47,095 bases of DNA from Planctomycetota bacterium (GTDB taxonomy: Bacteria; Planctomycetota; Brocadiia; Brocadiales; Brocadiaceae). Location of the stretch: assembly GCA_016873165.1 (NCBI GenBank), contig VGXV01000028.1, forward strand, positions 1 to 47,095, read 5' to 3'. Numbering within the stretch: the first letter of the stretch is position 1; every line of letters begins with the position of its first letter. The notes beneath the pieces were generated by a model that saw only the letters and a program-made list of their open reading frames with translations, had not been told where the DNA came from and ran no database searches. Position numbers and translations under genes: made by a program. Positions 1-47,095 of this stretch are shown one piece after another.

Positions 1-126
1 CGCCAACCCATGCTTCGACAATACACGCGTTATTACCGACGTTAACGTCGTCTTCCCATGATCTACATGCCCTATCGTCCCTATGTTTAAATGCGGCTTC
101 GTTCGCTGAAATACTTCTTTAGCCAT
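1..126 (-). CDS. tuf: Elongation factor Tu, N-terminal fragment (runs off the window)
   Basis: The reverse strand from 126 reads [20 protein letters not shown] and continues into [15 protein letters not shown], the start of EF-Tu with its P-loop (GHVDHGKT). EF-Tu is the GTPase that delivers aminoacyl-tRNA to the ribosome. Only 42 residues are present; the rest lies left of the window. A purine-rich Shine-Dalgarno (AAAAGGGG) sits 6 bases before the ATG. It is the last gene of a tRNA-tuf transcription unit coming from the right, so it is probably co-transcribed with the four tRNAs. Confidence 0.97.
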
Positions 127-201
127 TAGCTACCCCTTTTATGTTAGTATTATCACTCTGATACAATTATTTCAAAATTATCTTTTTTATATTTTATCTG
201 G

Positions 202-273
202 AGCTGCTGATGGGATTTGAACCCATGACCTCGTCCTTACCAAGGACGTGCTCCACCACTGAGCTACAGCAGC
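202..273 (-). tRNA. tRNA-Thr (anticodon GGT)
   Basis: The reverse strand folds as a cloverleaf: the acceptor stem GCTGCTG pairs with CAGCAGC, the anticodon stem CGTCC/GGACG holds loop TTGGTAA (anticodon GGT), and the T arm has the usual TTCAAAT loop. No CCA is encoded. It is the tRNA nearest tuf, the position of thrT in the E. coli tufB operon. Confidence 0.95.
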
Positions 274-561
274 AAATGCTTAATTTTCAACTATATACAA
301 CTATTCTTTATTTCCCCAACGACACTTTCTCGGAAAAACCAGAATTTATCAAATATAACAAAAAAAATGTAAATGTCAAATAAAATAAATCATATTTTAC
401 ACATCTGCCCCAACCCAAGGTTTAATCACTTACAAATAACCGATAATCGGACAAATTGTACGTAATTATCGCACCCAGAGGCAGTACATTTTCTACCCCT
501 GAATACAATGCATTCAAAATAAGGCTTTATGCTGAAAACCTCACATATCTTAAATATAAAA

Positions 562-632
562 AGCGGGCGATGGGAATCGAACCCACATGACTAGCTTGGA
601 AGGCTAGGGCTCTACCATTGAGCTACGCCCGC
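562..632 (-). tRNA. tRNA-Gly (anticodon TCC)
   Basis: The reverse-strand acceptor stem GCGGGCG pairs with CGCCCGC. The anticodon arm CTAGC-CTTCCAA-GCTAG gives anticodon TCC, and the T loop is TTCGATT. CCA is not encoded. It lies about 290 bases upstream of tRNA-Thr(GGT); I see no gene in the AT-rich stretch between them. It corresponds to glyT in the conserved tRNA-tuf order. Confidence 0.95.
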
Positions 633-745
633 AGAAAAATCAACAACCACATAAATTTATGTTACGTTTATAAGTTCACCGCTTTGCCAAGTATACGCCA
701 TGGTGCTTAATATGCTGCAAAAATACAACCACAAACTATTTATGG

Positions 746-827
746 TGGGTGGAGGAGGATTCGAACCTCCGTAGGCTATGCCAACAGATTTACAGTCTGT
801 CCCCTTTGGCCACTCGGGTATCCACCC
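746..827 (-). tRNA. tRNA-Tyr (anticodon GTA)
   Basis: This is a class II tRNA with a long variable arm. The acceptor stem GGGTGGA pairs with TCCACCC, the anticodon stem-loop CAGAC-TGTAAAT-CTG gives GTA, and the T arm is GGAGG-TTCGAAT-CCTCC. The 82-nt length fits a bacterial tRNA-Tyr. It corresponds to tyrU of the tufB operon. Confidence 0.95.
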
Positions 828-958
828 CTCTGATATTTTATTTAATATTTCAGGAGAACAATTTACCTTTTGCAATCTGAATTACGGTACGAATTATACG
901 GGAAAAAACTCTCATTGCAAAACAATCTTTTTCGCATGGACAAATGATAAATTTATTA

Positions 959-1030
959 AGCTAGCGGTGGGACTCGAACCCACAACCTGCGGTTTACAAA
1001 ACCGCTGCTCCGCCATTGAGCTACGCTAGC
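959..1030 (-). tRNA. tRNA-Thr (anticodon TGT)
   Basis: The acceptor stem GCTAGCG pairs with CGCTAGC. The anticodon arm GCGGT-TTTGTAA-ACCGC gives anticodon TGT, and the T loop is TTCGAGT. It is first in the tRNA-tuf unit, as thrU is in E. coli, and lies directly downstream of a candidate promoter at 1047-1076. Confidence 0.95.
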
Positions 1031-1046
1031 ACGGCGAAGCGATAAT

Positions 1047-1076
1047 ATTATCAAAACATTAAGATTATTCAAGCAA
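1047..1076 (-). promoter_or_regulatory. Candidate sigma70 promoter of the tRNA-tuf unit
   Basis: On the reverse strand TTGCTT (1076-1071) and GATAAT (1052-1047) are separated by 18 bases, with the first tRNA starting 17 bases after the -10 element. The position is right for a stable-RNA promoter, but the -35 element matches consensus in only four of six positions. Confidence 0.5.
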
Positions 1077-1153
1077 AATTTATACTTAAATTTGCACTTC
1101 TGTTATGTTATTTTTGAATTGTTTAATAATTTCTTACGTAACAGAGTCTTTAA

Positions 1154-2293
1154 TTACATATTTTCAATGTACCCATTGTAATTTCTTTTAATTTCTTCAA
1201 TGCTATCTCTTCCAAATTTCTCTGTAAAAGCCCTTGCTATTTCGAATGCTACCATTGCTTCACAAACAACAGATGCAGCGGGAACCGCACAAATATCCGA
1301 TCTTTCATATGATGCCTCTACTGGTTCCTTTGTCAGTAAATCTACCGACTTTAAAGGCTTTTTTAATGTTGGAATGGGCTTCATAAACGCTCTTGCAACG
1401 ATATCCTCTCCATTACTAATCCCACCTTCTATCCCCCCTGCATTATTTGTAAGTCTTTTGAAACCAGCGGTTACTGACTTTCCTCCTCCAGAATTTTCAT
1501 AAAATATCTCATCATGGGCTTGCGACCCAAATCTATCCGCATTTTCAAACCCCGCGCCAATTTCAACTGCCTTAACTGCCTGTATTGACATGAGTGCAAA
1601 AGCAAGCCTTGCGTCCAGCTTTAAGTCCCATTGAGTATGGTTCCCTAGTCCAATGGGTACCCCATTCACCACCACCTCTATAATACCACCAAGGGAATCA
1701 CCCATTTCAACAGCCCGTTTTATCTTATCAATAATTTTGCTTTCGATATCCACATCTATACAATACACCTTGCTATTATCACGGATTTCAACCGTCTTTT
1801 CTCTATCATCCTCTAATTGTTTTTTAGAATTAATTCCGCCAATACCTTTGACATAACCAAAAACGTTTATGTTGAAGTGAGAAAGCAATATTTTACATAC
1901 CGCACCAACCGCGACCCTTGCGGCTGTCTCCCTTGCACTCGCACGTTCCAATATATTCCTTGCGTCTTTGTGACCGTATTTAATCACACCTGCCAAATCC
2001 GCATGACCGGGACGCGGCCTTGTGACCGCAGGCAGTTCATCAATCTTATAATCACTGTTTTTTATCATTAAACAAATCGGGCTTCCTAACGTTATATTAT
2101 TTCTTATGCCAGAGAGAATTTCCACACGGTCTGCTTCGATTTTCATTCTTCCCCCTCTGCCAAATCCGCCTTGCCTGCGTCTCAACTCCTTATCTATTAA
2201 TTCTTTATCAAGAAATACCCCGGCCGGAAATCCTTCCAAAACCGAAACCAAGCATTTTCCGTGCGATTCTCCCGCTGTTTTGAAATATAACAT
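1154..2293 (-). CDS. aroC: Chorismate synthase
   Basis: The enzyme converts 5-enolpyruvylshikimate-3-phosphate to chorismate, the last step of the shikimate pathway, using reduced FMN. The 379-residue product starts MLYFKTAGESHGK (the GESHG signature at residues 8-12). It has the long central block HADLAGVIKYGHKDARNILERA with the conserved SARETAARVAVGAV after it, and the C-terminal NNAGGIEGGISNG and KPIPTLKKPL motifs that bind FMN and substrate. The length is normal for the family. It lies just upstream of the tRNA-tuf unit on the same strand and is divergent from lolC/E, with 111 bases between the two starts. No feedback leader is visible. Confidence 0.97.
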   Translation of the reverse strand: MLYFKTAGESHGKCLVSVLEGFPAGVFLDKELIDKELRRRQGGFGRGGRMKIEADRVEILSGIRNNITLGSPICLMIKNSDYKIDELPAVTRPRPGHADLAGVIKYGHKDARNILERASARETAARVAVGAVCKILLSHFNINVFGYVKGIGGINSKKQLEDDREKTVEIRDNSKVYCIDVDIESKIIDKIKRAVEMGDSLGGIIEVVVNGVPIGLGNHTQWDLKLDARLAFALMSIQAVKAVEIGAGFENADRFGSQAHDEIFYENSGGGKSVTAGFKRLTNNAGGIEGGISNGEDIVARAFMKPIPTLKKPLKSVDLLTKEPVEASYERSDICAVPAASVVCEAMVAFEIARAFTEKFGRDSIEEIKRNYNGYIENM

Positions 2294-2404
2294 TCAATGC
2301 CTCCAATAACAGTAAATTATTAATTGCTTATTGCAATTTAATTGTGCTAGAATTCCAAAATTATATACATAATACTTTTAAATACAATCCGAATTTAAAC
2401 TTAA

Positions 2405-3667
2405 ATGTACAAACTTTTTATTTGTTTTCGTTATTTGCGCAGCAGAAAAATATCGTTTTTTGCGATAGCCGGCGTTGCCGTGGGAGTCATGACGCTAATC
2501 GTTGTCCTCTCTGTTATGAATGGATTCGATCAGGAATTACGAAGCAGAATCAGGGGAACACTGACACATATCATCATAACAAAGGGAGGCATGTACGGCC
2601 TTGAAAATTACCAACAGGTAATGGAAAAAATTAAAACTACGAAACATGTATCTGCCTGTGCGCCTTTTGTTGAAGGCCCTGCGCTTATAAAAATACGGGG
2701 GAGAAAAGAATTTGTCTATTTTAAAGGAATCGATCCCCTTGCAGAAGCAACCGTAGGAGATTTTAATAGTTTTATATCACCCTTCGGGAAACAACCCGAA
2801 GATTTACAAAAAACTCATGGAGAAAAACAAACAGCAAGCACATTTTGCGGCATAGAACTCGTAAGAATCGGCCCCGGCGATCCGGAAACAGACCCTATAA
2901 GTTTCGTACAAAAAGGCGAACAGATAGTGCTGGTAACACTAAAACAATGGGATAAAATCAGCGTAAAGGCATTCATTTTTGAAGGAATGTTTAAATCTGG
3001 GATGTACGATTTTGATAAGAATTACGTATATATCCCTCTTTCCGAAGCACAGGAATTAACGGGTATAAAAGAAAAAAATGCCGTCTCCGGTATAAGCGTA
3101 AAACTTGATGATTATCGCTATGCAAACGAAGTGCGCGACACGTTGCAGGCGTCTTTGGGCTTTGAATATTATGTGCAAACATGGGAGGATGCAAGAAGGA
3201 CGTTCCTGACCGCAGTAATGCTAGAGAGACGTGTTATGGCATTTATCCTTTTTTTCATCATCGTTGTCGCAGGGTTTAATATATTGGCAATCCTGACCAT
3301 GATTGTACTGGAAAAATCAAAGGACATCGGCATATTAAAAGCCTTGGGGGCCACTACCCAAGGCATTATGTCCATTTTTCTTTTAAACGGACTATTTATT
3401 GGCGTCATAGGCTCATGTGCCGGAGCTGCCATAGGACTTTCTGTTGTTTTACGTATTAACTGGTTAGAAAACGTAATATATAATTTATCCGGATGGAGAC
3501 CTTTTCCTCCGGAAGTATATTATTTTGACAAGATACCTACCGTCATCAAACCTTTAAGCATACTACTGACCATTTTTATCGCAATAATCAGCAGTGTAAT
3601 TTTCAGCATCTATCCCGCTGTTAGAGCCGCAAGACTTGACCCCGTTGAAACCCTGCGGTATGAATAA
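2405..3667 (+). CDS. Lipoprotein-releasing ABC transporter permease, LolC/LolE family
   Basis: This is an inner-membrane permease of the LolCDE type, which extracts lipoproteins from the inner membrane for transfer to the outer membrane. The 420 residues begin with a cytoplasmic stub (MYKLFICFRYLRSRK) and a first membrane helix (about 16-38, ISFFAIAGVAVGVMTLIVVL), followed by the family motif SVMNGFDQELRSRI. A large periplasmic domain spans about 45-270, and three helices follow near the C-terminus. The ending, YPAVRAARLDPVETLRYE, is the classic MacB/FtsX-superfamily tail. No LolD ATPase is adjacent, so the partner must be elsewhere. LolC and LolE cannot be told apart by eye; diderm bacteria outside the proteobacteria often have a single such gene. 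Confidence 0.92.
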   Translation: MYKLFICFRYLRSRKISFFAIAGVAVGVMTLIVVLSVMNGFDQELRSRIRGTLTHIIITKGGMYGLENYQQVMEKIKTTKHVSACAPFVEGPALIKIRGRKEFVYFKGIDPLAEATVGDFNSFISPFGKQPEDLQKTHGEKQTASTFCGIELVRIGPGDPETDPISFVQKGEQIVLVTLKQWDKISVKAFIFEGMFKSGMYDFDKNYVYIPLSEAQELTGIKEKNAVSGISVKLDDYRYANEVRDTLQASLGFEYYVQTWEDARRTFLTAVMLERRVMAFILFFIIVVAGFNILAILTMIVLEKSKDIGILKALGATTQGIMSIFLLNGLFIGVIGSCAGAAIGLSVVLRINWLENVIYNLSGWRPFPPEVYYFDKIPTVIKPLSILLTIFIAIISSVIFSIYPAVRAARLDPVETLRYE

Positions 3668-3708
3668 ATTTCTTTTAATCAAATCAAAACCAGAATAAAT
3701 CAAATTTG

Positions 3709-3737
3709 TTGACAATAGTGAAAATTGCTGTTAGCAT
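3709..3737 (+). promoter_or_regulatory. Sigma70-type promoter upstream of the DnaJ-TPR / purC block
   Basis: TTGACA (3709-3714) is followed after exactly 17 bases by TAGCAT (3732-3737). The elements lie between the end of lolC/E and the DnaJ-domain gene, so the transcript would start near 3744 and give a leader of about 150 bases. Confidence 0.6.
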
Positions 3738-3893
3738 TGACCCAGTTATTTTGGAAATGAAACATTTTTTACCGGATATTTGAAGTTTTTCTGCGGAAAA
3801 ATACCCCCACAAATATTTGAACATTCGTTTAGCCAAAATCACATTGTAGTAAGCAACTACTCCGTTTATTTATTAATAATTCTCAGTTTCATC

Positions 3894-4715
3894 ATGGTAA
3901 ATTATTATAATATCCTTGAAGTGCATGAAGAAGTAAGCGCTGAAGAAATAAAACGCTCATTCCGCACCCTGATCAAAAAATATCATCCGGATACAAATGG
4001 CCCCAACAAGTCATGGGCGGAATCAAAAACAAAAATCATCATACAGGCATATAAAACACTTTCCAACTCACATTCCCGCAAACAATATGACTTGCTTTTT
4101 CGTCATTCCCGGCACAAACAAGATACTGTTCGGGAAACAAAACAAAAAACGCCTGCTAACGAATCGGAAAAAATCACCATAGATATTCGCATAATTTTTT
4201 CCTATCTTCTCAATGGACATGCAAGCAAAGCAATTGAAAAATATGAATATTTGTTAAATGCTTCCCCGGATTTAGATTTCTTTCTCCATCTTAATCATCG
4301 GGATTTTATCGATTGCAAATTTTTGCTGGCAGAGGCATATGAAAAATCCGGCAAATATGAAATTTCCATTAAACTTTACGAGTATATACTGGAAAAGGGA
4401 AAACAACTCTCCGACCGGCAACATTTACTGGAAGAGACAAAAGAAAGAATCAGAAATATTTATTGCCGTAAATTGACAAAAAAAGCCTCCCCGGATAAAG
4501 CCTTATTACATTATCAGAAATTACTCCAGTTGGATTTATGTAAAAATGAAAAAGCGTTTATTTACAAAAAAATGGCTGAATGTCATCTCAAATTACAGGA
4601 TTACGAAAACGCATTAAAACACCTTCATATTGCATTGTCCCTGAAACCGAAACTGCAGGGATTAAATAAACTCAAAATAAAACTCAACCAATACTTACAA
4701 AATAGCGTCATATAA
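3894..4715 (+). CDS. DnaJ-domain protein with TPR-like C-terminal half
   Basis: From the ATG at 3894 the product (273 residues) opens with a J domain, MVNYYNILEVHEEVSAEEIK, then the HPD loop in KKYHPDTNG and a final helix ending SRKQYDLLF. J domains stimulate the ATPase of Hsp70/DnaK. The remainder is helical and contains TPR-like pairs (AEAYEKSGKYEISIKLYEYI and AECHLKLQDYENALKHLHIA), typical protein-binding repeats. No Gly/Phe region or zinc-finger cysteines are present, so it is not DnaJ itself but a specialised co-chaperone. An upstream in-frame TTG at 3780 would add 38 hydrophobic residues; I prefer 3894 because the J domain starts there. It lies 21 bases before purC and is probably co-transcribed. 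Confidence 0.85.
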   Translation: MVNYYNILEVHEEVSAEEIKRSFRTLIKKYHPDTNGPNKSWAESKTKIIIQAYKTLSNSHSRKQYDLLFRHSRHKQDTVRETKQKTPANESEKITIDIRIIFSYLLNGHASKAIEKYEYLLNASPDLDFFLHLNHRDFIDCKFLLAEAYEKSGKYEISIKLYEYILEKGKQLSDRQHLLEETKERIRNIYCRKLTKKASPDKALLHYQKLLQLDLCKNEKAFIYKKMAECHLKLQDYENALKHLHIALSLKPKLQGLNKLKIKLNQYLQNSVI

Positions 4716-4736
4716 GAAAAGGACATTTTACAGACT

Positions 4737-5642
4737 ATGATTCAAAAAACACAACCCTTGCTAACCACCAACATTTCGCAACTTAAATTGCACAATCGCG
4801 GAAAAGTACGTGATATTTATGAAGTGAACGACGCTTTGCTTATCGTAACTACTGACCGTATCTCAGCGTTCGACGTGGTTCTCCCCAACGGAATCCCCTA
4901 TAAAGGAAGGGTGCTTACAGGATTATCAGAATATTGGTTCCACTACACATCTGACATCGCAGAGAATCATCTTATTACCACTAATTTAGATACTATTGAT
5001 AACGCGATTGTCAAACAACACAAAAGCCTCCTTCAGGGACGTTCCATGCTGGTGAAAAAAGTAAAAGTTATTCCGGTAGAATGCGTCATTCGTGGATATC
5101 TGGCAGGCTCAGGCTGGAAAGAATACCAAAAAACCCAGTCCATCTGCGGAATAAAGTTGCCTGCGGGACTAAAAGAATCCGACAAACTTCCGGAACCTAT
5201 TTTTACCCCTTCAACAAAAGCAACCACCGGCCATGATGAAAATATCCCCGTTTCGAAGGTAATCGACATGGTAGGAAAAACGTTAACCGATGAATTAAAG
5301 GAAAAAAGCCTGAAAATTTACACTACAGCACGTGAATATGCAAAGAGCAAAGGCATTATTATTTGTGACACCAAATTCGAATGGGGCATTACGCCAGAGA
5401 ACAAAACAATACTCATCGATGAAGTACTCACCCCAGACTCTTCAAGATTCTGGCCTCTTGAGAGCTATACACCAGGAAAACCACAACCCTCATACGACAA
5501 ACAGTTTATCCGCGACTATCTGGAAAGCATTCCGTGGGATAAAAATCCGCCAGCACCGGAACTCCCTCCCGATATAATTCAGAAAACGTCTGAAAAATAT
5601 CTGAACGCGTATAAAGTACTCACGGGCAAGAGTCTTATTTAG
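4737..5642 (+). CDS. purC: Phosphoribosylaminoimidazole-succinocarboxamide synthase (SAICAR synthetase)
   Basis: This is a cytoplasmic enzyme of de novo purine synthesis that joins aspartate to CAIR using ATP. The 301-residue length is that of the longer form of the family. Visible landmarks are the N-terminal RGKVRDIYEVNDALLIVTTD, the DRISAFDVVLPNGIPYKGRVL segment, VECVIRGYLAGSGWKEY, TPSTKATTGHDENI, and the C-terminal DEVLTPDSSRFWP. The ATG at 4737 follows the DnaJ-TPR gene by 21 bases, and the next gene begins 15 bases after its stop, giving a compact operon. No other purine gene is present here. Confidence 0.97.
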   Translation: MIQKTQPLLTTNISQLKLHNRGKVRDIYEVNDALLIVTTDRISAFDVVLPNGIPYKGRVLTGLSEYWFHYTSDIAENHLITTNLDTIDNAIVKQHKSLLQGRSMLVKKVKVIPVECVIRGYLAGSGWKEYQKTQSICGIKLPAGLKESDKLPEPIFTPSTKATTGHDENIPVSKVIDMVGKTLTDELKEKSLKIYTTAREYAKSKGIIICDTKFEWGITPENKTILIDEVLTPDSSRFWPLESYTPGKPQPSYDKQFIRDYLESIPWDKNPPAPELPPDIIQKTSEKYLNAYKVLTGKSLI

Positions 5643-5657
5643 TCTTTCACGAAATAA

Positions 5658-6479
5658 ATGAAGACGACCCAACAAACACTAAAGACCTATCTTGAAGTGG
5701 CGAATAACGCCGCACGGGAAGCAGGTACTATCCAGAAAAAACATTTCAGAAAATTAAACCCTTCCATGATTAATGAAAAGGCCGCGAACGATTTCGTTAC
5801 TGATGTGGATAAAAAGTCGGAAGAAATCATCAAAGATCACATTGCAAAACATTTCAGCGACCATGCCATATTAGCCGAAGAATCGAGTGCAAATACACAT
5901 GCCTCACCTTTCCTGTGGATCATCGACCCATTAGACGGCACCGCAAACTACATACACGGCGTGCCGGCTTTTGCAATTTCGATTGCTTTGGAAATAGAAG
6001 GAGAACTCTGCGTGGGGCTTGTGTATGACCCTTTAAGAGACGATGTCTTTACCGCAATAAAGGGACATGGCGCACGGAAAAACGGCAACCCCATACATGT
6101 ATCCCGCTCACAAAATATAAAAACCTCTCTTATCGCAACGGGCTTTCCCTTCAGAAAAAAACACATCGTTGATACCTATGTGAAGATATTCAGGGAATTA
6201 TTTAACCATGTGTCAGACCTAAGACGAGGAGGTTCTGCAAGCCTCGATCTTGCCTACACTGCGGAAGGGATATTTGGCGCTTTTTTTGAATATGCGTTGT
6301 CACCATGGGATATCGCGGCAGGCGCACTCTTAATTCAGGAAGCCGGGGGAATAACAACCGATTTCAGCGACAAGAACAACTATCTGAAAACAGGCAACAT
6401 CGTTGCCGGTTCAAAAACAATCCATACTGAACTGCTGAAAATAATCCAATCCAACGACCCCGATTATTTCAGGAAATAA
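5658..6479 (+). CDS. Inositol-monophosphatase-family protein (SuhB-like)
   Basis: The product is a Mg2+-dependent, Li+-sensitive phosphatase family member of 273 residues. The metal-binding motifs are visible: the EESS motif (LAEESSANTH, about residue 75), the signature WIIDPLDGTANYIHG (about 88-102), and the C-terminal SPWDIAAGALLIQEAGG (about 214-230), where the Asp completes the site. Substrates in the family include inositol monophosphate, histidinol phosphate and 3'-phosphoadenosine phosphates, so SuhB-like is as far as sequence goes. It directly follows purC and probably shares its transcript. The 72 bases after its stop hold nothing recognisable. Confidence 0.9.
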   Translation: MKTTQQTLKTYLEVANNAAREAGTIQKKHFRKLNPSMINEKAANDFVTDVDKKSEEIIKDHIAKHFSDHAILAEESSANTHASPFLWIIDPLDGTANYIHGVPAFAISIALEIEGELCVGLVYDPLRDDVFTAIKGHGARKNGNPIHVSRSQNIKTSLIATGFPFRKKHIVDTYVKIFRELFNHVSDLRRGGSASLDLAYTAEGIFGAFFEYALSPWDIAAGALLIQEAGGITTDFSDKNNYLKTGNIVAGSKTIHTELLKIIQSNDPDYFRK

Positions 6480-6551
6480 CAGAGTGCAGCAAGGATGCCA
6501 CCAAAATTATTGATCTGTCATACAGCTATCACAATTAAAAGAAATAGTCCG

Positions 6552-7188
6552 TCACAGTCCATCAAGAGGACTCCTGACCCCTTTGCCGCCTTTATTCAAA
6601 ACATGCGTATAAATCATTGTCGTACTCACATCTTTATGTCCCGGTAATTCTTGTACCGTACGGATATCATAACCATCTTCAAGTAAATGCGTTGCAAAAC
6701 TGTGGCGAAAGGTATGACATCTTGCCGGTTTACTGATTCCGGCTGCACGAACCGCAGCCTTTACTGCCTTTTGTAAAACCGTTTCATAAATATGGTGTCT
6801 CCGTTCTATCCCTGGTCTTGGATCAATAGAGCGATTGGAAGCCGGGAATACGTATTGCCATGCAAATTCTCTTTCAGCATTTGGATATTTTTTTGCAAGA
6901 GCAAAAGGTAAATAAACTGTGCCAAAACCCTCTTTCATTATTTATCCAGTTTAGTTGTTGTTTGAGCACTTCCTGGTAGAGAAACAAAATAGCGCTTAAT
7001 GCCTGATTCTGCGTAGAAGCAGACACCTTTCCCTCAACGGCAAGATGAGAAAGGAATTTACTGACTTCATGTTTTCCCATGTGTAATGGATGCCTTTTTT
7101 CATGAAAAAGGATACATCGTTTAATCCAATAAACATACGCTTCTTCTGTTCTCATGCTATAGTATTTTACCCTGATTGCATCACGCAC
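6552..7188 (-). pseudogene. Integron-type tyrosine recombinase (IntI-like), internally deleted and frameshifted
   Basis: Two overlapping reading frames are halves of one integron-integrase-like recombinase. The N-terminal half (7188-6874; coding similarity continues upstream to about 7225 as LPKPKLLDQ) has the core-binding domain: DAIRVKYYSMRTEEAYVYWI and ASTQNQALSAILFLYQEVL. The C-terminal half (6938-6552) starts [20 protein letters not shown], which in IntI-like proteins lies around residue 210. It keeps the catalytic HxxR ([11 protein letters not shown]), GHKDV and the nucleophile tyrosine (TMIYTH). The roughly 100 residues between, which carry the first catalytic arginine and the lysine, are missing; the junction falls around 6940-6950 and also shifts frame. 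The enzyme must be dead. Its 5' end faces cassette-like genes on the other strand, the normal integron geometry. Confidence 0.85.
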
Positions 7189-7373
7189 CTGATCTAATAA
7201 TTTAGGCTTGGGCAGGCATAATAGTTGCTCATCGTTTTAAAAAATAAAATATTGAAATATTTTAATGGTTATGATATATCAGCGGCAAAACATACGCGAA
7301 CTTTATTATATACCAAAATAGCCGTATAATAAGTCGCCTGTAAACGTATTAGGCAACATTACATGGAGGTTCA

Positions 7374-8021
7374 ATGAACATCTTCACACAGTTAGTTCTC
7401 GTCGTGGGAAAGATCACCCCACAAGGTGTCAATATGCTTGGTAGCGGTTTTATCATTTCAAATAGCGGCCTCGTTGTTACTCCTCGACATGTTATTGGCG
7501 ACAACGACAAAGACCTTGTTATCCTAGCCCCGCATATTCAAAATATGAATGAGTATCAGGATTTGTCAGATACAAGTTGCAAACCGGTCCGAGTCAACGT
7601 ACAAGAAATCGATCCAATAAAGGACATAACAATACTTAAAGCCGACCTCACATTCTCTGGGACTATTCCGCCGCTTGGTTCCTTTGACTCAACCAATATC
7701 GGAGAGGAAGTTGGAATCTTTGGGTTCCCTCATTGTGTAGAAGGGAGAAGATGTCTCACCTTTCAAAAAGCAGAGGTCGGCGCAAAGGTTCTTTTAGAGT
7801 CGACAGGCATTAAGTCAAAACACGCAGTAATCAATATTCAATCTCGTCCGGGGCAGTCTGGATCTCTTATTTTTAGTCTGAGAAACCAGCATATCAGTGG
7901 GATGCTAATGGGTGCGTGGATTCCACAAGGGGGAGGAATATCTTTGGGTGGCATTAATCCAAGAGAACTTCATCAAACGACTCACTGCATAAGTGCTGAG
8001 TACATTAAGGAGATGATGTGA
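7374..8021 (+). CDS. Trypsin-like serine protease, cassette-borne
   Basis: The 215-residue protein has the layout of a chymotrypsin/DegP-fold protease without PDZ domains. The family start is GSGFIISNSGLVVTPRHVIGD, with His of the triad in TPRHV. The Asp lies in DPIKDITILKAD, and the Ser in RPGQSGSLIF (GxSGS in place of the usual GNSGG). No signal peptide is present, so it probably acts in the cytoplasm. A good Shine-Dalgarno (GGAGG, 7365-7369) precedes the ATG. The stop overlaps the next start (TGATG), so the two are translationally coupled. It is the first gene after the dead integrase. Proteases of this stand-alone type are common in bacterial conflict and defence modules, but the role here is inference. 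Confidence 0.8.
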   Translation: MNIFTQLVLVVGKITPQGVNMLGSGFIISNSGLVVTPRHVIGDNDKDLVILAPHIQNMNEYQDLSDTSCKPVRVNVQEIDPIKDITILKADLTFSGTIPPLGSFDSTNIGEEVGIFGFPHCVEGRRCLTFQKAEVGAKVLLESTGIKSKHAVINIQSRPGQSGSLIFSLRNQHISGMLMGAWIPQGGGISLGGINPRELHQTTHCISAEYIKEMM

Positions 8022-8443
8022 TGAGCCTGACTATTCCTGATGGAAGCCTCGCCGACTACATTGCCGAGTTGAAACCTTACCAGCAAAACACCCTGAATGC
8101 CTTGCTGAAACAAAACGAACCAGAAAAGGTTGCAGAACTGTATATCTCTGCAAACGGACCTCAAAACAATGTGCCCTTTGGCGGCACAAGAGACACAAAG
8201 CCGTTTTGGGATAGATTCAAAGCCGAGCTCAGAAAGTTCGTTTGTGATGAAGAGTCCTATGCCGAAGATAAGAAGCGACTGGCAGACGAGACCAAAGCCA
8301 CACGAGCTTTGCTGATCTCCTCAATCTCTGCCGCTATCGGTGCGGCAATTGGCTATCCCGCAACTGTGCTAGTACCAGCGGTGGCAGTAATGCTAGGGAT
8401 AGTCGCGAAGATTGGAATCAAAGCGTATTGTAATGTTGCCTAA
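8021..8443 (+). CDS. Small protein with C-terminal membrane hairpin, partner of the protease
   Basis: I do not recognise the family. The 140 residues comprise a soluble helical N-terminal part (LADYIAELKPYQQNTLNALL, KVAELYI), a charged stretch rich in Lys/Glu/Asp (about 65-95), and a C-terminal hydrophobic region (about 98-135: ALLISSISAAIGAAIGYPA, then TVLVPAVAVMLGIVAKIGI) that could form two membrane helices. The start is the ATG at 8021 within TGATG, with AAGGAG just upstream. A GTG three bases earlier is also possible. Coupling to the protease implies they work together; the N-terminal part might be an adaptor. The stop codon lies inside a GCCTAAC box that begins an attC-like site, as is usual for integron cassettes. 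Confidence 0.7.
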   Translation: MSLTIPDGSLADYIAELKPYQQNTLNALLKQNEPEKVAELYISANGPQNNVPFGGTRDTKPFWDRFKAELRKFVCDEESYAEDKKRLADETKATRALLISSISAAIGAAIGYPATVLVPAVAVMLGIVAKIGIKAYCNVA

Positions 8444-8463
8444 CCAGCGGCTCAAGCTGACGG
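8438..8463 (+). other. Left half of an integron attC site
   Basis: GCCTAAC (R'' box) overlaps the stop of the preceding gene, followed after seven bases by TCAAGCTGACG. The aadA-type attC has TAAC, seven bases, then TCAAGCCGACG, the same spacing and nearly the same bases. The complementary right half is absent: 17 bases later the REP-type transposon begins. The site is therefore truncated. Confidence 0.6.
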
Positions 8464-8510
8464 AATGCAAATAGCAAATAGGGGTCACACCTTGATTAGT
8501 GATTATATAG

Positions 8511-8539
8511 TTGACAAGAGTAACCTACTTTGCTATCAT
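8511..8539 (+). promoter_or_regulatory. Strong sigma70 promoter of the transposase
   Basis: TTGACA (8511-8516), a 17-base spacer and TATCAT (8534-8539) lie just inside the left inverted repeat. The predicted transcription start (about 8546) coincides with the ATG at 8547, so the mRNA may be leaderless. Confidence 0.6.
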
Positions 8540-8546
8540 GCCTGCC

Positions 8547-9512
8547 ATGTCAAGACCTTGGCGTATAGAATTTGAGGGGGCATACTATCACATCCTGTCA
8601 CGGGGAAACGAGCGAAGGGATATTTTTGCAGACGATGGTGATCGTATCTCGTTCCTGGAGATTTTGGGAAACATGTCGGAAAGGTTCGAGATTGAGGTTT
8701 ATGCCTATGTACTCATGAATAACCATTATCATTTGCTCCTCAAAACCAATAAGCCCAATATTTCTCAGGGCATGCAATGGTTTGGCACTACGTACACACG
8801 CCGGTATAATCTAAAATACAAACGAAATGGACACCTTTTCCAGGGGCGGTTCAAAAACTTTCTTGTCCAAAACATTAAATACCTGATGCTTCTTTCCTGC
8901 TATATCCACAGGAATCCGCTGCGGGCCGGAATAATCAGCCGGTTAGCGGGTTATCCCTGGAGCAGTTATCCCGTATATGCCTATGGTAAAAAATCACCCG
9001 AGTGGTTACGTACAGCGCCGATTCTTTCTTATTTTGATTCAAAAGATAAAAACAAGGCATACAGGGAAATGACCCAAAGATATTCCCGGGAAGAGAAAAG
9101 AATATGGGAAGATTTTCGGCACGGCCTTTTTCTCGGCTCACAGGAGTTTGTTGACTACATCAGGTCTAAATATTCATCCGAAAAACCTGACGTTGAAATT
9201 CCCCAGAAGCGACACGTTTTAAGAGATACCAATCCTAAAACCATCTTAGAGAAAGCCGCAAAGGTGTTGCAATGCAACACGAAAGATTTCTTACAATCTG
9301 CCAGGATAAGCGATGCAGACAAACACAAACGTGATTTATTGATCTATCTTTTATGGAACACGGGGTGGTATAATAATCAGGAAATCGGCAATTTGTTTGG
9401 TCTTGGATATTCTTCCATAAGCCGGCGGGTAACGATTATGAAATCAATGATATCGAAAGACGATGAAATTCATAAACAATTTGAAGAAATTAAATCACTA
9501 ATCAAGGTGTGA
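8547..9512 (+). CDS. REP-associated Y1 (HUH) tyrosine transposase with C-terminal HTH
   Basis: The protein starts MSRPWRIEFEGAYYHILSRG, the standard opening of TnpA-REP/RAYT transposases, followed by NERRDIF. The metal-binding HUH motif is MNNHYHLLLKT, and YTRRYNLKYKRNGHLFQGRF is the usual helix with conserved Tyr and Lys/Arg residues. The C-terminal third (LIYLLWNTGWYNNQEIGNLF, then GLGYSSISRRVTIMK) is a helix-turn-helix resembling the DnaA C-terminal domain, found in many of these proteins. The family cleaves single-stranded DNA at palindromic REP sequences. It appears intact at 321 residues. Alternative starts are the ATG at 8538 or a TTG at 8511; the latter lies in the -35 element and is unlikely. 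Confidence 0.88.
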   Translation: MSRPWRIEFEGAYYHILSRGNERRDIFADDGDRISFLEILGNMSERFEIEVYAYVLMNNHYHLLLKTNKPNISQGMQWFGTTYTRRYNLKYKRNGHLFQGRFKNFLVQNIKYLMLLSCYIHRNPLRAGIISRLAGYPWSSYPVYAYGKKSPEWLRTAPILSYFDSKDKNKAYREMTQRYSREEKRIWEDFRHGLFLGSQEFVDYIRSKYSSEKPDVEIPQKRHVLRDTNPKTILEKAAKVLQCNTKDFLQSARISDADKHKRDLLIYLLWNTGWYNNQEIGNLFGLGYSSISRRVTIMKSMISKDDEIHKQFEEIKSLIKV

Positions 9513-9533
9513 CCCCTCTTATGTAGATGTGCA

Positions 9534-9854
9534 ATGGATTTAATTGAACAGAAGAAAAATGAATTAAGAAGCCAATTGAACCAGAAGCAAATCACAGCAG
9601 CGACTTACTACAATGAGCGGCTGAAAATTGACGCTGGCGCATTTGAAGGCCACTTGAATCTATACAACAAGTTGAATGGTGACTTAAACACTAAATTGAA
9701 GCAGGGTTCCGGCTGGTCACCGTGGAATCGCATCGCCATCATTGCAGAAGTCATATTTATATTGATTAATGTTCTGGGACAAGCATACTTAATAATTGAC
9801 GTATACAGAAAAAACAAAGCGGAAGATTCTTTATCCGACAATTCGCTAAATTAA
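9534..9854 (+). CDS. Small hypothetical membrane-anchored protein (cassette-like)
   Basis: Family not recognised. The 106 residues have a helical, Lys/Glu/Gln-rich N-terminal half (DLIEQKKNELRSQLNQKQIT) that may form a short coiled coil. One membrane helix follows near 70-90 (IAIIAEVIFILINVLGQAYL), then a short charged tail. The ATG lies 17 bases after the right end of the transposon. Its stop is followed after 20 bases by a degenerate attC-like sequence. It probably was the next cassette of the same array, separated from the protease pair by the transposon. Confidence 0.55.
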   Translation: MDLIEQKKNELRSQLNQKQITAATYYNERLKIDAGAFEGHLNLYNKLNGDLNTKLKQGSGWSPWNRIAIIAEVIFILINVLGQAYLIIDVYRKNKAEDSLSDNSLN

Positions 9855-9871
9855 TACTTCAACGAACCGGC

Positions 9872-9900
9872 TCATAACAAAAACGTCCACACCGACGCGG
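9872..9900 (+). other. Degenerate attC-like left half
   Basis: TCATAAC is followed after seven bases by TCCACACCGACGC, resembling the TAAC-N7-TCAAGCCGACGC layout of attC sites. The first box is a poor match (A in place of a pyrimidine), and no right half follows before the next gene. Support comes mainly from its position just after a cassette-like gene. Confidence 0.3.
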
Positions 9901-9928
9901 CAACAAAAGAAAGGAAGATAGGTTATTT

Positions 9929-10330
9929 ATGAAATATAGAATTTTCTGGATTTTTGTATTTACAATAATAATATCATGCAGTTCACTATCTGCCAATGAC
10001 AAGGACTTAAAGTGGCCGTCAGACAGCACGAATAAAGGAACACTCTATGTTGCCCATTGGACTCATACTGCCGACAATTGCCCCGGCAGAAGCTCTGACG
10101 GTGCAAAAATGCTCAATTCTTTCTGGGAAGGAAGAAAAAAGGCAGAAGAAAAAGGAATAAAGATACTCGGCGCATACGTTACGGTAACAGAGCATGATTA
10201 TTTTATCCTCATAGAGGCAAGTGATTATGCTGCCGTAGTAGAATTCTTTCTCCCGCTTATACCAAGCCAAACCGGCAAAATAGTTCCCGTACTCACTATG
10301 GACGATTGGTTGAAAATAATGCCAAAGTAG
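9929..10330 (+). CDS. Small exported (possibly lipo-) protein, DUF3303-like
   Basis: The 133-residue product begins with a signal peptide (MKYRIFWIFVFTIIISCSSL); IISC could be a lipobox, giving a lipoprotein. The mature part has TLYVAHWTHTADNCPGRSSD followed by a helix and strands (GAYVTVTEHDYFILIEASD). This matches the pattern of small dimeric alpha-beta-barrel proteins of the DUF3303 kind (WTH...CPGR), whose function is unknown. A purine-rich Shine-Dalgarno (GGAAGATAGG) precedes the ATG. It stands alone between the cassette-like genes and a large inverted repeat. The 240 bases after it carry a fragment (10351-10397) resembling the ends of another REP-type element (CAGGGACAGCGACC). Confidence 0.7.
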   Translation: MKYRIFWIFVFTIIISCSSLSANDKDLKWPSDSTNKGTLYVAHWTHTADNCPGRSSDGAKMLNSFWEGRKKAEEKGIKILGAYVTVTEHDYFILIEASDYAAVVEFFLPLIPSQTGKIVPVLTMDDWLKIMPK

Positions 10331-10453
10331 GTTAAATAGGGACTTTAAACAGGGACAGCGACCGTTTTATTAGTAAAGTATTATTCTCCCTGTCCATTTA
10401 TTCATTTCTTATAAAATAGGGTGAGAGGACTATAGTTACCAAACAATATGTTT

Positions 10454-10556
10454 ATACTAAGTTGCATTCATACATAAACTAATATATAATATCCTCAGGT
10501 AAATTTATTATAGGAGGATATTATATATTAGTTTATGTATGAATGCAACTTAGTAT
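10454..10556. repeat. Perfect 43-bp inverted repeat with 17-base loop
   Basis: Bases 10454-10496 are the exact reverse complement of 10514-10556; the arms are AT-rich with a GGATATT core next to the loop. The right arm ends 14 bases before the stop of the minus-strand cysteine-rich ORF, and there is only a short downstream T run, so this is not a typical intrinsic terminator. A MITE or a recent inverted duplication are the alternatives. Confidence 0.85.
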
Positions 10557-10570
10557 TAATGCGTCAATTT

Positions 10571-10906
10571 TTAAGTGAGGAGTGTAGCAACTTCAACCAG
10601 GTTATGCTTCTTTCCGGCATTATCACCAATTTTTGTATCTTTTCTGCAACTGCATAAATCTAATCTGCACCCCATTGAGCACATACTGTTGCAGGCACTT
10701 CCCTGACCACAACCACACCGAAACCAGGATTTGTTGTAAAGTTTGAAATTTTTATTGCAAAAATTATTGTTTTCTATACCTTTACACTTACTGCTTAAGC
10801 AAAATTCCGTACAATCGATACCTTTTTTATCTACCGGTACTATTACGTAACGTTGTATATGTATCGTTCCCAGAGCTAAAAACATGCAAAGGCCGATTAT
10901 ACCCAT
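10571..10906 (-). CDS. Cysteine-rich small secreted protein, hypothetical
   Basis: Family not recognised. The 111-residue reading frame begins with a hydrophobic stretch that could be a signal peptide or anchor (MGIIGLCMFLALGTIHIQRY). It then has eleven cysteines in about 58 residues (IDCTEFCLSSKCKG ... NNNFCNKNF ... WFRCGCGQGSACNSMCSMGC, RLDLCSC). Such density is unlikely by chance in this AT-rich DNA and suggests a disulfide-rich or metal-binding exported protein. The start at 10906 overlaps the divergent comEC start by 23 bases; an alternative ATG at 10885 reduces the overlap to two bases. No good Shine-Dalgarno is seen for either, so coding status is uncertain. Confidence 0.5.
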   Translation of the reverse strand: MGIIGLCMFLALGTIHIQRYVIVPVDKKGIDCTEFCLSSKCKGIENNNFCNKNFKLYNKSWFRCGCGQGSACNSMCSMGCRLDLCSCRKDTKIGDNAGKKHNLVEVATLLT

Positions 10907-13391
10907 TACACTTTTGTTTCTCTGCGGTATTTACCTTGGATCGCAGACGGAAATTCCCCTGCACATAACTCTGGGAATTTGCCTGCTGTGCTGGATAGTG
11001 TGTTTTTCAGGTTTGTTTTTCACCAAAAACAGCACATTATTACTGCTCTCTATGCCTGTTCTGATCATCGCGCTCTCCGTTGCATACTACGACTGCCGTA
11101 ATGATTTTACCCCTGACAATCATATTGAACATACACTGAGCACACAAAAATCTATCCAACGCATAAGAGGAATAATTGTTAACCCACCTATCCTATTGGA
11201 TGAAAACGTATCAAATAAACGCCTGGCAGAATATCAATCAAATACATTCAATAAACAATCCGATGAAAAAATATCCTTCATCATACAAATACATGAGGTT
11301 GAAACTATTTCAGGATGGAAAGAAGTATCGGGCCATGCCAGGGTCAACGTTTACCTGTCACGCAAAGAATTACTTGCCGACAACAAAAGTTCCCGTCTCT
11401 TGCAACAATTAGTGTACGGACAAGAAGTCGAACTCTTTGGTTACGCCTATCTCCCAAGGCCACCACGCAACCCGGGGGAGTTCAACTACAAAGATTATTT
11501 AAAGAGACAAAAACCTTCTGTTCGTTCCTTAATGACGATAACAAACATAAACAATATTAAAATATCAGGTGTGCATTCCACCAACAACAGGTTTTATGGT
11601 TTTATATACTCTTTAAAAAATTATTTCAATAACGCTATTTATACCCATACTTTCAGCAATAGCGCTCCGTTGATCAGCAGCATCTTATTAGGCGACAGGG
11701 TTTGGTTATCAGAAGAAACAATCGATACTTTCATAAAAACAGGCATTATCCACTTCATTGCCATAAGCGGTTTTAATGTAGGAATAGTGATAATTACGGT
11801 GCTCTTGCCGCTGCGCGCCCTTGGTATCAATCACACAGTCACCATTGGCATAATAGTGACCGTCACTCTTTTCTACGCTTTTTTAACCGGTTTCAATCCT
11901 CCTGTGCAGCGCGCAAGTATTATGGCTATTGTTTTCTTTTGCGGCTATTTGGTACACCGGCAATGGGATATCACCAGCAGTATTTTTACGGCGGTATTAT
12001 TTATTCTTGTGCGAAATCCATCCGACCTTTTCAGCATCGGATTTCAGTTATCGACACTGGCAACGGCTGGCATTGTCTATGGCGCCCCAAGGATTGAAGC
12101 AGCGTTATTCAGGACTGCTTTGTTTGTGGAAAAGTTACAGGCGCCGGAAGAACGAAGCAGGTTATTCTTCATAAAAAAATATGTACGCAAACTCTTCTGC
12201 ATCTCACTGGCAGCATGGATAGCCACCCTGCCGCTCACGGCATACTACTTCCATATTTTCACACCGTACGTCTCCATCGTCAGTATTATGGCATTTCCCT
12301 TATTCTGGATTATTATCGTCAGCGGCACTGTTTTATTGATATCCGGAACCGTATTCCCCCCCTTGGCTGCAATTTCCGCGTGGATAGCATCAACAACAGA
12401 TATTGCATTAGAATCAATGGTCTCATTCCTTTCTCACCTGTCGTATTCTTATTTTTATGTTACCGGGCCTTCACTTACAGGAATTTTTGCATATTACACA
12501 TTGCTACTTTTTATCCTATATCGCACGTATTTATCAATAAACTATTTCCAGATTGCACTCTGGGGTTTATTAAGCGCAAATATCCTTACATTCTCCAATA
12601 TAATAAAATATCAATCATCTTCCCTGAAATTAACCTGCCTGGATGTCGGACATGGCGCTGTTTTATTTATTCAATTCCCCAATGGAAAAAACATCTTGTA
12701 TGACGCAGGCACATGGCATAGCTATGATGCAGGAAAACACATTGCAGCCCCCTTCCTGTGGAGTGAGAAAATAAAAAAAATAGATATGGTAATTTTATCC
12801 CATGAGCACAACGATCACTGGAATGGCCTTCCTTCAATCATCGAAAGATTCAACGTAAAACGGGTGTATTCACAACCCTATTTTTTCAAATCGGAAACAG
12901 GCCGCACCATACTTGAACTTTTAAAGAAAACCCATATCCATACCGCCCCATTATTCCATGGATTAGAGATAAAAGGCTTTGAACCCGCAACCGTCACAAT
13001 ACTTCACCCCTCATTATTTTCTCCGACTGTGTCCTCAACATCAAACGATAATTCCTGTGTGATAAAGATTGAATATCTCGGACACTCCATTCTTTTGTGT
13101 GCGGATATTCAGCAACAAGGGATAAAGGCGCTGCTGACAAAACAGGAACAAATCAGGTCGGATATTGTTCAAATACCCCATCACGGTTCTTTTTCCAGGA
13201 ATTTACAGAAGTTTATCGATAGAGTTCGGCCATCACATGCATTTATTAACTCACATGATAAAACTGTGTCGCACAAGGCGCTCGATACATTACACCATCG
13301 CAATATTATAACACCTCAAACACACAAAGACGGAGCTATAACATTTTTACTAACCAAGAAGGGTATAACGTATTCTGTTTATAAAAGGTAA
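10884..13391 (+). CDS. comEC: ComEC/Rec2-family DNA-uptake channel protein
   Basis: This inner-membrane protein is thought to pass single-stranded DNA into the cytoplasm during natural transformation. The 835 residues show the three-part layout: an N-terminal helix bundle and DUF4131-like region (MQRPIIPITLLFLCGIYLG to about 220), the competence membrane domain (about 255-560, with LISSILLGDR and GIIHFIAISGFNVGI), and a C-terminal metallo-beta-lactamase domain. That last domain has LDVGHGAVLFIQFPNG and the metal motif SHEHNDHWNG (HxHxDH), later IPHHGS. All are intact and the length is typical. No other competence gene is adjacent, but pilus genes lie 4-14 kb downstream and could provide the uptake machine. 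Confidence 0.95.
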   Translation: MQRPIIPITLLFLCGIYLGSQTEIPLHITLGICLLCWIVCFSGLFFTKNSTLLLLSMPVLIIALSVAYYDCRNDFTPDNHIEHTLSTQKSIQRIRGIIVNPPILLDENVSNKRLAEYQSNTFNKQSDEKISFIIQIHEVETISGWKEVSGHARVNVYLSRKELLADNKSSRLLQQLVYGQEVELFGYAYLPRPPRNPGEFNYKDYLKRQKPSVRSLMTITNINNIKISGVHSTNNRFYGFIYSLKNYFNNAIYTHTFSNSAPLISSILLGDRVWLSEETIDTFIKTGIIHFIAISGFNVGIVIITVLLPLRALGINHTVTIGIIVTVTLFYAFLTGFNPPVQRASIMAIVFFCGYLVHRQWDITSSIFTAVLFILVRNPSDLFSIGFQLSTLATAGIVYGAPRIEAALFRTALFVEKLQAPEERSRLFFIKKYVRKLFCISLAAWIATLPLTAYYFHIFTPYVSIVSIMAFPLFWIIIVSGTVLLISGTVFPPLAAISAWIASTTDIALESMVSFLSHLSYSYFYVTGPSLTGIFAYYTLLLFILYRTYLSINYFQIALWGLLSANILTFSNIIKYQSSSLKLTCLDVGHGAVLFIQFPNGKNILYDAGTWHSYDAGKHIAAPFLWSEKIKKIDMVILSHEHNDHWNGLPSIIERFNVKRVYSQPYFFKSETGRTILELLKKTHIHTAPLFHGLEIKGFEPATVTILHPSLFSPTVSSTSNDNSCVIKIEYLGHSILLCADIQQQGIKALLTKQEQIRSDIVQIPHHGSFSRNLQKFIDRVRPSHAFINSHDKTVSHKALDTLHHRNIITPQTHKDGAITFLLTKKGITYSVYKR

Positions 13392-13466
13392 AAAATCTTC
13401 AGCCCCCTACATTTTTTATCGTTATATTTTCGTATCCCTACCAATCCCACTTCATGCAAAATTTCG

Positions 13467-13510
13467 TTGACATTACCAAATTGTTTGTTATTATAATTAC
13501 ATAATGTAAT
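13467..13510 (+). promoter_or_regulatory. Promoter with adjacent palindromic operator before chrB
   Basis: TTGACA (13467-13472) is followed by ATTATA after 17 bases, or by TATAAT (13492-13497) after 19. Overlapping the -10 element and downstream is the palindrome ATTACAT-A-ATGTAAT (13496-13510), 7-bp arms around one central base. The arrangement suits a repressor site; ChrB-family proteins act as regulators, so autoregulation is possible. Confidence 0.45.
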
Positions 13511-13529
13511 ACCTATAACATTATCATTT

Positions 13530-14531
13530 ATGAATAAGTGGATACTTTTTATACATCAAATTGCACAGAATGCGCCTAATCTCCGGGTGAGGGTCTGGCG
13601 TAATTTAAAAAAATACGGCGCTGTGCTTTTTAAAAATGCCGTGTATGTGCTTCCTTATACAAAAGAACACGAAGAGGTTATGCTGTGGTTGGGCAAACTG
13701 ATTAAGGATAGCGGGAATGATGCCTCGTTATTTATTACAGAATCATATGACGAAAACCAGGAAACAGAAATTATTAAGGCCTTTTGTGAGATTTCCGGCA
13801 AAGAATATTGCAATTTATCTGAATCGTGTGAAGCTCTTTTAAAAAAAACAGAACAAACAGAAAGAACCAAAGGATTAACGGAAAGTACAATAAGAGACCT
13901 CCAAAAGAATTTAAGAGAAATAACAAAGTGGTATGAAGAAATATTAAAGGTCGATTTTTTTCAAGCGCCCCAGCGAAACAAAGCAGATAATATAATCAAA
14001 TTATTACAGAAAAAATTAGAATACCTGCCAAATAAATTTAAAAAAGAGGAAAGCATACTCAGTAAAACCTACCACGTGAAAGATTTTCAGAATAAGAAAT
14101 GGGTAACCAGAAATGATGTCTATATTGATCGCATCGCATCCGCCTGGCTTATTAAAAACTTTATCGACAAAAAGGCGCAATTTATTTTTTTACAAAAAAA
14201 TGCGCAAAAACCTCCAAAAGACATGATTCCTTTTGATATGTATGGTTCTGAATTTACTCACCATGGAGATGACTGCACATTTGAGACCCTTATAAAGGCT
14301 TTTCAATTTCAAACTACTGCATTGCAGCACATAGCAGAGATTGTTCATGACATTGATTTAAAGGATGGGAAATACGGCAGAGAAGATGCGAAAGGTTTTG
14401 AACGTGTGATTCATGGCTTGTGTCTGACCCTTAAGGATGATAACGCCCGGTTGAAAAAAGGGGCGGAACTCTTTGATGCCCTGCATGCTTTTTATTCAAC
14501 GGAAAAACAAAATAAAGAGGAGATGATATGA
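13530..14531 (+). CDS. ChrB-like protein (chromate-resistance regulator family)
   Basis: The 333 residues have both ChrB-family halves. The N-terminal domain is WILFIHQIAQNAPNLRVRVW, then RNLKKYGAVLFKNAVYVLP. The C-terminal domain starts WVTRNDVYIDRIASAWLIKN, with FDMYGSEFTHHGDDCTFETL (a His/Asp cluster that could hold metal) and the closing DGKYGREDAKGFERVIHGLC. A Lys/Glu-rich linker (about 105-185) joins them. In known operons ChrB regulates or aids the chromate transporter ChrA, but no chrA is here. Instead its stop overlaps the start of an octahaem cytochrome by four bases (ATGA), so it is translationally coupled to a redox protein. Confidence 0.82.
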   Translation: MNKWILFIHQIAQNAPNLRVRVWRNLKKYGAVLFKNAVYVLPYTKEHEEVMLWLGKLIKDSGNDASLFITESYDENQETEIIKAFCEISGKEYCNLSESCEALLKKTEQTERTKGLTESTIRDLQKNLREITKWYEEILKVDFFQAPQRNKADNIIKLLQKKLEYLPNKFKKEESILSKTYHVKDFQNKKWVTRNDVYIDRIASAWLIKNFIDKKAQFIFLQKNAQKPPKDMIPFDMYGSEFTHHGDDCTFETLIKAFQFQTTALQHIAEIVHDIDLKDGKYGREDAKGFERVIHGLCLTLKDDNARLKKGAELFDALHAFYSTEKQNKEEMI

Positions 14532-15838
14532 AATTAAAACTGATTTTTCCCTGTCTCATTTTTTTGTTATATGCCGGCTGTACAACCACACCTAAATATA
14601 GTGAGGTGAAACAACAGCTTGAAAAGACTGATACAATTCGGGAAATACCAGTGCCGGATTATGCTAAAGGCGCAGAAGGACATGTAGGATCGAAGGTCTG
14701 TAAGATTTGTCATCCTGCACATTACGCGGGGTGGAAAACAACCTATCATAGCAAAATGATACAAGATCCAAAATCTCCCGGCGCACTGGTTGCCGATTTC
14801 TCTGTAAAAAGCGAACACCGAACGTTCAATCTTGAAGATGTTGACCTGCTTGTCGGAAGCCGGTTTAAGCAGCGTTTTATGAAAAAAATTGGCAATGATT
14901 ATTACATGTTGCCTGCCCAATGGAATGTGACAGATAAAAAATGGGCACGATATTTTCCTCAGGACGAATGGTGGAACAACTACTACCCTCAAGACTGGAA
15001 ACAGAGGCCAACCTCTCTGCTGTGTGACGGATGCCATACAACAGGATTGATAAAAACAGGAAACAAGTTTGCAGAATGGAATATTGCCTGCGAATCCTGC
15101 CATGGCCCCGGCGGAGATCATGCGAATGCACCGGGTTTGGAGAACATAGTAAATCCGGCAAAATTGCCCTTAGACAGGGCAAATGATGTTTGTTTTAGTT
15201 GTCATTTAGAAAACACTATACCTGCGGAATTTTGGGAGAAACACGGGGTAAGGGGGTATCCCGTTGGCTACAAACCCGGTGACGACCTGACTAACTATAA
15301 ATTGCCTGCTCCGTTTATACCAGGCAATGAAGGCAACGTTTTTTTCAGGAGTGGCGTAGGGAAGAAGAACAGGACACAGGGGAATGACTTTATTCACAGC
15401 ACAATGCATAAACGGGGTATCAAATGTTTCTCGTGTCATAATCCCCATAACGGCAAATACACAGCAATGGTTTATAAACCAGGGAATGCCTTGTGTCTGA
15501 TGTGTCATGGGGAAAGTTCGCCATCAGGTCCGTACGTAAGGAATATTACCGAGCATACACATCACAAACCTGAAAGTCCCGGTAGCCAATGTATTGAGTG
15601 CCATATGCCCAGAATAGGCAAAAATGCCGCACCACTGGAGAGCCGGAGCCATATATTTAATTTTGAATATATGAGTCCTGTCCAAACAATAGTGTATGAT
15701 CAACCAAATGCCTGTAACCGGTGTCATCAGGACAAAACCCCACAGTGGGCGCTTAACGCATTAAAGTCCTGGGGCGGCAAGGGAAAATGGTCATGGAACA
15801 GCGTACTCCATGTATTGCCGGAAACAACAAAACAATAA
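14528..15838 (+). CDS. Octahaem c-type cytochrome, lipoprotein
   Basis: The protein starts with a lipoprotein signal (lipobox YAGC, Cys18) and carries eight CxxCH haem-binding motifs in 436 residues: 58-62, 166-170, 188-192, 222-226, 300-304, 323-327, 355-359 and 396-400. Extra histidines (H66, H74, THHGxx-like HTHHKP near 343-347) could be distal ligands. The pattern resembles the cytochrome c554/DmsE/octahaem group of electron-transfer proteins rather than a nitrite or hydroxylamine reductase; no CxxCK or crosslinking Tyr is evident. It should be attached to a membrane facing the periplasm or cell surface. It is flanked by a ChrB-like gene (overlapping) and a barrel-like exported protein, suggesting a metal- or oxyanion-linked electron-transfer module. 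Confidence 0.9.
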   Translation: MKLKLIFPCLIFLLYAGCTTTPKYSEVKQQLEKTDTIREIPVPDYAKGAEGHVGSKVCKICHPAHYAGWKTTYHSKMIQDPKSPGALVADFSVKSEHRTFNLEDVDLLVGSRFKQRFMKKIGNDYYMLPAQWNVTDKKWARYFPQDEWWNNYYPQDWKQRPTSLLCDGCHTTGLIKTGNKFAEWNIACESCHGPGGDHANAPGLENIVNPAKLPLDRANDVCFSCHLENTIPAEFWEKHGVRGYPVGYKPGDDLTNYKLPAPFIPGNEGNVFFRSGVGKKNRTQGNDFIHSTMHKRGIKCFSCHNPHNGKYTAMVYKPGNALCLMCHGESSPSGPYVRNITEHTHHKPESPGSQCIECHMPRIGKNAAPLESRSHIFNFEYMSPVQTIVYDQPNACNRCHQDKTPQWALNALKSWGGKGKWSWNSVLHVLPETTKQ

Positions 15839-15865
15839 CGAGGATATCTTTTGGGAGAAAAACGC

Positions 15866-16684
15866 ATGTTAAAAAGTAAAAGAGTTGCTGCAATATTCTT
15901 TATTGTCATAATGTTATCAGGAATTTCATTGCCGGTTTATGCAATACGCCCTTTTCAGATTGCGGATGATGCCGATGCTGAGTCTCCCGGCCTCTGGGAA
16001 CTCGAGTATGGCTTTACTTTTGAAAGAATACGAACGAGCGATCCTGAAGAAACGATAATTGAATTTCCGGGAGAACTTGATCTTGATTACGGGCTCCCCT
16101 GGAATGCGGAGATCGGTTTTGATTTAAGGTCACAGGCATTATTTATTGACGGTGATGATACCCTTGGAGAGCCGGTAAGTGAGTTTGCAATTTTTTACAA
16201 ACAAGAATTTAAAACATGGGAATTTGATGTGCTGGATATTCAAATAGGCGGAGAGATTGGAGTCGATTTACCCACCACAAGGGAAAGACGCGTTACCGGA
16301 AAATCAAGTCTGCCAGGATTTTTTGCGGTAAGCTTATGGGACGTCTATGATAAATTCAATCTCCATTTTCTCGTGGAGGGGGAAATAGAAGAACTGGGAG
16401 GAAGAAATGACCTCAAGCTTGCATTCGGAACGTTTATCGATTATCCATTGCCCTGGCATAAGGATTTCAGGATTGTTGCAGAATACGGATCAGAAAAGGT
16501 CGAGAACGATCCGCGACGTCATGTGGTGCTAACAGGGATTGATTGGACAAATCCATTTGATATTATAAAAATTACCGGAGGGCACGAGATAGAATTTGAT
16601 ATTGCGCCCTTCTTCTGGTTTACAGAAGGAAGAGGCGCAGTAGACTGGGGAGTTACTGCCGGGTTTGAATGGGTAATATTCTGA
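15866..16684 (+). CDS. Exported beta-barrel-like outer-membrane protein, unknown substrate
   Basis: From the ATG at 15866, preceded by TGGGAGA, the product has a clear signal peptide (MLKSKRVAAIFFIVIMLSGI ... LPVYA) cleaved near residue 26. The mature part is rich in alternating amphipathic strands with aromatic ends (LWELEYGFTFERI, LDYGLPWNAEIGFDLRS, FDVLDIQIGGEIGVDLPTT) and ends in FEWVIF with a terminal Phe, as outer-membrane barrels do. About 250 mature residues would make a 10-12-strand barrel. It resembles the transporter-like families near the phenol-degradation MetA group, but I do not recognise the family firmly. It lies 27 bases after the octahaem cytochrome and is probably in its operon. 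No terminator is obvious before the riboswitches. Confidence 0.7.
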   Translation: MLKSKRVAAIFFIVIMLSGISLPVYAIRPFQIADDADAESPGLWELEYGFTFERIRTSDPEETIIEFPGELDLDYGLPWNAEIGFDLRSQALFIDGDDTLGEPVSEFAIFYKQEFKTWEFDVLDIQIGGEIGVDLPTTRERRVTGKSSLPGFFAVSLWDVYDKFNLHFLVEGEIEELGGRNDLKLAFGTFIDYPLPWHKDFRIVAEYGSEKVENDPRRHVVLTGIDWTNPFDIIKITGGHEIEFDIAPFFWFTEGRGAVDWGVTAGFEWVIF

Positions 16685-16887
16685 AATAAATATGTTTGAT
16701 TCTGTCATAAAAAAATATTTATGAAACAGGCCGGAAGGTGAGCTTTTCTATTAAAAAGAGTGAAATACTGTTTTTTTAAAAATGTCAAAAAAGGAATACA
16801 GGGTAACTGTTACAACACAAAAATATTTTTTCACTTGATTTGTTTTTCCATTTGTGATAAAAGTCACAGTTAAGCATAAGACATTTT

Positions 16888-16968
16888 GAAAAAGGCAAAC
16901 CAATCGTGAGGTTGGGACGCAAAGCCATGGGTCTTCAATAAAAGGAAGAATGCCAGGTTGCCAGTTTT
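16888..16968 (+). ncRNA. Cyclic-di-GMP-I (GEMM) riboswitch, copy 1
   Basis: The core shows the class signature: GGCAAACC, a CCAATC-GTGA-GGTTGG hairpin with GNRA tetraloop (P2), then GGGACGCAAAGCC, a second hairpin CTTC...GAAG (P3), and CAGGTTGCCAG as the receptor/closing strand. GEMM RNAs bind c-di-GMP between the two hairpins. It is followed by terminators at 16969 and 17080. Bases 16928-16935 (TGGGTCTT) in P3 are fully complementary to the 5' arm of the second terminator (17081-17088), giving a ready switch between aptamer fold and antiterminator. Confidence 0.92.
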
Positions 16969-17002
16969 AAAAGGAAACACACGAGAGTTATGTTTCCTTT
17001 TT
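16969..17002 (+). terminator. Intrinsic terminator directly after GEMM copy 1
   Basis: AAAAGGAAACA (16969-16979) pairs with TGTTTCCTTTT (16991-17001) around an 11-base loop, and the 3' arm merges into a T run. It touches the aptamer's 3' end, so folding could compete with the P1 stem. Confidence 0.6.
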
Positions 17003-17079
17003 ACACGTAAGCATTGAAAAAACGTGATCGTTTACTTTGCTTATGTGTTGAGATTGAAAACCATTCTTTAGTGAAGACA

Positions 17080-17125
17080 AAAGACCCAAGGCAGATATTG
17101 AATCTGAGCTTGGGTCTTTTTTTTT
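17080..17125 (+). terminator. Strong intrinsic terminator of riboswitch module 1
   Basis: AAAGACCCAAG pairs with CTTGGGTCTTT followed by a run of nine Ts; an inner CAGAT/ATCTG extends the stem. Its 5' arm is complementary to aptamer copy 1. The 96-codon frame that spans this region (17014-17304) I regard as non-coding. Confidence 0.85.
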
Positions 17126-17342
17126 GGAATCAGAAAATGATAATCAACCAATTAATTCGTAATAATCATTTGATCAAAATTATTTTTAATATTTTTCTTA
17201 AACCTGTGCAATTTTTAACCGATTATCATCATATGTATGCAGCCAATTCGCAGTCACAAAAATATTATATTAAAGTACTTAATTATGAAGGAGAAGAAGG
17301 ATAAATAAAATGTTATAAACGGTAAAATATAAAACATCAATT

Positions 17343-17422
17343 TGAAAAAGGCAAACCAATCGTGAGGTTGGGACGCAAAGCCATGGGTCTTCAGTAAAAA
17401 GGAAGAATGCCAGGTTACCAAA
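17343..17422 (+). ncRNA. Cyclic-di-GMP-I (GEMM) riboswitch, copy 2
   Basis: The sequence is nearly identical to copy 1 across the core (GGCAAACC, GTGA tetraloop, GGGACGCAAAGCC), with small differences in the P3 loop and the end (CAGGTTACCA). Bases 17384-17392 (TGGGTCTTC) are complementary over nine bases to the 5' arm of the terminator at 17579. A small hairpin CGATAAA/TTTATCG (17429-17450) follows. The leader parts also share TATGTGTTG-GATTG (17042 and 17488), so the whole module is a duplication. Confidence 0.92.
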
Positions 17423-17578
17423 TTCAGTCGATAAAAGAGTTTATTTATCGTTCGGAGCAAATCCCAGATAGCTTTCTATGTATCAGGTATGTGTTGCGAT
17501 TGTAATAATCACAGTGCCGCAATGCTTGTTGCTGTTTGAACTTTAAATAATACATTATTTACCTTCTCATTGTGTAAC

Positions 17579-17626
17579 GAAGACCCAAGCGTCAGATACC
17601 AAATGTCTGCCTTGGGTCTTTTTTTT
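17579..17626 (+). terminator. Strong intrinsic terminator of riboswitch module 2
   Basis: GAAGACCCAAG pairs with CTTGGGTCTT followed by eight Ts; an inner TCAGA/TCTG pairing extends it. It has the same arms as the module 1 terminator. It lies about 130 bases before the HTH gene; a further short hairpin, ATCCGGA/TCCGGAT (17692-17712), lies between. Confidence 0.85.
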
Positions 17627-17755
17627 GATGAAAGGAGGTTTAAACATCTTCATGTTACATTATTAACGTAATAAATATTTTACACCGATTTATCCGGAAA
17701 TTTTCTCCGGATATATTTCGTAAACTTGATTTAAAAATTTTATGGTAGGTGAACT

Positions 17756-18256
17756 ATGGAAAAACTATGTATTGTCAAAAGGAGGAAACAAGGCTTTCTG
17801 GAAAACGATTTTAATGCGCTATCAGTATTATCAAATCATGCAGACATTCATAGCGCGGAAAATAGCACGACACAAGAACCATTGCATCAGGACAATAACG
17901 TAATTACTTTCCGGTTGACCCAGGAACAATGTGACGTAGTAAAATCGAATGAGTATATTAATTCCCTGACGAACACAACCTCCAATGATTCTTTGTTGCA
18001 CCTGCGTCAGCAAAGTGCAGGACAAATAATCTTTAAATTTTATCTCGAAAAACCGGATTCGTTAAAAATGCTTAAACCCAGACAGGTATGTCAAATGCTG
18101 CAAATAAGCAAAAGTTACTTAAAAAAACTCGTGCTAAACCAAAAAATAAAAAGTTACAAACTGGGAAAACTCAGACGTTTTTCAATGGATGATGTACTTG
18201 ATTATCTCGCTAAAAATGTAGAAATTGAAACAGAAAAAAACAAACCAACATTCTAA
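17756..18256 (+). CDS. Helix-turn-helix (excisionase/MerR-like) DNA-binding protein
   Basis: The first 100 of 166 residues are not recognisable. The C-terminal part (about 108-158) is a winged helix-turn-helix of the excisionase type: LKPRQVCQMLQISKSYLKKL, then VLNQKIKSYKLGKLRRFSMD and DVLDYL. Such domains bind DNA and in many genomes occur in small regulators. AGGTGA lies a few bases before the ATG. It is the first gene behind the tandem riboswitches, and the ATPase gene starts 14 bases after its stop, so it may regulate the pilus block. It could instead be a structural DNA-binding partner of the ExeA-like ATPase. Confidence 0.75.
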   Translation: MEKLCIVKRRKQGFLENDFNALSVLSNHADIHSAENSTTQEPLHQDNNVITFRLTQEQCDVVKSNEYINSLTNTTSNDSLLHLRQQSAGQIIFKFYLEKPDSLKMLKPRQVCQMLQISKSYLKKLVLNQKIKSYKLGKLRRFSMDDVLDYLAKNVEIETEKNKPTF

Positions 18257-18270
18257 CGGAGGTAAAAAAA

Positions 18271-19620
18271 ATGTACTACAATTACTGGAATCTTGAAAAA
18301 CCGCCTTTTGATAACGTCCCAGATCCTTCAATGTATGCGGAATGCCATACTTCCATGGAAAATGCCATTGCGGAAACGCTCTTTGCGATAGAGGAAGGCG
18401 GAGAATGCATTGCGGTTATTGTTGGAGACGTGGGGCTGGGCAAAACCATGTCTCTGAGAATGATTATAGACTCGATAGCCCAGGAAAAATATAAAATCGC
18501 CCTTATCACTAATCCAAGCACCACGTTTGTGCAGCTCATGAGAGAAATAATCGGACAGATAACCGGCAAACAATGCGAAGAAAAAAAGAAAGTCGATTTA
18601 ATAGAAATATTTAACAGATTGCTGTTTAAAACGATTGATGAGGGGAAAAAAGTTCTCATATTTATTGATGAGGCAAATGCCATTTCTCCTGCAAATCTGG
18701 AAAGTTTACGGTTACTCACCAACATGCAGGATGATAAAAGAAATTTATTTACCATGGTGCTTGCGGGGCAAATGGAGCTTGCCAGAAGACTCGAACAACC
18801 GAAATTTGCAAATCTTTTTCAGCGTATAGGAACATATAACCAAATTGAGAAAATTCCATCAGTCGAGTTGGTAAAATCCTACGTTGAAACACGATTAAAG
18901 CTTGCAGGGGGAAAAAGAAAAATTTTCAGCGATGATGCATTCAATACGATCTGGGAACATTCGGAGCATGGAATACCACGTCTTATTAACAAAATTTGCA
19001 AATTAGCTTTAAAGGCTGGTGAAACAAACGAACTGACTGAAATAAATGAAGAGGTAATACAGCAGATAGGTGAACGTTTCCGGAAAATAACCGGCCCCGC
19101 TATTCAAAAGAGAATGCCGCGAAAAAGGCCAAAGGAGGAAATGGTACCTTCTTCAGTCGAGGAACTTGAAATAGCACATGAAAAAAAATCCGTAACCCAG
19201 AAAGAAGAACACGCTGAACAAGTAGTCGAAAAGTGGAACATGAATAAACCGTCAACCGATTCGCCGGAAGATACATCTACGACAGAAGCCCCATTATCAT
19301 TCAGTGTAAACAAGCATTCTGAGCCAGCCGTAACCCATTCAATATCAGATACACTGTTTGCAGCGGCCAAAAAGAACGGCTCTGTTGCACAAGAGGAAAT
19401 AGCAGAAACAGAGATCGGGGCATGCAAACTGAGAATAATTTTGCCATCTGACTTAATGCAACAGGCGCAATCTACTACCAGAGAGCACCGGCTCAGATTG
19501 GCAGGCGCAATGGCAGCCAAAACTCTTAAAGAAAATCCACAATTGACAAAATCTCCTTATGCTGACCCGGTATCTATCTGGAGTGAAATCAGAGATCTCG
19601 TATTAAGTAAAATTGGATGA
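18271..19620 (+). CDS. ExeA/GspA-like AAA ATPase
   Basis: The 449-residue protein opens MYYNYWNLEKPPFDNVPDPS, the hallmark of the ExeA (GspA) family, followed by Walker A GDVGLGKT (52-59), Walker B VLIFIDEAN (128-136) and the sensor region MVLAGQMELARRLEQPKFAN. Family members work with peptidoglycan-binding partners to place the secretin ring of type II secretion or pili. The C-terminal 160 residues are a low-complexity Glu/Ser/Thr-rich tail plus a conserved-looking end (ACKLRIILPSDLMQQAQSTT), with no peptidoglycan-binding domain. Its Shine-Dalgarno (GGAGG) is good. The secretin it may serve is 6 kb downstream on the same strand. Confidence 0.88.
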   Translation: MYYNYWNLEKPPFDNVPDPSMYAECHTSMENAIAETLFAIEEGGECIAVIVGDVGLGKTMSLRMIIDSIAQEKYKIALITNPSTTFVQLMREIIGQITGKQCEEKKKVDLIEIFNRLLFKTIDEGKKVLIFIDEANAISPANLESLRLLTNMQDDKRNLFTMVLAGQMELARRLEQPKFANLFQRIGTYNQIEKIPSVELVKSYVETRLKLAGGKRKIFSDDAFNTIWEHSEHGIPRLINKICKLALKAGETNELTEINEEVIQQIGERFRKITGPAIQKRMPRKRPKEEMVPSSVEELEIAHEKKSVTQKEEHAEQVVEKWNMNKPSTDSPEDTSTTEAPLSFSVNKHSEPAVTHSISDTLFAAAKKNGSVAQEEIAETEIGACKLRIILPSDLMQQAQSTTREHRLRLAGAMAAKTLKENPQLTKSPYADPVSIWSEIRDLVLSKIG

Positions 19621-19669
19621 AATATTGTTGCCGGGATGTGTAAATAATTTTTGTATTCTTTTTATAGCA

Positions 19670-20563
19670 ATGAATAAAAAAACATTGGCACAAAATTGGT
19701 TTGCGGAAGGGAAAAAATATGATCACCTCCTTCCCAATTCGGAACATGCAATAGAGGCTTACAAACAAAGCATCAGAAATGATAATAACTTTGCCGATGC
19801 CTATGTAAACCTGGGATTTATTTATCTTGCCAGAAACGATTATGATGAAGCGTTAAAATATTTTCAAAAAGTAACCACATTGGAACCCGATAACGCAGAA
19901 ACGTTTAACAACCTTGGCTATGTCTATGAAAAAATGTCACGGTTAGGCAGCGCAAAACAAATGTATGAAAAGGCATTAAAGATAAACCCTGAAAATATTG
20001 AGGCAATAATTAATATTGCTAAAATATTCGAATTGGAAGGCAATTACAAAGGGGCGGTAGATCAATATAAAAAGGCGATTGATTGCAACCCTGGCGCTAT
20101 TTCCCCTCGTTTCTGCCTTGCGGTGCTCTATGATACGCATGACATGTTTGATGAAGCCATAAAAGAATATGAGATTGTTTTAGAAAGAGATCCAAATTAT
20201 GTAAAAGCATTGTTTAATCTGGGAAGTCTTTATGCGCAACTGGGTGATTGCCGGGAAACCATCCGGCTCTTGAAACGGGCTTTAGATATGAATCCACATG
20301 AGGTGACAATTCTCAATAAACTGGGAGAAATGTATCTGTCCGTTTCAAATTATTCTGCTGCTGAGGAAATCTTAAAACAATCCATTGCGTTAAACCCGTT
20401 CCAGGAGGAAGTGCATATGAGTCTTACACAAGCACAATACGCTCAATATCGTTTGAATCCCGAAGCTTCAAAAAAAGAGGAAATTCGCCGCAGAATTCAT
20501 TTTGTTCTTACTATGAATTCTGACAATAAAACGTGCCAGGAAATCTTAAACGCTTTGGAATAA
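19670..20563 (+). CDS. Tetratricopeptide-repeat protein
   Basis: From the ATG at 19670 the 297 residues consist almost entirely of TPR units in series, about seven: for example DAYVNLGFIYLARNDYDEAL, ETFNNLGYVYEKMSRLGSAK, KALFNLGSLYAQLGDCRETI. They end with a short charged tail. No signal peptide is visible, so it is either cytoplasmic or attached through partners. In pilus systems, TPR proteins such as PilF/PilW help secretin assembly, and the position between the ATPase and pilus genes fits that, but the role is inference. A TTG start at 19613 overlapping the ATPase gene would add 19 residues of no clear character. Confidence 0.8.
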   Translation: MNKKTLAQNWFAEGKKYDHLLPNSEHAIEAYKQSIRNDNNFADAYVNLGFIYLARNDYDEALKYFQKVTTLEPDNAETFNNLGYVYEKMSRLGSAKQMYEKALKINPENIEAIINIAKIFELEGNYKGAVDQYKKAIDCNPGAISPRFCLAVLYDTHDMFDEAIKEYEIVLERDPNYVKALFNLGSLYAQLGDCRETIRLLKRALDMNPHEVTILNKLGEMYLSVSNYSAAEEILKQSIALNPFQEEVHMSLTQAQYAQYRLNPEASKKEEIRRRIHFVLTMNSDNKTCQEILNALE

Positions 20564-20611
20564 ATAATAGAAAGTTTTTTATTTGAGTAAATTTAAAGAG
20601 GTCTTGTAAAA

Positions 20612-21166
20612 ATGAATTGGATTGATATAACAATATTTGCAATTTTATGCATATCGATAATTTTCGGCTTCGTTGACGGACCCATTTGCCAATTTCTGAG
20701 AATCAGCAGTTTGTTAATCTCTTTCTGTGCGGCATTTTTTTATCATGCAAGCATAAGCAACATCTTCAATAATGTTTTTTCTGTTTCATTGAATAACGTA
20801 TTGAGTTATTTCATCATATTCGGGCTTGTAGCTCTTATTACCACCATTGTTGCCGATTTTCCCAAAAACATGATCGACAATTTAAAAATCGGCAGTTGGT
20901 ACAACTTGCTTGGCGCTGTATTAGGATTGGTGAAAGGAACCATTTTCTGCGGCGCAATTATCTTCGGCATCCTTAGCTTATGCAATAAACCGGCATGCGA
21001 AGCAATTAACACCTCAAAAGTAGCAACTGCAATCGGAAGCGGAATGCAAAATATAGCATCAATCACATCAAACAGTTTTTTAAAGAAAATAAGAAAAAAC
21101 AACCTTGAAACCGAGGAAAACGAAGTGAAAAATAATACAAAAATCGCAAAAGGAACGAATTTTTAG
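20612..21166 (+). CDS. CvpA-family membrane protein
   Basis: The 184 residues show four hydrophobic segments (about 5-25, 28-46, 62-85, 100-125) and the family opening NWIDITIFAILCISIIFGFV, then DG. The third and fourth helices surround a GSWYNLLGAVLGLVKGTIFC motif typical of CvpA, a family first tied to colicin V production and now to envelope stability. The C-terminal 40 residues are charged and probably cytoplasmic. It is in line with the TPR gene 48 bases upstream and is followed by miaA after about 110 bases. Confidence 0.8.
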   Translation: MNWIDITIFAILCISIIFGFVDGPICQFLRISSLLISFCAAFFYHASISNIFNNVFSVSLNNVLSYFIIFGLVALITTIVADFPKNMIDNLKIGSWYNLLGAVLGLVKGTIFCGAIIFGILSLCNKPACEAINTSKVATAIGSGMQNIASITSNSFLKKIRKNNLETEENEVKNNTKIAKGTNF

Positions 21167-21278
21167 ACTCTACTTTATACTATTATTTTGCTTATTATAA
21201 ATCAGTTTGTATAATATGGTTACGATAAATCGTACATTTTTAAAAAATTCTTTGAATTTTGATAATAAAAAATATTAC

Positions 21279-22238
21279 ATGCCACATACAATTTGTATAC
21301 TTACCGGCCCTACGGCAAGTGGGAAGTCGGAAATTGCCGTAAAAATAGCAGAAAAAACCGGGGCGGCAATTGTTTCTGCTGATTCTATGTTAATTTACCG
21401 CGGCATGGACATCGGGACGGAAAAACCCTCCCGCGAAGTAAGAAACAAAATTCCGCATTATTTGATTGATATTAGAGACCCGTGGGAAGAATACAGCGTA
21501 GGAAATTATATAAAAGATTTTGAGGACGTTACGAATAATCTTTACGCCCAGGAAAAACCTTTCATTGTTGTGGGGGGCACAGCCCTTTATCTGAAAGCCA
21601 TTATGGAAGGTTTATTTAACGGTCCCCCTGCAAACTGGGAATACCGGAACCATCTGAAAAAAGTCGTGAGAGAGCAGGGAGCCGGTTCTTTATATGCCAT
21701 GCTTGAGGCAATCGATCCGAAAACAGCTAACAGGCTGCACACGAATGATCAAAGAAGAATCATCAGGGCGCTTGAGGTTTTTAAACAAACAGGAATCGCT
21801 ATTTCTTCTTATCAGACCCAGTTTGGGAATAAAAATCCGAACTACAACTGTATTATCGCTGCAATTGCTCATGATCGAAAGGAATTGTATAAACGCATAG
21901 AAACGCGCGTGGATAGTATGTTTTCACGGGGACTTATTGACGAAGTGCAAACGTTAATGCTTAATCCTTTGGGATTAAGCAAACAAGCCTCGCAAGCGCT
22001 TGGATACAAAGAAGTTATTGATTATCTCGAAGGAAATTATTCGCTTCAGGAGGTAATTGATGCAATCAAACAAGGCACTCGCCGGTTTGCAAAAAGACAA
22101 ATGACATGGTTTAGAAGTTTTTCTGATGTTTATTGGATCACCGCAGACGCATTTGACGATAAAGATGCATTTGCAGAAAACATCCTTGACTATTTTGCTC
22201 AAAAAAAACCCTTTATTGAAAAAACGCTGTCTTATTAA
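21279..22238 (+). CDS. miaA: tRNA dimethylallyltransferase
   Basis: The enzyme adds a dimethylallyl group to A37 of tRNAs that read codons beginning with U. From the ATG at 21279 (320 residues, normal length) it starts MPHTICILTGPTASGKSEIA with the P-loop GPTASGKS. It continues with SADSMLIYRGMDIGTEKPS, the VGGTALYLKAIMEGLFNGPP motif, NDQRRIIRALEV, and the C-terminal KRQMTWFR. In-frame upstream starts (ATG at 21216, TTG at 21207) would add 21-24 residues before the P-loop region and overlap a TATAAT-like box (21210-21215) that could be a promoter. Its presence inside the pilus block is probably positional. Confidence 0.95.
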   Translation: MPHTICILTGPTASGKSEIAVKIAEKTGAAIVSADSMLIYRGMDIGTEKPSREVRNKIPHYLIDIRDPWEEYSVGNYIKDFEDVTNNLYAQEKPFIVVGGTALYLKAIMEGLFNGPPANWEYRNHLKKVVREQGAGSLYAMLEAIDPKTANRLHTNDQRRIIRALEVFKQTGIAISSYQTQFGNKNPNYNCIIAAIAHDRKELYKRIETRVDSMFSRGLIDEVQTLMLNPLGLSKQASQALGYKEVIDYLEGNYSLQEVIDAIKQGTRRFAKRQMTWFRSFSDVYWITADAFDDKDAFAENILDYFAQKKPFIEKTLSY

Positions 22239-22288
22239 GGAAGCCGGAAAATATTCTTTATCCCTGCAGAGAAAAAAAATAGAAGAGA

Positions 22289-24025
22289 ATGCCTATGATA
22301 ACCTTTCCTAAATTACGGAAAAATCCTCATACTTGCAAATCTGTTTCACAAAAAAGGCAATCTGTCTTTAAGCAATGCGGTATAAAGACAGCATGGGGAC
22401 TGGATATTGGTGATAATGCGCTAAAAGCAGTAAAAATCACCAGAAAAAATAACGAAATAATAGTTGAGGACATCGACATTATTGAGTATCCCGCTCCTCT
22501 CTCAAATACAAAATTACTGGAATCTCATCACATCAGAAATACCATTCAAACGTTTCTTTCAAAACACACTTTTAACAAAAAAGTTGACGTCGTGGTATCC
22601 ATCCCCGGCCAGTTAGCCATGTCAAGATTCAGCACTATTCCTCCCGTTAAAAAAAGGCAATTAAGAAATCTTGTCAACTATGAAGCTCAACAGCAGATAC
22701 CATTCGACCTTAAAGACATCGTATGGGATTATCACCAATTATCAGGGCGAGTACCGAATGAAGAAGGCACCGAAATTGGTTTTTTTGCATCAAAACGGGA
22801 AACGCTTCATTCTATTGTAAGCAATATCTCTTTCCCGGAATTCAATCTGGCCAGTCTGCTGACTTCACCTTTAGCGATTTATAATTTAGTTCTTTTCGAT
22901 CAGCAAATAGAAGGCACAACCATTATTATCAATATGGAGGAAGAAAATACCGATCTGATCATTATCGACCGCTCTCATTTTTGGCTGAGAACCATTCCAT
23001 TGCGTGAGATAAACGCCGACTTCGTGAGAGAAATACAACGGTCTATGGAATATTATAAATCCTTAAGTAAAGACACAGACACGGTCCATTTCGAGAAATT
23101 TTTGCTTATCGGGAATAAATTTAATGACCCGTTGATGCAACAGACTATCAAGGACAATTTTGCCTATAAAGTAGAAACGCTAAACACCCTTAACAATATA
23201 AAAATTTCCGGCAACGTTGATCACACCTTTTTTACCAACAATCGCATTTCGTTAAACGTCGCATTGGGACTTGCGCTTCAAGGTATCGGACTGGGAAAGA
23301 CAACAGTAAATTTATTACCAAAAGAGTTATTGCGAACTGCACAAATAGCAAAATTAAAACCCTATGCAGTTGCAACCCTCGGATGTTTTGCATTATTAAT
23401 TGCCATCCAGCACTTTGGACTCAGGTTTCATATTTCCAAACTTAATAACACACGCAATCATCACCAGACAATACTGCAAAATGCGAAAAACCTTGAAAGT
23501 CAGTACAAAAAAGCAGAAAAATTCTTCAATGAAAAGAAGTCGGAACTGGAACTCATTTCCTCTATAGACTCCTCAAGATTTTTCTGGATCGAATTGATAG
23601 AAAAATTATTGACAATTATTCCCGATAATGTATCCATAAACTCTTTACAGTCCTCATGGATAGACCCTGATACTTTGAATGTTAAGGAAATTAAAGGATC
23701 CTCGATAAAAGATCGAAAGGATGATACGGTAACAAAATTTCTTCTTATAAGCATAAAAGGGGAAAGCAGAGAACCAAGCATACGTTTTATCGAAGAGCAT
23801 GTTTTGCAACCAATTAAAAATACAACGCTCTTTGATCAAAAAGTCGCTGCGTTTAAAAATGCAGAACTTGTTCCCAACTCATGCCGTCAGATATTTTCCG
23901 AAGATAATGCAACAGAGTGTATTGGCTTTGAAATACGGTGGTTTGTAAAATCACAGGAAGAAATTATTGCCGAATCTGAAAAAACAGACTCGGAGGAAGA
24001 AAAAACTAATTCCGGCGGTATGTGA
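22289..24025 (+). CDS. PilM-PilN fusion, type IV pilus-like inner-membrane platform protein
   Basis: The 578 residues comprise two parts. Residues 30-350 are an actin-like PilM/FtsA-fold domain (TAWGLDIGDNALKAVKI; VVSIPGQLAMSRFSTIPPVK; NYEAQQQIPFDLKDIVWDYH). A membrane helix follows near 365-385 (PYAVATLGCFALLIAIQHFG), then a coiled coil and a PilN-like periplasmic domain (FFWIELIEKLLTIIPDNVSI). Separate PilM and PilN normally interact at the inner membrane, so the fusion is logical; Akkermansia Amuc_1101 is described as a similar protein. The last 15 residues are acidic. It starts 50 bases after miaA with AGAAGAG before the ATG, and the next gene follows in 25 bases. Confidence 0.82.
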   Translation: MPMITFPKLRKNPHTCKSVSQKRQSVFKQCGIKTAWGLDIGDNALKAVKITRKNNEIIVEDIDIIEYPAPLSNTKLLESHHIRNTIQTFLSKHTFNKKVDVVVSIPGQLAMSRFSTIPPVKKRQLRNLVNYEAQQQIPFDLKDIVWDYHQLSGRVPNEEGTEIGFFASKRETLHSIVSNISFPEFNLASLLTSPLAIYNLVLFDQQIEGTTIIINMEEENTDLIIIDRSHFWLRTIPLREINADFVREIQRSMEYYKSLSKDTDTVHFEKFLLIGNKFNDPLMQQTIKDNFAYKVETLNTLNNIKISGNVDHTFFTNNRISLNVALGLALQGIGLGKTTVNLLPKELLRTAQIAKLKPYAVATLGCFALLIAIQHFGLRFHISKLNNTRNHHQTILQNAKNLESQYKKAEKFFNEKKSELELISSIDSSRFFWIELIEKLLTIIPDNVSINSLQSSWIDPDTLNVKEIKGSSIKDRKDDTVTKFLLISIKGESREPSIRFIEEHVLQPIKNTTLFDQKVAAFKNAELVPNSCRQIFSEDNATECIGFEIRWFVKSQEEIIAESEKTDSEEEKTNSGGM

Positions 24026-24050
24026 ATAATTAAACAAAAAGAAAACTTTT

Positions 24051-24956
24051 ATGGATTTCGGCATAGATAATAATCTCTCTGAAGAGAAAAAATATAAACC
24101 AGCACATTTTTTATCTGGTTATCGTTTTTGGATAGGCACAGGCATCATTTTTCTCGTGATGATAATTGTTTTTCTTACACTCAACTATTCGCGTTTAAAA
24201 CAACATGCCGCTATTCACAACGATCTGGAAAACCTGTCTTCCATGCTGGAAAGATATGCCTTGGCAAAAACTACTTATAACAACAGATGGATATCTGCCA
24301 AAGAGCATGAAATGAATGTATATACGGAAGAAATTGAAAAATGCCGTTCCCTGATAAATCGTATGGATAATCAACTGGAAACAATTTTCTCGAATAACCT
24401 CCCGGAAAAGGGCGCTGTGAAGATTGAGGACGAAGCGTTATGGAAACAAGAATATTTGAAAAGGGTTTCCTTATTATTAGAAAAATTAGAAAGAAGCAAC
24501 ATTGACTTTCATGAATCCGCTTTGCCATTTTATGACTGGGCTGCCAATATTCCCACATGGGAAGAAATCCTCCCTGAACAAAAAAGATTTTGGATATTGG
24601 ATGCGCTTGTTAACGTACTTCTTAAAGATGTCGGGGTAACAAAACTTGAAAAAATATCCTTCAAATCTGTTCCTAATAACAACGATACCCGCTACGAACC
24701 TCTTTATTCCACAATCCCTCTGACCATCACATTGGAGCTTGAAGCAGAACGTGTGCAATTTCTGCTGAATGAACTCCTTAAGGCCGGCATTCCTTTCGTA
24801 ATTGAAAATATAACTATTGAAAGCACATATAAAAAAACAACCACCTCCGGTTTCAAAAAAAAACCCGGCAATGGCTTTAAGAACAATAATGCTTTCACGG
24901 CAATGCCGGTTATTGATATTGTTATTGATGCATATGTGATTGACTTTAAAACATGA
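24051..24956 (+). CDS. PilO-like pilus inner-membrane protein (Amuc_1100-like position)
   Basis: The 301 residues have a short cytoplasmic tail, one membrane helix (about 25-48, FWIGTGIIFLVMIIVFLTLN), a long coiled coil (about 55-110) and a periplasmic domain with strands near 200-250 (TIPLTITLELEAERVQFLLN), the ferredoxin-like pattern of PilO/GspM. Family identity is by layout and by order: it follows the PilM-PilN fusion and precedes a PilP-like gene and a secretin. The segment IPTWEEILPEQKRFWILDAL recalls Amuc_1100-type proteins, which supports the PVC affiliation, but I could not run an alignment. Confidence 0.65.
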   Translation: MDFGIDNNLSEEKKYKPAHFLSGYRFWIGTGIIFLVMIIVFLTLNYSRLKQHAAIHNDLENLSSMLERYALAKTTYNNRWISAKEHEMNVYTEEIEKCRSLINRMDNQLETIFSNNLPEKGAVKIEDEALWKQEYLKRVSLLLEKLERSNIDFHESALPFYDWAANIPTWEEILPEQKRFWILDALVNVLLKDVGVTKLEKISFKSVPNNNDTRYEPLYSTIPLTITLELEAERVQFLLNELLKAGIPFVIENITIESTYKKTTTSGFKKKPGNGFKNNNAFTAMPVIDIVIDAYVIDFKT

Positions 24957-24980
24957 CACAGCAAAAACTCTTTCAGACCA

Positions 24981-25778
24981 ATGGATAAAAACAATTTACT
25001 ATTTAAACATAGCGGAAAATTCATTTTCGGCGTCATGGCGTGTTGTTTTCTTTACACGATGTTTCACACATTTATTTTATTGAATTCCAAAACACATAAA
25101 ATAGTGTTCTCATTAGATACATCTTCCAATGCTATTGAAAGAAAACTTTCAACAAGCAAACCGCCTGAAGATGAAATAGTATTGACAAACGCACAACAAA
25201 TGGAATTACGCTTTACTGAGCCTCCAGAACCAAATGCATTGCAGCGAGCGTACGTATTTACTACTTCAATAAAAGACAGCCGGGAAAATATTACTATCAG
25301 CGATTTGCTGAAAAAAAGACACTATCAGGACGCCTCCCGTCTGACGATAACGGAAAAAGGCGATACGGAATTCATATATAAAGGCGGCACGGGGGACCTC
25401 GCTCTGATTCAGGTAAGAAAATTATATCAGGATGTTTGGAGAGAAAACAGCTTTACTGTTTCGAAAGGAATGTCCATTGGCACAAATAAAATAGTGGGGA
25501 AAGAAACGATAAATTTTGATACGAGATGCAAACTCATGGAAATTATCCCGTTTGCTCAAAAACCAATTATTACAAAAAAACGCATTCTTCAAAAAAATGA
25601 AAAGGGAGAATTTGTCGGAACCACTGTCATGGAAGAACCGCATATGATTACATCATCCAAGATTTTATTTAAAAACAGAGATGGAGAATCATACAGCCTT
25701 TGGGCTGGAGAATTGGTAAATTTAGGGACAGAAACGGTATCAATCGTTTCTTCCGAAAATACAATAATCGACAATTAA
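24981..25778 (+). CDS. PilP/GspC-like pilus periplasmic protein (Amuc_1099-like position)
   Basis: The 265 residues start with a membrane anchor (about 12-34, GKFIFGVMACCFLYTMFHTF) and continue as an extended periplasmic region ending in a beta-rich domain (KILFKNRDGESYSLWAGELV, NLGTETVSIVSSENTIIDN). No known motif is strong. Its place between the PilO-like gene and the secretin is that of PilP (or GspC), which links the inner-membrane platform to the secretin. It starts 24 bases after the previous stop, and the secretin follows in 22. Confidence 0.6.
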   Translation: MDKNNLLFKHSGKFIFGVMACCFLYTMFHTFILLNSKTHKIVFSLDTSSNAIERKLSTSKPPEDEIVLTNAQQMELRFTEPPEPNALQRAYVFTTSIKDSRENITISDLLKKRHYQDASRLTITEKGDTEFIYKGGTGDLALIQVRKLYQDVWRENSFTVSKGMSIGTNKIVGKETINFDTRCKLMEIIPFAQKPIITKKRILQKNEKGEFVGTTVMEEPHMITSSKILFKNRDGESYSLWAGELVNLGTETVSIVSSENTIIDN

Positions 25779-25800
25779 ATTTATGTTTTAGGAGGTTATC

Positions 25801-28095
25801 ATGAAAAGTGTCTTTGGTTATACTACTTTTGTTCTTCTGCTCTTTTTATCCTTTGAAACAAATCAAACATGGTCGCAGAATAAAGATATTGCCGAAAATC
25901 ATACATCGCTCACCGATAATTACTATCTTAAATCGGCAAAAAAATACCTGGAATCAAATGATTATCAAAAGGCTATCAATGAACTAACGCTTGCTATTTT
26001 ATTAGAACCGGGCAACACTGAAGCGCAAAGACTAAAAAATGAGGCCATTTCTCACCTCAATGGAAGTACCGTTTTATCAGAAACGAAAGAAACAGATGCC
26101 CCAAGCCCATCAAAATCAAATGACATATCAACATTAATAAAAAATGCACGTACCGCGGCAGAAAACGATCAATATGATGATGCCATAGAAATACTGGAAC
26201 ACGCGCTCAAAATAGATCCGGATAATAAAAAAGTTCTGTATTTTAAAGAAAAAATAATTGAAATAAAAAACAAACAGGAGGCAACTACCGTAAACGCCGC
26301 CAATACCGCAGAAAATAAACTTAATGAAATAGAACCACAGAATGAAGAATCGTTATACCTTAAAGAAAAAATAAATGAAACAAAACACAAATGGAATTAT
26401 GAAAACCTTAAAACAATTTATTCTCAGGAAAAACTACGAAACAAAGAATATCTCAAAGAAGCGTCTATCCCTTACCAGGATATTGTCCGTTTCCCCGACC
26501 AAAAACAGTGGAACAATATTGCAAACCGTACACTCCCTGAATTATCCGAAGCCGTAAAGGAAAATAAAACCAGGACTGAGCTTTTAAGGACAATACCAAA
26601 CCCCACAGAAATACAATTTTCTCAAAAAATCGAAGATGCCTTAAATACCATCATTTCTTTTGAATTTATTGATGCTTCTTTACAGGATGTTATTGCCTTC
26701 ATTAGAGAAAAAACAAATATAAATATGGTGCTTGACGCAAACGCGGGAAACGTTCCCATCACATTAAAACTCAACGAAGTATCGGTAAGAACCGCATTCA
26801 CCTATCTGCTTCCGAAAGGATATGAGTACCTCGTCGAAGGGGATTTATTACATATATACAAACAAAAAATGGAACTGAGGGTTTACGATGTGAGAGATAT
26901 ATTAATTAATCTCGACGATAAAAAACCTCTTGAATTTGATATCACTGCGGCAACTTCCAGCCAGTTGGGCATAACAAAAGCAGAACCTGCGAAAGTAAGA
27001 GACCCTTCCGAACGGGTGCTGAATCTGATAGAAATGATTGTCACCACCATCGAGCCATCTTCATGGTCTGCAAATGTTGGAATCATAGGAACCTCCGATA
27101 CGGGAGAACAAAGAACCATAAGAACAAGCGGGCAGGGTGAAGGAAGTATTACTGCACGAGCGGGACAGCCCGGCGACCTCGTTGTAGTAAATACAAAACA
27201 CATTCATAAACAGATAGAGGATGTGCTGGCTTCACTCAGGACATCGCAGGATTTACAAGTAAACATCGAAGCCCGTTTTATCACCGTATCGGATCAATTC
27301 TTGGAAGATATTGGAACCAATATCAACAGTTTTTTTAGTGATAAGATATCCATGGATACCGGCGCGGCTGACATTGCAGGAGATTTAGGCAGCGGCATGG
27401 ATCTCAGTTTTACCATATTCGGAAGTTCCGGAATAAAGGGTTTTTTGAAAGCAGTGCAGGAAAGCAAAGGTTCCGAAGTCCTTACTTCACCACGGATAAC
27501 GCTTTCTAACACACAACGCGGAAATATTGCCGTTCTGCAAACCAGAAATTATATACAAAGCACAACCGTTGAAGACGGTATTGTCACGCCTGTTATTGGC
27601 ACAGTGCCGGAAGGCACAACGTTCGACGTAAGGCCTATTGTGAGTGCCGACAGAAAATTTGTTTACCTGGAAGTAACTCCTTCTGTCTTTGATATTGAAG
27701 AGATTGAATCGTTTACTTTTAGTGGATTATCAGAAGATGTAAATGTTGGAGGCGGAGATGGCACCACCTACATACCTCCTGAACAAACGGTACAACTACC
27801 AAGGGTAAACGTTTCTCAGGTCTCGGTAACCGTGTGTGTCCCTGATAAAGGCACTCTTATGATTGGCGGATTAGGTTCTCTTAATAATGAAGATGCGACA
27901 AGCGGCGTTCCTGTATTATCCAAAATACCGATTATTAAAAAATTATTTACCCGTGATCAGAAAACCAGGAATAAATCGAATCTTATTATATTGCTTAAAC
28001 CAACAATTATCATTAAAGAAGAACAGGAAAAAATTCTCAGGCTAACAAATGAAAAATCCTATATACCGCCGAAACTTAATCCGAAAAAACAATAA
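25801..28095 (+). CDS. Secretin with N-terminal TPRs, PilQ/GspD family
   Basis: The product forms the outer-membrane channel for a pilus or type II system. It has a signal peptide (MKSVFGYTTFVLLLFLSFET, cleaved about 25) and TPR-like repeats around 40-170 (YYLKSAKKYLESNDYQKAIN; AENDQYDDAIEILEHALKID). It then has an STN/secretin N domain (FEFIDASLQDVIAFIREKTN, about 285) and the secretin core with TSPRITLSNTQRGNIAVLQT and VPDKGTLMIGGLGSLNNEDA, then SGVPVLSKIPIIKKLF near 690-715, the conserved beta-lip signature. At 764 residues it is full length. AGGAGG precedes the ATG. TPRs at the N-terminus are typical of the PVC-type secretin Amuc_1098. Confidence 0.92.
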   Translation: MKSVFGYTTFVLLLFLSFETNQTWSQNKDIAENHTSLTDNYYLKSAKKYLESNDYQKAINELTLAILLEPGNTEAQRLKNEAISHLNGSTVLSETKETDAPSPSKSNDISTLIKNARTAAENDQYDDAIEILEHALKIDPDNKKVLYFKEKIIEIKNKQEATTVNAANTAENKLNEIEPQNEESLYLKEKINETKHKWNYENLKTIYSQEKLRNKEYLKEASIPYQDIVRFPDQKQWNNIANRTLPELSEAVKENKTRTELLRTIPNPTEIQFSQKIEDALNTIISFEFIDASLQDVIAFIREKTNINMVLDANAGNVPITLKLNEVSVRTAFTYLLPKGYEYLVEGDLLHIYKQKMELRVYDVRDILINLDDKKPLEFDITAATSSQLGITKAEPAKVRDPSERVLNLIEMIVTTIEPSSWSANVGIIGTSDTGEQRTIRTSGQGEGSITARAGQPGDLVVVNTKHIHKQIEDVLASLRTSQDLQVNIEARFITVSDQFLEDIGTNINSFFSDKISMDTGAADIAGDLGSGMDLSFTIFGSSGIKGFLKAVQESKGSEVLTSPRITLSNTQRGNIAVLQTRNYIQSTTVEDGIVTPVIGTVPEGTTFDVRPIVSADRKFVYLEVTPSVFDIEEIESFTFSGLSEDVNVGGGDGTTYIPPEQTVQLPRVNVSQVSVTVCVPDKGTLMIGGLGSLNNEDATSGVPVLSKIPIIKKLFTRDQKTRNKSNLIILLKPTIIIKEEQEKILRLTNEKSYIPPKLNPKKQ

Positions 28096-28116
28096 TCATG
28101 CGCATTATCAAATAAC

Positions 28117-28725
28117 ATGCAAAACCAAAAAGGATTTTCTGTCGTAGAACTGGTCGTTGTTGTGGCTATTATGGGAATTACCGCAGGAACGGTCATTCCC
28201 GTCTATTACAATATGAAACCGCAGATCAGGCTGAATGGTGCGGTAAGGCAACTAATGGGTGATTTGATGTGGGCAAGAATGAAGGCGATATCTGAGAATA
28301 ATAACTATGTTATTGCTTTTGGCGAAGCTGGCAAAATATTAACTAATAATACTTATTATATTTACGATGATAATGATAATAACTTTAGTTCTGTGGGTAT
28401 AGAAGCGGAGGAATTAGCAAAAAAAATTGTTATTTCAGACGATTATAAAGATATGGGATATGGCTATGCTTCCGGTATTAAAAAGACAGACAACACAACT
28501 ACCCTGACGGGGGATGCCGTGACATTTAGTTCCGGAGGGGCATCAAAGCCAATCTGGTTTAATTTCAAGCCCGATGGTTCTCCCAATATTACAGGAACAA
28601 TTTATCTGCTCCCTGACGAGGATGAAGCATCCGGAAGGAAAGACAGGTCACGCGCTCTATCCGTAAATCAAACAGGACGTATAAAGTCATGGCGTTATGA
28701 TATGGGAACAAATCTATGGGAATAA
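28117..28725 (+). CDS. Prepilin-like protein (GspH/FimT type)
   Basis: A class III signal is visible: leader MQNQKG, then cleavage before FSVVELVVVVAIMGITAGTV, with Glu at +5 as prepilin peptidase requires. The 202-residue protein has a globular head with Gly/Asn/Asp-rich loops (YDDNDNNFSS, SGGASKPIWFNFKPDGSP) and ends ALSVNQTGRIKSWRYD, the GspH/FimT pattern of minor pseudopilins that start fibre assembly. The next prepilin gene starts before its stop (10-base overlap), so the minor pilins form one operon. Confidence 0.88.
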   Translation: MQNQKGFSVVELVVVVAIMGITAGTVIPVYYNMKPQIRLNGAVRQLMGDLMWARMKAISENNNYVIAFGEAGKILTNNTYYIYDDNDNNFSSVGIEAEELAKKIVISDDYKDMGYGYASGIKKTDNTTTLTGDAVTFSSGGASKPIWFNFKPDGSPNITGTIYLLPDEDEASGRKDRSRALSVNQTGRIKSWRYDMGTNLWE

Positions 28726-29129
28726 ACGGCCATAAGAAAAATAAATACTACGTAAGAATTTTGGAATTGCACAATAATTGTGGCTTTTCTTTAGTCGAAA
28801 TAATGCTTTCCATCGCAATTATTGCCATTGGTTTGTTTGCAGTCATGAGTGTGCTTATCATTATAATAAAAGGCAATACCCATAGCAACAGATCGACTGC
28901 GGCTATGACGTTAGCACAAGATAGATTGGAAGATTTCGGGAATATGGATTATGACGATATCGCCGGCACATACACCGTGTATAATGATCCCGACTATTAC
29001 CTGCTGGCGACTGTTGCCAATAACACTCCTGTTACAAACACAAAAACAATCACAATTAATGTTTACTGGAATCCGGCGACAAGTACGTCATTTCACAAAG
29101 TTCGGTTGAATACCATCATCGCACAATAG
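28716..29129 (+). CDS. Minor prepilin, PilV-like
   Basis: The 137 residues have a long 23-residue leader ending NNCG, then FSLVEIMLSIAIIAIGLFAV (Glu at +5). A short head with TAAMTLAQDRLEDFGNMDYD follows, the PilV/GspI signature of a helix running into a small domain. It overlaps the preceding gene by ten bases. A later start would shorten the leader, but no better ATG precedes the cleavage site. It is probably a minor subunit at the tip. Confidence 0.82.
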   Translation: MGINGHKKNKYYVRILELHNNCGFSLVEIMLSIAIIAIGLFAVMSVLIIIIKGNTHSNRSTAAMTLAQDRLEDFGNMDYDDIAGTYTVYNDPDYYLLATVANNTPVTNTKTITINVYWNPATSTSFHKVRLNTIIAQ

Positions 29130-29138
29130 GAATCCCTT

Positions 29139-29714
29139 ATGATTTTTTCCCATACTAACAATGAACAGGGTTTTACCTTAATCGAACTGATTGTCGGCCT
29201 TGTTCTCACGGTTATTATTTTAGGGATAGCAATTAAATTGCTCATCTTTCAACGAAAAACATTTAATGTTCAGGAACAAGTGAACGAGATGCATCAATAT
29301 ATCCGATCCTCCATGGATGCAATGAGCAAGGAAGCCAGGATGGCAGGATATAATCCAACAGACGCAGGTTTTAACGGAATAAGCGTTGCCCAAACGGGAA
29401 CACTTACTTTTCGCATAGATTTCGATGGCAGCGGCACAATCGGAGGCACAGAAACCATTACCTATGCATACGATCAGGCAAATAGTCAGATCGACAGAAC
29501 CGCAGGCGCCGGAGCGCAGTCATTTGCGGAAAATATCAAGAATCTCAGCTTTTCATATTATGATAGCGATGGGGCAACTACTGCTACGCTTTCTGATATC
29601 CGGAAAATAAAAATCACTATAACGGGGAGAACCAAAAATATTGATCCAACGTATGGGGATTATAAATATGCAACCTTAACGTCTTTTGTTACTCCTAAAA
29701 ATCTTGATTACTAA
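29139..29714 (+). CDS. Minor prepilin, PilW-like
   Basis: The leader MIFSHTNNEQG is followed by FTLIELIVGLVLTVIILGIA (Glu at +5). The 191-residue protein then has RSSMDAMSKEARMAGYNPTD, the motif of PilW/GspJ subunits (SMD.MSKEARMAGY), and a head of strands with IRKIKITITGRTKN. It follows the PilV-like gene by nine bases. Confidence 0.88.
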   Translation: MIFSHTNNEQGFTLIELIVGLVLTVIILGIAIKLLIFQRKTFNVQEQVNEMHQYIRSSMDAMSKEARMAGYNPTDAGFNGISVAQTGTLTFRIDFDGSGTIGGTETITYAYDQANSQIDRTAGAGAQSFAENIKNLSFSYYDSDGATTATLSDIRKIKITITGRTKNIDPTYGDYKYATLTSFVTPKNLDY

Positions 29715-29743
29715 AATACATACAAATACCCGATACAAAGCTT

Positions 29744-31051
29744 ATGAATACAAAACAGAGATGTAATTCCCCATCATTAGTTTCTTACTTTAAAAACGAA
29801 GATGGTGTCATATTTATTGCTATCCTCATATTAATAGCCATATTAGCAATAATAGGAACTGTTGCGGCTATTACCACTACTACCGACCTTAAAATCAGCA
29901 CTAATTACAAAACAGGTGTGCAGGCATTTTATGCTGCGGAAGCAGGTATTCATGAAGCAAGAGAACGGCTTCGTAACCCCTCTACCAATAATTACTATGC
30001 CGGAGATCCTGATACAAATAACGGATCATGGTCTGCATATATTTTAACCGATGGTTCGTGGACTACCGCCAGCGATCCTGATTTTAATGCCGGTTATTAC
30101 AATTATATTCCCACTGCAACCCAAACCACCAATACAAATATCGTTGCCAACAGTCTTCAGTCAAACATTTCATATTGGGTAAATATCAGACATAAAAAAG
30201 AATCCGATCTATTTGCTGCTGAGGCGTACACCGATAATGGCAGTGGTTCAGATGATATTATTTATTATGGATACATTACGAGTTCTTCCACAACGTTAGA
30301 ACAATTTACAACAAATAGTCCCGATCTTTCCAGATGTGCGCCAATAGAAATTATTCGATCTTATGGAATAAACAGAAATAGTACTAAAGGGATTAATGTT
30401 CAGGGAAAGAAAACACCTGGGCCACCTATCGTAGCAGCAGTTTATGGGAATAGTGTTACCATTGGCGGCAGCAGTGTAACTGTTGTTGGGAATGATAATA
30501 CCTGCGGACACCTTAAAGGCAGTTCCGATATTGTTGCAGTGGGTTATGATACTTCGTATACGCAGAACGGCAATCCGACTCTTACCTCTACGGTGTCTCA
30601 AACAATGGATGTAGGCACAATAAATTGTACAACGTATGTAGATGCTTTGGAACCATCCAAGACAGTTACCTTGACAACAGATAAGACTAACTACACCGTC
30701 GGCAACAGTTCAAATTACGAAATTGTGTACTGCGATGCTACGCAATTAACTTCTCCAAGTGATGGAAAATTAGACATGCAAAATACAACAGGATATGGCA
30801 CATTAATTGTGAAAGGCAATGTTTCCTTTAGTGGCAACTTAGACTGGTATGGACTTATAATAGCAACCGGAAATGTGGAATTTACAGGTGGTGGGGCTAA
30901 TGATAAAAATGTGCACGGAGCCGTTTTGGGCAGTAATGTTACACAATTGCAGGGAAGCGTAAATATTCAATACGATTCGTGTGAAATTGAAAATGCAAAT
31001 GCCAGCTACAGATATGTTATCTTTCGATGGAAAGATAATAGTTTTGATTAG
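29744..31051 (+). CDS. PilX-like pilus-assembly protein
   Basis: The 435 residues begin with a leader ending KNEDG, then VIFIAILILIAILAIIGTVA, a hydrophobic helix without the +5 glutamate (as in PilX/GspK). Next comes TTTTDLKISTNYKTGVQAFY followed by AAEAGIHEARERL, the classic PilX_N/PulK motif. The large head has low-complexity Ser/Thr/Asn/Gly repeats with a right-handed beta-like end (NVSFSGNLDWYGLIIATGNV, EFTGGGANDKNVHGAVLGSN) of the kind seen in DUF7305/adhesive domains. It closes the minor pilin cluster. No terminator is obvious after it; an intergenic repeat follows. Confidence 0.85.
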   Translation: MNTKQRCNSPSLVSYFKNEDGVIFIAILILIAILAIIGTVAAITTTTDLKISTNYKTGVQAFYAAEAGIHEARERLRNPSTNNYYAGDPDTNNGSWSAYILTDGSWTTASDPDFNAGYYNYIPTATQTTNTNIVANSLQSNISYWVNIRHKKESDLFAAEAYTDNGSGSDDIIYYGYITSSSTTLEQFTTNSPDLSRCAPIEIIRSYGINRNSTKGINVQGKKTPGPPIVAAVYGNSVTIGGSSVTVVGNDNTCGHLKGSSDIVAVGYDTSYTQNGNPTLTSTVSQTMDVGTINCTTYVDALEPSKTVTLTTDKTNYTVGNSSNYEIVYCDATQLTSPSDGKLDMQNTTGYGTLIVKGNVSFSGNLDWYGLIIATGNVEFTGGGANDKNVHGAVLGSNVTQLQGSVNIQYDSCEIENANASYRYVIFRWKDNSFD

Positions 31052-31100
31052 TGAAAAAACATTTTACCGCTAAAAAACTTTATGAAACACCCATGAATCT

Positions 31101-31200
31101 AGGATCACAAAGAGTTATGAAATGTCACCTTGGGCCGCAGGCGAAGGGTTTCGCCAAAAGAAATTCTTCGTTCCGCTCAGAATGAAGGCATAACAAGGTA
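31101..31200. repeat. Dispersed intergenic repeat fragment
   Basis: The stretch after pilX contains CACAAAGAGTTATGA (31106-31120), which recurs on the other strand at 46801-46815, and CTTCGTTCCGCTCAGAATGA near 31167-31186, a frequent intergenic repeat type in bacterial genomes. A related CCTGAGCGGAGTCGAAGGG is at 45101-45119. No protein is likely. Confidence 0.45.
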
Positions 31201-31216
31201 TTTACAGGAAAATTTT

Positions 31217-31900
31217 TTAAGATTTACGCCCAGGCGATATTTCGGTTGAGGCTATTTGGATTAAACTTGTTTTAAATTCATCTACGGGAAAGTTCTTGCC
31301 AGGACATGCAGTCCCTTTCTGGTGAACCTGGCTATGTAATATAATATTCGATAAAGGGATATCGAATTTGCGGGAAAGATAGCGGGTCAATCGGACGAGA
31401 GTATCAAACTGATTCCCTGTAGGAATGCCCCCATTTTCAAAATCACCCACCAGACAAATCCCTATCCCCACTTTATTACAATCCATGTTTGCCGTGTGAG
31501 CGCCATGAATTTGCTCTTTCCAGCGATCCCCTACCTCTATTTCTCCATCTCCGGAAAGCGTTCCGTTACCAATTACAAAGTGGTATGCCAGACCATGCTC
31601 CCACCCTCTGTTTTTTCTGTGGTAGGTATCAAATCGGGTAGCATTTCCTTTTACCGAAGCGCTATGGTGTATAACAATATACTGCCACGGCCTTTCCTTT
31701 GTACTTACATTGCACACTTGAGATATATCCTGCGAAAATGTTGTTTTCAGAAGATCATTTTCAGCCCTTACCGCCTTTGCGTCTGCATCTCTCCCGTTAA
31801 GAAGAGGCAAAGACCCAATAACGCCTCCTGCCGCGACCATGAACACAAGCGATAAACGCTGAATCATTTTCTCATATTTACGATTTTTTATATTAGTCAT
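31217..31900 (-). CDS. N-acetylmuramoyl-L-alanine amidase (Amidase_2/PGRP fold)
   Basis: The product cleaves the bond between N-acetylmuramic acid and the peptide of peptidoglycan. After a signal/anchor (about residues 12-35, MIQRLSLVFMVAAGGVIGSL) comes the amidase domain: WQYIVIHHSASVKGNATRFD (zinc His), GWEHGLAYHFVIGNG, then NKVGIGICLVGDFENGGIPT, and IILHSQVHQKGTACPGKNFP (second zinc ligands His and Cys). All are intact, so it should be active. Two starts are possible: ATG at 31900 or ATG at 31867, the latter with GAGAAA before it. The frame is open further upstream, but only through the riboswitch terminator. It is controlled by the GEMM riboswitch at 32058-32124 and converges with the pilus cluster. 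Confidence 0.88.
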   Translation of the reverse strand: MTNIKNRKYEKMIQRLSLVFMVAAGGVIGSLPLLNGRDADAKAVRAENDLLKTTFSQDISQVCNVSTKERPWQYIVIHHSASVKGNATRFDTYHRKNRGWEHGLAYHFVIGNGTLSGDGEIEVGDRWKEQIHGAHTANMDCNKVGIGICLVGDFENGGIPTGNQFDTLVRLTRYLSRKFDIPLSNIILHSQVHQKGTACPGKNFPVDEFKTSLIQIASTEISPGRKS

Positions 31901-31930
31901 ATTAATATCGCAATCAATGTATAAATAAAA

Positions 31931-31988
31931 AAGCCCTGCTACGAAACATACATAAACTTTACACAGTTTTTGTTCGGTAGCAGGGCTT
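31931..31988 (-). terminator. Intrinsic terminator between GEMM copy 3 and the amidase
   Basis: On the minus strand AAGCCCTGCTAC (31988-31977) pairs with GTAGCAGGGCTT (31942-31931) around a 34-base loop, followed by the T-rich tract TTTTATTTATA. It stands about 70 bases downstream of the aptamer and 30 bases before the preferred ATG, where a riboswitch-gated terminator would be expected. Confidence 0.75.
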
Positions 31989-32057
31989 TCTTTATTGTTT
32001 AGCTTAGCATTCTCGCGAAATTCCTCTTTCTGCTGATTTTTCGCTTTATACCTTGAT

Positions 32058-32124
32058 TGCTGCTTAGCCAAGCAAAAGATCCTTTGCTTTGCGTCCCAGT
32101 CTCACGACTGGTTTGCCTTTTTCG
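32058..32124 (-). ncRNA. Cyclic-di-GMP-I (GEMM) riboswitch, copy 3, controlling the amidase
   Basis: The minus strand reads GGCAAACC, the hairpin CCAGTC-GTGA-GACTGG, GGGACGCAAAGC, a second hairpin (GCAAAGGATCTTTTGC) and a closing strand. The core is the same as copies 1 and 2, while P2 shows compensatory changes (AATC/GGTT becoming AGTC/GACT), which confirms the structure. P3 differs completely from the other copies, so this is not a recent duplicate. Confidence 0.9.
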
Positions 32125-32251
32125 TTATTTACTTTAAAAAAGAGACAACCTAAATATGTTTACATTATAAAATCATTCATTTTTTTGTCAATAATTAATT
32201 TGCTTCAAATAAATACCCAAGGAAAAAGGTCAAAAACCAATGTTATTGCCT

Positions 32252-34711
32252 TTATCTAATCCTTTGTAATCTTTCCAGAACACATTTGAGCAATTTTTCC
32301 CCTTCTTCCCTGCTTTTGGAAAGAAATGTTGCCGCTAAGAAATGTTTTTCCTGCAAAAAGGAGGTATAGCATGCGTTTTTACTTTGAAAGGTATGGATAG
32401 AATCCGTGATCGTCTCCTTTTCTCCCCATGTTCTCCATACCTGAACTGCATCTTCTAATGCGTTTGAGGCAGTATTGCTGTCAGGGTATTTTACCAGCAT
32501 GAGCAGCAAAGGGGATTCTTCCTCGCCGTGTTTATATTCTGCAATAATAGCATCGGTCTGCTCGCTTAAGTGAAAGACATTTTCTTCAATAAAATTGTCC
32601 GATAGATAAATATTATCAAGGATTATTTTTTTATGAAAAAATTTCAGACTCTCTTTCACAAGGTTATTTTCCGGCAAATATCGTATTATATCAGGGAGAA
32701 TTTCTTTTTTGTACGGCATTACATCGATAATGGACTTGCCAACAGAGCTGACTTCTCCGGCAGAAATACTACCCTGACGTGGTTCTACTTTTATGCAATA
32801 CACATCATTCCAGACACTTAGGTAATTCTCAAACAAAGCAGCCCTGTTGCCTAATTTTATTTCAGCACCCGCACGATCTTTTGTGAATGCCCCAAATGCA
32901 TTTTCCGCGGTATCGAATTCCCAAATATCGATAGAAATCTTTTTCCCTGCATCATCTCCATACTCCGCATTCGTCACACGAAGAAACGAATAGGACAAAT
33001 ACGGCTCCGCTCCTCCATTTATATATTCATATAGTTTTTCGCTTCCTTCGTAAATCTTCGGGTCTGAAATCCTTTTCCACTTTCCCAGCGTTACAGGGAG
33101 AAAATTGCCCGACGGCGACATTTTCAGAGTTTTTTCCTTTCTTACTATCGTTTGGGGCTGGATTCCTTCCACAACAATAGCGGAAGTTCCTAAGACAGGA
33201 CATACCTTTTCACAAAATCCACACCCTACGCATACGTCTTCTCTCACAAAAGGCCTGCGGATTTCCCTGCCTTGTTCATCCACATACGTATTAAAATGAA
33301 TTGCCTTGGTAGGAACGGGACACACTTCTTCACATACGCCGCAATTAAAATCCTGCCATTCTTTTTCAAGTTCCGGAAGGCGTGAATAGCCAACCCAGGG
33401 AATACACCGGTTATGGTCTATTCTTGCCTTTCCCAGCGCAACCCATCGTTTTTCTTCGAGCGGCAAACGTTTGATAGCCCCTGAGGGACATACCCGGGTA
33501 CATAATACACATCCATAATCACAATACCCGATTCGGGGTATCAATTGCGGGGTCCATATCCCCTCTATCCCATATTCCAATAAAACAGGATGGATCCCGT
33601 TTGTTTTGCAAACTTTCATACATTCCCCGCACCGTATACAGCGGGCAAGAAATTCTGTTTCGTTAACGGCGCCCGGCGGACGAATTATGGACGTATTTCC
33701 TTTATTAATTTTCTTCCGGTAATTTAATTTCAAAAAAGGAGTAATTGCGGCGCTTGTTATGCCGCTTACAACAAAAGCCCTCCTTGAGAGGTCAATGGCA
33801 TATTTTTGCAAAGCAGGCTGTTGTCTTCTGAAAGTGACACTATATTCCGGACACACTTTCCGGCAGGTCATACACAAAATACATTCTCCCTCTTTCGTAC
33901 TCTGCCCCCCGCTTTCTATCGCGCCCATACCGCATTTTTCAACACACAAACCGCAGCTCGTGCATGTTGATGAGACATTGCGTTTAAAGAGAGACCAGTC
34001 AGAAAAAAGCGCAAACAAGGCGCCCATCGGACAGAGATTCCTGCACCAGTAACGCCTTACCACTATTCCGAAGGTAATGATGAGGATAAAGGCAAACAAA
34101 AGGATTCCGTGCGCACGGAAAAAAGGGGCATGGTGAGCAAAAAGTATTTCTTTGAAAAAAGCATGAAAAAAGGAAAAAAAATATCCCATAAAAGGAATAT
34201 TCTCAAAATACCCAAAAAAGGAATTTCCCATATGGACAATATACGGATGAATGCTTATTGCAAATACGCTTGTTGCAATAGAGAGAGGATCAAACCAGCC
34301 CGCACATTGCAGCCCCAGTAGCGAACTTAAAAGAAGAAACGCAAGAAGATAATATTTCAGCCTTCTGCCGTCATATACAGACCTTCGCGCATATCTTCTC
34401 AATCCCGAAAAAAAACCATCGGTAATGTCTATTGTTGTCCCAAGGGGGCAAATCCACGCACAAAAATACCGCCCAAAGGGTATAGTTAACAATAGTATAA
34501 GGAATGCCGGCCAGTAGTTGAAAATAACCGCCCTTACCGTCATCATTGCGCCTATGGCGGAAAGGGGACTCATACGAAGAAAAATATTTGCGGATGCATC
34601 TCTTTCTGTCAGAGGATCTAAAAAAAGTAACAGATAAATAAAGACCGAGAAACTAATACATTGAATAACCCTGCGGGCATAAAAAGGCCAGTTGTTTTGT
34701 TTTCCCTTCAT
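32252..34711 (-). CDS. NapH-like polyferredoxin membrane protein with C-terminal DUF6599-like domain
   Basis: The 819-residue electron-transfer protein has several membrane helices in residues 15-230, with the NapH/RdxA-type motif FGRYFCAWICPLGTTIDITD and RRYWCRNLCPMGALF. It has many [4Fe-4S] sites of CxxCxxCxxxC type: CTSCGLCVEKC, CILCMTCRKVC, CIRCGECMKVC, CVLCTRVC, CGVCEEVC and CVGCGFCEKVC. Residues after about 540 are a different domain (YEGSEKLYEYINGGAEPYLS, FDTAENAFGAFTKD), like DUF6599. This suggests electrons pass through the inner membrane to clusters, probably facing the periplasm. It starts within the stop of the DUF362 gene (ATGA overlap), so they are coupled. The acceptor is unknown. 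Confidence 0.85.
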   Translation of the reverse strand: MKGKQNNWPFYARRVIQCISFSVFIYLLLFLDPLTERDASANIFLRMSPLSAIGAMMTVRAVIFNYWPAFLILLLTIPFGRYFCAWICPLGTTIDITDGFFSGLRRYARRSVYDGRRLKYYLLAFLLLSSLLGLQCAGWFDPLSIATSVFAISIHPYIVHMGNSFFGYFENIPFMGYFFSFFHAFFKEILFAHHAPFFRAHGILLFAFILIITFGIVVRRYWCRNLCPMGALFALFSDWSLFKRNVSSTCTSCGLCVEKCGMGAIESGGQSTKEGECILCMTCRKVCPEYSVTFRRQQPALQKYAIDLSRRAFVVSGITSAAITPFLKLNYRKKINKGNTSIIRPPGAVNETEFLARCIRCGECMKVCKTNGIHPVLLEYGIEGIWTPQLIPRIGYCDYGCVLCTRVCPSGAIKRLPLEEKRWVALGKARIDHNRCIPWVGYSRLPELEKEWQDFNCGVCEEVCPVPTKAIHFNTYVDEQGREIRRPFVREDVCVGCGFCEKVCPVLGTSAIVVEGIQPQTIVRKEKTLKMSPSGNFLPVTLGKWKRISDPKIYEGSEKLYEYINGGAEPYLSYSFLRVTNAEYGDDAGKKISIDIWEFDTAENAFGAFTKDRAGAEIKLGNRAALFENYLSVWNDVYCIKVEPRQGSISAGEVSSVGKSIIDVMPYKKEILPDIIRYLPENNLVKESLKFFHKKIILDNIYLSDNFIEENVFHLSEQTDAIIAEYKHGEEESPLLLMLVKYPDSNTASNALEDAVQVWRTWGEKETITDSIHTFQSKNACYTSFLQEKHFLAATFLSKSREEGEKLLKCVLERLQRIR

Positions 34712-35700
34712 ATATGGAACTCTTCAAAACCCTTTAATGTATAATCCATTTCCCCCAATCCTTCTTCATGGGATTTCCTGATATACCCTACATCTTTTGG
34801 CTGAATGCCAAACAATGTGGCGCCGTAGGCGTCAACCGCAACAGGATCCGTGCTCACGATAATCCGCCTTGCATGTTCGGGAGAATTATCAACATCATCC
34901 AGCCTGCCTCCCGTGGGGCCGTTCTTTTTTAAAATCCTGAACGCATCGAGAACGGTAAGGTCTACTTTTACAAATTTGTTAAGGTCTGCGATTTTAGGAT
35001 GTATGTCGGTATGCAGGCTGCCCCTGTCTCCCCCTATCATGCCAAAGACATTTTTCAGCCCCATGGAAAGCCTCGATGTGCCATGCTGTTTTGCGATGGG
35101 CACGTTAATGAGCACATCCACTTCATCTTTATATACCATCTCCTCGTAAAAAGACCAAAGTTTCAAAACCGTGCCGTCAGGAATAACAAAATCACGGAAA
35201 CGATTTTTACTCACGTATGAAACTTTTGCGCCTGCCTGACTTGCCGCAGAAGCAATGCCGCTTCTGTTGTACGAGGTTTCCGGGTTTGCGGAACACGTAT
35301 GGTCCATGACTTTAACCGAACGGGCGCCGGAGTCTCTGCATAACTCAACAAGCGCGGCGACAACATAGGGATTCGTATTGGCGGCAAATTCCGGTTCCTG
35401 GTTCCAGGCGATGTTCGGTTTTATCAGCACCCTGTCACCATGGGAAACAAGTTTGCTCATTCCTCCCAATGCGCTAATAGCACGCCTTACCAGTTCTTTA
35501 ACAACAATTACTTCTTCCTGCGTGTTTGTTGTATTACCATGAACCACAACCATGCCCTGTTTCAAGTCGTGCTTCTTCAATTGTTTCAGACTTGGTTTTT
35601 TCTTTATCGTACCAAGATACGAAAGACCATACACTCCTGCGCCAACGGCAATACCTGTTTTTAAAAACCCCCTGCGACTTATCTTTCCTTTGCTATTCAT
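34708..35700 (-). CDS. Tat-exported DUF362 protein
   Basis: The 330 residues begin MNSKGKISRRGFLKTGIAVG, a twin-arginine (SRRGFLK) signal, so the protein is exported folded. The body is a DUF362 domain (RVLIKPNIAWNQEPEFAANT, INVPIAKQHGTSRLSMGLKN, VSTDPVAVDAYGATLFG). DUF362 proteins often occur beside ferredoxins, and this one lacks its own cysteine cluster. It is translationally coupled to the polyferredoxin gene (4-base overlap). Such pairs are seen in several anaerobic lineages; the reaction is not known. No promoter is obvious in the 74 bases upstream. Confidence 0.88.
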   Translation of the reverse strand: MNSKGKISRRGFLKTGIAVGAGVYGLSYLGTIKKKPSLKQLKKHDLKQGMVVVHGNTTNTQEEVIVVKELVRRAISALGGMSKLVSHGDRVLIKPNIAWNQEPEFAANTNPYVVAALVELCRDSGARSVKVMDHTCSANPETSYNRSGIASAASQAGAKVSYVSKNRFRDFVIPDGTVLKLWSFYEEMVYKDEVDVLINVPIAKQHGTSRLSMGLKNVFGMIGGDRGSLHTDIHPKIADLNKFVKVDLTVLDAFRILKKNGPTGGRLDDVDNSPEHARRIIVSTDPVAVDAYGATLFGIQPKDVGYIRKSHEEGLGEMDYTLKGFEEFHI

Positions 35701-35774
35701 GTTTATATTTTCTAATAACCAACATTTTCTATCAATTCTGCCTAAATACTTTCCGACACCTCATCATATATCGC

Positions 35775-36191
35775 TCAATCAATCAATTTAATTTCATTTT
35801 CCTTACACCATTCACGAAGCGCCTTTGTTTGCTTTTCTCTTTCAAAATCATACCATTTCTGCAAAAGATCGCACTCTTCGAGTAAATGCTTGTATCTGCC
35901 ATAAGCTCCGCTTTTTCTGAACATATTTCGAACGTATTCATATTTCTCCGGAAGATTTTTTTCAACAAATTCAAATACCAGATTCGTCCCCAAATCCAAT
36001 TCATTCTTATGAGGGATTTCTATACAATCATCATTCTCATATATTTCTTCCGGTATTTCATCCGAGTCACCATATTCGGATGAATAATAAACTTCCCCTG
36101 TTTTCTTGCATAATATTGCATGATTAGTGTATATCGGCGCCATGCTTACAAAGAAAAATGCATCCTCAATTTCACCAAATTTAATATCCAT
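35775..36191 (-). CDS. UPF0158-like protein, unknown function
   Basis: From the ATG at 36191 (preceded by AAAGGAAAAAGG) the 138 residues read MDIKFGEIEDAFFFVSMAPI ... GEVYYSSEYGDSDEIPEEIY ... IEIPHKNELDLGTNLVFEFV, with a helical, charged C-terminal half (LLQKWYDFEREKQTKALREW). This is the layout of UPF0158 proteins; no function is established. A longer form from the ATG at 36230 would overlap the response regulator stop by four bases and add 13 residues. It is probably co-transcribed with that gene. Confidence 0.7.
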   Translation of the reverse strand: MDIKFGEIEDAFFFVSMAPIYTNHAILCKKTGEVYYSSEYGDSDEIPEEIYENDDCIEIPHKNELDLGTNLVFEFVEKNLPEKYEYVRNMFRKSGAYGRYKHLLEECDLLQKWYDFEREKQTKALREWCKENEIKLID

Positions 36192-36226
36192 ACCTTTTTC
36201 CTTTATTACAGGATTTCTTTCAAAAA

Positions 36227-36895
36227 TCAACTTTTGGTTATTTCTTCTTGAAATTTCTTTATATTTGATTTTCGTATAGCATCGTTTTGTTTTAATGTTT
36301 TATAATTTTCCTGTGTTTCAAGAAACTTTATCTGCTCTGCAAGGTACGGTTGTATTTTTTTCAAAATATCCAGCCGTTCCTTGTCAAACCGGTTCAATTC
36401 CAGTGTTTTTAAAATAAAGCCGGATGATGTATATCCTACAGGTATCTGATCTTTCATCACAAGATCAATAATTTCAAGAAATTGCTGATAGAAATTTTCC
36501 AGTCGTTGCTGCGTGCCCTTGTGTCCTAAATTTTTCTGTACTGTGGCAATAAACGATTTTATATCCCTGAAAGGTTTAACAATGTATTCGCAAATATTCA
36601 AATCCGCCGCGTTATTTATCAGAAAGGGATTCGAGTATGCGGTCAGCATCATAACCGGTATTGTCGAATTCAACTTCCTTACACTTTTTACAAAATCCAA
36701 TCCGTTCATCTTTGGCATCTGGAAATCCACTATCGCCATATGAAAATAATCAGGATTCTTCAAAAAATATTCCCACGCCTTTTCTGAATCATTAAACACC
36801 TTCACCGAATAACTCGCCATCTCCAGGATCGTCTGAAGTAAGTTTGTTATGATCGTCTCATCATCCAAGACCAAAATATTAGATTTTTCTTCCAT
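36227..36895 (-). CDS. Response regulator (receiver domain plus helical C-terminus)
   Basis: A receiver domain occupies residues 5-125: NILVLDDETIITNLLQTILE (acidic pair DDE), phospho-acceptor Asp in MAIVDFQMPKMNGLDF, Thr in VMMLTAYS and Lys in EYIVKPFRD. All switch residues are present. The remaining 95 residues are helical (QRLENFYQQFLEIIDLVMKD; SNIKKFQEEI) with no DNA-binding or enzymatic motif, so it may act by protein contact. No kinase is adjacent. The gene runs with the UPF0158-like gene downstream. Confidence 0.85.
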   Translation of the reverse strand: MEEKSNILVLDDETIITNLLQTILEMASYSVKVFNDSEKAWEYFLKNPDYFHMAIVDFQMPKMNGLDFVKSVRKLNSTIPVMMLTAYSNPFLINNAADLNICEYIVKPFRDIKSFIATVQKNLGHKGTQQRLENFYQQFLEIIDLVMKDQIPVGYTSSGFILKTLELNRFDKERLDILKKIQPYLAEQIKFLETQENYKTLKQNDAIRKSNIKKFQEEITKS

Positions 36896-36967
36896 GCATG
36901 GTTACCTCAATTCGTAATTTAGTGTAGTTCTTTATATGATACGTTCTTTAAAATGGCAAAATGAAAC

Positions 36968-38134
36968 CTATTTATCAAACAAGGGCGCCGATGCATTTGT
37001 CCCTTCCCCGCCGATTGCATACAAATAATTATCATTAGAACCTATGTAAATAGTCCCTTTTGGCCCAATAGCAGGCGATGATTCAATCACATCCTTGGTT
37101 TGAAACGACCATTTTAAATTGCCCGCTGAATTGATGGCATAAAGTTTTCCGTCGCTTGAACCAATATAAACAGTTCCCTCCGCATCAATTGCAGGAGATG
37201 ACTCTATCCAGCCGCCTGTTTTAAAACTCCACTTTAGTTTACAATCGGCATGAATGGCATACACAAAACCATTGTATGAACCAAATACAATTGACCCGTC
37301 ATTCCCAATTGCAGGGCTGCTATGCACCGCTTTGCCGGTATTGACATACCACCGGATTTGCCCGTCAGGATTTATGGCAACCATTCTCCCGTTGTCAGTT
37401 CCCACATACACAACCCCGTCTTTTCCAATAGAGGGAGATGAAAACGAAGAATACACGCCGGTGCCCACTTTTTTCGCCCATTTTTCAGCGCCGTCTGTGG
37501 AAATTGCATGAAGGGTGCCTCTTTCTCCGAAGATACAAACAGAGCCATCATCCCATAGTGACGGGGAAGCTTTCAAATGGCTCGGAGCAATAAATTTCCA
37601 TTTTAATTTGCCGTCCAGGGAAAGAGCATAGAGAATGTTATCATCAGAACCGAAATATAACGAATCTCCCGTTACCGCTGCCGAAGAAATAATGATCCCC
37701 TCTGTATTGTATGTCCATTCGACTTTTCCTTCGGGGGAAATGGCATACATCTTTTTATCCCTCGATCCGACATAAATTATCCCATTGCTTCCGATAGCGG
37801 GAGAAGCGGTTATCTCATCGCCCACCTGAAGCGCCCATTTTTGGGCGCCATCCTGATTAAGGGCATACAATCTGCCGTCTACTGAGCCAAAATAAACGGC
37901 GCCATCGCATCCTACCGCAGGAGAAGATGTAATGCGCGTGTCAATTTTAAAAGACCACTTTAAATCATTGTTTTGCGCTCCAATAAAAGGGCTTTGGCCG
38001 GTATGCCGCAGATCTCTCCTGAACATCTTCCACGGAATTTCCGCATCTTCCGCATGTATGGATTTGAACTGAATAAGAATAGTTACTATAATATATATAC
38101 ATGGAATAATATAGAATCTCATTTTTTTCAACAT
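36968..38134 (-). CDS. PQQ-like beta-propeller repeat protein, exported
   Basis: From the ATG at 38134 (preceded by GGGAGAAAAGG) a signal peptide MLKKMRFYIIPCIYIIVTIL is followed by WKMFRRDLRHTGQSPFIGAQ. About eight near-identical repeats then run to the C-terminus, each with SSPAIG.DG..Y.GS.DG.LYAI...G...W, the PQQ/Ala-Trp-docking blade. No PQQ-dehydrogenase active-site motifs are seen, so it is a scaffold or surface protein rather than an enzyme; BamB-like roles are possible. The repeats are similar at the DNA level, suggesting expansion by duplication. A longer start at 38170 is less likely. Confidence 0.88.
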   Translation of the reverse strand: MLKKMRFYIIPCIYIIVTILIQFKSIHAEDAEIPWKMFRRDLRHTGQSPFIGAQNNDLKWSFKIDTRITSSPAVGCDGAVYFGSVDGRLYALNQDGAQKWALQVGDEITASPAIGSNGIIYVGSRDKKMYAISPEGKVEWTYNTEGIIISSAAVTGDSLYFGSDDNILYALSLDGKLKWKFIAPSHLKASPSLWDDGSVCIFGERGTLHAISTDGAEKWAKKVGTGVYSSFSSPSIGKDGVVYVGTDNGRMVAINPDGQIRWYVNTGKAVHSSPAIGNDGSIVFGSYNGFVYAIHADCKLKWSFKTGGWIESSPAIDAEGTVYIGSSDGKLYAINSAGNLKWSFQTKDVIESSPAIGPKGTIYIGSNDNYLYAIGGEGTNASAPLFDK

Positions 38135-38309
38135 GCCTTTTCTCCCATAATTGCAATCAAGTGAAGTCACTTAGTTGTTTTTACTAAATTCGATTATCCT
38201 ATTATATAAAAATTAAACTGATAACAAAATAAATGTTTTTTATAATGATATTCATTCTTGTTTATTTAGAACGTTGTAAAATAGTTATAAGTATGTCAGG
38301 ATATTGGGG

Positions 38310-38462
38310 AACAGTTCACCCCTTCCGGATTGTCCCGGTATTTGAAAAGTACCCACCCCTAGCCCCTCCCAGGAGGGGAATACAAGAAGTCCCCTCCCAG
38401 GAGGGGAATGCAAGAAGTCCCAGTCCCCTCCTGGGAGGGGATTTAGGGGTGGGTGAACTGTT
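38310..38462. repeat. Palindromic intergenic repeat cluster
   Basis: The element is bounded by AACAGTTCACCC (38310-38321) and its reverse complement GGGTGAACTGTT (38451-38462). Inside, the palindrome CCCCTCCCAGGAGGGG occurs twice in direct order, separated by AAT-CAAGAAGT, and a third related copy, CCCCTCCTGGGAGGGG, sits near the right end. ACCCACCCCTA and TAGGGGTGGGT mirror each other. The structure is that of a REP/MITE-type element. The frames open across it are not genes. Confidence 0.8.
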
Positions 38463-38616
38463 ACGATATTGGCATGTTGGTCATTAGAATTTATTTGGGG
38501 CTTGAAGTTTGGGATTTGGGATTTATATTTTCGAAGAAAAACAATAGTATACCGTAGTATACATTTTCGAAAAGACATATGCTTTTGGCTACAATAAACC
38601 ATACTCGGGGTTGCCG

Positions 38617-40953
38617 TTGAAAACCATCAGAAACGATACTCTTAAACGGAAAAAAGGATATTTCCGCTTTTTCAAGACAATAAAAATAAAGCTTATTTTC
38701 TACTTTATTCTTATCACCACCATTCCCATTCTCGTTGTAATCAGCACCTCATACAAAAAAGGCAAAAAGGCATTAAACGCAAAAGTTGTGGAAAAACTCA
38801 CTTCTATTGCCGATTTAAAAAAAACACAGTTGCATAACTGGTTGCGGGAAAGGATCGTTGATATCAGCGTCCTTTCCACAAACAAATCCCTGGAAGTATC
38901 ATTTTCCAACCTGCTGTATCTGAGAAAAGCGTTTCGAACCATTGGCAGCATGAAAGAGACAGAGATCGGGAGGGTGTATTACAACCGTCTGTCAGAATAC
39001 TTAAACAGCCTGAAAGAAAAACTTATTTACTGCGATGAAATATCCATCCTCGATATTGAAAACGGTGAAATTGTCATATCCACCAATCCTGCCAATATTG
39101 GCATACTTGACAAAGATTACCCCTATTATCTTGACGCATTGAAAACCAACGGAATGCCTTTTAAAGACATCCACTATTCAGAATATACAAAACAGATCGG
39201 CATGACCTTCTTTGGCACTACAAAACTTACCGATTCAATAACCATGGAAGAAACGGAAGATATCAATGGCATCGTTCTCATCCGGGTAAACACAGAGGAT
39301 TCCATCAGCGCGCTCATGCAAGACTGGCCGGGAAGGGAAGAAACAGGCGAAACGTTATTGGTACGACGCATACATAACGATCTGTTTCTTCTGAATAACT
39401 CCCGCCATCTGGCAAATACCGCATTAAATCTGAGTATTCCCGTGCATTTGATAGCGCCTGAGTCTTTTATGATGGATTCCATGGAGGAAGGGGTTACGGA
39501 AGCGCTTGATTACAGAGGGGCAGAAGTGCTTTGCGCTTTCCGGTACATTCCCCAGCTAAAATGGGGACTCCTGGTGAAGCAGGATACACAGGAGGCGTTC
39601 AAACCCATCATAAAACTTAAAATCCATGTCACCACCTTAGTCAGCGCAAGCGTTCTCATTATCATCGTTATGGTTTTTATTATTACACACGGAATAACTC
39701 AGCCAATTTTTCAACTGGTGAAAGGCGCAGATGCTATTGGCAAGGGCAACCTCAGCCATAGAATATCGATTAATTCAGAAGATGAGGTTGGCTGGCTGGC
39801 TTCCGGGTTTAATAAAATGGCGGAAAAACTGGAAGAATCATACGCCGGACTCGAACAAAGAATAAAAGAAAGAACCGCACAGTTGAGAGAATCCGAAGAA
39901 AAATACAGAGAATCCATCAATCTTGCCAATGATGCTATTTTTACCCTGGACACTGATATGGCACAAATTATTGATTCAAACAAAAAGGCGGAAGAATTAT
40001 CCGGATATTCAAAAAGAGAATTAAACCAGAAAAAAATATGGGACATCGTCCCCGAATATGACCGGCAAAAAACCAGGCATTTATGGCTGGAAATAAATAA
40101 GGACGGTTCCGGCATGCTGGACAACCTCGATTGCCTGCATGCGGATGGGAGAATTATTCCGACAAGCATTAGCGCAAGCGTTATCGAATATGGGAAAAAA
40201 AGAACGATCCAATGGATTTGCAGGGACGTTACCGAAAGGAAAAGAATGGAGATGCAGCTTATTCAAACAGAACGCCTTGCCGCTGTCGGCGAACTGGCTG
40301 CGGGTGTTGCCCATGAAATAAACAATCCGCTGGGAGGATTGCAGAATTTCGTAAAAATGATGATCAAAGAACCGGAAAATGTCGCTCAAAACAAAGAATT
40401 CCTGGAATTGATGGCGGAAGGATTGAATCGGATAGAAATTATTGTAAAACAGCTAATGACGTTCTCCCGCCCTTATTCAACACACATGGCCAACCATTGT
40501 GCAAACTCGGTGGTAAGAAATTCCCTGCGATTTTTGGATCATAGAATCAAAGAACAGCATATAACACTGGAAAAACACCTGTTTTCAGGTTTGCCTGAAA
40601 TTTATGCGGATGCCGATCAAATTTCACAGGTTATCATTAATATCCTTGTAAACGCTCTCGACTGCATGAGTAATGGCGGAAAACTTATCATTGCAACCAG
40701 CCACTGCAACCACCAGAAATCAAGTATACACATAAAAATTGCCGATACCGGCCCAGGCATTAACGACGACATTTTAAACAAAATATTCAACCCGTTTTTT
40801 ACCACAAAAGAAATGGGCAGCGGTTTAGGACTTGCCATAAGCAAGAGAATAGTGGAAGATCATGACGGAAACATTGTTGTTCATAGCAAATTAGGGAAAG
40901 GATCAATATTTTATATATGTTTGCCCGTAAGTAAGGCAACAATTCAACACTAA
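38617..40953 (+). CDS. Membrane sensor histidine kinase (Cache-like sensor, HAMP, PAS, HisKA, HATPase)
   Basis: The 778-residue protein has a first membrane helix (about 25-45, KIKLIFYFILITTIPILVVI), a periplasmic Cache/dCACHE-like sensor (about 45-335), a second helix (about 340-365), and a HAMP segment (ITQPIFQLVKGADAIGKGNL). A PAS domain follows (ESEEKYRESINLANDAIFTL). HisKA has phospho-acceptor VAHEINNPLGGL (around 565), then the N box NILVNALDCMSNGG and G boxes DTGPGIND and GSGLGLAISKRI. All catalytic boxes are intact. No ATG is available at the start; TTG at 38617 has CGGGG seven bases upstream. A TTG at 38611 is too close to that box. It is paired with the NtrC-type regulator 27 bases on. 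Confidence 0.92.
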   Translation: MKTIRNDTLKRKKGYFRFFKTIKIKLIFYFILITTIPILVVISTSYKKGKKALNAKVVEKLTSIADLKKTQLHNWLRERIVDISVLSTNKSLEVSFSNLLYLRKAFRTIGSMKETEIGRVYYNRLSEYLNSLKEKLIYCDEISILDIENGEIVISTNPANIGILDKDYPYYLDALKTNGMPFKDIHYSEYTKQIGMTFFGTTKLTDSITMEETEDINGIVLIRVNTEDSISALMQDWPGREETGETLLVRRIHNDLFLLNNSRHLANTALNLSIPVHLIAPESFMMDSMEEGVTEALDYRGAEVLCAFRYIPQLKWGLLVKQDTQEAFKPIIKLKIHVTTLVSASVLIIIVMVFIITHGITQPIFQLVKGADAIGKGNLSHRISINSEDEVGWLASGFNKMAEKLEESYAGLEQRIKERTAQLRESEEKYRESINLANDAIFTLDTDMAQIIDSNKKAEELSGYSKRELNQKKIWDIVPEYDRQKTRHLWLEINKDGSGMLDNLDCLHADGRIIPTSISASVIEYGKKRTIQWICRDVTERKRMEMQLIQTERLAAVGELAAGVAHEINNPLGGLQNFVKMMIKEPENVAQNKEFLELMAEGLNRIEIIVKQLMTFSRPYSTHMANHCANSVVRNSLRFLDHRIKEQHITLEKHLFSGLPEIYADADQISQVIINILVNALDCMSNGGKLIIATSHCNHQKSSIHIKIADTGPGINDDILNKIFNPFFTTKEMGSGLGLAISKRIVEDHDGNIVVHSKLGKGSIFYICLPVSKATIQH

Positions 40954-40980
40954 AAGATTTATTCGGGTTAGGAGTTTTAC

Positions 40981-42348
40981 ATGAGTAACAAGATTTTAAT
41001 TGTCGATGATGAAAAACTAATGCGTATTTCATTGGAAAGTCAGTTAAAAAAAGAGGGGTATGATGTAAGTTCGGTTGACAACGCTCATGACGGATTACAT
41101 CTGATAAAGGCGGAAGAGTTCGATGTAGTGGTGACGGATTTAAGATTGCCAAACATGAGCGGCATGGAACTTTTGAAAGAAATCAAAAATTACAATCAGG
41201 ATATTATTGTCGTAATCATGACCGCGTACGGAACCCTTGAAAGCGCGGTTGCGGCCACAAAAGAAGGCGCATATGACTACATCGCAAAACCCTTTTCCAC
41301 CGACGAATTAATTATTAAATTACAAAGAGCGCTCCAGCACAAAAACACCACTGCGGAAGTAAACCGCCTGAGGAAAGAAATACAATCCGAATTTGAGTTT
41401 CACAATATCGTCGGGAACAGTTCCGCTATGAAAAAACTTATTGAAACGGTAAAAGAAATATCCGACAGAGATGCCACTGTTCTCATACAGGGAGAAAGCG
41501 GCACCGGAAAGGAAAAAATCGCGGGAGCCATACATTATCATAGCAACAGAAAAATGGGGCCCTTTATTCGGGTAAGCTGCGCCGCTTTAAACCGGGAAAT
41601 ACTGGAAAGCGAACTTTTCGGACACGAAAAAGGCGCCTTTACCGGCGCGGTAAAGACACGACGCGGAAGATTTGAACTCGCAAACGGCGGCTCTATCTTT
41701 CTCGATGATGTGGACGACATTCCTCTGGATATGCAGGTAAAATTGCTGCGCGTAATCCAGGAAAGGACATTTGAAAGGGTTGGAGGAGAAAAAACCCTCT
41801 CCATCAACGTAAGAATCATCTGCGCCACCAAAAAAGATCTCCTGCAACTGGTAAAAAAAGGCGAGTTCAGGGAAGATTTGTTCTACCGGCTCAATGTAGT
41901 GCCGATTACTATTCCCCCCCTTCGTGAAAGGAAAGACGATATCCCGCTCTTAATCAGCCATTTTCTTAAGAAATTTGTATCCAGACACGAAGACGCCCTG
42001 CCTGAGGTTTCTCCGGACGCCCTAAATGTCTTAATGGAATATAACTGGCCGGGAAACGTGAGAGAATTTGAAAATGTAATTGAACATGCCGTTGCGTTTT
42101 CACAATCTCAGGGCATCACCCTTGAAATACTTCCCGATTATCTCAAAAGGGTTGAAATCCACAAAAAACTCATTTCTATGGATTTATCTAACACTCAGAC
42201 AATTCAACTGCACGAAGTCCTCACAGATGTTGAAAAAAGACTTATCGAATGGGCGCATCAGAAAACAAATGGCAATCAGGTGAAGATGGCGGAAATACTC
42301 GGCATTCCAAGAACAACGCTCCGCAACAGATTAGTCCGGTTAAAATAA
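40981..42348 (+). CDS. NtrC-family sigma54-dependent response regulator
   Basis: The 455 residues comprise a receiver (NKILIVDDEKLMRISLESQL, Asp in VVVTDLRLPNMSG, Lys in YIAKPF), an AAA+ domain, and a Fis-type HTH (NGNQVKMAEILGIPRTTLRN). The AAA+ domain has Walker A GESGTGKE and the sigma54-contact loop ESELFGHEKGAFTGA. It also has GGSIFLDDVDDIP (Walker B with Asp where Glu is usual) and FREDLFYRLNVVPITIPPLR. It should activate sigma54 promoters when phosphorylated by the kinase just upstream. I see no clear -24/-12 site beside the pair, so its targets are elsewhere. Confidence 0.95.
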   Translation: MSNKILIVDDEKLMRISLESQLKKEGYDVSSVDNAHDGLHLIKAEEFDVVVTDLRLPNMSGMELLKEIKNYNQDIIVVIMTAYGTLESAVAATKEGAYDYIAKPFSTDELIIKLQRALQHKNTTAEVNRLRKEIQSEFEFHNIVGNSSAMKKLIETVKEISDRDATVLIQGESGTGKEKIAGAIHYHSNRKMGPFIRVSCAALNREILESELFGHEKGAFTGAVKTRRGRFELANGGSIFLDDVDDIPLDMQVKLLRVIQERTFERVGGEKTLSINVRIICATKKDLLQLVKKGEFREDLFYRLNVVPITIPPLRERKDDIPLLISHFLKKFVSRHEDALPEVSPDALNVLMEYNWPGNVREFENVIEHAVAFSQSQGITLEILPDYLKRVEIHKKLISMDLSNTQTIQLHEVLTDVEKRLIEWAHQKTNGNQVKMAEILGIPRTTLRNRLVRLK

Positions 42349-42403
42349 TGCAGATCTTAATCCAATTCCCTGCGGTTGCAACCGGGAATGCTCCCGCAGA
42401 TTC

Positions 42404-43414
42404 TTAATATACCTCAAGTGAGATGGAGGTTATTTCAGGAAATTGTTCCCGGATTGCCCTTTCCAATCTATTGATTTCATTGCCAACCACCCTTACCGTT
42501 CTTTCTATGGTGTCAACAAGTATAGGCAAAGGTTCTTCTCCCTGCCGGATGAGATCGGCGTCGGACTCTACTTGTTTTCTGTCAAACATGATTCCTCCGT
42601 GAAATTCTATCTCTGCGGTAAGTTTTACCTGGTTTGGGCCGAGGATTTGCGTTTTGAGACTGATTACTTTTTCCACAGACGGGTACACCTCGATATAATG
42701 CCGGATATCATTTTCCTTTGTTTCACTTACTGCCATCCCGATGAGCAAACGGCCATTCACGAAGGCAAGCAGCACTGCCATGATTCCCAGCAATATGCCG
42801 ATAACGATGGAAGCAATAGCATCAGGGACAGGACTTTGATAGAGATGCGAAAGCCACAATCCTGCAAGAGCGGTGATAACGCCAAGTACGGCAATGGAAT
42901 CTTCAAGCAACACCGCCACAATGGTGGGATCATCGCCGGATAAAATAATATTTTTCAACGAGCGCCTGCCTTGTTTCTTTTTTATCTTTTTATACGCAAT
43001 AAGGAGCACATAGCCTTCGACAAAAAAAGACAGAGTAAGGATGGTAATAGGCAGCCAATATAATTTGGGAAGAAGCGTTTCGTGGAATTTGAAAAGCGAA
43101 CCGACGCCGTGATACGTCGTCACCCCAAACCCGATAAAGAATATTCCTACTGCTGAAATCAGATTCCACAGATACCGGGAAGCGCTTTGCCCCCAGGGAA
43201 ATTCACGGCTTGGACCACCGCGGCTATGTTGGATGCCGATATAGAGCAATCCCTGATTTGCCGTATCGGCAAATGAGTGAATAGCCTCCGCCAGCATTGA
43301 CGGGCTTCCGCTTATGAGCCATCCGAACAATTTGGCGATGGTAAGAAGTAAATTTCCACAAATAGCTGAAAGAACGACTACAATGGAATCATCCTTTGCC
43401 TGTTTCACGAACAA
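42404..43414 (-). CDS. Cation diffusion facilitator (CDF) family transporter, ZnT9-like
   Basis: The 336-residue efflux protein has six membrane helices: the metal site HSFAD in helix 2 (LAEAIHSFADTANQGLLYIG), and in helix 5 LLEDSIAVLGVITALAGLWL, with Glu-Asp in place of the usual His-x3-Asp, which marks the SLC30A9-like subgroup. The C-terminal cytoplasmic domain (ISLKTQILGPNQVKLTAEIE) and a final helix IGNEINRLERAIREQFPEI-like stretch match the family. Substrate (Zn, Mn, Co) cannot be set by eye. It converges with the NtrC gene, with 55 bases between the stops. Confidence 0.88.
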   Translation of the reverse strand: MFVKQAKDDSIVVVLSAICGNLLLTIAKLFGWLISGSPSMLAEAIHSFADTANQGLLYIGIQHSRGGPSREFPWGQSASRYLWNLISAVGIFFIGFGVTTYHGVGSLFKFHETLLPKLYWLPITILTLSFFVEGYVLLIAYKKIKKKQGRRSLKNIILSGDDPTIVAVLLEDSIAVLGVITALAGLWLSHLYQSPVPDAIASIVIGILLGIMAVLLAFVNGRLLIGMAVSETKENDIRHYIEVYPSVEKVISLKTQILGPNQVKLTAEIEFHGGIMFDRKQVESDADLIRQGEEPLPILVDTIERTVRVVGNEINRLERAIREQFPEITSISLEVY

Positions 43415-43602
43415 TATTCTCTCTGACCAAAAAAAATTATTATTACTTTTACGAATTTTCTTAACATGATAACATATTTTTCCGTTATTTGTGGAAATAT
43501 TTTACTTTGGGTATATGGCGTGTGCTCTCCGGTAAAAAATACCAGGGGGGGATGAAAAGACAGGGCAATAATTTTGCAAATGGATAACGACGGCAGGAAA
43601 AT

Positions 43603-43953
43603 TTAATTTTCCGGCATTAACAGTTCTTCCTGATCCTGTTTTATATCCATTATTACCAGTTCTATGTACATCGTTTCATTCATTTTTAAAATTATATCAT
43701 TTGTTTGGGTTTGGTAGCCTTTCTTTTCATAGCAGAGTGTATACGTGCCAACTACTAGTGAAAGTGAATAATGGCCGCTGCCGGAAGATTTTACCGCATA
43801 CTTTTTTGTAGCATCGTGTGTAGATATTTTAACATCCGGAAGGGCTCTTTTATCTGTATCGTAGACATATCCGTAAATGTCACCGGCGGTCAGTACTTTG
43901 GCAAAACTGCATGTAAATAAACACAATGCCGCTGTTAATAACATTTTTTTCAT
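43603..43953 (-). CDS. Small exported carboxypeptidase-regulatory-like (Ig-fold) protein
   Basis: From the ATG at 43953 (Shine-Dalgarno AGAGGAA) the 116 residues have a signal peptide (MKKMLLTAALCLFTCSFAKV, cleaved before GDIYG). One carboxypeptidase-regulatory-like beta-sandwich follows: IYGYVYDTDKRALPDVKIST, SGSGHYSLSLVVGTYTLCYE, KKGYQTQTNDIILKMNET. Such domains bind carbohydrates or other proteins at the cell surface; no enzyme is attached. It ends in an acidic tail. A longer start at 44013 (20 residues more) is possible but does not look like a signal. It is monocistronic. Confidence 0.75.
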   Translation of the reverse strand: MKKMLLTAALCLFTCSFAKVLTAGDIYGYVYDTDKRALPDVKISTHDATKKYAVKSSGSGHYSLSLVVGTYTLCYEKKGYQTQTNDIILKMNETMYIELVIMDIKQDQEELLMPEN

Positions 43954-44013
43954 GGTGTAAATTCCTCTATTAAGGTTATGGATTGATTTCCAATAATTGT
44001 TTTTCTTGACCAT

Positions 44014-44415
44014 TTACCCTTTATACAGGGAAATCAATCCTGTTCTCTTCAAGTGTTTTGCCAAAAGTATCACCTCCCGGGTAAAGTTCCCGACAGTATG
44101 GAGGAAATCATAGCAAGGGCTTTCTTGAAGAATTAGGAAGGATAAAGCTCCTTTTGTAAGGGGGTATTAAGATGTCTTCCAGGATCAATTCGCAAGAAAG
44201 GAACCGAAGATAAAAAAAGTCTAGCACATATGGCATGTTAACGCAAGCGCCATATTTATTACTACGAAAAAAGGGGAGAACCGCAGTATATCAAAGGAAT
44301 TAATTAGTAACGTTTCTGTAGATATTGGAAAGAAAAGTAGCTGGTAATGCCATTTTCTGAGAGAGGGAACAAGGGGTTTTGTCTTCGTGCAGGATAAATT
44401 TTTTTAAAAAGCCAT
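44014..44415. other. Intergenic region with a possible leader reading frame
   Basis: On the minus strand a strong Shine-Dalgarno-like GGGAGGTGAT (44079-44070) precedes a TTG that opens a 16-codon frame whose stop TAA (44016-44014) touches the ATG at 44013 of the longer form of the next gene, in the same frame. It may be chance or a mutated longer start. Nothing recognisable is seen in the rest of the region. Confidence 0.25.
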
Positions 44416-44892
44416 TCATTTGATCCATCGGGAAATCAGGTCTCCTGCATAATGAGTGAGTGACACGACAACGGCGACAATGAGCAAGTGTTCAAAAATC
44501 ACTTTCAGGGGGTTATTGTTTTGCGATTTGGCAATAATATAACTGAGCAATGTCACGGTCATGAACCCCCATCCCAGGCTGATAACAATGGCTATAGAAA
44601 GGTCAAACAAGAGAACGGGTAGTATAAAAGTCAGCGCAAATAACATTTTTGTAAAAAAAGTAGTAAACGTTGCAACCCAAATTTGTAATGTGGTGTGCTC
44701 ATTTTCCGATTCTTCCGAAATGTGTATTCCAAGCGCGTCAGAGAAAGAATCCGCTATGGCTATGGTAAGTATGCCGCCAAGGACAACCATTTTTGAATGT
44801 GTGCCGGAATGCAGGCCGACCATAAGCCCTAATGTGGTAATTGTGCCTGATGTTAATCCAAAAAAAATACCTGTTTGGAGTGATTTTTTCAT
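44416..44892 (-). CDS. VIT1/CCC1-like small membrane transporter
   Basis: The 158 residues contain four to five membrane helices and the VIT-family pattern: TGIFFGLTSGTITTLGLMVG at the start, and the conserved cytoplasmic turn ADSFSDALGIHISEESENEH. Family members move Fe2+ or Mn2+ into storage compartments or out of the cytoplasm. Compared with typical 220-240-residue members it lacks the metal-binding cytoplasmic insert, so it belongs to the short bacterial type. It stands alone with about 480 bases to the next gene on its left. Confidence 0.75.
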   Translation of the reverse strand: MKKSLQTGIFFGLTSGTITTLGLMVGLHSGTHSKMVVLGGILTIAIADSFSDALGIHISEESENEHTTLQIWVATFTTFFTKMLFALTFILPVLLFDLSIAIVISLGWGFMTVTLLSYIIAKSQNNNPLKVIFEHLLIVAVVVSLTHYAGDLISRWIK

Positions 44893-45245
44893 AGTTAATT
44901 TTACGTTAGGATCATACCTTTTCCTTAGTTGTTACCAAGGACAAAGATTTGCCAAGGACATAATCTTTTTTAAAGGATACATGGTTAATTTTTTCTTCAA
45001 AAGATAAAAACGTATAATATTGTATGACATTATAAAAGAGAAGGATTGCTTTGCAATAAAATTTGCAGGGAAGGGGTTAACGATGACGAAACTGTCACCC
45101 CCTGAGCGGAGTCGAAGGGTTGTGTTTCTGAGTAAAGCTTATTTGATATTCCGAGAACCAGATTTGTTTGTTTATAATTGGCCTGGCAACCATCATAATG
45201 TTCTGGCGGGATTCAGCAGATGTTAGGGTTGAACCGGTAAAAGGA
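44893..45245. other. Intergenic region, dispersed repeat, no gene
   Basis: The 350 bases between the VIT-like gene and the flagellin contain CCTGAGCGGAGTCGAAGGG (45101-45119), a repeat type also recognisable at about 31160-31190. The 68-codon plus frame (45020-45226) crosses the repeat, has no Shine-Dalgarno and shows no family features; I do not call it. Confidence 0.5.
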
Positions 45246-46440
45246 CTACCTTTGCATTAAAGAAAGTATGGATTGTGGCGAGATGTTTGCCTGCGCAAGC
45301 ATTGCAGTGGAGATTTGCTGTAATATCTGCAACTTTGTGGCCTCTAATTGTTCATATGCCATATCGGCGTCTTCAATACGGCTGCGTGCGGCCTCCGTAT
45401 TTACCATCGCAACGGTCAGGCTGTTTTCCTGATAGGTAAGGCGGTTTACGGCAGAACCGATATAACTCAGGGCGCCTGAGTAGTTGTTGATACACTGGGA
45501 CCACCACCACTTGAAACCGGAGAGGAACTCGTTATAGTGCCGGAACCTGTATAGATTATATTTGTAGATATCTTTATTCCATCCGACCAAACATTTCCCC
45601 ATCCTCCTTCTTCATCCCAAACGAGAAAAGCTTTTGTGTACGTTAGTGTAAATTTATCAGAAGTACTGTCATAACTAATGCTCACGCCATGAAGACCTGT
45701 TTGATTGTTTATTTCGTCCATCCAACTTTGTACTGATTAGCGGTACGGTTAGCGTTATACGGATTACGGCGAGAGGGTATTATCTCATCGAGGACTGCCA
45801 TCCCATCAAGAATTGTATTTTCAAATCCTGCCTCAATAAATGTTTTTGATAAGTCCAATCCACTCCCTAACCCTAAACTCGATACCGAGAATCCTGTATT
45901 TCCCGTTGCAAAACTCACATTATTCGAATTGAACATATCAAATTTCATGATATTGTCAGAACTGCTCTCCGCCACGATCTGAAGGTTAAGGGCGGAAGAA
46001 CTGTCGCCCGCAGTTTTAGTGCCGTTCAACAAATTCTGCCCGTTCCATTCCGCAGAATTTACTTCAGCATCAATTTGTTCAGTGAGTTTCTTGATTTCGG
46101 CATTAATGGCGTTTCGTTCCGCTGTTCCCAGTGAATCATCGGCCCCTTGGGTGGCCTTCTGTTTTATTCTGGTGACGATATCAAGGATGTTATTGAGGTG
46201 ACCTTCTGCAACCGACATCAGGTTTTTTGCATTGCCGATGTTGCTTATTGACTGACTCAAACTCTTCGAACGGACATTCAGCTTCTTTGCAATGGATAAG
46301 CCCGCGGCGTCGTCTGCTGCCTGATTGATCCGTTTTCCCGTTGCAAGCCTCAACTCTGAAACGCTTAAAGAGTTGCGAACACTTTCCTGAGAGCGCAGTG
46401 CATTTAATGCGGTAATGTTGGTATTAATGCGGGTGCTCAT
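45246..46440 (-). pseudogene. Flagellin, interrupted by two frameshifts
   Basis: The N-terminal frame (46440-45709) starts MSTRINTNITALNALRSQES and has ELRLATGKRINQAADDAAGL, then NILDIVTRIKQKATQGADDS, the conserved D0/D1 of flagellin. A different frame carries the middle part (SWMDEINNQTGLHGVSISYD). A third frame carries the C-terminal D1/D0 (ALSYIGSAVNRLTYQENSLT, TEAARSRIEDADMAYEQLEA, NISPQSILSLMQR). Both shifts behave as loss of one base, near 45727-45735 and 45500-45520; without them a 398-residue flagellin results. The conserved ends are otherwise unharmed, so either the mutations are recent or these are sequence errors in short repeats (GGTGGTGGT lies at the second). The sigma28 promoter is intact. 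Confidence 0.85.
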
Positions 46441-46492
46441 AAAATATTATTATGAACAAAAAAAACTATGAAATACACCTTGCCCGAATAAT

Positions 46493-46519
46493 ATTTCGGC
46501 AAAGCGAGAAAAAACTTTA
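46493..46519 (-). promoter_or_regulatory. Sigma28 (FliA) promoter of the flagellin gene
   Basis: The minus strand reads TAAAGTTT (46519-46512), an 11-base spacer and GCCGAAAT (46500-46493). The consensus is TAAAGTTT-N11-GCCGATAA, so the first box and spacing match exactly and only the last bases differ. It lies 52 bases upstream of the ATG. Confidence 0.88.
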
Positions 46520-46584
46520 AAAATTCTTTTAAAAAATTTACTTTAATCACACATAAGGTAATGTAATTATCAAAAACTAATGAG

Positions 46585-46723
46585 AATTTAGTTTTTTGAA
46601 AAAGATATTTATATGGCGACTGTTATATAACGGAAGAAAATATTTTTTCCTGTAGTGGCAAGGCGTGCCTTGCCACTACAAATCATATCCATTATAGGCG
46701 GATTTTTTTCAAAAAACTAAATT
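46585..46723. repeat. MITE-like element with 19-bp terminal inverted repeats
   Basis: Bases 46585-46603 (AATTTAGTTTTTTGAAAAA) are the exact reverse complement of 46705-46723. Between them is a second palindrome, TGTAGTGGCAAGGC/GCCTTGCCACTACA (46651-46680, 14-bp stem, 2-base loop), of a type common in dispersed repeats. The element is 139 bp long, contains no gene and sits upstream of the flagellin promoter. Confidence 0.75.
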
Positions 46724-46956
46724 GTTACAAAAACTATTGTTCTGTAGCGCAACCATAATGCCAATTCATATTGCCGTAGAATGAGCCGGTTGAGATGCAA
46801 TCATAACTCTTTGTGTTATGGATAATTATATAATCATTATACTGAAGTGAAGAACACACATTTTGTTGAACCTGCGTTTTCAACTCTTTTCAAAATTTGC
46901 CAAATTTCCTTCGCAAATCATCTGTGTATTGTATAACATTACTTTGTTAAAAAAAA

Positions 46957-47094
46957 TTAAGCGGCGAGTTTTTTCTTAAGCCGAGCGGATTTAATTTTAA
47001 AATATTTCTGAGAAAGTTTTTCGTTCTTTGATAAAGCATGTGTAGATGAGAATTCCAAAAGAGAATTAATTGCCTTCTTGAATTCATTAAAGGT
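46957..47094 (-). CDS. 3' end of an unidentified ORF (runs off the window)
   Basis: The minus strand is open from the window edge to a TAA at 46957 and reads NEFKKAINSLLEFSSTHALS, then KNEKLSQKYFKIKSARLKKK and LAA. The 45 residues are Lys-rich and helical in pattern; no family is recognisable. With only this fragment, coding status is uncertain. The 230 bases to its left (46724-46956) hold no gene. Confidence 0.4.
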   Translation of the reverse strand, partial: TFNEFKKAINSLLEFSSTHALSKNEKLSQKYFKIKSARLKKKLAA

Positions 47095-47095
47095 T

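Follow-up and report, generated by a model that had tools for sequence, protein, structure and literature searches.

The leader of a presumed pilus operon in this Planctomycetota bacterium, presumably an anammox organism, most likely holds two complete riboswitches for c-di-GMP in series, each working as a transcriptional OFF switch by kinetic strand exchange. The window is the whole 47,095-nucleotide contig of a member of the Brocadiaceae that was analysed. The element is real and conserved, and the mechanism, as read from the sequence and from folding models, is well supported.

Both aptamers were recovered by cmscan. Aptamer 1 (16885..16966, + strand) scored 68.9 bits with RF01051 and 67.3 bits with RF03167, and aptamer 2 (17341..17423, + strand) scored 70.3 and 67.6 bits; both are above the gathering thresholds of the two families (35 and 59 bits, respectively). 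Their starts are 456 bases apart, in agreement with the initial annotation, which had placed two GEMM aptamers about 455 bases from each other, and the RF01051 covariance search that it proposed matches both. The top Rfam family for both was RF03167, the c-di-GMP-I-GGC variant of the c-di-GMP-I clan. Membership in this variant was nevertheless rejected: according to the Rfam consensus, from which the criterion was read, a G is required after GACGC (consensus GACGCGAAgCc, against GACGCAAAGCC in the window), and these RNAs carry an A, so that GACGCGAAG of the variant is replaced by GACGCAAAG. The cGAMP riboswitches (GEMM-Ib) were rejected as well, as they require an A at position 20, where both aptamers have a G; this is the position that steers selectivity among cyclic dinucleotides (PMC9262584). 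The ligand-contact residues G20, A47 and C92, which in our own mapping of the numbering correspond to AGGCAAACC, GACGCAAAG and GGTT[G/A]CC in the alignment, are retained in both aptamers, and for this reason both the cGAMP and the GGC-variant assignments are disfavoured. We therefore treat both as GEMM-I.

In module 1, the 5' strand of the aptamer helix P3 (GCC-A-TGGGTCTT, 16924..16935, + strand), designated A1 and taken as the putative switching strand, is complementary to T1 (AAGACCCAAGGC, 17081..17092, + strand), the 5' arm of terminator 1. The P3 3' strand is GAAGAATGCC (16945..16954, + strand). The other terminator arm, T2 (GCTTGGGTCTT), and its U-run occupy 17108..17125 (+ strand), with a hairpin of -22 to -24 kcal/mol. 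Two spacer hairpins, AGGAAACA/TGTTTCCT (16972..16998, + strand) and ACACGTAAGC/GCTTATGTGT (17003..17048, + strand), are kept in the orthologues of the congeneric genome G002. They are followed by a segment, CATTCTTTAGTGAAGAC (17062..17078, + strand), that resembles both P3 arms. In the predicted unliganded minimum-free-energy fold, CATTCTT of this segment is paired to the 3' strand of P3, and the segment contributes to unfolding that helix; it is conserved in one G002 orthologue (L053) and partly in another (L055). In L055 and L044 (G002 C17), the loop of the conserved GGAAACA/TGTTTCC hairpin in the module 1 spacer is enlarged by an insertion of some 100-120 bases; the insertion resembles a dispersed repeat, and the switch parts are intact.

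In module 2, A1 is GCCATGGGTCTTC (17380..17392, + strand), of which TGGGTCTTC (17384-17392) forms nine contiguous pairs with T1 (GAAGACCCA, 17579..17587, + strand); T2 (CCTTGGGTCTT) with its U-run lies at 17610..17626 (+ strand), and the hairpin amounts to about -23 kcal/mol. Each aptamer is thus followed by an intrinsic terminator, with a loop of over 8 bases. The initial annotation had correctly located the complementary sites, with TGGGTCTT at 16928 and 17384, and AAGACCCA at 17081 and 17580. Its contiguous lengths of 8 and 9 bases were also right, but module 1 had been understated: a GCC:GGC extension continues the duplex, so that GCC-A-TGGGTCTT faces AAGACCCA-A-GGC in 11 pairs with one A.A mismatch. 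Directly 3' of terminator 2, at 17631-17638, there is a Shine-Dalgarno-like sequence (AAAGGAGG) without a long reading frame; in L001 and L049, a similar one, AAAGGAGGTT, follows the terminator.

A candidate promoter, TTGATT-N17-TAAAAG (context TGTGATAAAA), lies ahead of module 1 at 16835..16863 (+ strand). It was recognised from the sequence and by comparison with the leaders of five other aptamers of the same genome, four of type A and one of type B (types defined below), all of which have similar sites; it was absent from the output of a generic promoter/terminator scan, which also passed over both terminators with their loops of more than 8 bases. The same leader comparison revealed no promoter-like counterpart at the same distance from module 2, an arrangement that fits two serial gates on one transcript. 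Two complete modules of the same class within one leader, with a promoter-like sequence before the first only, also correspond to what is expected of a pseudo-cooperative tandem.

The mechanism that we propose involves four strands, namely the two strands of P3, T1 and T2. P3 is compatible with T1:T2 and A1:T1 excludes both, so that a ligand-stabilised aptamer would favour termination. Without ligand, free A1 would capture T1 as soon as it is synthesised, about 157 bases downstream in module 1 and 200 bases in module 2; the terminator would then come too late, and the pilus operon would be transcribed. With c-di-GMP, the P2/P3 aptamer would be held, A1 would stay in P3, T1 would pair with T2 and transcription would stop. 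A transcript starting ahead of module 1 would pass both gates in turn, which may make the response steeper. That c-di-GMP is the cellular ligand is plausible, since with 40 GGDEF-domain matches in the genome the molecule is expected in this organism. This is in essence the plain model of the initial annotation (P3 paired with the terminator arm and genes on without ligand, genes off with c-di-GMP), and the comparative and folding evidence favours it.

An alternative-fold calculation, as the initial annotation had suggested, favoured the duplex between P3 and the terminator arm in five of the six loci of this genome before T2 is made. For a transcript ending at T1, the A1-T1 pairing probability in these five was 0.96-1.0, and it fell to 0.01-0.19 when the 13-base arm (T1) was scrambled; with the transcript ending at a longer T1, T1 pairing gained 4.5-10.6 kcal/mol in the unliganded ensemble. 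The exception was locus C14 (probability 0.03), probably because of its very stable P3; its G001 orthologue likewise does not favour A1:T1 in the folding model. Full-length folds favoured the terminator in all six loci, in L004 and L006 alongside P2/P3. As the terminator prevails once T2 is present, the antiterminator would have to act kinetically. In the folds and pair probabilities, the antiterminator excludes the aptamer and the terminator is compatible with it, as in a transcriptional OFF switch. The long A1-to-T1 spacers, up to about 300 bases, demand fast long-range capture, and this counts against the model.

The complementarity between P3 and the terminator is not due to chance. The 4.05-Mb genome has seven GEMM-I matches, six of which carry GCCATGGGTCTTC; this 13-mer was found only once more elsewhere in the genome. 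The seventh aptamer has a different P3 and a different terminator. The pattern GACCCAN{8,36}TGGGTYTTTT had seven matches genome-wide, none of them outside the six canonical GEMM loci (one of the seven is the reverse reading of the module 1 palindrome), and the reversed control pattern had none in the whole genome. As a further control, 106 terminators away from aptamers were examined in the fetched loci. None had a complementarity of at least 7 bases to the P3 strand region, apart from antisense GEMM readings, a single 7-base match within a gene and one orphan terminator whose module is gone. Chance was rejected on the exclusivity of the terminator pattern, on this control and on the scrambling of T1.

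For a wider comparison, 148 distinct aptamer-like matches were gathered, mostly from Brocadiales. They include two types: type A aptamers (GCCATGGGTCT..., P2 AATCGTGAGGTT) have a distal terminator, while in type B (AAAGTAAAGGGTCTT, P2 CCTGAGTGATCAG) the 5' arm of the terminator is the aptamer's own 3' end (AGCCTTACTGCC). An AAGACCC-type element is present downstream of 31 of the 36 type A (TGGGTCT-type) aptamers with a distal terminator, the five misses being two from Paenibacillus, L115 and L045 (minus one pair) and the second module of L114 (a G.U variant). It is found behind none of 14 type A aptamers without terminator, and behind only 3 of 72 type B aptamers, although most of these carry GGGTCTT too. 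The element is not special to this locus; it is the standard platform of one of the two Brocadiales aptamer types. Seven aptamers, mostly in Brocadia-type genomes (L020, L022, L027, L065, L067, L077 and L083), have the same P3 with no downstream terminator found, sometimes two of them within about 120 bases; their platform is perhaps translational.

Relatives that keep both aptamer and terminator were checked for a loss of complementarity, as the initial annotation advised, and it turned out to be kept: in 31 of 33 parsed type A loci, from three Kuenenia species, G004, G010, G039, G056 and G058, A1 and T1 form an uninterrupted run of 7 pairs or more. One pair is gone from L115 and from L045, which retain the terminator stem, and L006 has a perfect duplex of 12 bp. 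Three modules outside the parsed set (L005, L058 and the second one of L114) were inspected by eye; they have a 6-base GACCCA core plus GGC, or the G.U variant. Some of the aptamers in an outgroup, consisting of a Clostridiales metagenome-assembled genome and two Paenibacillus genomes, carry the identical P3 TGGGTCTTC; at most 5 bases of complementarity were seen there between the P3 5' strand and the terminators found, and a general property of GEMM-I was rejected on these grounds.

Could the shared terminator sequence simply be a legacy of whole-module duplication that does not pair functionally with P3? The modules are paralogous, A1 is nearly invariant in any case, and the co-variation between P3 and the terminator arm, for which the initial annotation had proposed a comparison of related genomes, exists but is weak: the A1:T1 covariation score was 0.078 against 0.062 for shuffled pairings, a value reached by 6 of 500 shuffles, and the level of pairs changed on both sides was reached by 37 of 500. 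The terminator stem covaries more strongly (0.192). The weak A1:T1 signal is explained by the near invariance of the P3 strand, and strong covariation as a proof of the pairing was not obtained. Duplication is nonetheless highly improbable as the whole explanation. Between non-orthologous loci the 10-nt T1 core scored 0.83 against 0.40 when shuffled, whereas its surroundings have diverged to background (upstream 40 bases, 0.40 against 0.38; loop, 0.42 against 0.35; downstream flank, 0.40 against 0.41), which argues for a constraint on T1 itself. The G of T1 facing the C of A1 is preserved in loci where T2 has a U, so that it is not required by the terminator stem. Finally, variants outside Kuenenia are still complementary (CTTGGGTCTTT/AAAGACCCAAG in L100, TTTGGGTCTT/AAGACCCAAA in L105), and L102 and L032 keep a CATGGG/CCCATG pairing although their terminator stems are imperfect.

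The other alternatives concern how, in which direction and for which ligand the gates work. With the P3 5' pairing as a side contact, an OFF switch could operate through the aptamer 3' end (the P3 3' strand and the ligand-pairing C), as does Cd1, whose ligand binding is lost when the antiterminator pairs G147-C87 and C148-G86 (PMC9262584). The spacer segment of module 1 does pair with the P3 3' strand as well, but the six terminators showed no common stretch complementary to the aptamer 3' end, and A1:T1 is the feature that is kept; with the P3 5' strand as the conserved partner, a platform of the Cd1 type was rejected, and we hold this reading to be very unlikely. Much the same low standing as that of duplication goes to the view that the gates are ON switches, as the second aptamer type of this order appears to be, or else fixed attenuators insensitive to ligand, as Bc1 of B. 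thuringiensis appears to be in vivo: this c-di-GMP-I riboswitch, which has two terminators and a long platform, seemed stuck in the OFF state whatever the c-di-GMP level (PMC11218506). In the present modules, however, the terminator lies clear of the aptamer, and the alternative pairing that is conserved disrupts both. A ligand other than c-di-GMP, either cGAMP or that of the variant class to which the best Rfam family belongs, has the slimmest chance, given the A found where the variant consensus has G and the G20 kept in our mapping of positions. Two c-di-GMP OFF switches in series is thus the reading that we retain.

The first gene past the gates encodes an HTH_17-domain protein (17756..18256, + strand; syntenic in G002 and G010), followed by an AAA_22 (ExeA-like) ATPase (18271..19620, + strand). 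By Pfam, the remainder of the presumed operon (19613..31051, + strand) comprises TPR, CvpA, MiaA, PilM_2, two unassigned, secretin, GspH, two N_methyl and PilX_N proteins. This gene order is kept in G002 and largely in G001 and G010. In G002, ComEC, the tandem and the gene order recur, with the aptamers 581 bases apart. In G001 (L126), a transposase-like frame of 444 codons separates the two modules, and the HTH_17 and ExeA genes are missing there. In G010, which belongs to another genus, one module is kept; upstream of it an orphan AAGACCC terminator without recognisable aptamer (L129:2604-2650) is probably the decayed first gate. A second tandem in G002 (L128, C5) has the same two spacer types and a decayed third aptamer, with no pilus operon in the fetched stretch.

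The window contains a third GEMM-I riboswitch, on the - strand (31927-32127), before an Amidase_2 gene; its aptamer of 155 bases scored 58 bits with RF01051, and it has an orthologue in G001 (L052). The 5' arm of its terminator is the aptamer 3' end (AGCCCTGCTACC), so that, from its sequence, it should be an ON switch, of sign opposite to the tandem. In a small, hand-picked sample, the further type A targets included pilin-like (DUF1559, N_methyl), PilX_N and GspH proteins, a histidine kinase and an HDOD protein; among the type B targets were Polysacc_synt_2, glycosyltransferase, TPS-secretion and Big_5 proteins and a LuxR-type regulator. The sample is consistent with high c-di-GMP turning pili off and matrix on. 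We tentatively suggest, at somewhat less than even chances, that Brocadiales use one aptamer class with an OFF platform for genes of pili and pseudopilins and an ON one for polysaccharide and adhesin-like genes, as an RNA switch between motile and sessile states under a single signal, and that the tandem gates at the pilus operon could antiterminate each other, since either A1 matches either T1. Two opposite platforms for one aptamer class in the same order, and even in one window, form a natural series for the evolution of riboswitch sign. Anammox bacteria grow in granules and are hard to manipulate genetically; the proposed wiring offers a testable mechanism coupling their pilus gene expression to c-di-GMP.

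In the openly licensed literature, we found neither a description of this platform nor GEMM riboswitches in anammox bacteria. Tandems are known, as the initial annotation had noted, and they are common: 347 c-di-GMP-I doublets and 12 triplets are on record, and in B. thuringiensis a triplet responds in a more digital manner (PMC9481103). Those tandems likewise place several aptamers of the same class in series; the present one differs from them in its lineage, its platform and the genes that it targets. In C. difficile, class I riboswitches act as OFF switches (PMC11477304). Among them Cd1, before the flgB operon of Clostridioides difficile, is also a transcriptional GEMM-I OFF switch in which aptamer and terminator can exist together (PMC9262584), but it builds its antiterminator with C87 and G86 of the aptamer 3' end and governs flagella, whereas here the P3 5' strand is used and pilus genes are the target. 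The pilM cGAMP riboswitch of Geobacter metallireducens is of GEMM-I type and precedes pilus genes as well; with a terminator 5' arm made from the aptamer 3' end (PMC9262584), it shares the ON design of Brocadiales type B, and differs from the tandem in its opposite sign, its ligand and the overlap of its terminator with the aptamer 3' end. According to a review, the switching sequence most commonly lies within the first helix (PMC10907184). With the c-di-GMP-I riboswitches at large (RF01051, clan CL00126) the present modules share the aptamer, the key ligand residues and the association with surface and pilus genes, and they differ in the platform, which would rely on capture of a distal terminator arm by the 5' strand of P3. 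We therefore regard them as a variant of a known system: the sensor, the tandems and GEMM OFF switches are known, and the proposed wiring of P3 to a distal terminator, kept across Brocadiales, is new as far as the openly licensed literature goes.
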